A stretch of DNA of 32,850 nt from a virus, in the IMG/VR virus record IMGVR_UViG_3300032092_000137, positions 1 to 32,850 of that record; one strand, given 5' to 3'. The notes under the pieces were generated by a model, which was not told where the DNA came from, did not search any database, and worked only from the letters and a program-made list of their open reading frames with translations. Each line of letters starts with the position of its first letter. Within the stretch, counting starts at the first letter, position 1. Below, in pieces: positions 1 through 32,850 of the stretch. Position numbers and translations under genes: made by a program.

Positions 1-77
1 TCCTTAACGATGGAAGCCTTACCGCAGACGAAATCAACGCAGCCTTTGCAAAGGTTGACAAGAAAGCGAGTGAGTAA
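1..77 (+). CDS. C-terminal end of an unidentified phage protein (5' truncated)
   Basis: An open frame enters from the window edge (codons from base 3) and ends at TAA 75-77, immediately before the ATG at 78. The visible tail reads LNDGSLTADEINAAFAKVDK and then KASE. The short, charged, helical ending with an NDGSLTADEI stretch is faintly reminiscent of half an EF-hand, but too little is visible to name a family. The zero-gap junction with the endolysin gene suggests co-transcription and translational coupling. As the tail fibre lies at the far end of the window, this may be the end of a tail or lysis-region gene. Confidence 0.55.
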   Translation, partial: LNDGSLTADEINAAFAKVDKKASE

Positions 78-587
78 ATGGGACAGAGACTAAACTTCAT
101 CAAGGTAGCCGAAGGCGAACTAGGTGTAATTGAAGGTCCGAAGGACAACGAAACAAAGTACGGCGCATTTACAAAAGCAAACTTCCTACCTTGGTGCGGT
201 TCTTTTGTGAACTGGTGTGCTAATGAAGTGGGCTTGAAGATTCCTAACTGTGTATCTACAGTGGCAGGAGCAACAGCCTTTATGAAGAAGGGGCAATGGG
301 AGAAGGCGGAAGAAGCAATTCCTCTACCTGGCGACGTTGTGTTCTTTGATTTTCCAAACGATGGAGTTGACCGTATCTCACATATTGGGATTGTGGTCAA
401 AGATAATGCAGATGGAACAGTCACCTGTATCGAAGGCAACACTGCCCCAGATAAGAAGGGTGACCAGCGCAACGGAGGGCAAGTCTGCCTGAAGGTGCGT
501 GCCTACAAGAAGAAGAATGGTTCCAAACTCCGCAAGTCACAGGCTGTGACTATCGTGGGATTTGGCAAGCCAGTCTTCAAGTCATAA
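78..587 (+). CDS. CHAP/NlpC-P60-like endolysin (cysteine amidase/endopeptidase)
   Basis: This 169-residue protein is a single papain-like CHAP-type domain expected to cut peptidoglycan peptide or amide bonds at the end of infection. The likely catalytic Cys40 lies in PWCGSFVNWC, the His102 in SHIGIVV, and polar partners Glu119/Asn121 in IEGNT. The LPGDVVFFDF strand before the histidine is also typical. There is no signal peptide, so export would need the holin encoded just downstream. No separate cell-wall-binding domain is obvious; the basic C-terminus (KKKNGSKLRK) may help binding. It starts one base after the preceding stop and has only a weak Shine-Dalgarno sequence, so coupling is likely. 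The CHAP/NlpC fold is confident; the bond cleaved is not determined. Confidence 0.85.
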   Translation: MGQRLNFIKVAEGELGVIEGPKDNETKYGAFTKANFLPWCGSFVNWCANEVGLKIPNCVSTVAGATAFMKKGQWEKAEEAIPLPGDVVFFDFPNDGVDRISHIGIVVKDNADGTVTCIEGNTAPDKKGDQRNGGQVCLKVRAYKKKNGSKLRKSQAVTIVGFGKPVFKS

Positions 588-595
588 GGAGAAAA

Positions 596-790
596 ATGAA
601 TACAACTAAACTCGTTGCTATCGCAACTACCTACGCACGTGCAGCGGTCCCAGCAGTGGTAGCCCTATACGCAGCAGGGGTAACAGACCCAAAGACCCTG
701 GCATACGCTTTTCTTTCAGCGTTCATTGCCCCACTTTGGAAGTCACTAGACCCTAAGGCTAAGGAATTTGGCCTAGGCAGCAAGAAGTAA
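596..790 (+). CDS. Holin-like small membrane protein
   Basis: A 64-residue protein with a hydrophobic stretch from about residues 14 to 48 (AAVPAVVALYAAG, then LAYAFLSAFIAPLW), broken by a short polar turn (TDPKT). This suggests one or two membrane helices, followed by a basic tail (GLGSKK). Size, topology and position 8 bp after the endolysin stop fit a phage holin that forms the membrane lesion releasing the endolysin. The start is supported by AAGGAG seven bases upstream. The following hairpin and U-tract end this lysis transcript. Holins diverge rapidly, so the assignment rests on context and hydropathy rather than a conserved motif. Confidence 0.65.
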   Translation: MNTTKLVAIATTYARAAVPAVVALYAAGVTDPKTLAYAFLSAFIAPLWKSLDPKAKEFGLGSKK

Positions 791-831
791 ACACCCTCAA
801 ATAGGGCCTTAACAGCCCATTAGAGACACGA

Positions 832-875
832 GACCCTCAGGTCATAGGTAATCCTATGGCTTGGGGGTCTTTTTC
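832..875 (+). terminator. Strong rho-independent terminator after the lysis genes
   Basis: GACCCTCAGGTCATAGG pairs with CCTATGGCTTGGGGGTC across a 4-nt loop, 17 pairs including three G-U wobbles, followed directly by TTTTT. The U-tract is only on the + strand side, so it stops rightward transcription. It separates the lysis genes from the convergent methyltransferase, whose stop codon abuts it. Confidence 0.9.
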
Positions 876-1433
876 TCATTTCTTCTGAACCCAGACTTGG
901 TAGCCGTGATGTAGCACAATTAGTTCATTGTGATACTTTGCAAGGAATGAGTCAATTGCAGACTTGGGTGTATCTGACTGGTCAGTCCACAGATAGTCGT
1001 CGAAGGCTAGGATTCCTCCTGACTTAAGACATAACCAAGCGTTCTCTGCGTCAATGGTTACGTACTCGGCAGTGTGGTTACCGTCAATGTAGATGAAGTC
1101 AGAGTAGTTCTTTTTAAGGCTAGGAAGATAGATGGCAGAGTCAGCCATAACCACGTGGACGTTGGCATACTTGGTCATAACTCGGTCAAGGTACTCCTTG
1201 TGGATTCCCACAAAATCTATATCGGTGTGTTCATCGCTACCAGACCAGGTGTCTATGTCTACCAGTTTAGATGACTGGTCAGTCAAGATGTTATCTAGTA
1301 GCCACTTAGAAGCGTGCCCAGCAAACACTCCGACTTGAACAAATCGTAGGTTAGGTTTACCTGCTAGGTGACTCAGGTAATTCTCGAAATTCTGTCGGGC
1401 TACTGGCTCAAACCAGTTCGGCGTGTCGCTCAT
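876..1433 (-). CDS. Class I SAM-dependent methyltransferase (Methyltransf_24-like)
   Basis: A 185-residue Rossmann-fold methyltransferase. Motif I is FVQVGVFAGHAS (about 31-42), where the glycine loop binds S-adenosylmethionine. An acidic strand end follows (KLVDIDTWSG, about 56-65), then the motif IV region DFIYIDGNHTAEY (about 112-124) and GGILAFDDY (about 139-147). The pattern YIDGxH...D...W..L..GG...DDY is typical of the Methyltransf_24 group, often linked to sugar, glycan or small-molecule methylation. It is the only leftward gene between the lysis and replication regions and converges on the lysis terminator. Its promoter must lie in the AT-rich region 1434-1530. The substrate is unknown; modification of a virion or host glycan is one possibility. 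Confidence 0.8.
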   Translation of the reverse strand: MSDTPNWFEPVARQNFENYLSHLAGKPNLRFVQVGVFAGHASKWLLDNILTDQSSKLVDIDTWSGSDEHTDIDFVGIHKEYLDRVMTKYANVHVVMADSAIYLPSLKKNYSDFIYIDGNHTAEYVTIDAENAWLCLKSGGILAFDDYLWTDQSDTPKSAIDSFLAKYHNELIVLHHGYQVWVQKK

Positions 1434-1447
1434 AATTCGGGTTCCTA

Positions 1448-1530
1448 TCTGTGTATAATATATTTATTATAACTTATAATATAATATATATAGGCGCGGA
1501 GCGCCTTATATAATATATATAATATAATAG
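1448..1530. promoter_or_regulatory. AT-rich dyad with GC-hairpin core: divergent promoter region or candidate origin
   Basis: About 80 bp is almost pure A/T and contains several overlapping TATAAT hexamers (for example 1509-1514, 1518-1523 and 1523-1528). It is interrupted only by AGGCGC-GGA-GCGCCT (about 1492-1506), a 6-bp GC hairpin. AT-rich arms continue the dyad by about five more pairs after a bulged base. It sits between the divergent methyltransferase and replication operon. A double promoter, a DNA-unwinding element of an origin, or both would fit. A second AT-rich stretch (12972-13010) precedes the terminase. Confidence 0.5.
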
Positions 1531-1532
1531 AT

Positions 1533-1588
1533 TTAGATAGTACCCTTGTTTTAAGTACCCTCCTGTCCTTGACAGGGGTACTATCTAA
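1533..1588 (+). promoter_or_regulatory. Two-state hairpin leader of the replication operon
   Basis: TTAGATAGTACCC (1533-1545) is a perfect 13-bp inverted repeat of GGGTACTATCTAA (1576-1588). Inside the loop a second GTACCC (1555-1560), followed by CTGTC (1563-1567), can instead pair with GACAG plus GGGTAC (1571-1581), giving a nested hairpin with loop CTT. The two stems share GGGTAC and exclude each other. TTGACA (1569-1574) could be a -35 box, but no good -10 follows at normal spacing. The first gene starts 24 bp downstream, behind a clear GGAGG. Confidence 0.55.
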
Positions 1589-1611
1589 CAACCTACTAGA
1601 CGGAGGATAAA

Positions 1612-1761
1612 ATGCGTAACCCATTTAGAAAAAGAACAGAAACACTTGAGTCTTTGATTTCTATTTTACTAACAGAGATTGACGAAATCTCAGTCTTGAT
1701 TGAAGAACTTCGCAAAGACTTACAAGACCTTACAGATTTTGTAGAAGATAACCTTGATTAA
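1612..1761 (+). CDS. Small coiled-coil protein, first gene of the replication operon
   Basis: A 49-residue protein begins MRNPFRKRTETLESL and continues as an acidic amphipathic helix with heptad-like Leu/Ile spacing (LISILLTEIDEISVLIEELR, then KDLQDLTDFVEDN). It has a basic N-terminus and an acidic coiled-coil remainder. The start is supported by an excellent CGGAGG seven bases upstream. Its stop overlaps the next gene's TTG start by 8 bp, so the two are probably translationally coupled. No family is recognised; oligomerisation or a regulatory or adaptor role is only an inference from the helix pattern. Confidence 0.7.
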   Translation: MRNPFRKRTETLESLISILLTEIDEISVLIEELRKDLQDLTDFVEDNLD

Positions 1762-1942
1762 GTTAGACTCATACGAGTTACCTGCTCACGTAAGTTACTC
1801 AGCATTCACAACTTATCTGACCTGCGGGTATCAGTACTACCTAGGCCGACTACTACAGGTTCCTGAAGAGCCAAGCATTTGGTCAGCAGGTGGCAGAGCC
1901 TTTCACTCCGCAGCAGAAATGTGGGACTTAGAAAATGAGTAA
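1754..1942 (+). CDS. N-terminal half of a split Cas4/RecB-like PD-(D/E)XK nuclease
   Basis: This 62-residue ORF opens with TTG. It carries the conserved start of Cas4/RecB-type exonucleases: VSYSAFTTYLTCGYQYYLGR (about 13-32, including the first potential Fe-S cysteine, Cys24), a proline-rich turn, and GGRAFHSAAEMWD (about 47-59). The active-site core and the other three cysteines are missing here but occur in the next ORF, which overlaps by 8 bp (ATGAGTAA) in the +1 frame. In related actinophage proteins these regions normally form one polypeptide, so this is a natural split, a programmed +1 frameshift or a mutation. No good Shine-Dalgarno precedes the TTG, so translation probably depends on the upstream coiled-coil gene. 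Confidence 0.7.
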   Translation: MIKLDSYELPAHVSYSAFTTYLTCGYQYYLGRLLQVPEEPSIWSAGGRAFHSAAEMWDLENE

Positions 1943-2531
1943 CACATACTGGGACATTGCCTGGCTTAAGGAAACAAAAGACTTAGATTTAAGCAAGGCT
2001 CGTGTTGCAGGACGTGCAACTAAAGCAAATCCTGATAAAGAAGACGCTGTATGGTGGGACACACAAGGTTCCATTTGGGTAGACAACTACATCAAGTGGC
2101 GCAAGAACAATCCTAACTGGAAAATCTGGACAACTCCACAAGGTGTACGTGCCATCGAACTGGAGTTGAATCCAGTAATCGCAGGTGTACCAGTAAAGAT
2201 GTTCATTGACAGAATCTTTGAGGTAGACGGTAAGTTAGTTATCGTTGACTTGAAGACATCAGCAAGACGACCAACCTCTGACCTTCAGTTGGGCTTCTAT
2301 AAAATAGGAGTTCAGATGATGCTAGGAGTTGAAGTCAATCTCGGAAACTACTGGATGTCTCGTGAATCGGGGACAGGAGAGATGATTGACCTAAGTAGAT
2401 ATACACAGGACACGCTTGAGTACTTTGTTGATGGCTTTGACAAGGCACGCAAGGCTGGTATATTTCTACCGAACCTACAATCGTGCAGTTACTGTGGACT
2501 AAAGCAGCACTGCCAATTCGCAAAGGAATAA
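1935..2531 (+). CDS. Catalytic half of the split Cas4/RecB-like PD-(D/E)XK nuclease
   Basis: This 198-residue protein carries the catalytic core, with MFIDRIFEVDGKLVIVDLKT at about residues 87-106: Asp90 and the D-L-K triad match PD-(D/E)XK nucleases. The C-terminal CSYCGLKQHC (about 184-193) supplies three cysteines. With Cys24 of the preceding ORF they would form the four-cysteine iron-sulfur site of Cas4/AddB-type exonucleases. The cluster would thus be assembled from two polypeptides unless a +1 shift fuses them. RVAGRATKANPDKEDAVWW (about 23-41) is typical of the phage family. Expected role: DNA-end resection in recombination or replication. The next gene follows after 3 bp. Confidence 0.8.
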   Translation: MSNTYWDIAWLKETKDLDLSKARVAGRATKANPDKEDAVWWDTQGSIWVDNYIKWRKNNPNWKIWTTPQGVRAIELELNPVIAGVPVKMFIDRIFEVDGKLVIVDLKTSARRPTSDLQLGFYKIGVQMMLGVEVNLGNYWMSRESGTGEMIDLSRYTQDTLEYFVDGFDKARKAGIFLPNLQSCSYCGLKQHCQFAKE

Positions 2532-2534
2532 TAA

Positions 2535-2921
2535 ATGGCAACAGAAGACTGGAAGTTGCAAGTCTCTTACAAGACTAGCAATGGAGATATGATTAACGTT
2601 CGTGCCAACACGGCAGATGAACTATCAGTACTGCTTGAAGGTGTATCAGATTACTCTACACAGATTGCAGCAACAGCACGTATGCTTAACGGTGCTTCAG
2701 TGGTAGCCCCTTTGGCGACCACTATTTCAACTCCCGCCACCGCGCCAGAGAGTACCTTCGCACCCTTCCAGGGTCAGGTTCCATCCGCTACGGGACCGAC
2801 GTGTACACACGGGGCACGCAAGTTCCTATCGGGAGTATCGAAAAAGAACGGCAAGCCTTACGCGATGTGGGTTTGTCCTCAACCACAGGGAGCAGACCAA
2901 TGCTCACCAGTCAACGGCTAG
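2535..2921 (+). CDS. Phage zinc-ribbon protein, possibly DNA-binding
   Basis: A 128-residue protein in two parts. Residues 1-50 form a compact alpha/beta region (DWKLQVSYKTSNGDMINVRA). A Pro/Ala/Thr-rich linker runs from about 55 to 85. The C-terminal ribbon has CTHG near 89, then KNGKPYAMWVCP and DQC; Cys/His at these positions could hold one zinc. A CxHG...G...W.CP pattern recurs in actinophage proteins encoded beside recombination nucleases. Placement between the nuclease and the RecA-fold ATPase suggests a DNA-processing accessory, but no enzymatic motif is present. It follows the nuclease stop by 3 bp; a hairpin leader separates it from the next gene. Confidence 0.65.
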   Translation: MATEDWKLQVSYKTSNGDMINVRANTADELSVLLEGVSDYSTQIAATARMLNGASVVAPLATTISTPATAPESTFAPFQGQVPSATGPTCTHGARKFLSGVSKKNGKPYAMWVCPQPQGADQCSPVNG

Positions 2922-2942
2922 ACCTTGACATCTAAATAAGAA

Positions 2943-2989
2943 TTGGTAGAGGGGTAGTCAGACGGGGAAGGTGATTGCTCCTCTACCAA
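2943..2989 (+). promoter_or_regulatory. Long hairpin in the leader of the RecA-fold ATPase gene
   Basis: TTGGTAGAGG (2943-2952) is exactly complementary to CCTCTACCAA (2980-2989). Three more pairs, two of them G-U, extend it to about 13 bp around a 21-nt purine-rich loop. There is no U-tract, so it is not a standard terminator. TTGACA at 2925-2930 could be a -35 element but has no convincing -10. The stem ends one base before the start-associated motif. Confidence 0.6.
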
Positions 2990-3003
2990 CTTAAGACGGG
3001 AGA
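2990..3003 (+). promoter_or_regulatory. Start-associated sequence CTTAAGACGGGAGA (+ strand copy)
   Basis: CTTAAGACGGGAGA precedes the ATG at 3009 by 5 bp and includes its ribosome binding site (GGGAGA). The same sequence, with A or G at position 9, precedes many leftward genes. This is the only clear copy before a rightward gene. Confidence 0.75.
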
Positions 3004-3008
3004 AACAA

Positions 3009-3791
3009 ATGAGAACTTTAGTAAGAAGCGTAGGCAGAGCAGACATTGGCGGAGAACCATTGCCCTCTGTATTCAGAGCATTTGATAGCAACAAAATTAT
3101 TATTCGTAGAGCAGAAGTTACTATGCTCGCTGGTACTCCAGGTGTCGGAAAGTCCACTCTAGCACTGGCTTTAGCACTTAAGACACGAGTACCTTGTCTC
3201 TACATTTCTGCAGATACAAACGCACACACTATGGCTATGCGTCTTGCGTCAATGATTAGTGGTAAGAATCAAACTGACGTTGAGTACTTGATGAATAAAG
3301 ATACGGGCTGGACTAAGGCTGTGTTGCAGAAGAGCAGTCACATTGTCTGGTCATTTGAATCCTCACCAAGTCTTCAGGATATTGATGAAGAGGTGCAAGC
3401 ATTTGAGGAACTGTGGGGTTGTCCACCTACGGCAATCTATGTAGATAACTTGATGGACATTGCAACTGATGGAGGAGAAGAGTTTGCCTCTATGCGTGCC
3501 ATTATGAAGGAGTTGAAATATCTTGCTCGTGCGACTAACGCTGCTATTATTGTTTTACATCATACTTCTGAGGCTGTGCCTGGTAACCCTTGCCAACCTC
3601 GTTCTGCCCTCCAAGGTAAGGTGGCACAACTTCCTGCACTTATCTGCACTCTGGGTGTTGTCGGTACTTCTATGGCTGTGGCCCCAGTAAAGAATAGATA
3701 TGGGCGTGCCGATGCCAACGCTAACCTGACTTGTTGGCTATCATTTAACCCTGAGTATATGTACATTGAAGATATGCCAGAGAATGGATAA
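3009..3791 (+). CDS. RecA/DnaB-fold P-loop ATPase (phage helicase or recombinase)
   Basis: A 260-residue RecA-fold ATPase. Walker A is AGTPGVGKST (41-50), Walker B is AIYVDN (142-147), and VLHHTSE (182-188) is the motif 3-like strand of the DnaB/RecA/RadA class, in which the histidine senses the gamma phosphate. It is about the size of an isolated motor domain and lacks the N-terminal primase-interacting domain of full DnaB. Neighbours (Cas4-like nuclease, resolvase-like nuclease, primase) place it in replication or recombination, as a replicative helicase or a RecA/Sak4-like annealing recombinase. The C-terminal NRYGRADAN resembles the arginine-finger region of DnaB-type helicases. The start is fixed by the GGGAGA five bases upstream. 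Confidence 0.82.
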   Translation: MRTLVRSVGRADIGGEPLPSVFRAFDSNKIIIRRAEVTMLAGTPGVGKSTLALALALKTRVPCLYISADTNAHTMAMRLASMISGKNQTDVEYLMNKDTGWTKAVLQKSSHIVWSFESSPSLQDIDEEVQAFEELWGCPPTAIYVDNLMDIATDGGEEFASMRAIMKELKYLARATNAAIIVLHHTSEAVPGNPCQPRSALQGKVAQLPALICTLGVVGTSMAVAPVKNRYGRADANANLTCWLSFNPEYMYIEDMPENG

Positions 3792-3794
3792 GAG

Positions 3795-3992
3795 ATGCTA
3801 AGAGAAGAAGAAGATGACCTCACGCAAGAGATGCGTCAACTTGTAATGCAAAAAGTTAATGAAGAGTTATTAACCTTTATTAATAAGATTGAAGAAGCCA
3901 AGCCACCTGTTACAGATGAATGGACAGAAGGCGTTGGTGTTGGTATGAACTGGGCTATCCGTATTCTGAAGAAGGATAAGAGCGCATACTAA
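3795..3992 (+). CDS. Small acidic helical protein of unknown function
   Basis: A 65-residue protein not recognised. The N-terminus is highly acidic (MLREEEDDLTQEM) and runs into a long predicted helix (QKVNEELLTFINKIEEAK). A second segment, DEWTEGVGVGMNWAIRILKK, looks like a short amphipathic helix. No metal ligands or catalytic motifs are visible. It begins 3 bp after the ATPase stop and its stop is directly followed by the GTG of the resolvase-like gene, so it belongs to the same operon and may be an accessory of one of those proteins. The coding call rests on tight packing and a protein-like composition. Confidence 0.65.
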   Translation: MLREEEDDLTQEMRQLVMQKVNEELLTFINKIEEAKPPVTDEWTEGVGVGMNWAIRILKKDKSAY

Positions 3993-4340
3993 GTGGCATC
4001 ACAGTCGCGTAAGCACAGAGGCTACCGCAGTCAGAAAGTATTGGCTGAGTTTTTAGCAGTCAATGGTTTCCCATACGCGGAGTCTACTGGTGCTGGGCGC
4101 AGTGGTTCAGACATTACTGGCACGATAGGTATTGACTGGGAAGTAAAGGCCCGCACAGGATTTAATCCCGCTGCTGCTATCGCGCAATTGAAGGATAGAA
4201 GCAAGAACAAAGACCTTGGTGTTGTAGTCTTAAGACTTAATGGACAAGGTGAGAAAAGTGTAGGCGATTGGGTTTGTCTATTGAGACTGGAGGATGCTGT
4301 GAATTTATTAAGAGAGGCTGGGTACGGTGACAGAAAATGA
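3993..4340 (+). CDS. Holliday-junction-resolvase-like PD-(D/E)XK nuclease
   Basis: A 115-residue protein starting at GTG. Its core is GRSGSDITGTIGIDWEVKAR (about 35-54), an aspartate followed by E-V-K, the metal-binding motif of Hjc/VRR-NUC-like nucleases. The basic start (SRKHRGYRSQKVLAEFL) is the usual first helix of small phage resolvases, and a later strand, LGVVVLRLNG, completes the fold. Expected substrate is branched or junction DNA formed during replication or before packaging. It overlaps the primase zinc ORF by 14 bp. A general nuclease or RusA-like role cannot be separated from true resolvase activity by sequence reading alone. Confidence 0.72.
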   Translation: MASQSRKHRGYRSQKVLAEFLAVNGFPYAESTGAGRSGSDITGTIGIDWEVKARTGFNPAAAIAQLKDRSKNKDLGVVVLRLNGQGEKSVGDWVCLLRLEDAVNLLREAGYGDRK

Positions 4341-4698
4341 CCTTCCAAGTATTAGAACAATCCTTGAACACTACGGTGCAAGAATTAGAAGCACTCACGG
4401 ACAGGTCAACTTACGTTGTCCATTCCACTCTGACACACACCAGTCGGCAAGTGCGAACCTCGACAAAAACATCTTCATTTGTTTCGCTTGTGGAATGCAA
4501 GGTAACAGTATCCAAATCATATGCCATAAGGAAGGACTGAGGTTCAATGAAGCAAAGCATTTCGCAGAAGGAATTACTGGAGAAGGCGACTCACAAGTAC
4601 GCGGGAAACATCTCTCTGGCTCAAGACTACCTCGCAAGTCGGGGAATACCTCTGGAAGTAGCACGTCTGGCGCAATTCGGCGTAGTCGTGGAGCCTGA
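4327..4698 (+). CDS. DnaG-type primase, CHC2 zinc-binding ORF
   Basis: A 123-residue ORF starting at GTG. It carries a CHC2 zinc ribbon as in DnaG primases: CPFH at 31-34 and CFAC at 52-55, inside LRCPFHSDTHQSASA and FICFACGMQGN, followed by an IQIICHKEGLRFNEA helix. That part reads the template and positions initiation. From about residue 80 the product is Ser/Arg/Gly-rich (KSGNTSGSSTSGAIRRSRG) and does not look like primase. Meanwhile the +1 frame (from 4547) continues the enzyme with the TOPRIM domain. The coding sequence therefore seems to leave this frame near 4550-4600, by frameshifting or by production of two subunits. Confidence 0.75.
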   Translation: MTENDLPSIRTILEHYGARIRSTHGQVNLRCPFHSDTHQSASANLDKNIFICFACGMQGNSIQIICHKEGLRFNEAKHFAEGITGEGDSQVRGKHLSGSRLPRKSGNTSGSSTSGAIRRSRGA

Positions 4699-5173
4699 AT
4701 CAGGGCACGAAGCGATGCTGGGTAGGTTATCCATCCCTTACATTACTAAGACTGGTGTTGTTGATTTAAGATTTCGTGCATTAAATCCTGCGGTTGAGCC
4801 CAAGTATATGGGTTTAACTGGAGCAGAAACCAAAATGTATAACGTGCTTGATGTCGAACGTGCAGGTGATTACATTGGCATATGCGAAGGAGAGATTGAC
4901 ACACTTACTTTATCTGGCATAGTGGGAATCCCTTGTGTTGGAGTGCCAGGTGCGAACAGTTGGAAGAAGCATTACACCAGACTGTTAGCAGACTTTGAGA
5001 GAGTATTTATATTTGCTGATGGCGACCAACCTGGAATGGAATTTGCCCGCAGTTTAGCCAGAGAATTACCAGTTACAATCATCCAACTACCTGACGGCAC
5101 AGACGTGAACTCTATGTATGTGCAGGAAGGTTCTCAATACTTCCGCCAGAAGGTGGGTATAAGTGAACTTTGA
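4547..5173 (+). CDS. DnaG-type primase, TOPRIM catalytic ORF
   Basis: A 208-residue ORF lying in the +1 frame relative to the zinc-ribbon ORF and overlapping it by 152 bp. The TOPRIM signature is clear: GICEGEIDTLTL (about 111-122) provides the catalytic glutamate and VFIFADGDQPG (about 153-163) the D-x-D metal-binding pair. A preceding region, LAQDYLASRGIPLEV, is the DnaG-like segment before the catalytic core. Product: RNA primers for lagging-strand synthesis, with the zinc-ribbon ORF supplying template recognition. A possible ATG is present, but no strong Shine-Dalgarno precedes it, so a frameshifted fusion is a real alternative. Two-frame primases have been noted in some actinophages. Confidence 0.8.
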   Translation: MKQSISQKELLEKATHKYAGNISLAQDYLASRGIPLEVARLAQFGVVVEPESGHEAMLGRLSIPYITKTGVVDLRFRALNPAVEPKYMGLTGAETKMYNVLDVERAGDYIGICEGEIDTLTLSGIVGIPCVGVPGANSWKKHYTRLLADFERVFIFADGDQPGMEFARSLARELPVTIIQLPDGTDVNSMYVQEGSQYFRQKVGISEL

Positions 5174-5534
5174 AGATGAACCTCCTCATAATTATTGCAA
5201 TGAATGCGATGTGCAATTTGAGGATTCATTTCAACTCATTGACCACGTATTAGAAGACGATGATGAGTTTGACCCTTACTTGGTGCTACCAAATGGGATT
5301 AAGTTATTGCTCGGCTCGTTGCTGAGGTATGTATTTGCACACGCTGAAGAACCAGATAAGATAAAAGTTATAACTCAATCAACTTATGTAACCTTGTTCG
5401 CTGCTGAGAATGGCTATGACCCATTGGAAGATTTGATTGAGGATATGGTGATTAAATTAGAGTTACAGAACTTTGACGAGAACTTTAAAAAATTTATGGA
5501 AGAGGAAAACACTGATGGAGAAGGCGGAGCGTGA
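5163..5534 (+). CDS. Single C2H2-like zinc-finger acidic protein
   Basis: A 123-residue protein starting at GTG inside the end of the primase TOPRIM ORF (11-bp overlap). Residues 11-28 read NYCNECDVQFEDSFQLIDHV: CxxC plus a later His, resembling a C2H2 finger with at least three ligands; the fourth would be His8 or an acidic residue. The rest is acidic and helical (LEDDDEFDPYLVLPNGIKLL, then DPLEDLIEDMVIKLELQNFD). Its position between primase and Nmad1-like genes suggests a nucleic-acid or protein-interaction accessory of replication. No family name can be given with confidence. Confidence 0.6.
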   Translation: MNFEDEPPHNYCNECDVQFEDSFQLIDHVLEDDDEFDPYLVLPNGIKLLLGSLLRYVFAHAEEPDKIKVITQSTYVTLFAAENGYDPLEDLIEDMVIKLELQNFDENFKKFMEEENTDGEGGA

Positions 5535-5540
5535 AGAGAT

Positions 5541-5912
5541 ATGGCAGATTATAACCCACTTGGCAGAACAAGGACTGAACGTACAGGCGTACAGCGTGGA
5601 GGACCATTACCTCAAAGTCACCCTATCAATTCCACTTTTGAGCAGGATGTAAGAGAGACAATGAAAGAACTCGGTGACCTGCTGATAAGCAAGCACCGCG
5701 ACTACGGCCCGAAGAATATCTCTGACTCACCTGGCGGTGCACTTAACGGGCTGCGTGTACGTATGCACGACAAGACTGCACGGATTAACAACTTGATTGA
5801 CAATGGCACCGACGCACAACACGAACCCCTTGAAGATTCCTTCAAAGACCTAGCAAACTATGGTATAATTGCTCTTCTAGTCTTAAGGGGTAAATGGGAT
5901 AGTGGCAAATAA
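5541..5912 (+). CDS. Nmad1/DUF1599-like phage protein (nucleotide-modification associated)
   Basis: A 123-residue protein. Residues about 48-112 contain LISKHRDYGPKNI, LRVRMHDKTARINNL and EPLEDSFKDLANYGIIALLV. These blocks are characteristic of the phage family variously labelled DUF1599 or Nmad1 (nucleotide modification associated domain 1). The family is all-alpha and recalls MazG-type nucleotide-handling helical bundles; its exact reaction is unknown. Encoded among primase and nuclease genes, it may act on nucleotide pools or DNA modification. The first 30 residues are basic, Pro/Gly-rich and probably disordered. The next gene's GTG overlaps its end by 11 bp. Confidence 0.7.
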   Translation: MADYNPLGRTRTERTGVQRGGPLPQSHPINSTFEQDVRETMKELGDLLISKHRDYGPKNISDSPGGALNGLRVRMHDKTARINNLIDNGTDAQHEPLEDSFKDLANYGIIALLVLRGKWDSGK

Positions 5913-6300
5913 ATCTAGTTTCGATTTAGACTTTGGCTATGGGCGTAAAGGTGAGCAACTTGTAGATGACTTGCTTACTGGCAACCTTACCGTTGAAGTC
6001 AAGCGTGACCGCAAATGGTTTAAGACCAACAACCTTTACATAGAGACTGAATGTTTTTTCCAAAAGGTTGGAGACTGGGCACCCTCTGGACTAGGTGTAA
6101 CTGAGGCTGGATACTGGGCGTTTGTGCTGCAAGACTCAACGTTGATAGTACCAACCGATGTTCTCCGCTATGCGGTAAAAGAATTTGGTAGAGAGATTAG
6201 TTGTTTCATTCCCCCTAATCAAAGTAAAGGCTTCCTCATTACTGTAGATGACTTGATGACTGCGACTAGGAAATATAAAGATGATGCTGGAGTGGAATAG
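5902..6300 (+). CDS. PD-(D/E)XK endonuclease-like protein
   Basis: A 132-residue protein starting at GTG and overlapping the previous gene by 11 bp. The core reads FGYGRKGEQLVDDLL, then TVEVKRDRKW (about 30-39) and LYIETECF. The conserved Glu before the E-V-K motif and the following basic strand match small phage proteins of the restriction-endonuclease fold. Later, SGLGVTEAGYWAFVLQ is a typical strand-helix pair. It could cut DNA in recombination, in host-genome degradation or at branched structures. It is the third PD-(D/E)XK protein of this operon, so these enzymes probably have distinct substrates. The fold is likely; specific activity is unknown. Confidence 0.68.
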   Translation: MANKSSFDLDFGYGRKGEQLVDDLLTGNLTVEVKRDRKWFKTNNLYIETECFFQKVGDWAPSGLGVTEAGYWAFVLQDSTLIVPTDVLRYAVKEFGREISCFIPPNQSKGFLITVDDLMTATRKYKDDAGVE

Positions 6301-6940
6301 AATAGAGCCTTGGCAATACGTAGTTGATACTGTCGCCAAAGAATATAAAAAGCGTTTTCATATGGTGGACATTGAAGACATTCGCCAGACTTTGTATGAG
6401 TGGTTTGTTGAGCACCCTAATAAACTCACCGCTTGGGAAAAGATGGGTACGCGCAGCGCAAAGAACCTTATCTATCGTAGCCTACGCAACCAAGCCCTTG
6501 ACTATTGCCAAGAGTGGAAGGCTAACTCGTCAGGTTATGAGTCAAGTGATTTGTTCTACTATGAATCTGATTTAGTTGAAGCGTTGCTTCCTTCTGTCTT
6601 AAGAGGTGAGAAGAGTATTACTCACAAGTTAGACCTCGGCAGAATTAGTGGTGGTTCTGCGCCCTCTGAAGGTGGCAACCTTCAAGCAATGATGATTGAA
6701 GTTGAGGCTGGTTACAACAAGTTGGCTAAAGAAGATAAACAAGTCTTGTTTCTTCGCTACGCTGAGTCAATGGACTATGAAACAATTGGTAAAGAGTTAG
6801 ACCTTGGTAGTGAAGACGCTGTTCGTATGCGTAACAATAGAATTGTACGCAGATTAATTCAAAAGATTGGTGGCTTTAAACCATTCTATGATAGAGATGA
6901 TGTGCCAGTTGTCTCTGAAGAATCTTCTTTAGAGTCATAG
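6281..6940 (+). CDS. Sigma-70-family-like transcription factor
   Basis: A 219-residue protein whose C-terminal third, LAKEDKQVLFLRYAESMDYE and then TIGKELDLGSEDAVRMRNNR (about 155-195), is a sigma region 4-like helix-turn-helix: a Leu-rich first helix, a YxxIGxxL turn and a recognition helix ending in basic residues. The N-terminal half (DIEDIRQTLYEWFVE and RSAKNLIYRSLRNQALDYC) resembles sigma region 2. Last in the rightward operon, it could direct host RNA polymerase to late (virion) promoters in the control region before the terminase. It overlaps the previous gene by 20 bp and runs 55 bp antisense into the end of the leftward block. A RinA-type regulator is an alternative. Confidence 0.68.
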   Translation: MMLEWNRIEPWQYVVDTVAKEYKKRFHMVDIEDIRQTLYEWFVEHPNKLTAWEKMGTRSAKNLIYRSLRNQALDYCQEWKANSSGYESSDLFYYESDLVEALLPSVLRGEKSITHKLDLGRISGGSAPSEGGNLQAMMIEVEAGYNKLAKEDKQVLFLRYAESMDYETIGKELDLGSEDAVRMRNNRIVRRLIQKIGGFKPFYDRDDVPVVSEESSLES

Positions 6941-7167
6941 TTAATCTCCGCTGGGTCTACCCATAAATCTTCTGGGTAATCCTTATCTAATTCTGCGTGA
7001 TGTAACTCGATAACTTCTTTCCAACTTTGTATTGTATTCATTCTATCCTCCTGTTGACTTTCAAATTCACCACAAAAAATACAGCGTTTGGTATCTTCGT
7101 AGTTACTTAGTATGTGACCTGATACTTCACACGAACGACCATAAAAATCATTTGGTGTTAGTGTCAT
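6886..7167 (-). CDS. Zinc-motif protein with an internal ribosome start; last leftward gene
   Basis: A 93-residue reading starts behind GGAGG. The first 42 residues resemble a small zinc protein: Cys13, His18 and a CIFC pair at 29-32. At residue 43 an internal ATG (7041) has its own AGGAGG at ideal spacing, giving a 51-residue acidic product beginning MNTIQSWKEVIELHH. The nucleotides coding QQEDR are themselves the internal Shine-Dalgarno. Either two products are made from one frame, or a stop codon between two former genes was lost. The 3' end is antisense to the last 55 bp of the sigma-like gene. Function unknown. Confidence 0.65.
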   Translation of the reverse strand: MTLTPNDFYGRSCEVSGHILSNYEDTKRCIFCGEFESQQEDRMNTIQSWKEVIELHHAELDKDYPEDLWVDPAEINYDSKEDSSETTGTSSLS

Positions 7168-7168
7168 A

Positions 7169-7555
7169 TTATCCTCCTGTGCTGTCTAAGTATTCTTGAA
7201 ACTTTGGAAATAAATCTTTATGCTTTTCGTACTGACCTAATACTACATTACATTGGTGACAAAGTAAACCGCGCACTTTTCCTGTGTTGTGGCTGTGGTC
7301 TACCGCAAGACTACGAATGCCATCACCTCTTGATATGCGTGCAGTTTCTTCTTTCCCACAAAGTTTACACACCCCACCTTGGCTATCAAACATAGCCTGA
7401 TACTCTTCAACAGTAATTCCATACTTAGCCTTAAGTTGATTAGCCTTATGGTTTTTTCTGTACCTTTTACGTGAAGTCTTTTTCTTTTCTGGATTGCGAA
7501 GATAGTACTCGCGCATATACTCTGCGTGTATCTTTTTCTGCTCTTCGTTTCTCAT
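7169..7555 (-). CDS. Recombination endonuclease VII (HNH/His-Me finger nuclease)
   Basis: A 128-residue protein with the endonuclease VII pattern: a basic helical start (KKKTSRKRYRKNHKANQ), the YGITVEEYQAMFDSQGGVC entry, and zinc ligands C63-x2-C66 and C99-x2-C102. Between them lie the catalytic LAVDHSHNTGKVRGLLC (Asp86, His87). T4 endonuclease VII resolves branched DNA before packaging; many phage homologues of about this size exist, some acting as free-standing HNH homing-like nucleases. Start and upstream stop overlap as TAATG, so it is coupled to the FmdB-like gene. Its last codons (GGA GGA TAA) form the ribosome binding site of the next gene. Confidence 0.88.
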   Translation of the reverse strand: MRNEEQKKIHAEYMREYYLRNPEKKKTSRKRYRKNHKANQLKAKYGITVEEYQAMFDSQGGVCKLCGKEETARISRGDGIRSLAVDHSHNTGKVRGLLCHQCNVVLGQYEKHKDLFPKFQEYLDSTGG

Positions 7556-7722
7556 TAGCCCCCAGTGGAATAGAAACCCGTACCATTAAATTTAACTGCT
7601 GGTGCTGACCATACACGACTCATTGTGCTTTGGCAACAGATAGGTTCGGTGCTGTCACCATACGCCCTCTGTATTTCCTGAGTCCCGCCACATTGGTTGC
7701 ACTTGTATTCATATGTTGGCAT
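7555..7722 (-). CDS. FmdB-type zinc-ribbon protein
   Basis: A 55-residue protein beginning MPTYEYKCNQCGGTQEIQ, the usual opening of FmdB-family putative regulators. A second ligand pair is in PICCQSTMSRVWSAPAVKF, and the small C-terminal GFYSTGG also matches the family. The ATG at 7722 is preferred over upstream in-frame starts because GGAGAGA stands just before it and its A is shared with the preceding stop codon. FmdB-like ribbons occur in many actinobacteria and their phages, with no established reaction. It probably binds one zinc and acts as a nucleic-acid or protein adaptor. Confidence 0.82.
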   Translation of the reverse strand: MPTYEYKCNQCGGTQEIQRAYGDSTEPICCQSTMSRVWSAPAVKFNGTGFYSTGG

Positions 7723-7898
7723 TATATCTCTCCGTCTATTGGTGTTGGTGCCGTACTGATGGAGCCACAGTCCTTGCACTTCTGTCTTAAGTCATACCAA
7801 CCAATTGTTCTATCCTCTTGCTCCCACATTACTGTGATTTCAAACATTAAACATCCACAGATACAGGCCATAGTAGGTTCCCCAGTTAAGTCAAACAT
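7722..7898 (-). CDS. Small double-CxxC zinc-ribbon protein
   Basis: A 58-residue protein. Ligands are CICGC (12-16) and CKDC (41-44), so one zinc ribbon is likely. A central strand-rich segment (FEITVMWEQEDRTIGWYDL) lies between them. Its ATG follows the stop of the transglycosylase-like gene directly, and its stop overlaps the FmdB-like start (TAATG). The codons for DLRQK contain CTTAAGACAG, the upstream half of the start-associated motif, here without a functional start. Not recognised as a named family. Confidence 0.7.
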   Translation of the reverse strand: MFDLTGEPTMACICGCLMFEITVMWEQEDRTIGWYDLRQKCKDCGSISTAPTPIDGEI

Positions 7899-8306
7899 TT
7901 AATACCAGTTCCTGCGTTGAGAATGTTTCCACGCTTTGCAAGGTGTTCCGTAGCGGTGCTCGATATAGCGGTAGGCTCTGAGTATCTGTATTGCTGGGTC
8001 CTTGCTTTTCTCATTGAGCATTTGCGCTATACCGAAGGCACTACTTCCTTGCATATTCTTGGCTAAGTGGTCGAATCTGCTTTCCTTAGTGAAGAGTAAG
8101 GTAATACATTTACGCTGAGTCTTATCCCAATTCCACCCCACTTGAGCAAACCTCATAGCCATAGCCTTGTTCTGCTGCTTATCTTCCCACGTTGCTTTAG
8201 TCTTAAGACGTGGCTTTATCTGCACATCTACTGTAACTGTGTGGGTTATTGGTGCAAGGGAGGCAAGTAGAACAAGTCCGATGACCACGATTACTCGTTT
8301 TTTCAT
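7899..8306 (-). CDS. Secreted or membrane-anchored lytic transglycosylase-like protein
   Basis: A 135-residue protein with an N-terminal signal or anchor (MKKRVIVVIGLVLLASLAP, 1-19). A compact SLT/lysozyme-like region follows: LLFTKESRFDHLAKN with a probable catalytic Glu75, GSSAFGIAQML (88-97) and AYRYIEHRYGTPCKAWKH (111-128). The order E-S-x-F, G-x-x-x-G-I-x-Q-M, then the YI..RYGTPC.AW block matches actinobacterial transglycosylase domains. It is far from the endolysin/holin pair and in the leftward block, so it may act early or in virion entry rather than in lysis. It overlaps WhiB by 4 bp (ATGA), implying coupled translation. Confidence 0.78.
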   Translation of the reverse strand: MKKRVIVVIGLVLLASLAPITHTVTVDVQIKPRLKTKATWEDKQQNKAMAMRFAQVGWNWDKTQRKCITLLFTKESRFDHLAKNMQGSSAFGIAQMLNEKSKDPAIQILRAYRYIEHRYGTPCKAWKHSQRRNWY

Positions 8307-8647
8307 ACACTAATTCTAGCAATTATCTTTCTAACGTCACGTCTATGACGCTGCTCGTGTCGCACAGAATTATGTGTGTGCTTAAGGCCAGCCAGTAACG
8401 CCCGTTCACCAGTCAATAGCCCGCCCCAGATTGAGCCCACTCCACCCACGCTTAGAATGTTTTCCTGTTCTAACCCTTGCTGCAAACATTGGGCTTTAAC
8501 TGGGCAGTTGTTGCAGATTTCAATTGCTTCTACACTTCTTAAGACGTGAAGTCTTTGCTCATCTGCCAGCGTTGAGTTTTCGTAGTGCCATAAGTCTGGG
8601 TCTGGGTGCCCGTTGCAGAGCCCCTCTGCGTGCCAGGTGCGGTTCAC
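8303..8647 (-). CDS. WhiB-family iron-sulfur transcription regulator
   Basis: A 114-residue Wbl protein with the four cluster cysteines (Cys11, then CNNCPVKAQC giving Cys45, Cys48 and Cys54) and the GSIWGG turn (71-76), followed by a basic tail (RHEQRHRRDVRK) expected to contact DNA. Wbl proteins hold a [4Fe-4S] cluster, bind host sigma factor region 4 and are characteristic of actinobacteria. The mycobacteriophage TM4 homologue is known to interfere with host WhiB2 and affect superinfection. The phage copy could repress or redirect host promoters, perhaps together with the phage sigma-like factor. It overlaps both neighbours by 4 bp. Confidence 0.93.
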   Translation of the reverse strand: MNRTWHAEGLCNGHPDPDLWHYENSTLADEQRLHVLRSVEAIEICNNCPVKAQCLQQGLEQENILSVGGVGSIWGGLLTGERALLAGLKHTHNSVRHEQRHRRDVRKIIARISV

Positions 8648-8865
8648 TTAACCTCGCTTAGGTGTACGACTGGCAGTACTGAGACAGCCTTGCCATAGTC
8701 AATGTCTTCGAACTGAATGACCGAATAATTTTGCCGTTCATACAGCCATTCATCTTGCTCTTCTGCCTTAAGACTATCCCAATTCTTTGGAAGGTCTTGG
8801 TCCTCAATGAACACGTTGATTACACGTGTGCCTGAGATTTCATAACTGACTCTAAACTGTTTCAT
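8644..8865 (-). CDS. Small acidic protein of unknown function
   Basis: A 73-residue protein starting behind AAGGGGA. It begins with two beta strands (KQFRVSYEISGTRVINVFIE), followed by an acidic helix (WDSLKAEEQDEWLYERQ) and an ending FEDIDYGKAVSVLPVVHLSE. It is very acidic and has no cysteines, which sets it apart from its zinc-ribbon neighbours. It overlaps WhiB by 4 bp, so they are likely co-translated. Acidic beta-alpha mini-proteins in such phage blocks are sometimes DNA mimics or host-enzyme inhibitors, but nothing here demonstrates that. Confidence 0.65.
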   Translation of the reverse strand: MKQFRVSYEISGTRVINVFIEDQDLPKNWDSLKAEEQDEWLYERQNYSVIQFEDIDYGKAVSVLPVVHLSEVK

Positions 8866-8875
8866 AATTTTCCCC

Positions 8876-9028
8876 TTAGTCCCATTTGTAAACTACTTCG
8901 TTATCGCACCCACACGTCGTGCAAGTGAACCAGTACGTGCCGTTGTAATCTTCCCACTCTTCGTTCTCTGCTTCGCATACTACATCACCTTCTGGCATTG
9001 CTTCGCATAGAACTACATATTTTGCCAT
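8876..9028 (-). CDS. Small zinc-ribbon protein (50 aa)
   Basis: A short gene beginning MAKYVVLCEAMPEGDVVCEA and ending FTCTTCGCDNEVVYKWD. Cys8, Cys18 and the CTTCGC cluster near residues 36-41 would provide a zinc site. The start follows GACAGGAGAAAA, a shortened form of the start-associated motif, and its A is shared with the stop of the previous gene. Acidic overall; family not recognised. Confidence 0.65.
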   Translation of the reverse strand: MAKYVVLCEAMPEGDVVCEAENEEWEDYNGTYWFTCTTCGCDNEVVYKWD

Positions 9029-9171
9029 TAGTTTTCTCCTGTCTCTGGGCAGTCGTCATAAGGATTTTCGTTTCCTTCGTTGTCCTCGCAAGTGCAGAAA
9101 TTAAATCTCTCTACCTGTGTAGCGTGGGTTAATTCTGCTAATTCCCCCCAAGATATTGCGTCTTGTTGCAT
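9028..9171 (-). CDS. Small acidic protein ending ETGEN (47 aa)
   Basis: This gene is introduced by a complete start-associated motif (9175-9190). The product starts MQQDAISWGELAELTHATQV and has three cysteines (FCTC and DDC). Its final codons, PETGEN, are the ribosome binding site of the next gene (GAGACAGGAGAAAAC), and its stop overlaps that start as TAATG. Unknown function; acidic and probably zinc-binding or mostly unstructured. Confidence 0.62.
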   Translation of the reverse strand: MQQDAISWGELAELTHATQVERFNFCTCEDNEGNENPYDDCPETGEN

Positions 9172-9174
9172 TTT

Positions 9175-9190
9175 ATTCTCCTGTCTTAAG
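9175..9190 (-). promoter_or_regulatory. Start-associated sequence before the gene starting at 9171
   Basis: On the coding strand CTTAAGACAGGAGAAT ends 3 bp before the ATG. The GGAGA is the ribosome binding site; the CTTAAGAC extension upstream is conserved far beyond what ribosome binding requires. Confidence 0.75.
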
Positions 9191-9199
9191 TAGTTAGTT

Positions 9200-9526
9200 T
9201 TATCCGTAAATTACTTTGCCGAACATTGCAACCTGCAGCACAGCGTCTGCACATATGCAATCATATTTATCGAAATCAAACAAGTCCATATAGACCTGTT
9301 GGTTAGCGACTGGTAGAGCCTTGGCTAAATCTTCAATGCCAATAATCTTTGTGACCATACTTCCGTCATCGTCCTCGCCTGTAATTTCGATTTGCCCGAC
9401 GGTTTCCCAATCAGCGTCACCGACATACTCGGCCTCTGTAAAGTGGTCACCGAAAGAGAACGGGCTTGCTCCGAATATTGTGCTCCATAATTCTTTTTCA
9501 TCTACTTCGAACTCAATCTTAATCAT
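9200..9526 (-). CDS. Acidic alpha/beta protein of unknown function (108 aa)
   Basis: The product starts MIKIEFEVDEKELWSTIFGA, a beta strand followed by a short helix, and continues acidic with WETVGQIEITGEDDDGSMVT and VYMDLFDFDKYDCICADAVLQ. One CxC pair occurs but no full zinc site. Its high acidity and strand content are compatible with a small regulatory or inhibitor protein; no family is recognised. The start has the start-associated motif 4 bp upstream and overlaps the stop of the upstream membrane protein gene by 4 bp (ATGA), so translation is coupled. Confidence 0.65.
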   Translation of the reverse strand: MIKIEFEVDEKELWSTIFGASPFSFGDHFTEAEYVGDADWETVGQIEITGEDDDGSMVTKIIGIEDLAKALPVANQQVYMDLFDFDKYDCICADAVLQVAMFGKVIYG

Positions 9527-9693
9527 TTGTATTCTCCTGTCTTAAGACACTCTGTCATTGTTCCCCAGCAGTAGCCTTCGCCCTGCACGTACCAAATATG
9601 GTTGATGAATTGGTACCCTGCCCATAGAAGTAGCAAGGTAAGTGTGATTAGCGAGAAGAATATAAACGCCTCGCCTCGTGGTGTTAGTTTCAT
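9523..9693 (-). CDS. Small single-pass membrane protein ending LKTGEYK
   Basis: A 56-residue protein with one strong membrane helix (AFIFFSLITLTLLLLWAGY, about 9-27) and a short aromatic exposed tail (FINHIWYVQGEGYCWG). It could be an early membrane modulator (superinfection exclusion, or a holin or antiholin accessory), but only topology supports that. The last seven codons coincide with the start-associated motif of the next gene and give L-K-T-G-E-Y-K. It overlaps both neighbours by 4 bp. Confidence 0.68.
   Translation of the reverse strand: MKLTPRGEAFIFFSLITLTLLLLWAGYQFINHIWYVQGEGYCWGTMTECLKTGEYK
9531..9546 (-). promoter_or_regulatory. Start-associated sequence inside the end of the membrane protein gene
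   Basis: CTTAAGACAGGAGAAT on the coding strand serves the ATG at 9526. It lies wholly inside the preceding reading frame, where it encodes L-K-T-G-E and most of the next codon. Confidence 0.75.
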
Positions 9694-9833
9694 ATTAAAA
9701 GTCCCATCATTGTGTTGGTTTTAATTGCTCGGTCTGTATCACAATCGTCGCACAACCAACTATCTTTGTCAAGATTATTCCACCATTGTGGAGATTTTAT
9801 TTCCCAACCGCAGTCCTTACATATGCATTTCAT
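9690..9833 (-). CDS. Small four-cysteine zinc-ribbon protein (47 aa)
   Basis: The product begins MKCICKDCGWEIKSPQWW and has a second pair in WLCDDCD, giving a classic CxxC...CxxC rubredoxin-like or zinc-ribbon knuckle. ATG 9833 is chosen because AAGGAGG stands at proper spacing; the longer in-frame reading from 9923 lacks a good site. It overlaps the preceding gene by 17 bp, so its ribosome binding site is inside that gene. Unknown function. Confidence 0.72.
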   Translation of the reverse strand: MKCICKDCGWEIKSPQWWNNLDKDSWLCDDCDTDRAIKTNTMMGLLI

Positions 9834-10062
9834 TTTTATAAACCTCCTTCTGTGCGGGTAAACATTCGACGCACCAAGCGAAATAGTGCCAGCGAACGTT
9901 GCCTTCTTTGTCCGCCCAAACAATATCTTCAGCGTCGAAATCTGTCAAGCATTTGTAACACGTGTACATTTGTGGCGTTACTTGCTCGGTTGTAAACGAG
10001 GCTAGAAAGGTTGCGCTATCTATGAGCGATGACCAGTCTACGTGCTCGGAACTGTTCTCCAT
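9817..10062 (-). CDS. Zinc-motif protein of unknown function (81 aa)
   Basis: The N-terminal 30 residues are acidic and helical (MENSSEHVDWSSLIDSATFL). The C-terminal half has YTCYKCLTDFDAEDIVWAD and a second pair, WCVECLPAQKEV, so a zinc ribbon is likely from about residue 33 to 70. Its start is preceded by CTTAAGACGGGAGA. The codons for KEVYKNEMHM contain the Shine-Dalgarno and start codon of the following small ribbon gene. No named family is recognised. Confidence 0.7.
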   Translation of the reverse strand: MENSSEHVDWSSLIDSATFLASFTTEQVTPQMYTCYKCLTDFDAEDIVWADKEGNVRWHYFAWCVECLPAQKEVYKNEMHM

Positions 10063-10064
10063 CT

Positions 10065-10220
10065 TTATTCTCCCGTCTTAAGTGGTAATTGTGTGGTAAC
10101 TTTTGCGCCAAGATATACGTTTGTTGGGTCTGACTTCAGTAATTGCTCGGCTGTTTCTTTGTCGTACAGGCCTCTAAACTTACGGCCCCAAGGGTCTACG
10201 CCTCCGATGATGTATAACAT
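10065..10220 (-). CDS. Small protein ending LKTGE (51 aa)
   Basis: The product reads MLYIIGGVDPWGRKFRGLYD then KETAEQLLKSDPTNVYLGAK and ends LPLKTGE. It looks like a compact beta-alpha domain with no cysteines, unlike its neighbours. It has the start-associated motif upstream (10225-10240), and its own last five codons plus stop are the motif for the next gene (10067-10082). Family unknown; the coding call rests on the perfect start signal, packing and sensible composition. Confidence 0.68.
   Translation of the reverse strand: MLYIIGGVDPWGRKFRGLYDKETAEQLLKSDPTNVYLGAKVTTQLPLKTGE
10067..10082 (-). promoter_or_regulatory. Start-associated sequence inside the preceding reading frame
   Basis: CTTAAGACGGGAGAAT on the coding strand precedes the ATG at 10062 and at the same time encodes the terminal L-K-T-G-E of the upstream protein. 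Confidence 0.75.
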
Positions 10221-10224
10221 TTTT

Positions 10225-10240
10225 ATTCTCCTGTCTTAAG
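10225..10240 (-). promoter_or_regulatory. Start-associated sequence before the gene starting at 10220
   Basis: A complete copy, CTTAAGACAGGAGAAT, 4 bp before the ATG at 10220. Here it lies in non-coding sequence, 3 bp beyond the preceding stop, so conservation of the motif does not depend on encoding LKTGE. Confidence 0.75.
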
Positions 10241-10243
10241 TCG

Positions 10244-10369
10244 TTAGTCTAGGTTTGTGTCGTAACTTATGCCACAATTTGGGCAGTCGTGCTCGGCTAA
10301 CTTCTGCGCCCCGTAGGGTTGAATTGTTACCGTAGCCATTGCGTCGCAGTCATCGCATTGAATTTGCAC
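10244..10369 (-). CDS. Small zinc-ribbon protein with GTG start (41 aa)
   Basis: Starts at GTG immediately after the TAA of the preceding gene, with GGAG seven bases upstream inside that gene's end. The product has CDDC (5-8) and CPNC (29-32) with AMATVTIQPYGAQKLAEHD between them, a neat zinc ribbon with a beta hairpin. Unknown function; likely nucleic-acid or protein contact. Confidence 0.68.
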   Translation of the reverse strand: MQIQCDDCDAMATVTIQPYGAQKLAEHDCPNCGISYDTNLD

Positions 10370-10495
10370 TTACTTACTCCAGCCTGTTAGTAGTTGCTCG
10401 GTTATGCAGTTTGCACACGCCTGAATTACTTGCCCCGCTTTATCAACGGCGAAAGTGTTGCGCTTCTTGTTGCACTCTGTGCAATTTTGCTTCAT
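10370..10495 (-). CDS. Small zinc-ribbon protein (41 aa)
   Basis: The product starts MKQNCTECNKKRNTFAVDKA and has a second pair in ACANC (26-30), giving four zinc ligands. It is shorter than most zinc-ribbon domains but has correct spacing. Upstream lies a purine-rich GACAGGGGGAAAATAA ribosome site, and 44 nt further upstream is the first three-way RNA element. Its stop abuts the GTG of the next ribbon gene. Function unknown. Confidence 0.68.
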   Translation of the reverse strand: MKQNCTECNKKRNTFAVDKAGQVIQACANCITEQLLTGWSK

Positions 10496-10539
10496 TTATT
10501 TTCCCCCTGTCGGCGGGCTACCTTGCTCCGCTTCGACGT

Positions 10540-10587
10540 GCCCCGCTAGTGTCTCGCACACTTCGCCCTCTGTCAAGGGTGCGGGGC
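10540..10587 (-). ncRNA. Three-helix tRNA-like RNA element, copy 1
   Basis: On the coding strand GCCCCGC closes with GCGGGGC (7 bp). Inside are CCCT-TGACAG-AGGG, then AGTG-TGCGAGA-CACT, then one unpaired A before the closing strand. The second hairpin has the shape of a tRNA T-arm with a 7-nt loop. The element lies 21 nt after the suspected frameshifted gene and 44 nt before the next ATG. It is preceded by GACA, as are copies 3 and 4. A following hairpin (10513-10531) precedes the ribosome site. Confidence 0.7.
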
Positions 10588-10608
10588 TGTCTATCTCTAG
10601 ACTTTTTT

Positions 10609-10730
10609 CTATGCCTTAAGACTTAACTTCTTAAGTAGCGCGTCAATCTTGGCCTGCCTCCCGTCTCCCCATTTCCGTCGTTTCTTAGTGCCGACTTAAT
10701 GAGTAAAATTTCTTGTTCTGTAAGTTTCAT
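10609..10730 (-). pseudogene. Small gene with probable -1 frameshift
   Basis: From the ATG (10730, overlapping the upstream stop as TAATG) the frame reads MKLTEQEILLIKSALRND and stops at 10623 after 35 residues, ending with GNGETGGRPRLTRYLRS. After the CTAAGAAAC region the -1 frame reads KKRRKWGDGRQAKIDALLKK with an ending LSLKA and stop at 10609, a far more natural continuation for a small helical phage protein. A one-base insertion, a sequencing error or programmed slippage would each explain it. The intact product would be about 40 residues, helical and basic. No function is recognised. Confidence 0.5.
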
Positions 10731-11062
10731 TACTTGCCCCATTCCATTACTTGGCGGGCGATTACATCGAAAGGCAAAGACCCTTGGCCCTGCAATAGTT
10801 GAGCGATTAGGTCGCGGGCTGTGGGGCTTATGTGCTCGGCTACTAGGTCGCAGACTTGCTCGGTTAAGTGCTCGTAATTGCTCCGCACTTGGTCGCTCAA
10901 CTGTGAGACTGTCGCGCCCTCTGCTTCCTGTCTTAAGTCGGAATACATCCCGAAATCGTTCTCGGCCACGAGTAAAAAATCCTCCGCGAATTGCTCGGCT
11001 TGGATGATTCTCTTCACGTCATCGCTTAGCGTGTCCGCTTGAACTTGTGCCATTGATTGCAT
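10730..11062 (-). CDS. Helical acidic protein of unknown function (110 aa)
   Basis: The product, MQSMAQVQADTLSDDVKRII then QAEQFAEDFLLVAENDFG, is almost entirely helical and acidic, with later segments VSQLSDQVRSNYEHLTEQV and ARDLIAQLLQGQG. It has a single cysteine and no zinc or catalytic motif. The ribosome site is a motif variant (TTTAGACAGGAGAAAA) ending near the ATG; copy 2 of the three-way RNA element stands 41 nt upstream. The codons for SDLRQEA contain an internal CTTAAGACAGGA without a start. Family unknown. Confidence 0.66.
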   Translation of the reverse strand: MQSMAQVQADTLSDDVKRIIQAEQFAEDFLLVAENDFGMYSDLRQEAEGATVSQLSDQVRSNYEHLTEQVCDLVAEHISPTARDLIAQLLQGQGSLPFDVIARQVMEWGK

Positions 11063-11103
11063 TTATTTTTTCTCCTGTCTAAATCGGGCGGGTTTGCCCT
11101 TGT

Positions 11104-11148
11104 GCCTTGCTAGGTCGTGAACCTGTGCCGACTATATCGGGGCAAGGC
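11104..11148 (-). ncRNA. Three-helix tRNA-like RNA element, copy 2
   Basis: GCCTTGC closes with GCAAGGC, while copies 1, 3 and 4 use C/G-only stems, so pairing is conserved although sequence is not. Inside are CCGA-TATAG-TCGG and AGG-TTCACGA-CCT, then the unpaired A. It starts 8 nt after the stop of the 47-residue zinc protein and ends 41 nt before the next ATG. A small GGGC/GCCC hairpin follows (11086-11099). Confidence 0.72.
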
Positions 11149-11156
11149 GGGCCTGT

Positions 11157-11300
11157 CTAGGCCTGTGCTGCTGCTTGGCGGTGTAAATAATTGGCGCAGT
11201 TGTAGCAATAGGTCTCAGTAGGTACGCCTAGGCAGAAAGCGTCTACCCCGCTGTAAACCAACTCGGTTGAATTGCACCCGTCTATTTTGCATTCTTTCAT
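11157..11300 (-). CDS. Small cysteine-rich zinc protein (47 aa)
   Basis: The product starts MKECKIDGCNSTELVYSGVD and continues with a CYNC pair within TETYCYNCANYLHRQAAAQ. With Cys4 and Cys9 this makes a four-ligand site (C-x4-C...C-x2-C). Its start has a full CTTAAGACAGGAGA (11307-11320), which lies downstream of RNA copy 3 and of a 7-bp hairpin. The stop TAG is followed after 8 nt by RNA copy 2. Unknown function. Confidence 0.68.
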   Translation of the reverse strand: MKECKIDGCNSTELVYSGVDAFCLGVPTETYCYNCANYLHRQAAAQA

Positions 11301-11306
11301 TTTCTT

Positions 11307-11320
11307 TCTCCTGTCTTAAG
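11307..11320 (-). promoter_or_regulatory. Start-associated sequence before the gene starting at 11300
   Basis: CTTAAGACAGGAGA on the coding strand, 6 bp before the ATG. It follows RNA copy 3 and its 7-bp downstream hairpin, so RNA element, hairpin and start motif occur in series here. Confidence 0.75.
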
Positions 11321-11350
11321 TCATAAGGCGAGAACTTCCCGCCTTACCGC

Positions 11351-11395
11351 GCCCCCGCTAGGTCTTGAACCTGCGCCCGCTTTAGGTGCGGGGGC
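11351..11395 (-). ncRNA. Three-helix tRNA-like RNA element, copy 3
   Basis: GCCCCCGC closes with GCGGGGGC (8 bp). The T-arm-like hairpin is AGG-TTCAAGA-CCT, which fits the tRNA T-loop consensus TTCRANN closed by G-C. The middle hairpin is weak in this copy, since only CC/GG can pair unless the closing stem opens. It starts 7 nt after the preceding stop and ends 50 nt before the next start. The hairpin TAAGGCG/CGCCTTA follows at 11324-11346. Confidence 0.68.
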
Positions 11396-11402
11396 TGTCT
11401 TG

Positions 11403-11597
11403 CTATCCTCTAACTTTCTCCCCGCTTGGCAGGTGGATAGTGTAAGGGGTGTCCACGTCTAGGGTCTTTATCTCCTCAATGTAGGCGCGGTGGAATTCTG
11501 CAAACCGCATAAACTGTGAGAAACTTTCAAACTCCATCACCTTATGGTATCCGTCACCCTCGCGCTCGTCACGCTTTACAATGTAGAACTTTAGCAT
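11403..11597 (-). CDS. Small alpha/beta protein of unknown function (64 aa)
   Basis: The product, MLKFYIVKRDEREGDGYHK then VMEFESFSQFMRFAEFHRAY, has a first strand, an aromatic helix and a C-terminal strand pair ending TPYTIHLPSGEKVRG. No cysteines or catalytic motifs are seen. The start has a variant start-associated motif (CTTAATGACGGGAGAAT, with one extra base in the left part), preceded by RNA copy 4 at 47 nt. Its own stop is followed after 7 nt by RNA copy 3. Family unknown. Confidence 0.66.
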   Translation of the reverse strand: MLKFYIVKRDEREGDGYHKVMEFESFSQFMRFAEFHRAYIEEIKTLDVDTPYTIHLPSGEKVRG

Positions 11598-11644
11598 TTT
11601 TTATTCTCCCGTCATTAAGACTCGGCCTAGTTGCCTCGTCTAGT

Positions 11645-11691
11645 GCCCCCGTCAGGTCTTGCACCTGTCGCCCTCTGTGAGGGGCGGGGGC
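11645..11691 (-). ncRNA. Three-helix tRNA-like RNA element, copy 4
   Basis: GCCCCCG closes with CGGGGGC (7 bp). Inside are CCCT-CACAG-AGGG and CAGG-TGCAAGA-CCTG, then the unpaired A. This is the best-paired copy (7+4+4 bp in 47 nt). It begins 8 nt after the SprT-like stop and ends 47 nt before the next start. The downstream hairpin GACGAGGC/GCCGAGTC (11619-11640) has tandem G-A mismatches. Confidence 0.74.
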
Positions 11692-11699
11692 TGTCCTTT

Positions 11700-12326
11700 C
11701 TAGTCTCTGGCCTCGAAATCGTGGAAGCAATTCTGGCACCTTGGGGCGCACATTTCAAGCACCTTTTTACTTAGGCGAATCTTCCCGCCACATCCACACT
11801 CGGCCACGAGATTGTTCTTGTCGCGCCCTTTCTTGCCTGCTCCCTGCTCGGTGTCGGCTGTGAGGGCTAGGCCTGCCTCAATAAGTGCTAGGGCCTCGCT
11901 CCATCGCTCCGCGCACTCGTCGCTCACCTCGGTGTTGCTCCACCCGATACGCTTGGCCTGTGTGATTGTGAGGCCTAGGGCCTCGGCTGTGGCCTTGAAC
12001 TTCTTGTTATGGTACCCGTCACCCGATACGCCTTGAATCCCTGCCTGTAGGTCTAGGCTGTGCGCTGTCTCGTGTAGAAGTGTGCCAAGGATAGCGCGGG
12101 CCCCGCGTGTGAAGTATTCTGCCGAGACCATAATCTCGTGAAATGAATCCTCGCCAGATACCCAAGGGCGGGCGTGTGTGAAATGTCCCATCGTGTTGCC
12201 TGTCTTACGGGTGACGAGGATTGTTGCGCGGGGTGCGCCTGTCTTCTCTTGAATCAAGGCGTGAGCACTTTCTAGGGCCTCGGTAATGATTGAGAGGTTC
12301 TCGGTCTTCTTGGTTGTTGTTTGCAT
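11700..12326 (-). CDS. SprT-like zinc metallopeptidase
   Basis: A 208-residue protein with HETAH (85-89) in LLHETAHSLDLQAGI, the HExxH zinc site of SprT/Spartan-like peptidases, and GYHNKKFKATAEALGL (about 104-119), which carries the third His and the family's NxxF block. The C-terminal zinc ribbon (CGC near 177-179 and CAPRCQNC at 193-200) is also typical. Spartan-type enzymes degrade DNA-crosslinked proteins; phage copies may clear host proteins from DNA, but that role is inferred. ATG 12326 is chosen because AGACAGGAGA stands upstream and the longer frame's GTG (12380) overlaps the promoter -10 box. First gene of the leftward block. Confidence 0.86.
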   Translation of the reverse strand: MQTTTKKTENLSIITEALESAHALIQEKTGAPRATILVTRKTGNTMGHFTHARPWVSGEDSFHEIMVSAEYFTRGARAILGTLLHETAHSLDLQAGIQGVSGDGYHNKKFKATAEALGLTITQAKRIGWSNTEVSDECAERWSEALALIEAGLALTADTEQGAGKKGRDKNNLVAECGCGGKIRLSKKVLEMCAPRCQNCFHDFEARD

Positions 12327-12370
12327 TTCTTTCTTCTCCTGTCTTGTGGGGATTTCTCCCTTGTGGCACC

Positions 12371-12399
12371 AGTATTTCACCTCACGACTTAAGTGTCAA
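12371..12399 (-). promoter_or_regulatory. Sigma70-type promoter of the leftward block
   Basis: On the minus strand TTGACA (12399-12394) is separated by exactly 17 bp from AATACT (12376-12371). The -35 is a perfect consensus and the -10 matches four of six. Transcription would start near 12363, about 37 nt before the SprT-like ATG. The spacer contains CTTAAG, and an inverted repeat lies just upstream of the -35. Confidence 0.72.
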
Positions 12400-12411
12400 G
12401 CCTATTTGCAA

Positions 12412-12442
12412 AAAATCTTTCAAATGACTGGTCAAAGATTTT
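12412..12442. promoter_or_regulatory. 9-bp inverted repeat upstream of the leftward promoter
   Basis: AAAATCTTT (12412-12420) and AAAGATTTT (12434-12442) are perfect inverse copies around GACTGGTC-containing loop sequence. Lying 12 bp upstream of the -35 box, it could be an operator. Read leftward it is a hairpin followed by T residues, so a terminator against upstream readthrough is an alternative. Confidence 0.5.
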
Positions 12443-12453
12443 GAGGCAATCTG

Positions 12454-12476
12454 TCGAACAGGTGTTCGAACAGGTG
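12454..12476. repeat. Direct repeat TCGAACAGGTG x2 with embedded palindrome
   Basis: TCGAACAGGTG occurs at 12454-12464 and 12466-12476, a 12-bp period of roughly one helical turn. CGAAC-AGGT-GTTCG (12455-12468) is also a perfect 5-bp dyad. Two tandem half-turn sites suggest cooperative binding of a regulator between the divergent early and late transcription units. Confidence 0.55.
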
Positions 12477-12867
12477 CCCTCTGTCTTCCCCGTAATGGTT
12501 GAAGTTTCAACTATATTTCTGGCCGACATCACCCCCCCAAATCTACAGGGGAGACAGTCACCCCAAGCATAAACGGGTCTACGGTCTCAATCCTTGCTCA
12601 GATATTCCACATTGTTAAAAGAATCCTAGACTTTAAGTCTAGTTAAGTCTTAAGAAGTAAGGGTGAGGAATAACAGTAACCCTCAGGGTGAGGGTGAGAG
12701 TCTGGTGACCGCGAAAACCTGCGAGGGTTTGAGGGGGCATTGATTAAATCTGCCACTATTATATTATATATGGTCAGGAAATAAGTTTCTGTTATATTGT
12801 TACCCCCCTTCTGAACTGGGGTTTTATCCCCAGAGGGCAACTTTTTACTACTTAAGTAATAAATCCT
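12477..12867. other. Gene-free control region (central part)
   Basis: No convincing gene is seen here. It contains a 17-bp perfect palindrome CTAGACTTTAAGTCTAG (12626-12642), directly followed by TTAAGTCTTAAG (12643-12654). A GGGTGAG-rich patch follows (about 12660-12695, with GGGTGAGGGTGAGAG), then an AT-rich TATTATATTATATATGG stretch near 12757-12773. Runs of C (12530-12536 and 12804-12809) are unusual for this genome. Late promoters probably lie here or downstream, but none is convincing by the host consensus, as would be expected if the phage sigma-like factor reads them. Confidence 0.5.
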
Positions 12868-12888
12868 GCGAACCTTACGTTCGCTTTT
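12868..12888 (+). terminator. Short GC hairpin with T-run
   Basis: GCGAAC-CTTAC-GTTCGC (12868-12884), a perfect 6-bp stem, is followed by TTTTA. It fits a weak rightward terminator or attenuator ahead of the virion operon. The U-run is short, so function is uncertain. Confidence 0.45.
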
Positions 12889-12916
12889 ACGATTTGAACG
12901 GGTCTTCTATAGATGT

Positions 12917-12971
12917 AAAGATTAAATATAATCTTTAACGGAGTTGCCTCCGTTTGCTCTACGGCAACTCC
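12917..12971 (+). promoter_or_regulatory. Two successive hairpins before the terminase gene
   Basis: AAAGATT/AATCTTT (12917-12923 with 12930-12936) is followed by GGAGTTGCC/GGCAACTCC (12940-12948 with 12963-12971), a perfect 9-bp stem with a 14-nt loop. Beyond it an AT-rich run (12972-13010) resembles the one near 1450. They would form a structured late leader if transcription starts upstream. Confidence 0.5.
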
Positions 12972-13061
12972 TTAATATATATAATATATATTATAACTAA
13001 TAGAATTTATGGGATAGGTCTACCGTTAATTGGGTAGTGTTAATATACCGATTGGAAGACT

Positions 13062-14930
13062 ATGGGACGCAAGCCAGGAATCCAGAATATACCGAAGAAG
13101 GAAGCCCAGGAGAAGGTACTCATCCAACTCAGCCAGGGGGCAACTATTATCTCCGCTATGGCTGGGGTGGGCCGAAATGACGTTACCTTCCGACAGTGGG
13201 TGATGGCAGACCCTGAGTTCAAGGAGCGAGCCGAGAAAGCCCGCCTTGAAGGCAAAGGCATCAAAGCAGACCTTGCCGATTTAAAGGATATTTCCTTCCC
13301 CGACTTCTGTGAGCAGTTCTTAGACTCTAAGTTGTTCCCCCACCAGTTGAACTGGATGGATATGATAGAGGGTAGGGCCCCTAGGTGGTTACCACCAGGT
13401 ATGACCTATGAACCAGGCGAGGCTGACCGAGTACTTATCAACGTACCCCCAGAGCACGCCAAGTCCACCACTATCACCACCAACTACGTTTTGTACAAAA
13501 TCGTCACCAACCCAAATCACCGAGTCATTATTGTCTCCAAGACCCAGGGTATGGCACGTAAGTTTCTTGGGGCAATCAAGACCCGACTTTCACACCCTGC
13601 CTACACCAAACTGCAAGTGGCCTTCGGCCCTAACGGCGGTTACAAGGCAGATGCAACCCAGTGGTCAGCCGATATGATTTACTTAGGTACAGGCCGCGAC
13701 TCTGGCGAGAAGGACCCTACGGTCCAAGCCCTAGGTATGGGTTCTCAGATTTACGGTGCACGTGCCGACTTGATTATTGTGGACGACGCTGTAATGGGTG
13801 CTAACGCTCACGAGTGGGAAAAGCAACTTGAGTGGCTTCAGAAAGAAGTTATCACTCGTCTTGGCAGACACGGTAAGTTAATTATTGTTGGAACCAGAGT
13901 GTCATCAATTGACCTCTACAAGATGCTGAGGGACCCTGGGCAGTGGTCGGGTGGGGTAAGCCCCTTCACCTACTGCGCTATGCCAGCAGTCTTGGAATTT
14001 GACGAAGACCCGCTTAACTGGAAAACACTCTGGCCTGAAACAGACCAGCAAGAAAATGCAAAGGACGATGCATTACCAAATGGAAATTTTCCCAAGTGGG
14101 ACGGACCTTCTCTCTTTAAGCGTCGCTCTCAGGTCAGCCCCTCAGTATGGGCTATGGTCTACCAACAAGAAGACGTACAAGAAGACTCCATCTTCTCACC
14201 AACCTGCGTTGCAGGAAGCGTCAACGGAATGCGTAAGCGCGGACCTCTCAAAGCGGGGGTTGTAGGCCATCCGAAAAATACTGACAACGCTTACACGGTT
14301 ATTGGTTTTGACCCTGCTATGTCAGGTGCTTCTGCTTTTGTGGCTGTTTCGTACAATCGAACAGACGGAAGAATTTACGTTCTAGACTGTATCAATATGA
14401 CAGAGCCTACGCCAGCCAAGATTCAAGGCGTCATTGAAGAGTGGGTCGAGAAGTACCGCCCTCAGGAGTTCCGCGTAGAAATCAACGCACACCAGAAGGC
14501 ATACTCTCTGGATGATAACTTAAGAAACTTTTTAGCCGCATATGGCTGCCAGTTGAATTCACACTTCACTGGCAAGAATAAGTGGGACACATCTTTTGGT
14601 GTGGCATCAATGGCAAGCCTCTTTGGCTCTGTCAGAGAAGGGCGCTTTCAAGATAACAACTTGATTGAGTTGCCAAGCAATGAAGGCTCAGAGGGAATCA
14701 AGACCCTTATCCAGGAACTTATTACCTGGAAGCCAGATACCAAGAACCCTACCGACTGCGTAATGGCACTCTGGTTTGCAATTATTCGCATACGCGAGTT
14801 GATGCAACAGAGTACAAGAGTTGGACAGTACCAATCAAACCGTTGGGCAACAAGAGCACAAATGTCCCAGCGTGGCTCAATTAATTTAGATGAAGAGTTC
14901 GCCTCACAATGGGCGGAACAATACGGTTAG
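13062..14930 (+). CDS. terL: Terminase large subunit with N-terminal HTH-like region
   Basis: A 622-residue packaging motor and nuclease. Walker A-like NVPPEHAKST is at 127-136, Walker B LIIVDD at 237-242, and the nuclease domain opens with TVIGFDPAMSGAS (metal-binding Asp near 417). Residues 1-70 (GATIISAMAGVGRNDVTFRQ and onward) look like a small-terminase-type HTH fused in front, and no separate small terminase gene is seen. The motor packages DNA through the portal encoded immediately downstream. GGAAG precedes the ATG. As the first gene of the virion operon it defines the late region and follows the 735-bp control region. Confidence 0.92.
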   Translation: MGRKPGIQNIPKKEAQEKVLIQLSQGATIISAMAGVGRNDVTFRQWVMADPEFKERAEKARLEGKGIKADLADLKDISFPDFCEQFLDSKLFPHQLNWMDMIEGRAPRWLPPGMTYEPGEADRVLINVPPEHAKSTTITTNYVLYKIVTNPNHRVIIVSKTQGMARKFLGAIKTRLSHPAYTKLQVAFGPNGGYKADATQWSADMIYLGTGRDSGEKDPTVQALGMGSQIYGARADLIIVDDAVMGANAHEWEKQLEWLQKEVITRLGRHGKLIIVGTRVSSIDLYKMLRDPGQWSGGVSPFTYCAMPAVLEFDEDPLNWKTLWPETDQQENAKDDALPNGNFPKWDGPSLFKRRSQVSPSVWAMVYQQEDVQEDSIFSPTCVAGSVNGMRKRGPLKAGVVGHPKNTDNAYTVIGFDPAMSGASAFVAVSYNRTDGRIYVLDCINMTEPTPAKIQGVIEEWVEKYRPQEFRVEINAHQKAYSLDDNLRNFLAAYGCQLNSHFTGKNKWDTSFGVASMASLFGSVREGRFQDNNLIELPSNEGSEGIKTLIQELITWKPDTKNPTDCVMALWFAIIRIRELMQQSTRVGQYQSNRWATRAQMSQRGSINLDEEFASQWAEQYG

Positions 14931-14937
14931 GATAACA

Positions 14938-16731
14938 ATGGCATTATCAATTGAACAGATTGCAGCGCGAGTTGATGCTTTGCGCTACCGCAACTCAGAG
15001 CGTGATGCCCGCAACCTTGATGTGCTTGCAGTACGTAAGGGTAAGATTGCAGAAGTTTATCCTGATTTCTTTCCAGATGGCGTTGATGCTAACGTAGTTG
15101 CCAACTTTATTGACATTGTTGCTCGTGACCTTTCTGAGGTTATGGCTCCGCTGCCAGCAGTAAACTGCTCTGCAGCAAATGCAACAAATGACCGTGCACG
15201 TAGTTTTGCTGACAAGCGCACACGTATTGCGTCAAACTATTTTGCACATTCAGACCTAGCAGTACAGATGTACTCAGGCGCTGATTGGTATATTACCTAC
15301 GGTTTCCTCCCATTCTTTATTGAATTGGACGAGGAAGCGAAGTTGCCACGCATCCGCATAGAAAATCCAATTGGGGCTTACCCAGAATTTGACCGCTATG
15401 GACGCTGTGTTGCTTTCGCAAAACGATACACAATGACACTGGGCGAACTCATCACACAGTTCCCTGAGTATGAATATCAGTTGCTTGGTGGTTACAACTA
15501 CAAGCAAGACTTAAATGCTCAGATAGAGATGATTCGCTACTATGACAAAGACCAATCAACTATCTATATCCCAACCAAGCAGAATCTAGTTCTTTCACAA
15601 GTAAAGAATTTATTGGGTAAGATGATGGTCGTAGTTGCACGTAAGCCATCTATTGATGGAGAACTACGTGGACAATTCGACGACATCCTAGGAATTCAAC
15701 TACTACGCAACCGATTTGCATTGCTTGCTATGGAGGCCGCAGAGAAATCTGTACAGGCTCCGATTGTTTTACCACAGGATGTTCAAGAACTGCAGTTGGG
15801 TGGAGACGCGGTTATCCGTACATCTAACCCAGCAGGTGTTCGTCGTGTAGAACTATCACTACCACAGGGTGCATTCACAGAATCTGCACTCTTGAATCAA
15901 GAACTCCGCGTTGGTGCACGTTATCCTGAAGGACGTACAGGTAACATTGATGCATCTATCGTTACTGGCCAAGGTGTACAGGCGCTTATGGGCGCATTTG
16001 ATACACAGGTTAAGTCAGCACAAGCAATTTTTGCTTCAGCACTACGTGATGTAATTAGCGTTTGCTTTGAAGTTGATGAAGTTCTTTACCCAGAAGAGAA
16101 GACAATTCGTGGCGTGGACTCAGGTTCACCTTACGAAGTCACCTATCTTCCAAGGAAAGACATTAAGCAGGACTACTCAGCAGATGTTCGTTATGGAATG
16201 CTTGCTGGCTTGAACCCTGCACAAGGTCTTATCTTTATGCTTCAAGCATTAGGTGGCGGTCTTATCTCTAAGGATATGGCTATGCGCGAACTTCCATTCA
16301 CAGTCAATGTCACTCAAGAACTTGAGAAGATTGAAATTGAAAATATGCGTACAGCATTGCTCAGTGGACTAACAGCAATGGCTCAGCAGACTCCTATGAT
16401 GGCAGCACAGGGACAAGACCCATCAGAAATGATAAACAAGATTGCTTCGGTAATCAAGGCTCGCCAAAAGGGACAGGCACTTGAAGACGCGATTGAAGAA
16501 ATCTTCGCCCCGAAGCCTCAAGTTCCTCCTGCTGGGGCACCACAAATGGTTGAGCAACCGTCCCCTGCTCCCGAAGGCGTTCCAGCAGGAGGCGCTCCTT
16601 CACCAGAAGGTCCAATGGGGCCAGAGATGACTCCACCAGAACAGCCACCACCAAGCATTATGAATTTACTTTCTAGCCTTTCAGGCCAAGGAGAAGCATC
16701 AGCAAGCGTTAGAACTATCAACCGCAGATAA
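14938..16731 (+). CDS. Portal protein
   Basis: A 597-residue protein. ATG 14938 (MALSIEQIAARVDALRYRN) is preferred to the in-frame start at 14890 because TTAGGATAA lies just upstream and the latter overlaps terminase. The fold and position directly after terminase identify it: an N-terminal alpha region, the wing (RIENPIGAYPEFDRYGR), a stem/crown helix with LLNQELRVGARYPEGRTG, and a long C-terminal Pro/Gly/Ala-rich tail (APKPQVPPAGAPQM onward) of about 70 residues that is probably disordered. The portal is the dodecameric DNA gate and nucleates capsid assembly with scaffold. No portal-specific short motif is diagnostic, so the call relies on size, position and pattern. Confidence 0.82.
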   Translation: MALSIEQIAARVDALRYRNSERDARNLDVLAVRKGKIAEVYPDFFPDGVDANVVANFIDIVARDLSEVMAPLPAVNCSAANATNDRARSFADKRTRIASNYFAHSDLAVQMYSGADWYITYGFLPFFIELDEEAKLPRIRIENPIGAYPEFDRYGRCVAFAKRYTMTLGELITQFPEYEYQLLGGYNYKQDLNAQIEMIRYYDKDQSTIYIPTKQNLVLSQVKNLLGKMMVVVARKPSIDGELRGQFDDILGIQLLRNRFALLAMEAAEKSVQAPIVLPQDVQELQLGGDAVIRTSNPAGVRRVELSLPQGAFTESALLNQELRVGARYPEGRTGNIDASIVTGQGVQALMGAFDTQVKSAQAIFASALRDVISVCFEVDEVLYPEEKTIRGVDSGSPYEVTYLPRKDIKQDYSADVRYGMLAGLNPAQGLIFMLQALGGGLISKDMAMRELPFTVNVTQELEKIEIENMRTALLSGLTAMAQQTPMMAAQGQDPSEMINKIASVIKARQKGQALEDAIEEIFAPKPQVPPAGAPQMVEQPSPAPEGVPAGGAPSPEGPMGPEMTPPEQPPPSIMNLLSSLSGQGEASASVRTINRR

Positions 16732-16745
16732 CTAAGTAGGGGACT

Positions 16746-17288
16746 ATGACAACAATAATTGGAATCGAGTACGATAGTCATTCACTTATTGTTGCCGATA
16801 GTCAGACAACAGATGACTCTGGTTTTATTTACAGCCATCCTAATATTCAAAAAATTGCAGAACGCGGTTCTTTCTTAATCGCTGGTTCTGGTGAGGTACT
16901 TCCTTGTGATGTGGCACAACACATTTGGGAGCCACCAACAGTAACTGCTAAGGACCGCAAAGATATTTACCACTTTATGATTACAAAGGCTATGCCATCT
17001 CTACGCAAATGTTTAAGTAGTAATGGTTATAACTTTGATGAGTCTAAGAGTGAGTTAAGATTTCAGTTTTTAATGTCAGTATGTGGTGAACTTTTTGATA
17101 TTGACCACGAACTATGCGTCAACAAAACTAAAAATAATATTTATGCTGTAGGTTCAGGTGCATCTTACGCACTTGGTGCACTCCACGCTGGCGTAGACGC
17201 TTTTGAAGCGATGGAGATTGCAGCAAAACTGACAGCATTTACTGCTGCACCGTATATATCCAAGACACAATTCAAACACATTAAGTAG
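16746..17288 (+). CDS. HslV/proteasome-beta-like N-terminal threonine peptidase
   Basis: A 180-residue Ntn-hydrolase resembling bacterial HslV. The start MTTIIGIE parallels HslV MTTIVSV; removal of Met exposes Thr1. The catalytic-helper Asp lies at mature position 17 (IVADSQTT), as in HslV (AGDGQAT), and a lysine at mature position 35 (HPNIQKI) fits Lys33. IYAVGSGASYALGAL (132-146) matches the HslV IAIGSGGPYAQAA block with its serine. HslV forms a double-hexamer protease gated by the HslU ATPase; no HslU is visible here. Placement between portal and capsid genes makes it a candidate prohead-maturation protease. Start supported by TAGGGGA. Confidence 0.83.
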   Translation: MTTIIGIEYDSHSLIVADSQTTDDSGFIYSHPNIQKIAERGSFLIAGSGEVLPCDVAQHIWEPPTVTAKDRKDIYHFMITKAMPSLRKCLSSNGYNFDESKSELRFQFLMSVCGELFDIDHELCVNKTKNNIYAVGSGASYALGALHAGVDAFEAMEIAAKLTAFTAAPYISKTQFKHIK

Positions 17289-17297
17289 GAGGAAGCG

Positions 17298-17753
17298 ATG
17301 GCAGAAAATAGAGGCGGATTGCGCCCAACTGCACCACAATATAACCCTGCTAATGTTTCAGCAACTGGCGGAGACGGACAATCTGGTCGTGACTACACAG
17401 GTTTTGCCTATGGTCAGAACCAAGCACTTGCAGAACAACAGGCTTCAGCACCTATGGCTGCTGCGCCTACTATGCCACGTGCATCTCAAGAGGCTATGCC
17501 TCCTATGGGGGGTGGAGTTACACCATTAGATGAATTGCAACCTGATGGTCGCCCTATTTCAGATGGCGTTGATTTTGGTGCAGGTCGTGGTTCAGAGGCT
17601 TTGCCCTCACGTGTCACATCTGCTATGAATCAGAATGAAAACCTCGACCTTATCAAGCGCTACCTACCTGATTTAATTAATGCAACACGCATTCCTAATG
17701 CTCCAGATTCATATAAGCGATTTGTTAACTATCTGAGAGAACAGATACTTTAA
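17298..17753 (+). CDS. Pro/Ala/Gln-rich virion-module protein of unknown function
   Basis: A 151-residue protein. About the first 100 residues are low-complexity (NPANVSATGGDGQSGRDY, ASAPMAAAPTMPRASQEA, PPMGGGVTPLDELQPDG), probably disordered. The C-terminal third is helical (NENLDLIKRYLPDLINATRI and PDSYKRFVNYLREQIL). The start has TAGGAGG upstream. Lying between the HslV-like peptidase and the large virion protein, it may be a scaffold, connector or internal protein, and its flexible part could be a protease target. The stop overlaps the next start as TAATG. No family recognised. Confidence 0.68.
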   Translation: MAENRGGLRPTAPQYNPANVSATGGDGQSGRDYTGFAYGQNQALAEQQASAPMAAAPTMPRASQEAMPPMGGGVTPLDELQPDGRPISDGVDFGAGRGSEALPSRVTSAMNQNENLDLIKRYLPDLINATRIPNAPDSYKRFVNYLREQIL

Positions 17754-17956
17754 TGCAATGGTTAGAAAATGGATTTTTTGACCATCTAGATAAGTTTGCA
17801 AACTCTCTAGGTTATGAAAATTTTGCAATAGCGATTCCATTAGCAATGGTTAAATGGCAGTCGCCTGAGGATAGGGATGTATTTATTATGACCCTTACGG
17901 GCGAAGATGTTCGCGGCGGCGGGCCTAGCAATTTTAATCCAATGGCGGTGAAGTAA
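17753..17956 (+). CDS. Small virion-module protein of unknown function (67 aa)
   Basis: The product starts MQWLENGFFDHLDKFANSLG and includes a hydrophobic helix, NFAIAIPLAMVKW, followed by an acidic turn and a Gly/Pro-rich end. It is not clearly transmembrane. TAATG overlaps link it to both neighbours, so it is co-translated with the 1704-residue virion protein. It may be a small structural adaptor; no family is recognised. Confidence 0.62.
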   Translation: MQWLENGFFDHLDKFANSLGYENFAIAIPLAMVKWQSPEDRDVFIMTLTGEDVRGGGPSNFNPMAVK

Positions 17957-20900
17957 TGTCATTTTGGAGCGAATTTTTAAATTCATTTAAAGAGGCTGGT
18001 AAAGGTCTTCTTGGTATCAACCCTGCTTCTGTCGCCGTTCAGTCTGGTGCTTCTTTGGCTGGTATGGGAATAAAGAACCCAGAGGTTGCTGCCGCTGCTG
18101 GTATTGCAGCGCAAAGTGCAATTCAGCAGAAGTTGGTTGAGCAGGGTGTAAGTCCAGTAACAGAGACTGCAATTAAGCCATTTGACCCAGTGCTTCTTCT
18201 TGCAGAAAAGGCTGAGAAGTATGTATTCTCACCTTATATTTCTCGCCCAATATCTACTGCGTATCTTGCTACTGACCCTAATAGCCCACTATACACTAGC
18301 GATAAGTACGGTAAAGGTTTTCAATTAAGCGATATTAAAGATGCTTACAACCGCACTGGCAACGAATATGTAATTGTTGACGGAGAAAAATTTCTCGTAA
18401 GAGAAGGCGTATCACTTGGACAATCTTTACTTAAAAGCCCACTTGGTGGAGTTCTTGCACTTGGTGAAAATGCAATCCTTGAAGCCAATGGTATTGATGT
18501 ATCTGGTATTGACCTTTGGAATGACCAGGATATTCAAGAAAACTTTAAAGATAACACACTTGGTAAATGGATTACTGGAACCAACGACTTTATTATTAAA
18601 AACATAGCAATCAACGTTGCCTTTGTTGGTGCAGGTGCTGCCACCAAGGCTGGGGCTACACGCGCTGGACTTACAACAAGGTTTAAGGCTGGCGATGTAG
18701 AAGCAATGCCAGTATACGAAAAAGATATGTATGACCATATCAACTTTGTTGAAGGCAATGGCGGAACACAAACTGTAATTGGTTCAGAAATTATGAATCT
18801 TGCAGCATCTGATAACATTGTTGATATTGTTCGCATCCTTAAGAAGCATACTTATAATCCAGCAATGCCAGACTTGATTAGGTCTACTAAAGACCCACGT
18901 GTTGTTGCTGACTTTATTCTTGCTGACAAGGGATATGGCCCAGCAATCGAACGTCTTGCAGAGTTGAAGATGTCAGATGACCTATGGGTTATTGGCGATG
19001 GCAATTCAGTTATTCGCAATGAATATCTCTTAACTGGCAAAATGCCTGTCTATACAGCAGAACAGCGTGCGCGTTGGACTGCAGCATTTGACGATGCAAT
19101 TGCTAAGAATCCAAAGCATCAAGATATTTATGATGCATTTCTAAGGCAGGAACTTGACGATGCTACTGGCGTTCTTGTTACGGCACCAGTTGCAGCGGGT
19201 AAGTTCACCCGTCCAATTGAACCAATTGTTGGCAAGGCTGCGGTATCAGCAATTCGTACTCGTACAGGTCAACTTAAGACTGCTCGTCTTGAACGCGACT
19301 TTTCTGAAGTCGGTGGCGTAGCACAGGTAATTCTTGGTAGTAGGGTTAATGGACCTATTACTGTCTTAATGCGTAAATTTGGTACCTATATGCCAAAGGG
19401 GCTTGTAACTAACTCTGGTCTACGTCCTATGGATGGCATAGATGAATTGATGGCCGTCTTTGATGATGTTCCATTATTTGCTAATGGCTCAAAAATAATT
19501 ACTACACATACACTTGAAACAAAAAGTGTATCTCAATATCGTCGAGAAATCATTGACCGTTTTATTTCAGCAAAATCTGATGGAGAAAGAGCAGCGGTAG
19601 TTCAGTCAGTAAACAAAGAACTAGCCGCTACAGTTGCCTACTCACGTGGTTATTTTAACCAGCAGATGATTGATAGTTTTGTTGAAACCTTGATGGATGA
19701 TGTTAGTGCCGTTCACGGAAGCCTACGTAAAGATGGCTTTGCTATGGACCCAACAACTAGCGTCCGCATAAAAGTTGACCCAGTTACACAACGTCAACTT
19801 GCAAACTCTGAGGCTATGCTTCCATTTGGTGAGTTAGACCGTATGATTCTTAAGGCTGCTCGTAAGCAAAAAGGATTTATAGTAGGTTCGGCAACAACAG
19901 CAGAGCAAGCACTTGGTGCTGCAGCCAGAGGAATTTTTGAATCATCAAGCAGAGTATTTTCTATTGCTCAACTTTATCGCTTTTCATATATTCCAAAGAA
20001 CTCTATTATTGAGCCAATGCTTGCTGGAACACTTGCCGAAGGTTCAAAATTCTTAACCCCTATGGTTACAACTGCAAGCGCTTCTATTATAAAGAAGACA
20101 GCAAAAGTAATTATTCGAAATGTTCAAAAGGCCGCAACGCTTGGCAAGAGTTCGAAAAAAGAAATTCAAGACGAGGTAAAGGCTTTATCAGAACAATACA
20201 ACCGTGCAATTATTACACGTGATGATGCTTATGCAATTTATGAAGCCCACTTTGGCGTAGGGGCACGTGTGTCTCCAGCAGCCAAGCGTGACTGGGCAGA
20301 TGGTATCAAAGAACGTCTCAGGGATGCAGAGCGAGATGTTAATATAATTGAGCAGAAACTTAATGTCTATGCCATTGAGTATGGTGCGCCAATTAACGTT
20401 CCTAGCGTTTATGGCTTAAGACGTAGAATCCAGGCTCTTAAAGATGCTAATGACCCACGCTTTGCTGGCGATATCGCCGCAGCGGAAATGCGCTTAGCCC
20501 GTGCCGTTGAAGACATTAATAGTCTTGCACCAGAATTAAACGTAGCCAACCAGCAAATTGCTCAGGCATATGATGACCTTGGCAGAATCCTTGATGAGTT
20601 GGGTCCAAAGGTTAAAGAGCAATCAGAAATTTTCCAGGTGTCTGAAGGTCTATACGCAAAGCAACCTATGCTTGACCCTATTCAAAGAATAACTCTTTCC
20701 AATGGACAGGTTCTAGAGTTTAAGTCTTTTGCAAACCGTGATGGTTTTGGCGAAGGTTATATGTCAGAAATTTCATCTAACCATACACGCACAATGGAAC
20801 TTCTTGGAAACAAAGCAACTGTTGTCAAGATGAATACCATTATGTCTAGAAGTCCTAAGAGCATAACCACCGTCTCATCCCCAGAATATTTTGATGAACT

Positions 20901-23070
20901 AGCATATGTAGTCAATAACCACTTACGTGGCGACTTAATGGTTGACCAGATACTTGCTGGTGCAACACGTCAGGACCTTATTAAATGGGCTGCTACTCCA
21001 CAAGGCAGATATTACGCCCGCCAGATGGGTGTTTCTGGAGATGAACTAATTCAGTTAATTGACGATAATATTGTTATTGTTAATAGATACTTACCAACTG
21101 CAGAGGCAAAACTTGCTGCTGCAGAAGGACAAGTAATGCCAAATCAACTACGAGGAATGCTCGCTGAGAATCTAGACCAGATGTCAGCAATCCATCCACT
21201 TGACATTCAGTATGGCCGTCCTACAACAATTAGCAAGAGTGTTGTTGCTGCTATAGACTCACTAACATCTAGTGCCTGGAAAACTTTGATGGCACCAGAA
21301 AACGTTATTCGTGAAGTATGGGGCACATCTCGTCACACAGCACTTGTTGCAGAGCGTGCAGAAATGTTGCTTGCTCAAGGTGTTCAAGTGGACGTAGCAA
21401 CTCTTAATCAGATTCATCACGCTGCAGCAATTCAGTTGGTTGATGAAGTAGCAAGGACATTTTATACAATCCCACGCCAACATCGTGCACTCTATCTTGC
21501 TCGTGGACTTGCAACATTTCCTAATGCTGCAGCCTCTGGTATATATCGCTATAGCAGATTTGCGGTTAAGAAACCACGCCGTTTTGCTGGATTCTTAAAC
21601 TCTTATTATGGACTATACAATTCATTTGGAGTAGACCAGAATGGCAATCCAGTTAATGACCCAATGAAGGCATCTTTCTTACTTGTTCCTGGCACAAAAG
21701 AAATGGGTCTTAATGATGGCAAGGGCGTTGTTATCAACTCACGCGCTACTAACTACATTGCTAACTTCCCAGGTGCTTCTTGGATGGTTCCTATTGCTTT
21801 AAGCAAGATTTACGGAAGCAAGCCAAATGATGAAGACGAGATTAAAAAATTAGTTGACTCAACATTTGGAAAAATTCCTGGTTATTCTTATGATGAATTA
21901 TTTCCGTTTGGAATTGAACCAGATACGGGAACTCAGTTAAAAAATACTTTTACTCCTGCTTGGGCACGCAACCTTGCTATGGGTCTTAAGCCAGATACAA
22001 CAAATAAGATGTTTGTTGACTCTTGGATTTCTGAGAGCAATCGTCAATGGATTCTATACGATATGGGTAAAGGTCCCAAGCCAACAGATAAGTCTGTTAT
22101 GTTTGGAGCAAAGAGTATTTATCTGCGAAAGTTCCGCACACAGTTCTTTTCACTTATCGGAACTCCACAGTATGTTGAGTCTAGACCAGATAGTCTTTAT
22201 CAGGACTACTATTTCAGTCTTGTGAATACATATCAGATGCAAGGCAAAAACATAGTAGAAGCCAATGAATTGGCTGAAAAAGATTTTCAGGCTCATATGC
22301 AAGCAGAGACTGGTTCTCAGTTTCCTATGGACCGTAGATTTGTTAGCAGTCAAGATTCTGCTGCATATATCACTCCAAGCCAAAAGGCTTACGACAGAAT
22401 CTGGGACAAGTTCCCTGGCCTTACGACTAAGTTGCGGCAGATTGACCCAGCAGTTATTGGCCTTATGGTTGCTGACCTACCAAAAGATTATAGTCCTCAA
22501 GTTAATAAATTCCTTAATTCAACAACTGCGCGATTCCCAGATGGAACTCCAGTAAACTCAGCACTTAAGACACCACAGTTGGTTGAAGAAGAAATTGAAA
22601 AGTCTAGATTCTGGGCTGCATACACTGCAGAAAAGAAACGATACAACGATGCTGCCGTTGCTGCTGGATACCCAAGTTACCTAAGTGTTCCTGAACTTAA
22701 GGCTCAACTTAAAGACTATGCAGAAAATACTCTTGGAAAAGCAAGTTTTGCTTGGTCACAAGAATATCAAAAGAATGCAACTCAGGGCAACGCAGCCTGG
22801 ATTCAATCACAAGGTCTTGCAACAATTGTTAAAGACCAAGAGTTTATGAAAAAGTATGGAAAGACTCAGTTCTGGCAACAGGCTAAGGCTTTTGTCCAAT
22901 ACCGCAACGAATATGCAGCAGCATACAAGGATGCGCCTACTGGGTCAAAAGGAATGGTTAAAGATGCTTGGGTCAACTATCTGGCTTCTAGTTACGATAT
23001 GTGGGACCCAGTACTTCAGAGAATGATTACAAGATACTTTGAAAATGACAATATGAGGGAGAACAAATAA
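17956..23070 (+). CDS. Very large (1704 aa) virion protein, probably internal or DNA-ejection
   Basis: The largest gene in the window. The N-terminus is Ala-rich (SGASLAGMGIKNPEVAAAAG) and a hydrophobic segment occurs at about 212-235 (NIAINVAFVGAGAATKAG). A long charged helical or coiled-coil zone runs from about 730 to 900 (KKEIQDEVKALSEQYNRAI and later DAERDVNIIEQKLNVYA), and the C-terminal quarter is rich in Tyr and aromatics. I see no polymerase, lysozyme or other catalytic motif. Size and location with two other large proteins resemble ejection proteins of podovirus-like phages or very large polyvalent phage proteins. It precedes scaffold and capsid, unlike T7 order. Function is inferred only from context. 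Confidence 0.72.
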   Translation: MSFWSEFLNSFKEAGKGLLGINPASVAVQSGASLAGMGIKNPEVAAAAGIAAQSAIQQKLVEQGVSPVTETAIKPFDPVLLLAEKAEKYVFSPYISRPISTAYLATDPNSPLYTSDKYGKGFQLSDIKDAYNRTGNEYVIVDGEKFLVREGVSLGQSLLKSPLGGVLALGENAILEANGIDVSGIDLWNDQDIQENFKDNTLGKWITGTNDFIIKNIAINVAFVGAGAATKAGATRAGLTTRFKAGDVEAMPVYEKDMYDHINFVEGNGGTQTVIGSEIMNLAASDNIVDIVRILKKHTYNPAMPDLIRSTKDPRVVADFILADKGYGPAIERLAELKMSDDLWVIGDGNSVIRNEYLLTGKMPVYTAEQRARWTAAFDDAIAKNPKHQDIYDAFLRQELDDATGVLVTAPVAAGKFTRPIEPIVGKAAVSAIRTRTGQLKTARLERDFSEVGGVAQVILGSRVNGPITVLMRKFGTYMPKGLVTNSGLRPMDGIDELMAVFDDVPLFANGSKIITTHTLETKSVSQYRREIIDRFISAKSDGERAAVVQSVNKELAATVAYSRGYFNQQMIDSFVETLMDDVSAVHGSLRKDGFAMDPTTSVRIKVDPVTQRQLANSEAMLPFGELDRMILKAARKQKGFIVGSATTAEQALGAAARGIFESSSRVFSIAQLYRFSYIPKNSIIEPMLAGTLAEGSKFLTPMVTTASASIIKKTAKVIIRNVQKAATLGKSSKKEIQDEVKALSEQYNRAIITRDDAYAIYEAHFGVGARVSPAAKRDWADGIKERLRDAERDVNIIEQKLNVYAIEYGAPINVPSVYGLRRRIQALKDANDPRFAGDIAAAEMRLARAVEDINSLAPELNVANQQIAQAYDDLGRILDELGPKVKEQSEIFQVSEGLYAKQPMLDPIQRITLSNGQVLEFKSFANRDGFGEGYMSEISSNHTRTMELLGNKATVVKMNTIMSRSPKSITTVSSPEYFDELAYVVNNHLRGDLMVDQILAGATRQDLIKWAATPQGRYYARQMGVSGDELIQLIDDNIVIVNRYLPTAEAKLAAAEGQVMPNQLRGMLAENLDQMSAIHPLDIQYGRPTTISKSVVAAIDSLTSSAWKTLMAPENVIREVWGTSRHTALVAERAEMLLAQGVQVDVATLNQIHHAAAIQLVDEVARTFYTIPRQHRALYLARGLATFPNAAASGIYRYSRFAVKKPRRFAGFLNSYYGLYNSFGVDQNGNPVNDPMKASFLLVPGTKEMGLNDGKGVVINSRATNYIANFPGASWMVPIALSKIYGSKPNDEDEIKKLVDSTFGKIPGYSYDELFPFGIEPDTGTQLKNTFTPAWARNLAMGLKPDTTNKMFVDSWISESNRQWILYDMGKGPKPTDKSVMFGAKSIYLRKFRTQFFSLIGTPQYVESRPDSLYQDYYFSLVNTYQMQGKNIVEANELAEKDFQAHMQAETGSQFPMDRRFVSSQDSAAYITPSQKAYDRIWDKFPGLTTKLRQIDPAVIGLMVADLPKDYSPQVNKFLNSTTARFPDGTPVNSALKTPQLVEEEIEKSRFWAAYTAEKKRYNDAAVAAGYPSYLSVPELKAQLKDYAENTLGKASFAWSQEYQKNATQGNAAWIQSQGLATIVKDQEFMKKYGKTQFWQQAKAFVQYRNEYAAAYKDAPTGSKGMVKDAWVNYLASSYDMWDPVLQRMITRYFENDNMRENK

Positions 23071-24167
23071 TGGCAGAGAATCCAGTTGTACCGCCTCCTG
23101 GCACCATTGTCGTTCCACCTAAGGCAGAAACAAAAGAAAAAGTTTACATTTGGATGCCAGATGCTAAGGGTAACCTTATTAAGGCTGATGCTTCTATAAT
23201 TAAAAAGTCTTTTGCTAAACTTCCTTTGAACTCTCAGATTGCTCTTTCTGAGTATCTTCTTGGAGTATCTAATCGTCAACCAACAGATTCTGCTCGGCAG
23301 AACCTATGGAATGACATTGTAGATGGTGCAGTAGCAGCCTTCAAGGAAGGTAAGAAACAGTCTCCTTGGGACGTTCTTCAGGTAATGACCGAGAACTCAC
23401 CTATGATGCAGGGTGTTACCACAAACATTATCGAATATGATACTGTCAATGCAAATGCTTTGTTAAACAAAATTGCTAAATCAATTGGCTTTGATATGGC
23501 ACTTCTTACAGATGCAGATAGGGCAGACTTTCTTGCTAAGGTAAACGCTGAGGCTGCAATGGGTAAGACAGTAACCCGTAAGGCTACCACTGGTGGCTAT
23601 GAGACCGTAACAACCCCATCAGCCTTTGACCCTAAATCTTTTACTGAGTCATTCCTTTGGGCCAAGGTAAACCTTGGAGATACCAAGAGCATTCCATCTG
23701 CAGCAATTAAGCAGATTTCTAACGTCTCTACACTTCTTAAAGCATATGGAATCAACAACTTAAGTGCTAAAGAAATTAATGCTCTTGGAGTAGAAGTTGC
23801 CTCTGGCACTAAAACAGTTGACGACTTAAGACTTGAGTTCTCAGAGAAAGCGCAGAAACTTTACCCAGCCTACGCTGACCGTTTAAAGTCAACACCTAAC
23901 CTTACTATGTCAGATATTGCAGAACCTATCATTGGAACTCTATCTAAGGTTTGGGAAATGGACGCTGGTTCATTCGAACTATCAGACCCTAATGTAACTC
24001 GGTTCTTAAACCCAGATGTTACTGGTAAGGCTCCAGCCCCATCTATTACAGATGTTTATTACTACGCACTTAATCATCCTAACCGTGAAAAAACAAAAGC
24101 AGCAAACGAAGAGGCTAGAGACGCAGCAGTTGCCTTTGCTCGTGCCTCTGGAATGGGTGGAATCTAA
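23070..24167 (+). CDS. Structural protein of the virion module (365 aa)
   Basis: It starts inside the stop of the giant gene (TAATG) with a Pro/Val-rich leader (ENPVVPPPGTIVVPPKAETK). Helical segments follow: KKSFAKLPLNSQIALSEYL, ARQNLWNDIVDGAVAAFKEG and ADFLAKVNAEAAMGK. The C-terminal portion (LTMSDIAEPIIGTLSKVW and NREKTKAANEEARDAAVAF) is also helical. No catalytic motif is visible. Order and coupling suggest it assembles with the two large neighbours, for example as an internal core or ejection component. Family not recognised. Confidence 0.68.
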   Translation: MAENPVVPPPGTIVVPPKAETKEKVYIWMPDAKGNLIKADASIIKKSFAKLPLNSQIALSEYLLGVSNRQPTDSARQNLWNDIVDGAVAAFKEGKKQSPWDVLQVMTENSPMMQGVTTNIIEYDTVNANALLNKIAKSIGFDMALLTDADRADFLAKVNAEAAMGKTVTRKATTGGYETVTTPSAFDPKSFTESFLWAKVNLGDTKSIPSAAIKQISNVSTLLKAYGINNLSAKEINALGVEVASGTKTVDDLRLEFSEKAQKLYPAYADRLKSTPNLTMSDIAEPIIGTLSKVWEMDAGSFELSDPNVTRFLNPDVTGKAPAPSITDVYYYALNHPNREKTKAANEEARDAAVAFARASGMGGI

Positions 24168-25505
24168 ATGGCGCAAACAGCAGCCCAGAAAAAAGCAGCG
24201 GAATTAGCAGCAAATAAAAAACTTCTTGCTCAGGCACAGGCTCTCCTTGAAAAACAAAAGGCTCAGTTAGCGGCTCTTGAAAAGCAACAAGCCGATGCTG
24301 CAAAAATTAAAGCAGACTTTGAGGCAGAAGAAAAACTTGCCAGAGAAGAAGCAGCCAAAGAAAAATTTGATGCACGTCTTGAGCGTATTCGTCTTGAGCG
24401 TGAAGCAAAAGAGGCTCAAGATAAATCAAATGCTGCTCTTGCTAATAACCCAGCACTTGGTGCCGTTAAAGGCTCTAATAAATTTCAGATGCTTGGTGGA
24501 ATTCTTTATTTCAGCGGAGTTCCATTTACTGGTGAAGAGGGTGGCAATAAGTATGTAAATGGTGTGGCTTCTAACGATGCGGCTGCATTTGCAAATGAAA
24601 CTCCTGGACTTGCGGTTGATACTTTTCGCAAGACACTTTCATTATATTATGGAGAAGCAGAATCAAAAAAGCCTTGGGTAGATGCACTCTATAAGACTGC
24701 TTCTGGTTTTTACAAGACTGGTTCTACTGCAGATGAGTCAATGAACCTAGCCTTAATGGCTGCTCGTAATGACCCAAATATGAAACCATTCACAGATAGA
24801 TTCTCAGCAATCTACAAGTTGCAGGACCTTAAAGCCTCAGGCGTGTCTGTTGAAGTACCGACAATTGCAGAGTTTGTAAAATCTCAACAAGCCTTAGGAG
24901 ACATCTTCCGCCGCAGTAACCTAAATGACCTTGCGGTAGATTCTTACACTAGCGAATTACTTGGCAAGGGAATTGCAGTATCTACAGTAGCCGAAAATAT
25001 TACAAAGGTCTTTGATGTTATTGACCAGGCTCCTAAAGAGGTAAAGGATACAATTAATCGTTTTTATCCAACTGCAGACCGAGGCAAACTTGCCAAGGCT
25101 TTGCTTACTGGTACAAAGGGTGTTGCTGACCTTGAGAAAGAAGTCAAGGGATACCAGGTGCTTGCAGCAGCAGAGACTCAAGGTATTGGTGCTAACACAC
25201 TTACTGGTGGTATTACCGCAGAGCAAGCAGCAAATTACGCAGCAGGTGGAACTACGTATCAAACAGCACTTGCTGGTTTTGGTCAGGTTGCTCAAGCCCG
25301 TCAAACAGAGCAGAAACTTGCTGAGATTTCTGGTCAGAAGTCAATGGGTGTCGCTGGTTTATCGGAAGCCGTAATTGGCAAGAAGGCCTCAGCGCTTAGT
25401 GAACTTGAAAAACTTACACTACAAGAAGAAGCCCGCTATAAGGCTAAGTCTGGAACTACTTCAGCAAGCCTAGCATCAGAGCGCAGAGGCGCTGGCTTAA
25501 TATAA
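24168..25505 (+). CDS. Coiled-coil structural protein of the virion module (445 aa)
   Basis: The first 95 residues are a strong Ala/Lys/Gln/Glu coiled coil (KKLLAQAQALLEKQKAQLAA, then KLAREEAAKEKFDARLERIR). A globular middle begins NKFQMLGGILYFSGVPFTGE, and the C-terminal half is helical and Ala/Gly-rich (TAEQAANYAAGGTTYQTALA). It follows the preceding gene without a gap. It could be an internal core or ejection protein, with the coiled coil for oligomerisation. No enzymatic motif seen. Together with the preceding two genes it forms a coupled trio of large proteins, all in one translational chain. Confidence 0.68.
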   Translation: MAQTAAQKKAAELAANKKLLAQAQALLEKQKAQLAALEKQQADAAKIKADFEAEEKLAREEAAKEKFDARLERIRLEREAKEAQDKSNAALANNPALGAVKGSNKFQMLGGILYFSGVPFTGEEGGNKYVNGVASNDAAAFANETPGLAVDTFRKTLSLYYGEAESKKPWVDALYKTASGFYKTGSTADESMNLALMAARNDPNMKPFTDRFSAIYKLQDLKASGVSVEVPTIAEFVKSQQALGDIFRRSNLNDLAVDSYTSELLGKGIAVSTVAENITKVFDVIDQAPKEVKDTINRFYPTADRGKLAKALLTGTKGVADLEKEVKGYQVLAAAETQGIGANTLTGGITAEQAANYAAGGTTYQTALAGFGQVAQARQTEQKLAEISGQKSMGVAGLSEAVIGKKASALSELEKLTLQEEARYKAKSGTTSASLASERRGAGLI

Positions 25506-25625
25506 AAAGAATCCTGAACGGACCTATCGGCCCCGTCAGCGTAAAAGACCGATAGCAAGAGCCAGACTATTTCCCCTAATAGAACCTGAGGCTTGCGACT
25601 ACAACGAATAGAAGGGTGGGTTGCT
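25506..25625 (+). promoter_or_regulatory. Structured leader before the scaffold gene
   Basis: This 120-bp gap breaks an otherwise gapless operon. CTATCGG (25524-25530) pairs with CCGATAG (25549-25555), and ACGG (25518-25521) with CCGT (25533-25536) is a competing helix. GCAAGAGCC (25555-25563) can pair imperfectly with GGCTTGC (25590-25596). It could hold a promoter or processing site that boosts capsid synthesis. Confidence 0.45.
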
Positions 25626-26102
25626 ATGAGCAACAACTACTGGGACGACGAAGACGATGACCTAGATACCGAGCAGTTTGCTGGTGATGGAAGTGACTTG
25701 TTAAAGAAGTTACGAAAAGCCAAACGAGCAGACGAGAAGCGTATTAAGGAACTCACTGAGCAACTTGAGGGACTTTCCAAAGTGCAGCGTGAGCGAACCG
25801 TAAAAGAAGTCTTAGAAAAGAAGGGTGTTAATCCAAAGGCTACACGTCTTGTCCTTAAGGACTTGGATGACGTTACAGAAGAGTCAGTGAATAACTGGCT
25901 TGAAGATAACGCAGACTTGTTCGGACTGACTGTAAGTGAGGAAGCAGCGCCTGATAGTAATAACGTTGACCGTGCTGCATTACGTCAGCAAGACGTTATT
26001 ACTCAGGGTGCAATAACCCCTGATAGAGCACAAGATGCATCATTAAGAATTGACGGCGCACAAAGCGCTGAAGAACTTATTGCATTTATGCGCTCACAAT
26101 GA
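25626..26102 (+). CDS. Scaffolding-like protein
   Basis: A 158-residue protein. ATG 25626 (MSNNYWDDEDDDLDTEQFAG) follows GAAGGGTGGGT, preferred to the in-frame upstream TTG. An acidic N-terminus is followed by a charged coiled coil (LLKKLRKAKRADEKRIKELT, then EQLEGLSKVQRERTVKEVLE). A short region, GVNPKATRLVLKDLDDVTEE, is followed by an acidic tail. Acidic coiled-coil proteins immediately before the major capsid gene are typically scaffolds that template procapsid assembly, and the HslV-like peptidase could remove it. The SEEAAPDSNN region is probably disordered. No sequence-specific scaffold motif exists, so the call is contextual. Confidence 0.74.
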   Translation: MSNNYWDDEDDDLDTEQFAGDGSDLLKKLRKAKRADEKRIKELTEQLEGLSKVQRERTVKEVLEKKGVNPKATRLVLKDLDDVTEESVNNWLEDNADLFGLTVSEEAAPDSNNVDRAALRQQDVITQGAITPDRAQDASLRIDGAQSAEELIAFMRSQ

Positions 26103-26117
26103 CAATATCCGTTCATA

Positions 26118-26133
26118 GTCACTTGGAGGTGAC
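26118..26133 (+). promoter_or_regulatory. Hairpin displaying the capsid ribosome binding site
   Basis: GTCAC-TTGGAG-GTGAC is a perfect 5-bp stem whose loop holds GGAG of the major capsid gene; the ATG follows 5 bp later. Such a hairpin may present or mask the site and so tune capsid translation. Confidence 0.45.
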
Positions 26134-26138
26134 GAAAT

Positions 26139-27083
26139 ATGGCTTATGTATCCACAGCCTCTGACAATCTCGGAGGAACCGCTGGCTCTGCTGGTCTAGT
26201 CCAGAAGGCGTATGACCGTCTTCTAGAGTTCGCTCTCCGTTCTGAACCACTAATTCGTTCAGTCGCAGATAAGCGTCCAGCACGCCAAGCAATCCCAGGT
26301 TCAACAGTAGTGCTACAGCGCTACGTTGACCTTTCAGCAGCAACAACTGCTCTTACAGAAACAACAGACCCAGATGCAGTAGCAATGTCTACACCAACAT
26401 CTGTAACCATTACTCTCAATGAGTATGGTAACTCAGTGCTCGTAACACGTGCGTTGGAACTCTTCAGCCTTGCTGATGTAGACCCAGCAATCGCTAACAT
26501 CATTGCGTTCAACCTTGCTGATTCAATTGATTCAGTTGCAATGACAACACTTCGCGGTGGAAGCAATGTAATTTACTCAGGTTCAACAGCAACATCAACC
26601 GCTACAGTGACAGCAGCAGCAACGCTATCTTCAGCAAACGTCCGCAAGGCCGTTGCGAAGTTGCGTGCTAACAAGGCCGTTGCCCGCAAGGGTTCAATGT
26701 ACTGGGCTGGTATCCACCCAGAAGTTTCACACGACCTTCGTGCTGAGACTGGTGCTGGCGGATGGCGTTTGCCTCACGAGTACAACTCAAATGAAAACAT
26801 TTGGGCTGGAGAAATTGGTGCCTATGAAGGCGCTTACTTCGTTGAGTCACCACGTCTCTACTCTGCAACAGACGGTTCTTCATCTGCAAAGGTGTACCGC
26901 ACTATTCTTTGCGGACAGCAAGCGCTTGCAGAAGCAGTTGCTGAAGAGCCACACGTAGTAATCGGTAACGTAACAGACCGCTTGATGCGCTTCCGCCCAA
27001 TGGGCTGGTACGGCGTTCTTGGTTTCGCACGTTATCGTGAAGAAGCCCTGTACCGTATTGAGTCAGGTTCATCAATCGCTTAG
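26139..27083 (+). CDS. Major capsid protein (N4-gp56-type, HK97 fold)
   Basis: A 314-residue protein. The order LVQKAYDRLLEFALRSEPLI, ADKRPARQAIPGSTVVLQRY, SVTITLNEYGNSVLVTRALE, NVRKAVAKLRANKAVARKG and HPEVSHDLRAETG is the recognisable block series of the N4-gp56 family of HK97-fold capsid proteins. The C-terminus, DRLMRFRPMGWYGVLGFARY, is the usual end of the family. It follows the scaffold gene and has strong GGAGG. It forms the hexamers and pentamers of the icosahedral head. Its sequence does not show an obvious long cleavable N-terminal domain, so a maturation protease would act mainly on scaffold or other proteins. Confidence 0.88.
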   Translation: MAYVSTASDNLGGTAGSAGLVQKAYDRLLEFALRSEPLIRSVADKRPARQAIPGSTVVLQRYVDLSAATTALTETTDPDAVAMSTPTSVTITLNEYGNSVLVTRALELFSLADVDPAIANIIAFNLADSIDSVAMTTLRGGSNVIYSGSTATSTATVTAAATLSSANVRKAVAKLRANKAVARKGSMYWAGIHPEVSHDLRAETGAGGWRLPHEYNSNENIWAGEIGAYEGAYFVESPRLYSATDGSSSAKVYRTILCGQQALAEAVAEEPHVVIGNVTDRLMRFRPMGWYGVLGFARYREEALYRIESGSSIA

Positions 27084-27095
27084 TTGATTGACGGG

Positions 27096-27119
27096 TGGGG
27101 CTAGGGAAACCTAGCCTCA
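27096..27119 (+). promoter_or_regulatory. 10-bp hairpin with GAAA tetraloop after the capsid gene
   Basis: TGGGGCTAGG-GAAA-CCTAGCCTCA is a 10-bp stem with one G-U and a GNRA tetraloop, beginning 12 nt after the capsid stop. No U-run follows, so it is more likely an mRNA-stabilising 3' structure than a terminator. Confidence 0.65.
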
Positions 27120-27144
27120 TCAGTAAGTTCACTAAGGAGGAACA

Positions 27145-27414
27145 ATGCCAAACTATACATTTACAACACCTGTTGTAGAAGAAGGTCCTATCGGGGACCA
27201 CCGTTTGTTCTACTTCTTTAAGATGAACAGAGGTATAACTATCATCAAGTCTAGTGGAACATACCGACAGGTCAGATATATAACTGATGAAACCCTTGAT
27301 GACTACACTGAAGTTTATCGTGGCGGGTATAACCACACAGTAAATGATGCAACCAAAGCGGCACTTATTGCTGCCAACGTAGGGATTACAGAAGCAAATT
27401 TTACAATACAGTAG
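27145..27414 (+). CDS. Small structural-module protein (89 aa)
   Basis: The product starts MPNYTFTTPVVEEGPIGDHR and is strand-rich, with RGITIIKSSGTYRQVRYITD and a C-terminal GITEANFTIQ. It has no cysteines or catalytic motif. A strong AAGGAGGA precedes the ATG. Strand-rich proteins of this length just after the capsid gene may be head decoration or tail-terminator-like proteins, but this one is not recognised with certainty. Confidence 0.68.
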   Translation: MPNYTFTTPVVEEGPIGDHRLFYFFKMNRGITIIKSSGTYRQVRYITDETLDDYTEVYRGGYNHTVNDATKAALIAANVGITEANFTIQ

Positions 27415-27422
27415 GGGACAAA

Positions 27423-27851
27423 ATGCATAGCCATATCAGCAAGGTTTTAGAATGGGGTTTCAGTGAGACTCACGATTTTGTGGCGACACTGTGGGGCTGC
27501 GTGCTCTGTGACCAGACATCGGATAAGCCATTTTCTGAAGAAGAACAAATAGATATTGACCACACAGCCTGTGACGAAGATTGCTTCGGTTGCAAGGTTA
27601 AGGGTTTACAACTTAATGCAGGAGATGCCACTCGTGACATCCCCGACAGAAAGTGGAACTCTGAATTGGCTGCCTACCGAGAGGCACGTTCTCACGGAAT
27701 GCAACCAGCGGGTACGACAAAGGGCCACATTGAAGAAGCGTACAGAGCCTCTGAGGTTATCGGTAAGGCTTACGACGCTGACTCAATGCCTAAGTCAAAA
27801 GATATAAACAAAAAGACAGCCGAAGTAATGAAAGAAATAGGAGCAATCTAA
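27423..27851 (+). CDS. Cysteine/histidine-rich phage protein (142 aa)
   Basis: Residues 1-60 include HSHIS, WGCVLCDQTSD, DIDHTACDEDCFGCKVKG: several Cys and His residues that could bind one or two metals. The second half is charged and helical (RDIPDRKWNSELAAYREARS and HIEEAYRASEVIGKAYD). The motif RKWNSELAAYREAR looks like a recurring phage block encoded near capsid genes, but no function is known to me. It may be a virion or assembly protein. A purine-rich GGGGAC precedes the ATG and the stop overlaps the next start as TAATG. Confidence 0.68.
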   Translation: MHSHISKVLEWGFSETHDFVATLWGCVLCDQTSDKPFSEEEQIDIDHTACDEDCFGCKVKGLQLNAGDATRDIPDRKWNSELAAYREARSHGMQPAGTTKGHIEEAYRASEVIGKAYDADSMPKSKDINKKTAEVMKEIGAI

Positions 27852-27985
27852 TGCCAAAAGTAGGAATGAAAGAGTTCGCATATACACCTAAGGGTATGGC
27901 TATGGCCAAGATGGAAGCCAAGAAGACTGGCAAGAAAATGGTAGTCAGAAAGCCTGTTAAGAAGACAGCAAAGAAGGGTAAGTAA
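27851..27985 (+). CDS. Tiny lysine/methionine-rich basic protein (44 aa)
   Basis: The product, MPKVGMKEFAYTPKGMAMAK then MEAKKTGKKMVVRKPVKKTA, is strongly basic (Lys-rich) with a KKTAKKGK end reminiscent of nucleoid proteins. It overlaps the previous stop and is followed after one base by the next ATG. It could be packaged with DNA or bind capsid; the role is inferred only from charge and context. Confidence 0.65.
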   Translation: MPKVGMKEFAYTPKGMAMAKMEAKKTGKKMVVRKPVKKTAKKGK

Positions 27986-27986
27986 A

Positions 27987-28211
27987 ATGGCAAAAAAAGT
28001 TAGTAAAGAAGATATTGTAAAACTAACAAACCCAATAAACGAAAAACGCAAAATTGGTGTATCAATATCATCATCTGGGCCAACAACTTTTAGCCCAAAT
28101 ATTGCTGGAAGCGGCATAAACAGAAATGTAACCGTTGGTCGTAAAGCAACAAAAGATAACAAATATGTTAACAATAAAGATTTCGGATATATTGGTGGGA
28201 GCGTAAGATAA
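27987..28211 (+). CDS. Small basic protein of unknown function (74 aa)
   Basis: The product starts MAKKVSKEDIVKLTNPINEK and has a Gly/Ser/Asn-rich middle (SSSGPTTFSPNIAGSGINRN), ending NKDFGYIGGSVR. It is basic, probably partly disordered, with no recognised motif. Its start follows the preceding stop by one base and its stop overlaps the next ATG as TAATG, so it is clearly translated within this run of small virion-module genes. Confidence 0.62.
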   Translation: MAKKVSKEDIVKLTNPINEKRKIGVSISSSGPTTFSPNIAGSGINRNVTVGRKATKDNKYVNNKDFGYIGGSVR

Positions 28212-28672
28212 TGCCAAAGAAAATTAGCGACGAAGATAAGCGTCTAGCAAAGGTAATCCAGAATATTGGTGCAGCCGATAGACCAAAGAAACTAACTAAA
28301 CCAAAAGGAGCCTTCCCTAAAGTTGGCGGTGTTGGTGGAACTAAATTTACTGGTTCATCACCAATGGACAAGTTCCAAAACTTTGCGGTAAGCACTGAAG
28401 AAACAACAGAAACGCGCAAGGAAAGATTTGAAAATCCTTCTCGTCTCTATGCTGCTGCTCGCAAACTAGGAATTCCTCAGAAGGCTGTGGAAAAACAGAT
28501 TAATGAGATGGCAAAGTTCCAGGCAAAATGGGGCGCTGAAGGTGAAAGAAAATCTGAAGACTTGTCTATGGAAGATATGATTGGTCGCGCTCGTGCTAAT
28601 GCAGCACGCACTAGCGCAGGACTCAGAGGTTCTTCTGCAAGCAGAGTCAACAAAACTTACAAGACATACTAA
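28211..28672 (+). CDS. Basic virion-module protein of unknown function (153 aa)
   Basis: The product starts MPKKISDEDKRLAKVIQNIG. A basic, Gly/Pro-rich section (KKLTKPKGAFPKVGGVGGTK) is followed by a helical C-terminal half (ENPSRLYAAARKLGIPQKAV, then EKQINEMAKFQAKWGAEGER). No catalytic or metal site is evident. Like its neighbours it is basic, suggesting contact with DNA or the acidic inner capsid surface. No family recognised. Confidence 0.64.
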   Translation: MPKKISDEDKRLAKVIQNIGAADRPKKLTKPKGAFPKVGGVGGTKFTGSSPMDKFQNFAVSTEETTETRKERFENPSRLYAAARKLGIPQKAVEKQINEMAKFQAKWGAEGERKSEDLSMEDMIGRARANAARTSAGLRGSSASRVNKTYKTY

Positions 28673-28680
28673 GGAAAATT

Positions 28681-28938
28681 ATGACAGACCCTAGGCTAAA
28701 GCGGGTGGGAGTATCTGGCTTCAACAAGCCAAAGCGTACACCGAGTCACCCTAAGAAGAGCCACGTAGTTGTGGCTAAAGAAGGCAATAAGGTTAAGACC
28801 ATCCGCTTTGGTCAACAGGGTGTGACTGGCGATAAGAAGCCAACAGCACGTCAGGCTTCCTTTAAAGCACGTCACGCAAAGAACATTGCCAAAGGCAAAA
28901 TGTCAGCGGCCTACTGGGCAGATAAGGTGAAATGGTAA
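28681..28938 (+). CDS. Conserved basic phage protein (DUF5872-like)
   Basis: An 85-residue protein with DPRLKRVGVSGFNKPKRTP, SHPKKSHVVVAKEGNKVKTI, RFGQQGVTG and the ending FKARHAKNIAKGKMSAAYWA, then DKVKW. These blocks form a well conserved phage family found near virion genes in many aquatic phages; I recall the label DUF5872 but could not check it. The basic, partly beta composition suggests DNA or capsid contact. A GGAA ribosome site precedes, and the stop overlaps the next start. Confidence 0.74.
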   Translation: MTDPRLKRVGVSGFNKPKRTPSHPKKSHVVVAKEGNKVKTIRFGQQGVTGDKKPTARQASFKARHAKNIAKGKMSAAYWADKVKW

Positions 28939-29087
28939 TGAAGAAAGCATTCTGGGATAAAAAGAACCCGAACAAGAAATCAACACCACTTACACCTGCT
29001 CAGAAGACTAAGGCGAAGGCAATGGCTAAGAAGGCTGGAAGACCTTATCCAAATCTTGTGGATAACGCAAGGGCAAAGAAAAAATAA
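28938..29087 (+). CDS. Tiny lysine-rich protein (49 aa)
   Basis: The product starts MKKAFWDKKNPNKKSTPLTP and ends with AQKTKAKAMAKKAGRPYPNL, then VDNARAKKK. It is almost histone-like in lysine content. It overlaps the previous stop (TAATG). The KKAGRPYPNLVDN segment is more ordered and may be a short helix-turn. Possible DNA-associated packaging or internal virion protein; no family recognised. Confidence 0.66.
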   Translation: MKKAFWDKKNPNKKSTPLTPAQKTKAKAMAKKAGRPYPNLVDNARAKKK

Positions 29088-29101
29088 CAAAGGTGGGGAC
29101 A

Positions 29102-29779
29102 ATGCAAGAGACGGTATCAATCGCTTGGTGCGATAACGGTATGGTGGATGGAAAGTTTATGCAAGGCGTAACCGATGTACTTCTTAAGTCGGGAATAAAC
29201 TTTGAGTCTACATTGAGAAGCCAAGGCAATCAGATTGCTAGGCAACGTGAGAAGGTTATTAACTATTGGTACGACCAGAACAAAGCAGACTGGTTGTTAT
29301 GGGTTGATTCAGATGTAGTCATTAGTCCAGAAGGATTCTTGAAACTTTGGAATCAAAAGGACAAAGATAAACGCCCAATAATGACTGGCGTTTACTTTAC
29401 TACCGACAACCCAGAGGAACCTTTAATGATTCCAATGCCTACAATCTTTAACTTTATAGAAGGAGATGAAGGTGGCTTTGGATTAACAAGAGTCCACCCG
29501 CTTCCTAAAGACAAATTGATTCAGGTCAGCGCAGCAGGTATGGGATATGTGCTAATGCACCGAAGCGTAGTTGACAGGATTAGAAAAGAATTACCTGATG
29601 CTCAGTTCTTTATGGAGATGGGTAGAGGGACAAAGTTTATTGGTGAGGACATCTACTTCTTTGCACTATGCGAGAAAGCAGGAGTTCCACTCTGGTGTGA
29701 TACAAGTGTAACTGCTCCACATATGAAGCGGTTCTCTTTTGACGAACACTATTACAACGCTATGACCAAAAGGAGATAA
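29102..29779 (+). CDS. GT-A-fold glycosyltransferase
   Basis: A 225-residue protein. ATG 29102 (MQETVSIAWCDNGMVDGKF) follows AAAGGTGGGG, preferred over the upstream GTG. The nucleotide-sugar metal site is the D-S-D in WLLWVDSDVVISPEGF (about 62-77). Later features are VSAAGMGYVLMHRSVVDRI and FIGEDIYFFALCEKAGVPLW, which supply the acceptor-side acidic residue (GED) and the GT-A C-terminal strand. It probably glycosylates a virion protein or modified DNA. Placement among capsid genes suggests a surface glycan; the methyltransferase at 876-1433 could modify the same sugar. Donor and acceptor cannot be read from sequence. Confidence 0.8.
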   Translation: MQETVSIAWCDNGMVDGKFMQGVTDVLLKSGINFESTLRSQGNQIARQREKVINYWYDQNKADWLLWVDSDVVISPEGFLKLWNQKDKDKRPIMTGVYFTTDNPEEPLMIPMPTIFNFIEGDEGGFGLTRVHPLPKDKLIQVSAAGMGYVLMHRSVVDRIRKELPDAQFFMEMGRGTKFIGEDIYFFALCEKAGVPLWCDTSVTAPHMKRFSFDEHYYNAMTKRR

Positions 29780-29781
29780 CT

Positions 29782-30048
29782 ATGCCAACTGGCAAAGAAG
29801 GTAGCACGCTAACTGCAGAGTTGAACAGGCTCGCTGGCATTACAGATATTACCAAGTATCAGGATGCAGATGGCGCAGCAAACGTCTGGGCTGGTACAAC
29901 GGGCAAGGCACTTCTCGGAGCGTTGAACTACAAGGCTAGTTCTTCACGCCAACCTGACGCTTATAAAGGTCTTAACGCAGTATGCAATGAAATTGCTGGA
30001 ACAACAGGCAAATCAGCATTAGTAGCCCTAAGGAGCATCAACGTATGA
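29782..30048 (+). CDS. Small virion-module protein, possibly tail- or head-associated (88 aa)
   Basis: The product starts MPTGKEGSTLTAELNRLAG and contains two similar halves: WAGTTGKALLGALNYKAS and EIAGTTGKSALVALRSIN share AGTTGK(A/S) followed by a Leu/Ala helix. It may be an internal duplication. It lies before the connector-like gene with a 4-bp ATGA overlap, so both are co-translated. A small neck or tail protein is plausible. No family recognised; purine-rich AAGGAGATAACT precedes its ATG. Confidence 0.66.
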   Translation: MPTGKEGSTLTAELNRLAGITDITKYQDADGAANVWAGTTGKALLGALNYKASSSRQPDAYKGLNAVCNEIAGTTGKSALVALRSINV

Positions 30049-30980
30049 CAACTACCTTATCCAATATGATTGATGAAGTTCTCATCAACCTTGCTGGTTA
30101 TACCTTTCAACAGGACAGAGCAACTCACCTTATAACAGATGTCGCAGCGACAGCATCAACAATTGCTGCACCAATCAACTTATCTCTTGGCTCAACAGAG
30201 TCAATCGGCAAGGGTGTCCTTGAAATTGATGAAGAGTTAATCTGGGTAGATGGTTATGACCGAGTTGCAAGCCAAGCAACAGTATCTCCATTCGGACGTG
30301 GCTATCTTGGTACAACCATTGCAGCGCACACCGCTGGCACAAAGGTAACTATTGCTCCTACATTCCCACGCTTTGTGGTCAAGCGAGCAATCAATGACAC
30401 AATCCGAGCAATTGGTTCTTCAATCTTTGCGGTCAAGTCAACAGAGTTTACCTTCAACGCAGCAATCTCAGCATATCCTTTTGCTAATCTTAACATCCAA
30501 AACATTATGTCAATCTCTTGGCAGAGTATTGGACCTTCTAAGGAATGGATTCCAGTACGTCGTTGGTCTTGGGATGCATCAGCAAACCCAGAGGCTTTTG
30601 GTTATACAACTGGAACCGATACTGTGCAAGCGGTTAATATTGGTGACGCTATTACACCTGGTCGTACAGTTCGTGTTATCTACGCAACTGACCCAGTAGC
30701 ATTCACAACAAACGCTCAAATTTATACAACTCAATCAGGCCTTCCAGAATCTACACGTGACGTGGTGGTTCTTGGTGCCTCATACAGAATGTTGACTTAT
30801 CTGGACCCTGCTCGCGCAGCACAGACAAGCCCTCAGGCGGACGAAACAGACGGCAAGCGCCCATACGGTGCATCACAGACTGCTACCAAGCAACTCTACG
30901 CATTGTATACACAGCGTCTCAATGAAGAAACAGCAAGACAACAATCCAACTATCCAATCCGCGTCCACTACAGCCGATAG
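30045..30980 (+). CDS. Connector or tail-adaptor-like protein (311 aa)
   Basis: A 311-residue protein, mainly beta with helices at both ends. The N-terminus MTTTLSNMIDEVLINLAGY is a typical adaptor helix. A beta region follows (IGKGVLEIDEELIWVDGYDR and TVSPFGRGYLGTTIAAHTAG), with KRAINDTIRAIGSSIF as the central helix. The C-terminal STRDVVVLGASYRMLTYLDP leads into a long helical tail, LYALYTQRLNEETARQQSNY. This architecture and its place between capsid and tail fibre fit a head-tail adaptor or tail-tube-A-like protein. The assignment is structural inference without a diagnostic motif. Confidence 0.7.
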   Translation: MTTTLSNMIDEVLINLAGYTFQQDRATHLITDVAATASTIAAPINLSLGSTESIGKGVLEIDEELIWVDGYDRVASQATVSPFGRGYLGTTIAAHTAGTKVTIAPTFPRFVVKRAINDTIRAIGSSIFAVKSTEFTFNAAISAYPFANLNIQNIMSISWQSIGPSKEWIPVRRWSWDASANPEAFGYTTGTDTVQAVNIGDAITPGRTVRVIYATDPVAFTTNAQIYTTQSGLPESTRDVVVLGASYRMLTYLDPARAAQTSPQADETDGKRPYGASQTATKQLYALYTQRLNEETARQQSNYPIRVHYSR

Positions 30981-30987
30981 GTAAAAA

Positions 30988-32850
30988 ATGCCAACACGTA
31001 ACTATTCCTCCCGTTCCCAGCAAACAACGCTGACTGCAGGCCTTACTGCTGCTGCTACAACAATGACAGTACAAAGTGCTACAGCGCTTCTTGGTGGTGT
31101 TAGTGGTGCTTCCATCACAACAACATCTACCTTTACAGTAGTCATTGACCCAGACACGGCTCTTGAAGAAATTGTAGATGTTACTGGTGTCTCTGGCACC
31201 ACTCTAACAATTGTTCGTGCTATTGACACAAGCCCTCAGACTGGAGTTGCTCACTCTGCTGGTGCGGTAGTTCGCCATATGGCTATTGGTCGTGACCATC
31301 GTGAGGCCAATACACACATTATTGGAAAACTTACTGAGCACGCTGCAACCACCTCTGCTGAACTTAAGACTGTTATTTCTGATGAAACTGGTAGCGGCTC
31401 TTTAGTATTTGCTACATCTCCTACCCTTGTAACTCCAGCCCTGGGCACTCCAGCATCTGGTGTTATGACAAACGTAACTGGGCTCCCTTTAACAACAGGT
31501 GTAACTGGAACTCTTCCAGTAGCCAATGGTGGAACTGGTGTAACAACTTCGACTGGTTCAGGAGCCAACGTTCTTGGAACTAGCCCAACAATTTCTAGCC
31601 CAACCATTACTGGAACTGGCGCTATTGCAGGTACGTTTACAGGTAACATTACTGGTAACGTAACTGGTAACGTCACAGGAAATGTGACAGGCAATGTAAC
31701 TGGTTCTTCTGGTTCTACAACAGGTAACGCAGCGACAGCCACAGCCCTTGCTACAGGCCGTACAATCAGCCTTACAGGCGATGTAAGTGGTACTTCTGCA
31801 TCATTTGATGGAACTGGTAATGCTTCCATCACAGTGGCCTATGCAGCCAACAGTATTGTCAATGATGACATCAATGCTTCTGCTGCTATTACAGCCACTA
31901 AGATTGCTGGAACTGCTGTAACTCAAGCAGATACAGGAACAGTTACAAGCACAATGATTGCCGATGGAACTATTGTTAATGCTGACATTAACGCTAGTGC
32001 TGCTATTGATTGGACAAAGATTGCTCCTTCATCAACAGTGTCTGCAACAGAACTTGGATACCTTGATGGTGTAACCTCTGCTATTCAAACTCAGATTGAT
32101 GCTAAGTTAGCAACCGCTACAGCATCAAGCACATATGCTCCACTGGCAAGTCCAGCATTAACTGGTGTACCTACCGCTCCTACAGCAGCAGCAAATACTA
32201 ATACAACTCAAATTGCTACAACTGCATATGTTCAAACAGAAATTACAGACTTAATTGCAGCAGCCCCTGGTGCACTTGACACTCTTAATGAGTTGGCTAC
32301 CGCTCTTGGTAATGATGCAGCATTTTCAACCACAGTAACTAATGCACTGGCTACTAAATTACCACTTGCAGGCGGAACAATGTCTGGTGCAATTGCTATG
32401 GGTACTAATAAAATTACAGGTCTTGGAACTCCTACCGTTAGCACGGATGCAGCAACTAAAGCCTATGCAGATACAATGCTTCCACTTGCTGGTGGCACTA
32501 TGTCTGGCGCTATTGCTATGGGAACTAACAAGATTACTGGGGTTGGTGACCCGACTAACGCACAAGATGTTGTAACTAAATACTATCTTGATAACGTAGT
32601 TCTTGCTCCTAGTAATCTAACTGGTCCAATTACATCTGTAGGCTCAGCAACTTCTATTGCATCACAGACTGGTACTGGCACTAAGTTTGTAATGGATAAC
32701 ACTCCAACACTTATTACTCCTGTTCTTGGCGTGGCTACCGCTACATCTATTAACGGTACATCAATCCCATCAAGCAAGACTCTTGTTGCTACAGATTCAA
32801 CTCAATATGTAGTGCCTAGCCAGACTGGTAACAATGGCAAGTACCTAACT
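30988..32850 (+). CDS. Tail fibre or receptor-binding protein, 3' truncated by the window
   Basis: The frame is open for 621 codons to the last base, so the C-terminus lies outside the window. The first 110 residues ([51 protein letters not shown]) form an attachment domain like those of other phage fibres. A repetitive shaft follows: [15 protein letters not shown] blocks, a TGNV run (31640-31703), [20 protein letters not shown] with its copy, and two 40-residue units starting [15 protein letters not shown] (32359 and 32479). These repeats are common in trimeric collagen- or T4-like fibres. It should bind host surface glycan or protein through the missing tip. Confidence 0.85.
31640..31703 (+). 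repeat. TGNV tandem repeats in the tail fibre shaft
   Basis: About five units of 12 bp encode T-G-N-V/I. Third codon positions vary between units (AACGTA, AACGTC, AATGTG, AATGTA), so selection is on the peptide rather than the DNA. Confidence 0.75.
32359..32575 (+). repeat. Two 120-bp tail fibre units ([15 protein letters not shown])
   Basis: Units starting at 32359 and 32479 share [15 protein letters not shown] and TNKITG(L/V)G, then D-A/D-V-x-TK-Y. The nucleotides differ at many silent sites. The 40-residue period fits a beta-rich trimeric fibre. Confidence 0.75.

Follow-up and report, generated by a model that had tools for sequence, protein, structure and literature searches.

The early operon of the viral genome analysed here carries, between its genes, four copies of a structured RNA family that is missing from Rfam and is widespread in this group of freshwater phages. 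Comparison among related sequences establishes the fold of these elements, the covariation of their helices, a ruler-like 3' strand, their placement between genes and their exchange with hammerhead ribozymes, as well as, on fewer changes, an elbow-like pair between two of their loops. We give about even weight to the reading that the elements are tRNA mimics lacking an anticodon arm, which would punctuate the polycistronic early mRNA and be cut at the 5' edge of their closing stem P1, with host RNase P as the most likely enzyme. We prefer this enzyme, with a cut 5' of P1, because what is conserved in the element is what RNase P reads. The window, as the term is used below, is the whole stretch of DNA that was analysed (32,850 nucleotides; positions 1 to 32,850 of IMG/VR record IMGVR_UViG_3300032092_000137).

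Elements in the window

A sequence-only reading of the window had placed four three-helix elements on the coding (minus) strand, and all of them were found at the positions given in Table 1 with the architecture that it had claimed: a closing stem P1 of 7–8 bp, a middle hairpin P2, a hairpin P3, a single A and the return strand of P1, the P3 loop being 7 nt of the form T(T/G)C(A/G)(A/C)GA closed by G-C. That reading had also held that base changes keep the helices paired, except for the middle stem of copy 3. Single-sequence folding gave a three-way junction in copies 1, 2 and 4 and a weaker P2 in copy 3. The folding z-scores against dinucleotide shuffles were -4.0, -2.6, -1.4 and -3.1 for copies 1, 2, 3 and 4, respectively, and a covariance model (R1) built from 21 variants recovered the window copies at E-values of 1e-13 to 2e-8. 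As a set, the four elements are far beyond chance.

The genes between which the elements sit belong to an early operon directed away from the large terminase gene. Downstream of the elements, on the same strand, are genes for a WhiB-like transcription factor (8303–8647, minus strand) and for recombination endonuclease VII (7169–7555, minus strand). Early and late genes diverge, and an inverted repeat of nine bp, GGAGTTGCC/GGCAACTCC, lies in the non-coding DNA that separates them, at 12940–12971.

Table 1. Elements, flanking hairpins, spacers and anchor genes in the window
Feature	Position	Strand	Description
Spacer downstream of copy 1	10496..10539	-	Hairpin P4 and Shine-Dalgarno
Element copy 1	10540..10587	-	P1 GCCCCGC/GCGGGGC; P2 CCCT/AGGG; P3 AGTG/CACT; loop TGCGAGA; 68.6 bits (model R1)
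Hairpin P0 upstream of copy 1	10589..10602	-	GTCTA-GAGA-TAGAC; one unpaired base, then P1
Spacer downstream of copy 2	11063..11103	-	Hairpin P4 and Shine-Dalgarno
Element copy 2	11104..11148	-	P1 GCCTTGC/GCAAGGC; P2 CCGA/TCGG; P3 AGG/CCT; loop TTCACGA; 49.7 bits (model R1)
Hairpin P0 upstream of copy 2	11150..11163	-	GGCCT-AGAC-AGGCC; stop codon of upstream ORF inside
Spacer downstream of copy 3	11301..11350	-	Purine-C, hairpin P4 (TAAGGCG..CGCCTTA), CTTAAGACAGGAGAA; runs to ATG at 11300
Element copy 3	11351..11395	-	P1 of 8 bp, GCCCCCGC/GCGGGGGC; short P2; P3 AGG/CCT; loop TTCAAGA; 68.3 bits (model R1)
Spacer downstream of copy 4	11598..11644	-	Purine-C, hairpin P4, extended Shine-Dalgarno; runs to ATG at 11597
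Element copy 4	11645..11691	-	P1 GCCCCCG/CGGGGGC; P2 CCCT/AGGG; P3 CAGG/CCTG; loop TGCAAGA; after SprT-like gene; 72.0 bits (model R1)
SprT-like gene	11700..12323	-	207 aa from ATG; Pfam PF10263, E 3.9e-6; 56 relatives; anchor for slot comparison
Large terminase	13062..14930	+	Pfam PF17289; transcribed divergently; second anchor

Relatives and placement

Related loci were collected through the SprT-like protein (56 viral loci) and through the terminase (80 loci); some of these loci share a contig or come from near-identical ones. When homologous copies between the genes of related phages were looked for with R1, they were found in many: 89 matches in the SprT set (window copies included), 86 in the terminase set and 32 in a third set (31 of them convincing), more than 200 in total, of which the weakest few are doubtful. 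Among whole records, elements were found in 19 of 20, with one to four per phage in these. Essentially all of the matches lie on the coding strand of the early genes (in the terminase-oriented loci, all on the minus strand), and the element is therefore taken to act as an RNA of that strand; folding is similar on the plus strand, yet a function there was rejected on the same distribution.

Across 131 distinct contexts, no element overlaps the upstream ORF, and the median spacing is 9 nt between the stop codon and P1 and 47 nt between P1 and the start codon that follows. The regular placement described in the sequence-only reading holds for copies 2 to 4, which lie 7–8 nt past a stop codon and 41–50 nt ahead of an ATG, but not for the 21 nt given for copy 1, since the TAG in question ends no window ORF of at least 20 aa. 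The nearest ORF upstream of copy 1 (39 aa; 10623–10742, minus strand) stops 35 nt before the element.

The terminase is about 45% identical to those of Streptomyces phages and other actinobacterial phages, and the WhiB-like gene fits actinobacterial hosts. Among named phages, DNA matches to the region were seen in two unannotated records only (OX376640 and OX376641), the former of which (locus L147) carries three elements. The sole pattern match in the genome collection, on a Nitrospiraceae contig, amounts to 14 bits over 16 positions, and was rejected as a bacterial copy because it is a chance match.

Covariation of the helices

Covariation, which had been proposed as the check on the fold, is strong in all three helices, in the alignments A3, A4 and A5 as well as in a mutual-information screen. 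In A5 (64 distinct sequences), standard pairs fill 93.3% of the pair cells against 70.4% expected under shuffling, and changes on both sides of a pair number 244 cells against 67.6 expected, with the two loop contacts described below counted in; the double-sided changes in A4 number 130 against 40 in shuffles. None of the 500 shuffles reached the observed value in either alignment and slid controls fell far below it, although A4 and A5 were fitted to the structure of the model, so that their counts lean towards that structure. The seed alignment A3, which was made with MAFFT and is free of structure, agrees with them (42 versus 12). When all column pairs were ranked in the unsupervised mutual-information screen, the top eight ranks were pairs of the three helices.

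Flanking hairpins and spacers

Folding of the whole intercistronic regions gave a hairpin, P4, downstream of all four copies, and another, P0, upstream of copies 1 and 2. P0 was recognized in 46 of 118 contexts as against about six in shuffles, with arms that differ in sequence and yet are complementary (the P0 of copy 2 reads GGGCT-AGAC-AGCCC in relatives), and in these contexts the gap from its end to P1 is 0–2 nt, mostly one.

An extended ribosome-binding site, TTAAGACAGGAGAA, recurs before the early genes (9176–9189, 9532–9545, 10068–10081, 10226–10239, 11070–11083 and 11306–11319, minus strand, and others), with 23 matches at up to three mismatches against 3.8 expected; this repeat resembles the start-associated sequences of some mycobacteriophages. 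Some related loci (L029, L030, L032, L033, L036, L058 and L091) have an extra conserved stretch of several hairpins (GTGTGAT..ATCACAC, CCCGTAAATGATAGACATTCGCGGG and GTTGTA..TACAAC) immediately after the element and ahead of the ribosome-binding site.

Likeness to tRNA

Counted from the P3 loop to where P1 ends, the 3' strand is 12 nt long in 75 of the 107 variants and 11 nt long in 30. The lengths of P1 and P3 trade off against each other (7+4, 8+3 and 7+5), so that their sum varies less than in permutations (p = 0.0008), and the divergent forms fold as 5+7 bp and 7+5 bp, both without a linker, the 7+5 arrangement being that of tRNA. RNase P has been suggested to measure its substrates by a 12-bp acceptor plus T stem; a minimal acceptor-stem/T-arm hairpin is an efficient substrate, and the RCCA end is also read by the bacterial enzyme (PMC11143913).

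In the elbow of tRNA, position 3 of the T-loop (base 56) pairs with base 19 of the D-loop, and RNase P RNA stacks on the elbow (PMC4810234). At the corresponding place in the elements, the third base of the P3 loop and the last base of the P2 loop form a G-C pair in 54 and an A-U pair in two of the 56 distinct A5 sequences that have letters there, none being unpaired; in A4, 48 are GC. The A-U form occurs in loci L100 and L063 and, as judged by eye, at L082:8487 in a copy-2 background. The sixth base of the P3 loop and the base after P2 are C-G, U-A or U-G. Both loop contacts vary little, ranking 55th (third base) and 48th (sixth base) of 1147 column pairs in the mutual-information screen, and they are consistent with Watson-Crick or wobble pairing on the strength of a handful of changes.

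P1 usually starts with G, and it is directly followed by purine-C in 105 of the 107 variants, the base after that being C in none of the 107. Across the variants, the P3 loop has C at position 3 (U in three), A or G at position 4, often C rather than A at position 5 (TTCACGA), and sometimes A or C at position 1. The suggestion that the elements mimic tRNA thus gains from the ruler of 11–12 nt, the covarying elbow pair resembling 56–19 and the purine-C after the stem, but it loses where P3 loops leave the T-loop pattern at position 5 (C for A). To judge from its sequence, the element keeps most of the tRNA parts that are read by RNase P, with neither an anticodon arm nor CCA. The only tRNA in the scanned loci, a tRNA-Arg (anticodon ACG; L007:7006–7077, minus strand), has no encoded CCA, ends in purine-C-U and lies directly upstream of a Shine-Dalgarno sequence and ATG.

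A tRNA-like elbow might instead recruit some other tRNA-binding factor, such as RNase Z, a ribosomal site or a tRNA-modifying enzyme, to control how the following gene is translated or processed. The variants avoid C as the third base after P1, and for RNase Z a CC motif acts as an anti-determinant. We consider such recruitment very unlikely, although many factors read the elbow (PMC4810234): RNase Z leaves the conserved C right after the purine unexplained, aminoacylation or EF-Tu binding is improbable because no CCA end is encoded, and the exchange with hammerheads described below is explained less simply.

The GC-rich stable folds, the flanking hairpins P0 and P4 and the tight distance from the stop codon would also suit a block that is never cut, serving as an exonuclease shield for the upstream 3' end or the downstream 5' end, or as an insulator at the edge of the terminating ribosome. 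This passive role seems unlikely to us, because mere stability needs neither a ruler of 11–12 nt nor a conserved loop, a covarying loop-loop pair or purine-C.

Comparison with known RNA families

Rfam gave no match in the window at the gathering score, none at the elements at E-values up to 5, and none at their counterparts in those related loci that were scanned. The sequence-only reading, which had looked for hammerhead and purine-type cores, had matched the elements to no known riboswitch or ribozyme class. They are not true tRNA genes; ARAGORN found none in the window, no Rfam tRNA match was obtained, and there is no anticodon arm. The tRNA-like domain of tmRNA shares with the elements an acceptor and T arm, a D-like loop contact and the lack of an anticodon arm; unlike it, the elements have no CCA and no tag reading frame, and lie in cis between genes.

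A hammerhead in the window was rejected, since the CUGANGA and GAAA core with a UH cleavage site is absent from the element variants and Rfam gave none there; hammerheads were found only in relatives. The type II hammerhead (Rfam RF02276) resembles the elements in operon, kind of slot and strand and in having two hairpins inside an outer stem, whereas the elements have neither its CUGANGA nor its GAAA core and are unrelated to it in sequence and junction. The core blocks of permuted hammerheads, circular or non-circular (PMC10085705), are likewise absent. Twister-sister, in its three-way form, has in common with the elements a three-way junction and a UGCAAG T-loop hairpin (SL4-like in the elements) whose G contacts the junction, but its conserved internal loop L1 with the C-A cleavage step and its outer stem are absent from the elements, in which P1 is preceded by ACM and followed by RCD, and no Rfam match to it was seen at E-values up to 5. 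In a permuted twister-sister, the L1 motifs would have to sit in the P2 hairpin, which varies freely.

Hammerhead ribozymes in the same slot

Of the 53 loci in which the 3' end of the SprT-like gene is readable, 51 have an element-like RNA or a hammerhead in the slot after it: an element or close variant (19 loci), a divergent element (18) or a type II hammerhead (14); two have neither. This tally was made by eye and counts near-identical contigs separately, and three of the 18 divergent elements are cut by the contig end. The divergent element, GCCCGCCAAGGTGG...TGCAAAT...CGGGC, is missed by R1; after the SprT-like gene of loci L037–L054, it has a P1 of 5 bp and a P3 of 7 bp (sum 12) with the loop TGCAAAT. 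Twenty-two distinct hammerheads lie 0–6 nt past a stop codon and 21–39 nt ahead of a start, and elements are also present in all 15 of the hammerhead-bearing loci. Hammerheads occur before the SprT-like gene too, where Rfam accepts eight of them; those after it keep the CGAAAC and CUGANGA core, and one that was tested scored 20.7 bits, which is under the Rfam threshold. The loci with type II hammerheads before or after the SprT-like gene are L012–L016, L020–L024, L026, L027, L034, L035 and L042, and many of the hammerheads after it have an extended stem III.

Because hammerheads fill the same kind of slot in relatives, processing of the message at the element is suggested; that is, the long phage message may be cut between cistrons at the element sites. 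Alternatively, the element might itself be a self-cleaving ribozyme of a new class, with a tRNA-like elbow as its scaffold, that is swapped freely with hammerheads between phage genes. The three-way junction and the contacts between the P2 and P3 loops would then be the active site, and the cut would fall in the linker between P2 and P3 or beside P1. Twister-sister, pistol and hatchet were discovered through site sharing of this kind with known ribozymes such as hammerheads (PMC10085705), the order of outer stem, hairpin, linker, hairpin and outer stem parallels the type II hammerhead, and the P3 loop UGCAAG, with its G pairing to a junction base, resembles SL4 of twister-sister (PMC5660989). 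However, few residues outside the helices are invariant (the A before the closing strand, the purine-C and parts of the P3 loop), the two conserved loop contacts tolerate covariation, the 5' flank ACA becomes CCC in one subfamily, and the internal loop that bears the twister-sister cleavage site is absent. As the constant length of P1 plus P3 also suits a ruler better than an active-site cleft, we regard this candidate activity as rather unlikely.

Proposed processing of the early mRNA

If the elements are tRNA mimics cut by RNase P, P1 and P3 would be stacked as a single helix of about 12 bp equivalent to the acceptor plus T arm, the T-loop-like P3 loop would pair through its third base with the P2 loop to form a tRNA-like elbow, and the purine-C after P1 would stand in for bases 73–74. 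The early mRNA of these actinobacteriophage-like phages would be cut by the host enzyme, so that the upstream message would end a few nucleotides past its stop codon and the downstream message would have a stably folded 5' end ahead of hairpin P4 and the ribosome-binding site. We infer both the coaxial stacking of P1 and P3 and a cut in the mRNA at the element; the likeliest position of this cut is immediately 5' of P1, and the likeliest enzyme is host RNase P.

Reported targets of RNase P cleavage include a polycistronic mRNA and the precursor of the phage P1/P7 C4 RNA (PMC11143913). With RNase P substrates such as acceptor/T-arm minihelices, the his operon mRNA, the C4 RNA precursor and the tRNA-like structure of turnip yellow mosaic virus, the elements share an acceptor-like stem plus T-arm with a ruler of about 12 bp; the elbow pair, the purine-C 3' of the stem and the usual G at +1 are also common to the elements and such tRNA-like substrates. 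They differ in having no CCA and no anticodon arm, in being candidate substrates, and in punctuating the space between genes, with one to four copies per phage and often with P0 and P4 on their flanks.

Several points speak against RNase P. The enzyme prefers a single-stranded leader, and the P0 hairpin, which abuts the predicted cut in 46 of the 118 contexts, should hamper it. The full RCC contact appears to be missing, as the third 3' base is never C; many P3 loops, with C at position 5, look unlike a canonical T-loop; the contact at position 6 has no direct counterpart in tRNA; and both of the putative tertiary pairs rest on few changes. The substitution by hammerheads means that cutting is acceptable at the slot, and is not proof that the element is cut.

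In mitochondria, as in these phages, tRNA-shaped folds lie between the ORFs of a polycistronic transcript; the mitochondrial marks, however, are genuine tRNAs, which RNase P and RNase Z cleave, whereas the phage elements are candidate cut sites and minimal mimics, for which no tRNA function is expected. If the elements prove to be self-cleaving and uncut by RNase P, they would be a new ribozyme class. If the preferred reading of RNase P cutting at tRNA mimics is true, they would be a phage counterpart of tRNA punctuation, in which a minimal mimic is repeated between genes and is exchangeable with self-cleaving ribozymes, the same slot holding either a ribozyme or a candidate substrate of a host enzyme. 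Hammerheads in phage operons would then have a natural reason, namely the cutting of the message between cistrons.

Follow-up and report, generated by a model that had tools for sequence, protein, structure and literature searches.

The window, which is the whole 32,850-nucleotide stretch of viral DNA analyzed here, contains a divergent promoter region between a leftward operon that begins with a gene for a SprT-like metallopeptidase and a rightward late region that begins with the gene for the terminase large subunit, TerL (Table 1). The SprT-like protein scores 27.1 bits against PF10263 (cut-off 25.6), matches PHROG 6361, and has 60 viral relatives among those found, and its gene starts with ATG behind an AGGAG at 12340-12336. 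SPRTN/SprT family proteases are characterized by a SprT-like domain with an HExxH motif. The window protein shares both, and a role in DNA-protein crosslink repair is putative. Several of the leftward genes tested had no family match. Within the leftward block, the minus-strand frame at 7899-8306 matches transglycosylase PHROGs (12661 and 35836), and its protein also shows a weak match to the ends of tape-measure families.

Table 1. Features of the window in and around the divergent promoter region, with the basis of each assignment.
Feature	Coordinates	Strand	Basis or remark
Sigma-70 region 4-like protein	6281..6940	+	PF04545, E 1.5e-4, below curated cut-off
WhiB-like protein, leftward gene block	8303..8647	-	PF02467, E 5e-10
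SprT-like metallopeptidase, first leftward gene, 208 aa, HETAH motif	11700..12326	-	PF10263
Leftward promoter, TTGACA-17-AATACT	12371..12399	-	TG before -10
31-bp dyad, AAAATCTTT-N13-AAAGATTTT	12412..12442	.	Between box and promoter
Probable LexA (SOS) box, TCGAACAGGTGTTCGA	12454..12469	.	Sequence; 0/500 shuffles; same motif at host lexA/recA
Extra left half-site, TCGAAC(AGGTG)	12466..12476	.	Makes the 12-bp tandem; no right half follows
Candidate late (rightward) promoter element, TTTCTGTTATATT	12786..12798	+	Conserved near terL
Hairpin, GCGAACCTTACGTTCGC, terL leader	12868..12884	.	Resembles LexA box, wrong spacing (N5)
TerL (terminase large subunit), first rightward late gene	13062..14930	+	PF17289 over cut-off

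The leftward promoter consists of TTGACA at 12399-12394 and AATACT at 12376-12371 on the minus strand, separated by a 17-bp spacer. The pattern TTGACA-N16-18-AATACT matches the window once, and 4 of 100 shuffles also yield one match. Upstream of the promoter lie the arms AAAATCTTT and AAAGATTTT of a dyad (12412-12420 and 12434-12442), a perfect 9-bp inverted repeat of a kind that appears in 5 of 300 shuffles of the 201-bp neighborhood (12300-12500), followed by two copies of TCGAACAGGTG at 12454-12464 and 12466-12476, which have a 12-bp period. All of these elements, which the initial annotation had described, were recovered in place, and its view that an operator-like element for a phage or host regulator lies upstream of the leftward promoter is supported, with a host regulator as the likely binder. 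The further claim that the repeats are tandem sites bound cooperatively at a spacing of one helical turn is not supported. TCGAACAGGTGTTCGA is a perfect 16-bp palindrome, TCGAAC-N4-GTTCGA with an ANNT spacer, and the 12-bp direct repeat comes from a second left half-site (12466-12471) into which its right half, GTTCGA, runs. On its sequence, a single LexA (SOS) box of the actinobacterial type, with no mismatch and with an additional half-site, describes the supposed array better.

The mycobacterial LexA box has the form TCGAAC-RNNT-GTTCGA. In Streptomyces venezuelae, the LexA ChIP-seq motif is given as tCGAAC-N4-GNNCGa in the available part of the source (PMC9380542), where the SOS regulon shares the same 16-bp box but consists mostly of chromosomal genes rather than a phage leftward operon. 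In dinucleotide shuffles of the window, CGAACN4GTTCG arose in 6 of 500, whereas neither TCGAACANNTGTTCGA nor an 11-mer repeated at a 12-bp period arose in any of the 500. At up to two mismatches the motif was found 11 times against 7.9 expected, a count so near noise that only the exact site is informative. The box starts 143 bp before the SprT-like start codon, inside the range of -14 to -199 for upstream LexA boxes in the accessible table of PMC9380542. It lies on the upstream side of the promoter, with 55 bp between the end of its core and the -35 element, a distance that is unusual for simple repression.

The window TerL is 80% identical to those of the Planktophila phages LanE43-AprE7 (OX376640) and LanE43-AprF5 (OX376641), hereafter E7/F5, which were isolated on and lyse 'Ca. 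Planktophila' LanE-43 according to the part of PMC10202952 at hand. Given this kinship, from which the host is inferred, the window phage very probably infects acI Actinobacteria ('Ca. Nanopelagicales'). A TerL search of genome_contigs returned no relative, and so gave no prophage or misbinned copy to compare. Phage_integrase had no match in the 24 phage records searched for it, and neither LexA_DNA_bind nor Peptidase_S24 matched in any of 28; since many records are fragmentary, these absences are soft. Because the 28 phage records yielded no S24 or LexA_DNA_bind domain, the host LexA is the expected reader of the box.

A 16S pattern gave 17 loci, including LanE43, from which nine genomes were taken as acI on the pattern together with their titles. 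LexA_DNA_bind (PF01726) exceeds its cut-off in all nine, and each lexA gene, including that of the E7/F5 host, has two boxes (at most one mismatch) situated 58-62 bp apart; in eight of the nine an exact TCGAACN4GTTCGA is present. The second lexA box of LanE43 carries an AGGT spacer, as in the window. LanE43 LexA carries an S24 domain, and its match to 6a2q, the LexA of Mycobacterium tuberculosis, has E 9e-44. Among the loci listed, a box also precedes recA in three (L101 and L119 by Pfam, L114 by eye) and, in seven (L108 by Pfam, six by eye), lies between a DoxX gene and an operon encoding DUF6504 and PHP/DNA-pol-III-alpha, which is presumably dnaE2-like. At up to two mismatches, box counts in the host genomes were below the reversed control in eight of nine and slightly above it in one, thus weak host sites were ignored. 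Judged by sequence, the window motif is the SOS operator sequence of the acI host group.

Across phage relatives, the box is concentrated in the same region. The TerL set comprises 83 loci (the window, L001-L080, L082, and L083; L081 is a copy of the window). In these, exact CGAACN4GTTCG occurs at 15 sites in 14 loci within the 66,955 bp lying up to 1 kb upstream of terL and at only two sites in the remaining 654,594 bp, whereas a control with swapped halves gave none upstream and three elsewhere. Although the search pattern left the spacer free, it reads ANNT in all 15 upstream boxes, and in 25 of 26 boxes when the TerL and SprT sets are combined, a tally in which some contigs are counted twice. 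Against the LexA reading counts the fact that CGAAC/GTTCG arms are common upstream of terL in any case, since dyads with N3 or N5 were found at 11 sites each, which correspond to the terL-leader hairpin. In a collection as large as viral_contigs, TCGAACANNTGTTCGA alone is expected to give many chance matches, so its matches there carry no weight here and 20-base LexA-CRP pair patterns took its place.

The box is nevertheless not fixed in the family. Among the loci with at least about 900 bp upstream, 58 in number with the window counted and L082 and L083 not, an exact box was found within 1.3 kb upstream of terL in 14, the window included, and was missing from 44. E7 and F5 show no box at zero or one mismatch in the terL-flanking stretches covered, which are 11.0 and 13.9 kb long. 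Before the SprT gene (within 450 bp), 7 of 58 loci, that is the window and 57 SprT relatives, carry the exact box; the other three of the 60 SprT loci (L318, L320, and L322) start within the gene and are not counted, and the alignment used 14 of the 58. The first leftward gene of box-bearing relatives can be other than sprT. First-gene finder starts look wrong in L001, L064, L071, L072, and L074 and enter no count, and the SprT start was checked separately. The expectation of the initial annotation that both sites would be conserved upstream of the same promoter was thus borne out in part. L001 and L267 (the same contig), L268, and L269 keep the box and the dyad, the latter with one change between its arms, and L267-L269 have TTGACA-18-TACCCT where the window has its leftward promoter. 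By contrast, in L263-L266, whose SprT is 97-98% identical, a CRP-like cassette with one mismatch replaces box and dyad between the same flanks. Outside the window and L081, the AAAATCTTT/AAAGATTTT dyad was found only in L001, L267-L269, and L245. Since the box is missing from 44 of 58 loci, from E7/F5, and from L263-L266, it is not essential in the phage family, and from these alignments the operator looks like an exchangeable cassette rather than a fixed part.

Two relatives carry paired boxes. In L078 two LexA boxes lie at -446 and -387 from terL, 59 bp apart, and in L002 two boxes with one mismatch each lie at -567 and -501, 66 bp apart; both spacings are near the 58-62 bp of the paired boxes at host lexA. 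In L064, L069, and L073 a palindrome of the form TATGAT-A/T-ATCATA, seen by eye downstream of the LexA box, may be a further operator.

Taken together, the element is probably a host LexA operator, and the phage belongs to a family whose hosts are freshwater 'Ca. Nanopelagicales' (acI). As long as the cell is undamaged, LexA of the host would sit on the box and lower leftward transcription. Infection or external damage would activate RecA, leading to self-cleavage of LexA and switching on of the leftward operon, such that DNA damage would result in expression of the SprT-like protease together with the downstream genes. With the box about 55 bp upstream of the -35 element, LexA probably does not act as a simple block to RNA polymerase. 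A promoter with TTGAC and a -10 element occurs within 90 bp leftward of only 4 of 15 boxes (L001, L017, L072, and the window), and in relatives the LexA box is placed upstream of an activator-like site; on these grounds and the 55-bp distance, interference with activation is put forward, purely as a proposal, as more likely than promoter occlusion. More speculatively, the likeliest target of such interference would be an activator or an alpha-CTD contact in the slot that separates the box from the promoter, which is occupied by a CRP-like site in many relatives and by the 31-bp dyad in the window.

The CRP-like site in this slot leads to the strongest rival explanation, a composite operator at which a CRP-family activator (host CRP), bound in helical phase upstream of the -35 element, would drive leftward transcription and LexA, bound immediately upstream, would override it. 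The window would then be a derived version with another dyad in the CRP slot. Such an arrangement is a serious possibility, though we would not favor it outright. Actinobacterial CRP/GlxR proteins use TGTGAN6TCACA. In the 83 loci, 46 copies of this dyad, spread over 42 loci, lie upstream of terL and 15 lie elsewhere; N5, N7, swapped, and reversed controls gave none upstream. The same sequence is the E. coli CRP consensus, and at M. tuberculosis CRP promoters, which likewise have a palindromic consensus, upstream sites activate, as described in the available part of PMC4117774; the phage relatives differ in that their CRP-like site often adjoins a LexA box. LanE43 CRP matches 3i54, presumably the CRP of M. 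tuberculosis, over nearly its full length (E 1.5e-79) and keeps the same helix, GASRETVNKALADFA.

Spacing also favors the composite operator. In the TerL set, TTGAC lies within 90 bp leftward of 26 of the 46 CRP-like sites, and the gaps between the two are 10-11 bp (seven), 21-22 bp (six), 30-32 bp (ten), and 42 bp (one), with four off phase; these 28 pairs were not de-duplicated, and a -10 element was not required. A larger set of 67 de-duplicated placements (139 raw), which required a -10 element and includes loci fetched for LexA-CRP pairs, gave gaps of 10 bp (30), 20-22 bp (15), 30-32 bp (8), and other values (14). A Rayleigh-type test at 10.5 bp returned p ~4e-19, a nominal value given that the loci are related and pair-fetched loci are included, and an arbitrary period of 13.1 bp still returned 4e-10 because the gap of 10 bp dominates. 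Scans of viral_contigs with 20-base LexA-CRP patterns found pairs in 48, 29, and 69 stretches at gaps of 0-5, 6-14, and 15-44, respectively; these are raw counts, uncorrected for chance occurrence in the collection. Within the 6-14 class, 26 of 31 placements have a gap of 9 or 10 (17 of 21 after de-duplication). Among 99 de-duplicated placements the order LexA-CRP-promoter was seen 32 times and CRP-LexA-promoter three times, while 64 had no recognized promoter. Of 36 contigs that carry the pair and are 30 kb or longer, 27 encode WhiB.

Several results weigh against the composite operator. The window has no exact TGTGAN6TCACA, including in the phased slot upstream of the -35 element; 20 of the 46 CRP-like sites lack TTGAC within 90 bp, and the 64 pairs without a recognized promoter point the same way. 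The binder might also not be host CRP, since host dyads are few and no clear CRP-like site was seen at the host crp gene. HTH_Crp_2 exceeds its cut-off in seven of nine hosts, and the exact dyad occurs once each in three of the nine acI genomes. Six genomes (G001, G002, and G006-G009) hold 1-9 copies of GTGAN6TCAC each, fewer than the 14-43 of the reversed control, although the CRP-family protein of these hosts exceeds its Pfam cut-off.

A broader reading, which we hold tentatively and with somewhat less assurance than the composite operator, is that an interchangeable cassette wires the leftward operon to the host's LexA (damage) and CRP-family (cAMP) alarms. LexA would then act as an upstream anti-activator at preferred spacings, and lineages would swap LexA, CRP-like, LexA plus CRP-like, and other cassettes at one promoter, tuning the commitment of these apparently lytic phages.

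The remaining explanations fare less well. Many phage genome copies could serve as a sponge that titrates LexA and turns on the host SOS response without damage, for the sake of repair enzymes or nucleotides. The window box is indeed nearer to consensus than the second boxes at host lexA, yet there is usually a single exact box per region (two in L078), and boxes are concentrated in the divergent promoter region, a position that titration does not need, making a sponge improbable. It is more improbable still that the site belongs to a phage regulator (WhiB, the sigma-like factor, or an unrecognized repressor) and is similar to a LexA box in appearance only. WhiB- and sigma-like proteins, which the initial annotation had named as candidate binders, are indeed encoded in the window, and several leftward genes tested belong to no recognized family, but the box is the exact host LexA consensus including the ANNT rule and is the motif of host lexA and recA promoters, and no S24 or LexA_DNA_bind domain was detected in 28 of 28 phage records; moreover, E7/F5 encode both WhiB and sigma (available part of PMC10202952) and are without the box in the stretches covered. 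That the palindrome is a functionless product of chance or a relic is the least credible explanation. In its favor, most of the relatives examined lack the box and close ones have another cassette in its place; against it, the box is enriched upstream of terL, with an invariant ANNT spacer there and no full box in the shuffles.

Phages known to make use of host LexA are mostly temperate. The same emphasis on temperate phages is found in the available parts of PMC4551915 and PMC9437464. In GIL01, as described in the accessible portion of PMC4551915, the P1 promoter involves host LexA and gp7, so that a phage promoter region carries SOS boxes for host LexA as it would in the window; however, GIL01 is temperate, its boxes lie in a lysogenic promoter, and it supplies a phage co-repressor, whereas the phage records searched here yielded no tyrosine integrase, and the window has its box on the upstream side of the promoter. 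The CtrA sites of alphaproteobacterial phages, for which 'lytic deferment' has been proposed, resemble the window in that a host master regulator times phage genes, but the regulator, hosts, and promoter layout differ, and binding and regulation were tested there, whereas the evidence here is computational (PMC9437464, in part). Literature searches on LexA, CRP, and host regulators in phages brought up, among the papers listed, none that describes such operators in phages of acI, and the part of the PMC10202952 text available mentions LexA, SOS, and promoter nowhere.

The SOS box described here occurs in a phage related at the family level to lytic isolates infecting acI, which are among the commonest freshwater bacteria, and suggests that the virus reads the damage alarm of its host. 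Behind it lies a SprT-like gene possibly involved in DNA-protein crosslink repair, and relatives add a CRP-like site. If true, host damage and nutrient state would set phage timing in lakes. With host LanE-43 and phages E7/F5 available as cultures, the proposal can be put to the test, and the LexA box with the CRP-like site offers a sequence handle for actinophage early promoters in metagenomes.

The initial annotation had also given the element the role of switching transcription between an early leftward and a late rightward program. This assignment fits poorly with its position, as the box core is 128 bp from the SprT-like ATG and the box about 593 bp from terL, and with the presence of a separate conserved element at 12786 that is a better late-promoter candidate. 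Of 65 loci, 35 have an element of this type, TT[CT][TA]GTTATATT, in the 450 bp before terL, at a distance of 240-393 bp from the gene, and none occurs elsewhere in the 83 loci. The TTTCTGTTATATT-type element is likely a late promoter, perhaps one served by the phage sigma-like factor. On the same rightward side, near the late-promoter element, one subgroup of relatives has a CRP-like dyad, TGTGAC-N4-GTCACA, at about -241 from terL in L055, L057, L061, L065, L067, L070, L071, L075, and L076 and at -260 in L046 and L051. The terL-leader hairpin, with CGAAC/GTTCG arms and a loop of 3 or 5 bases, is located mostly at -170 to -220 from terL in relatives and acts as a decoy in LexA-box searches.
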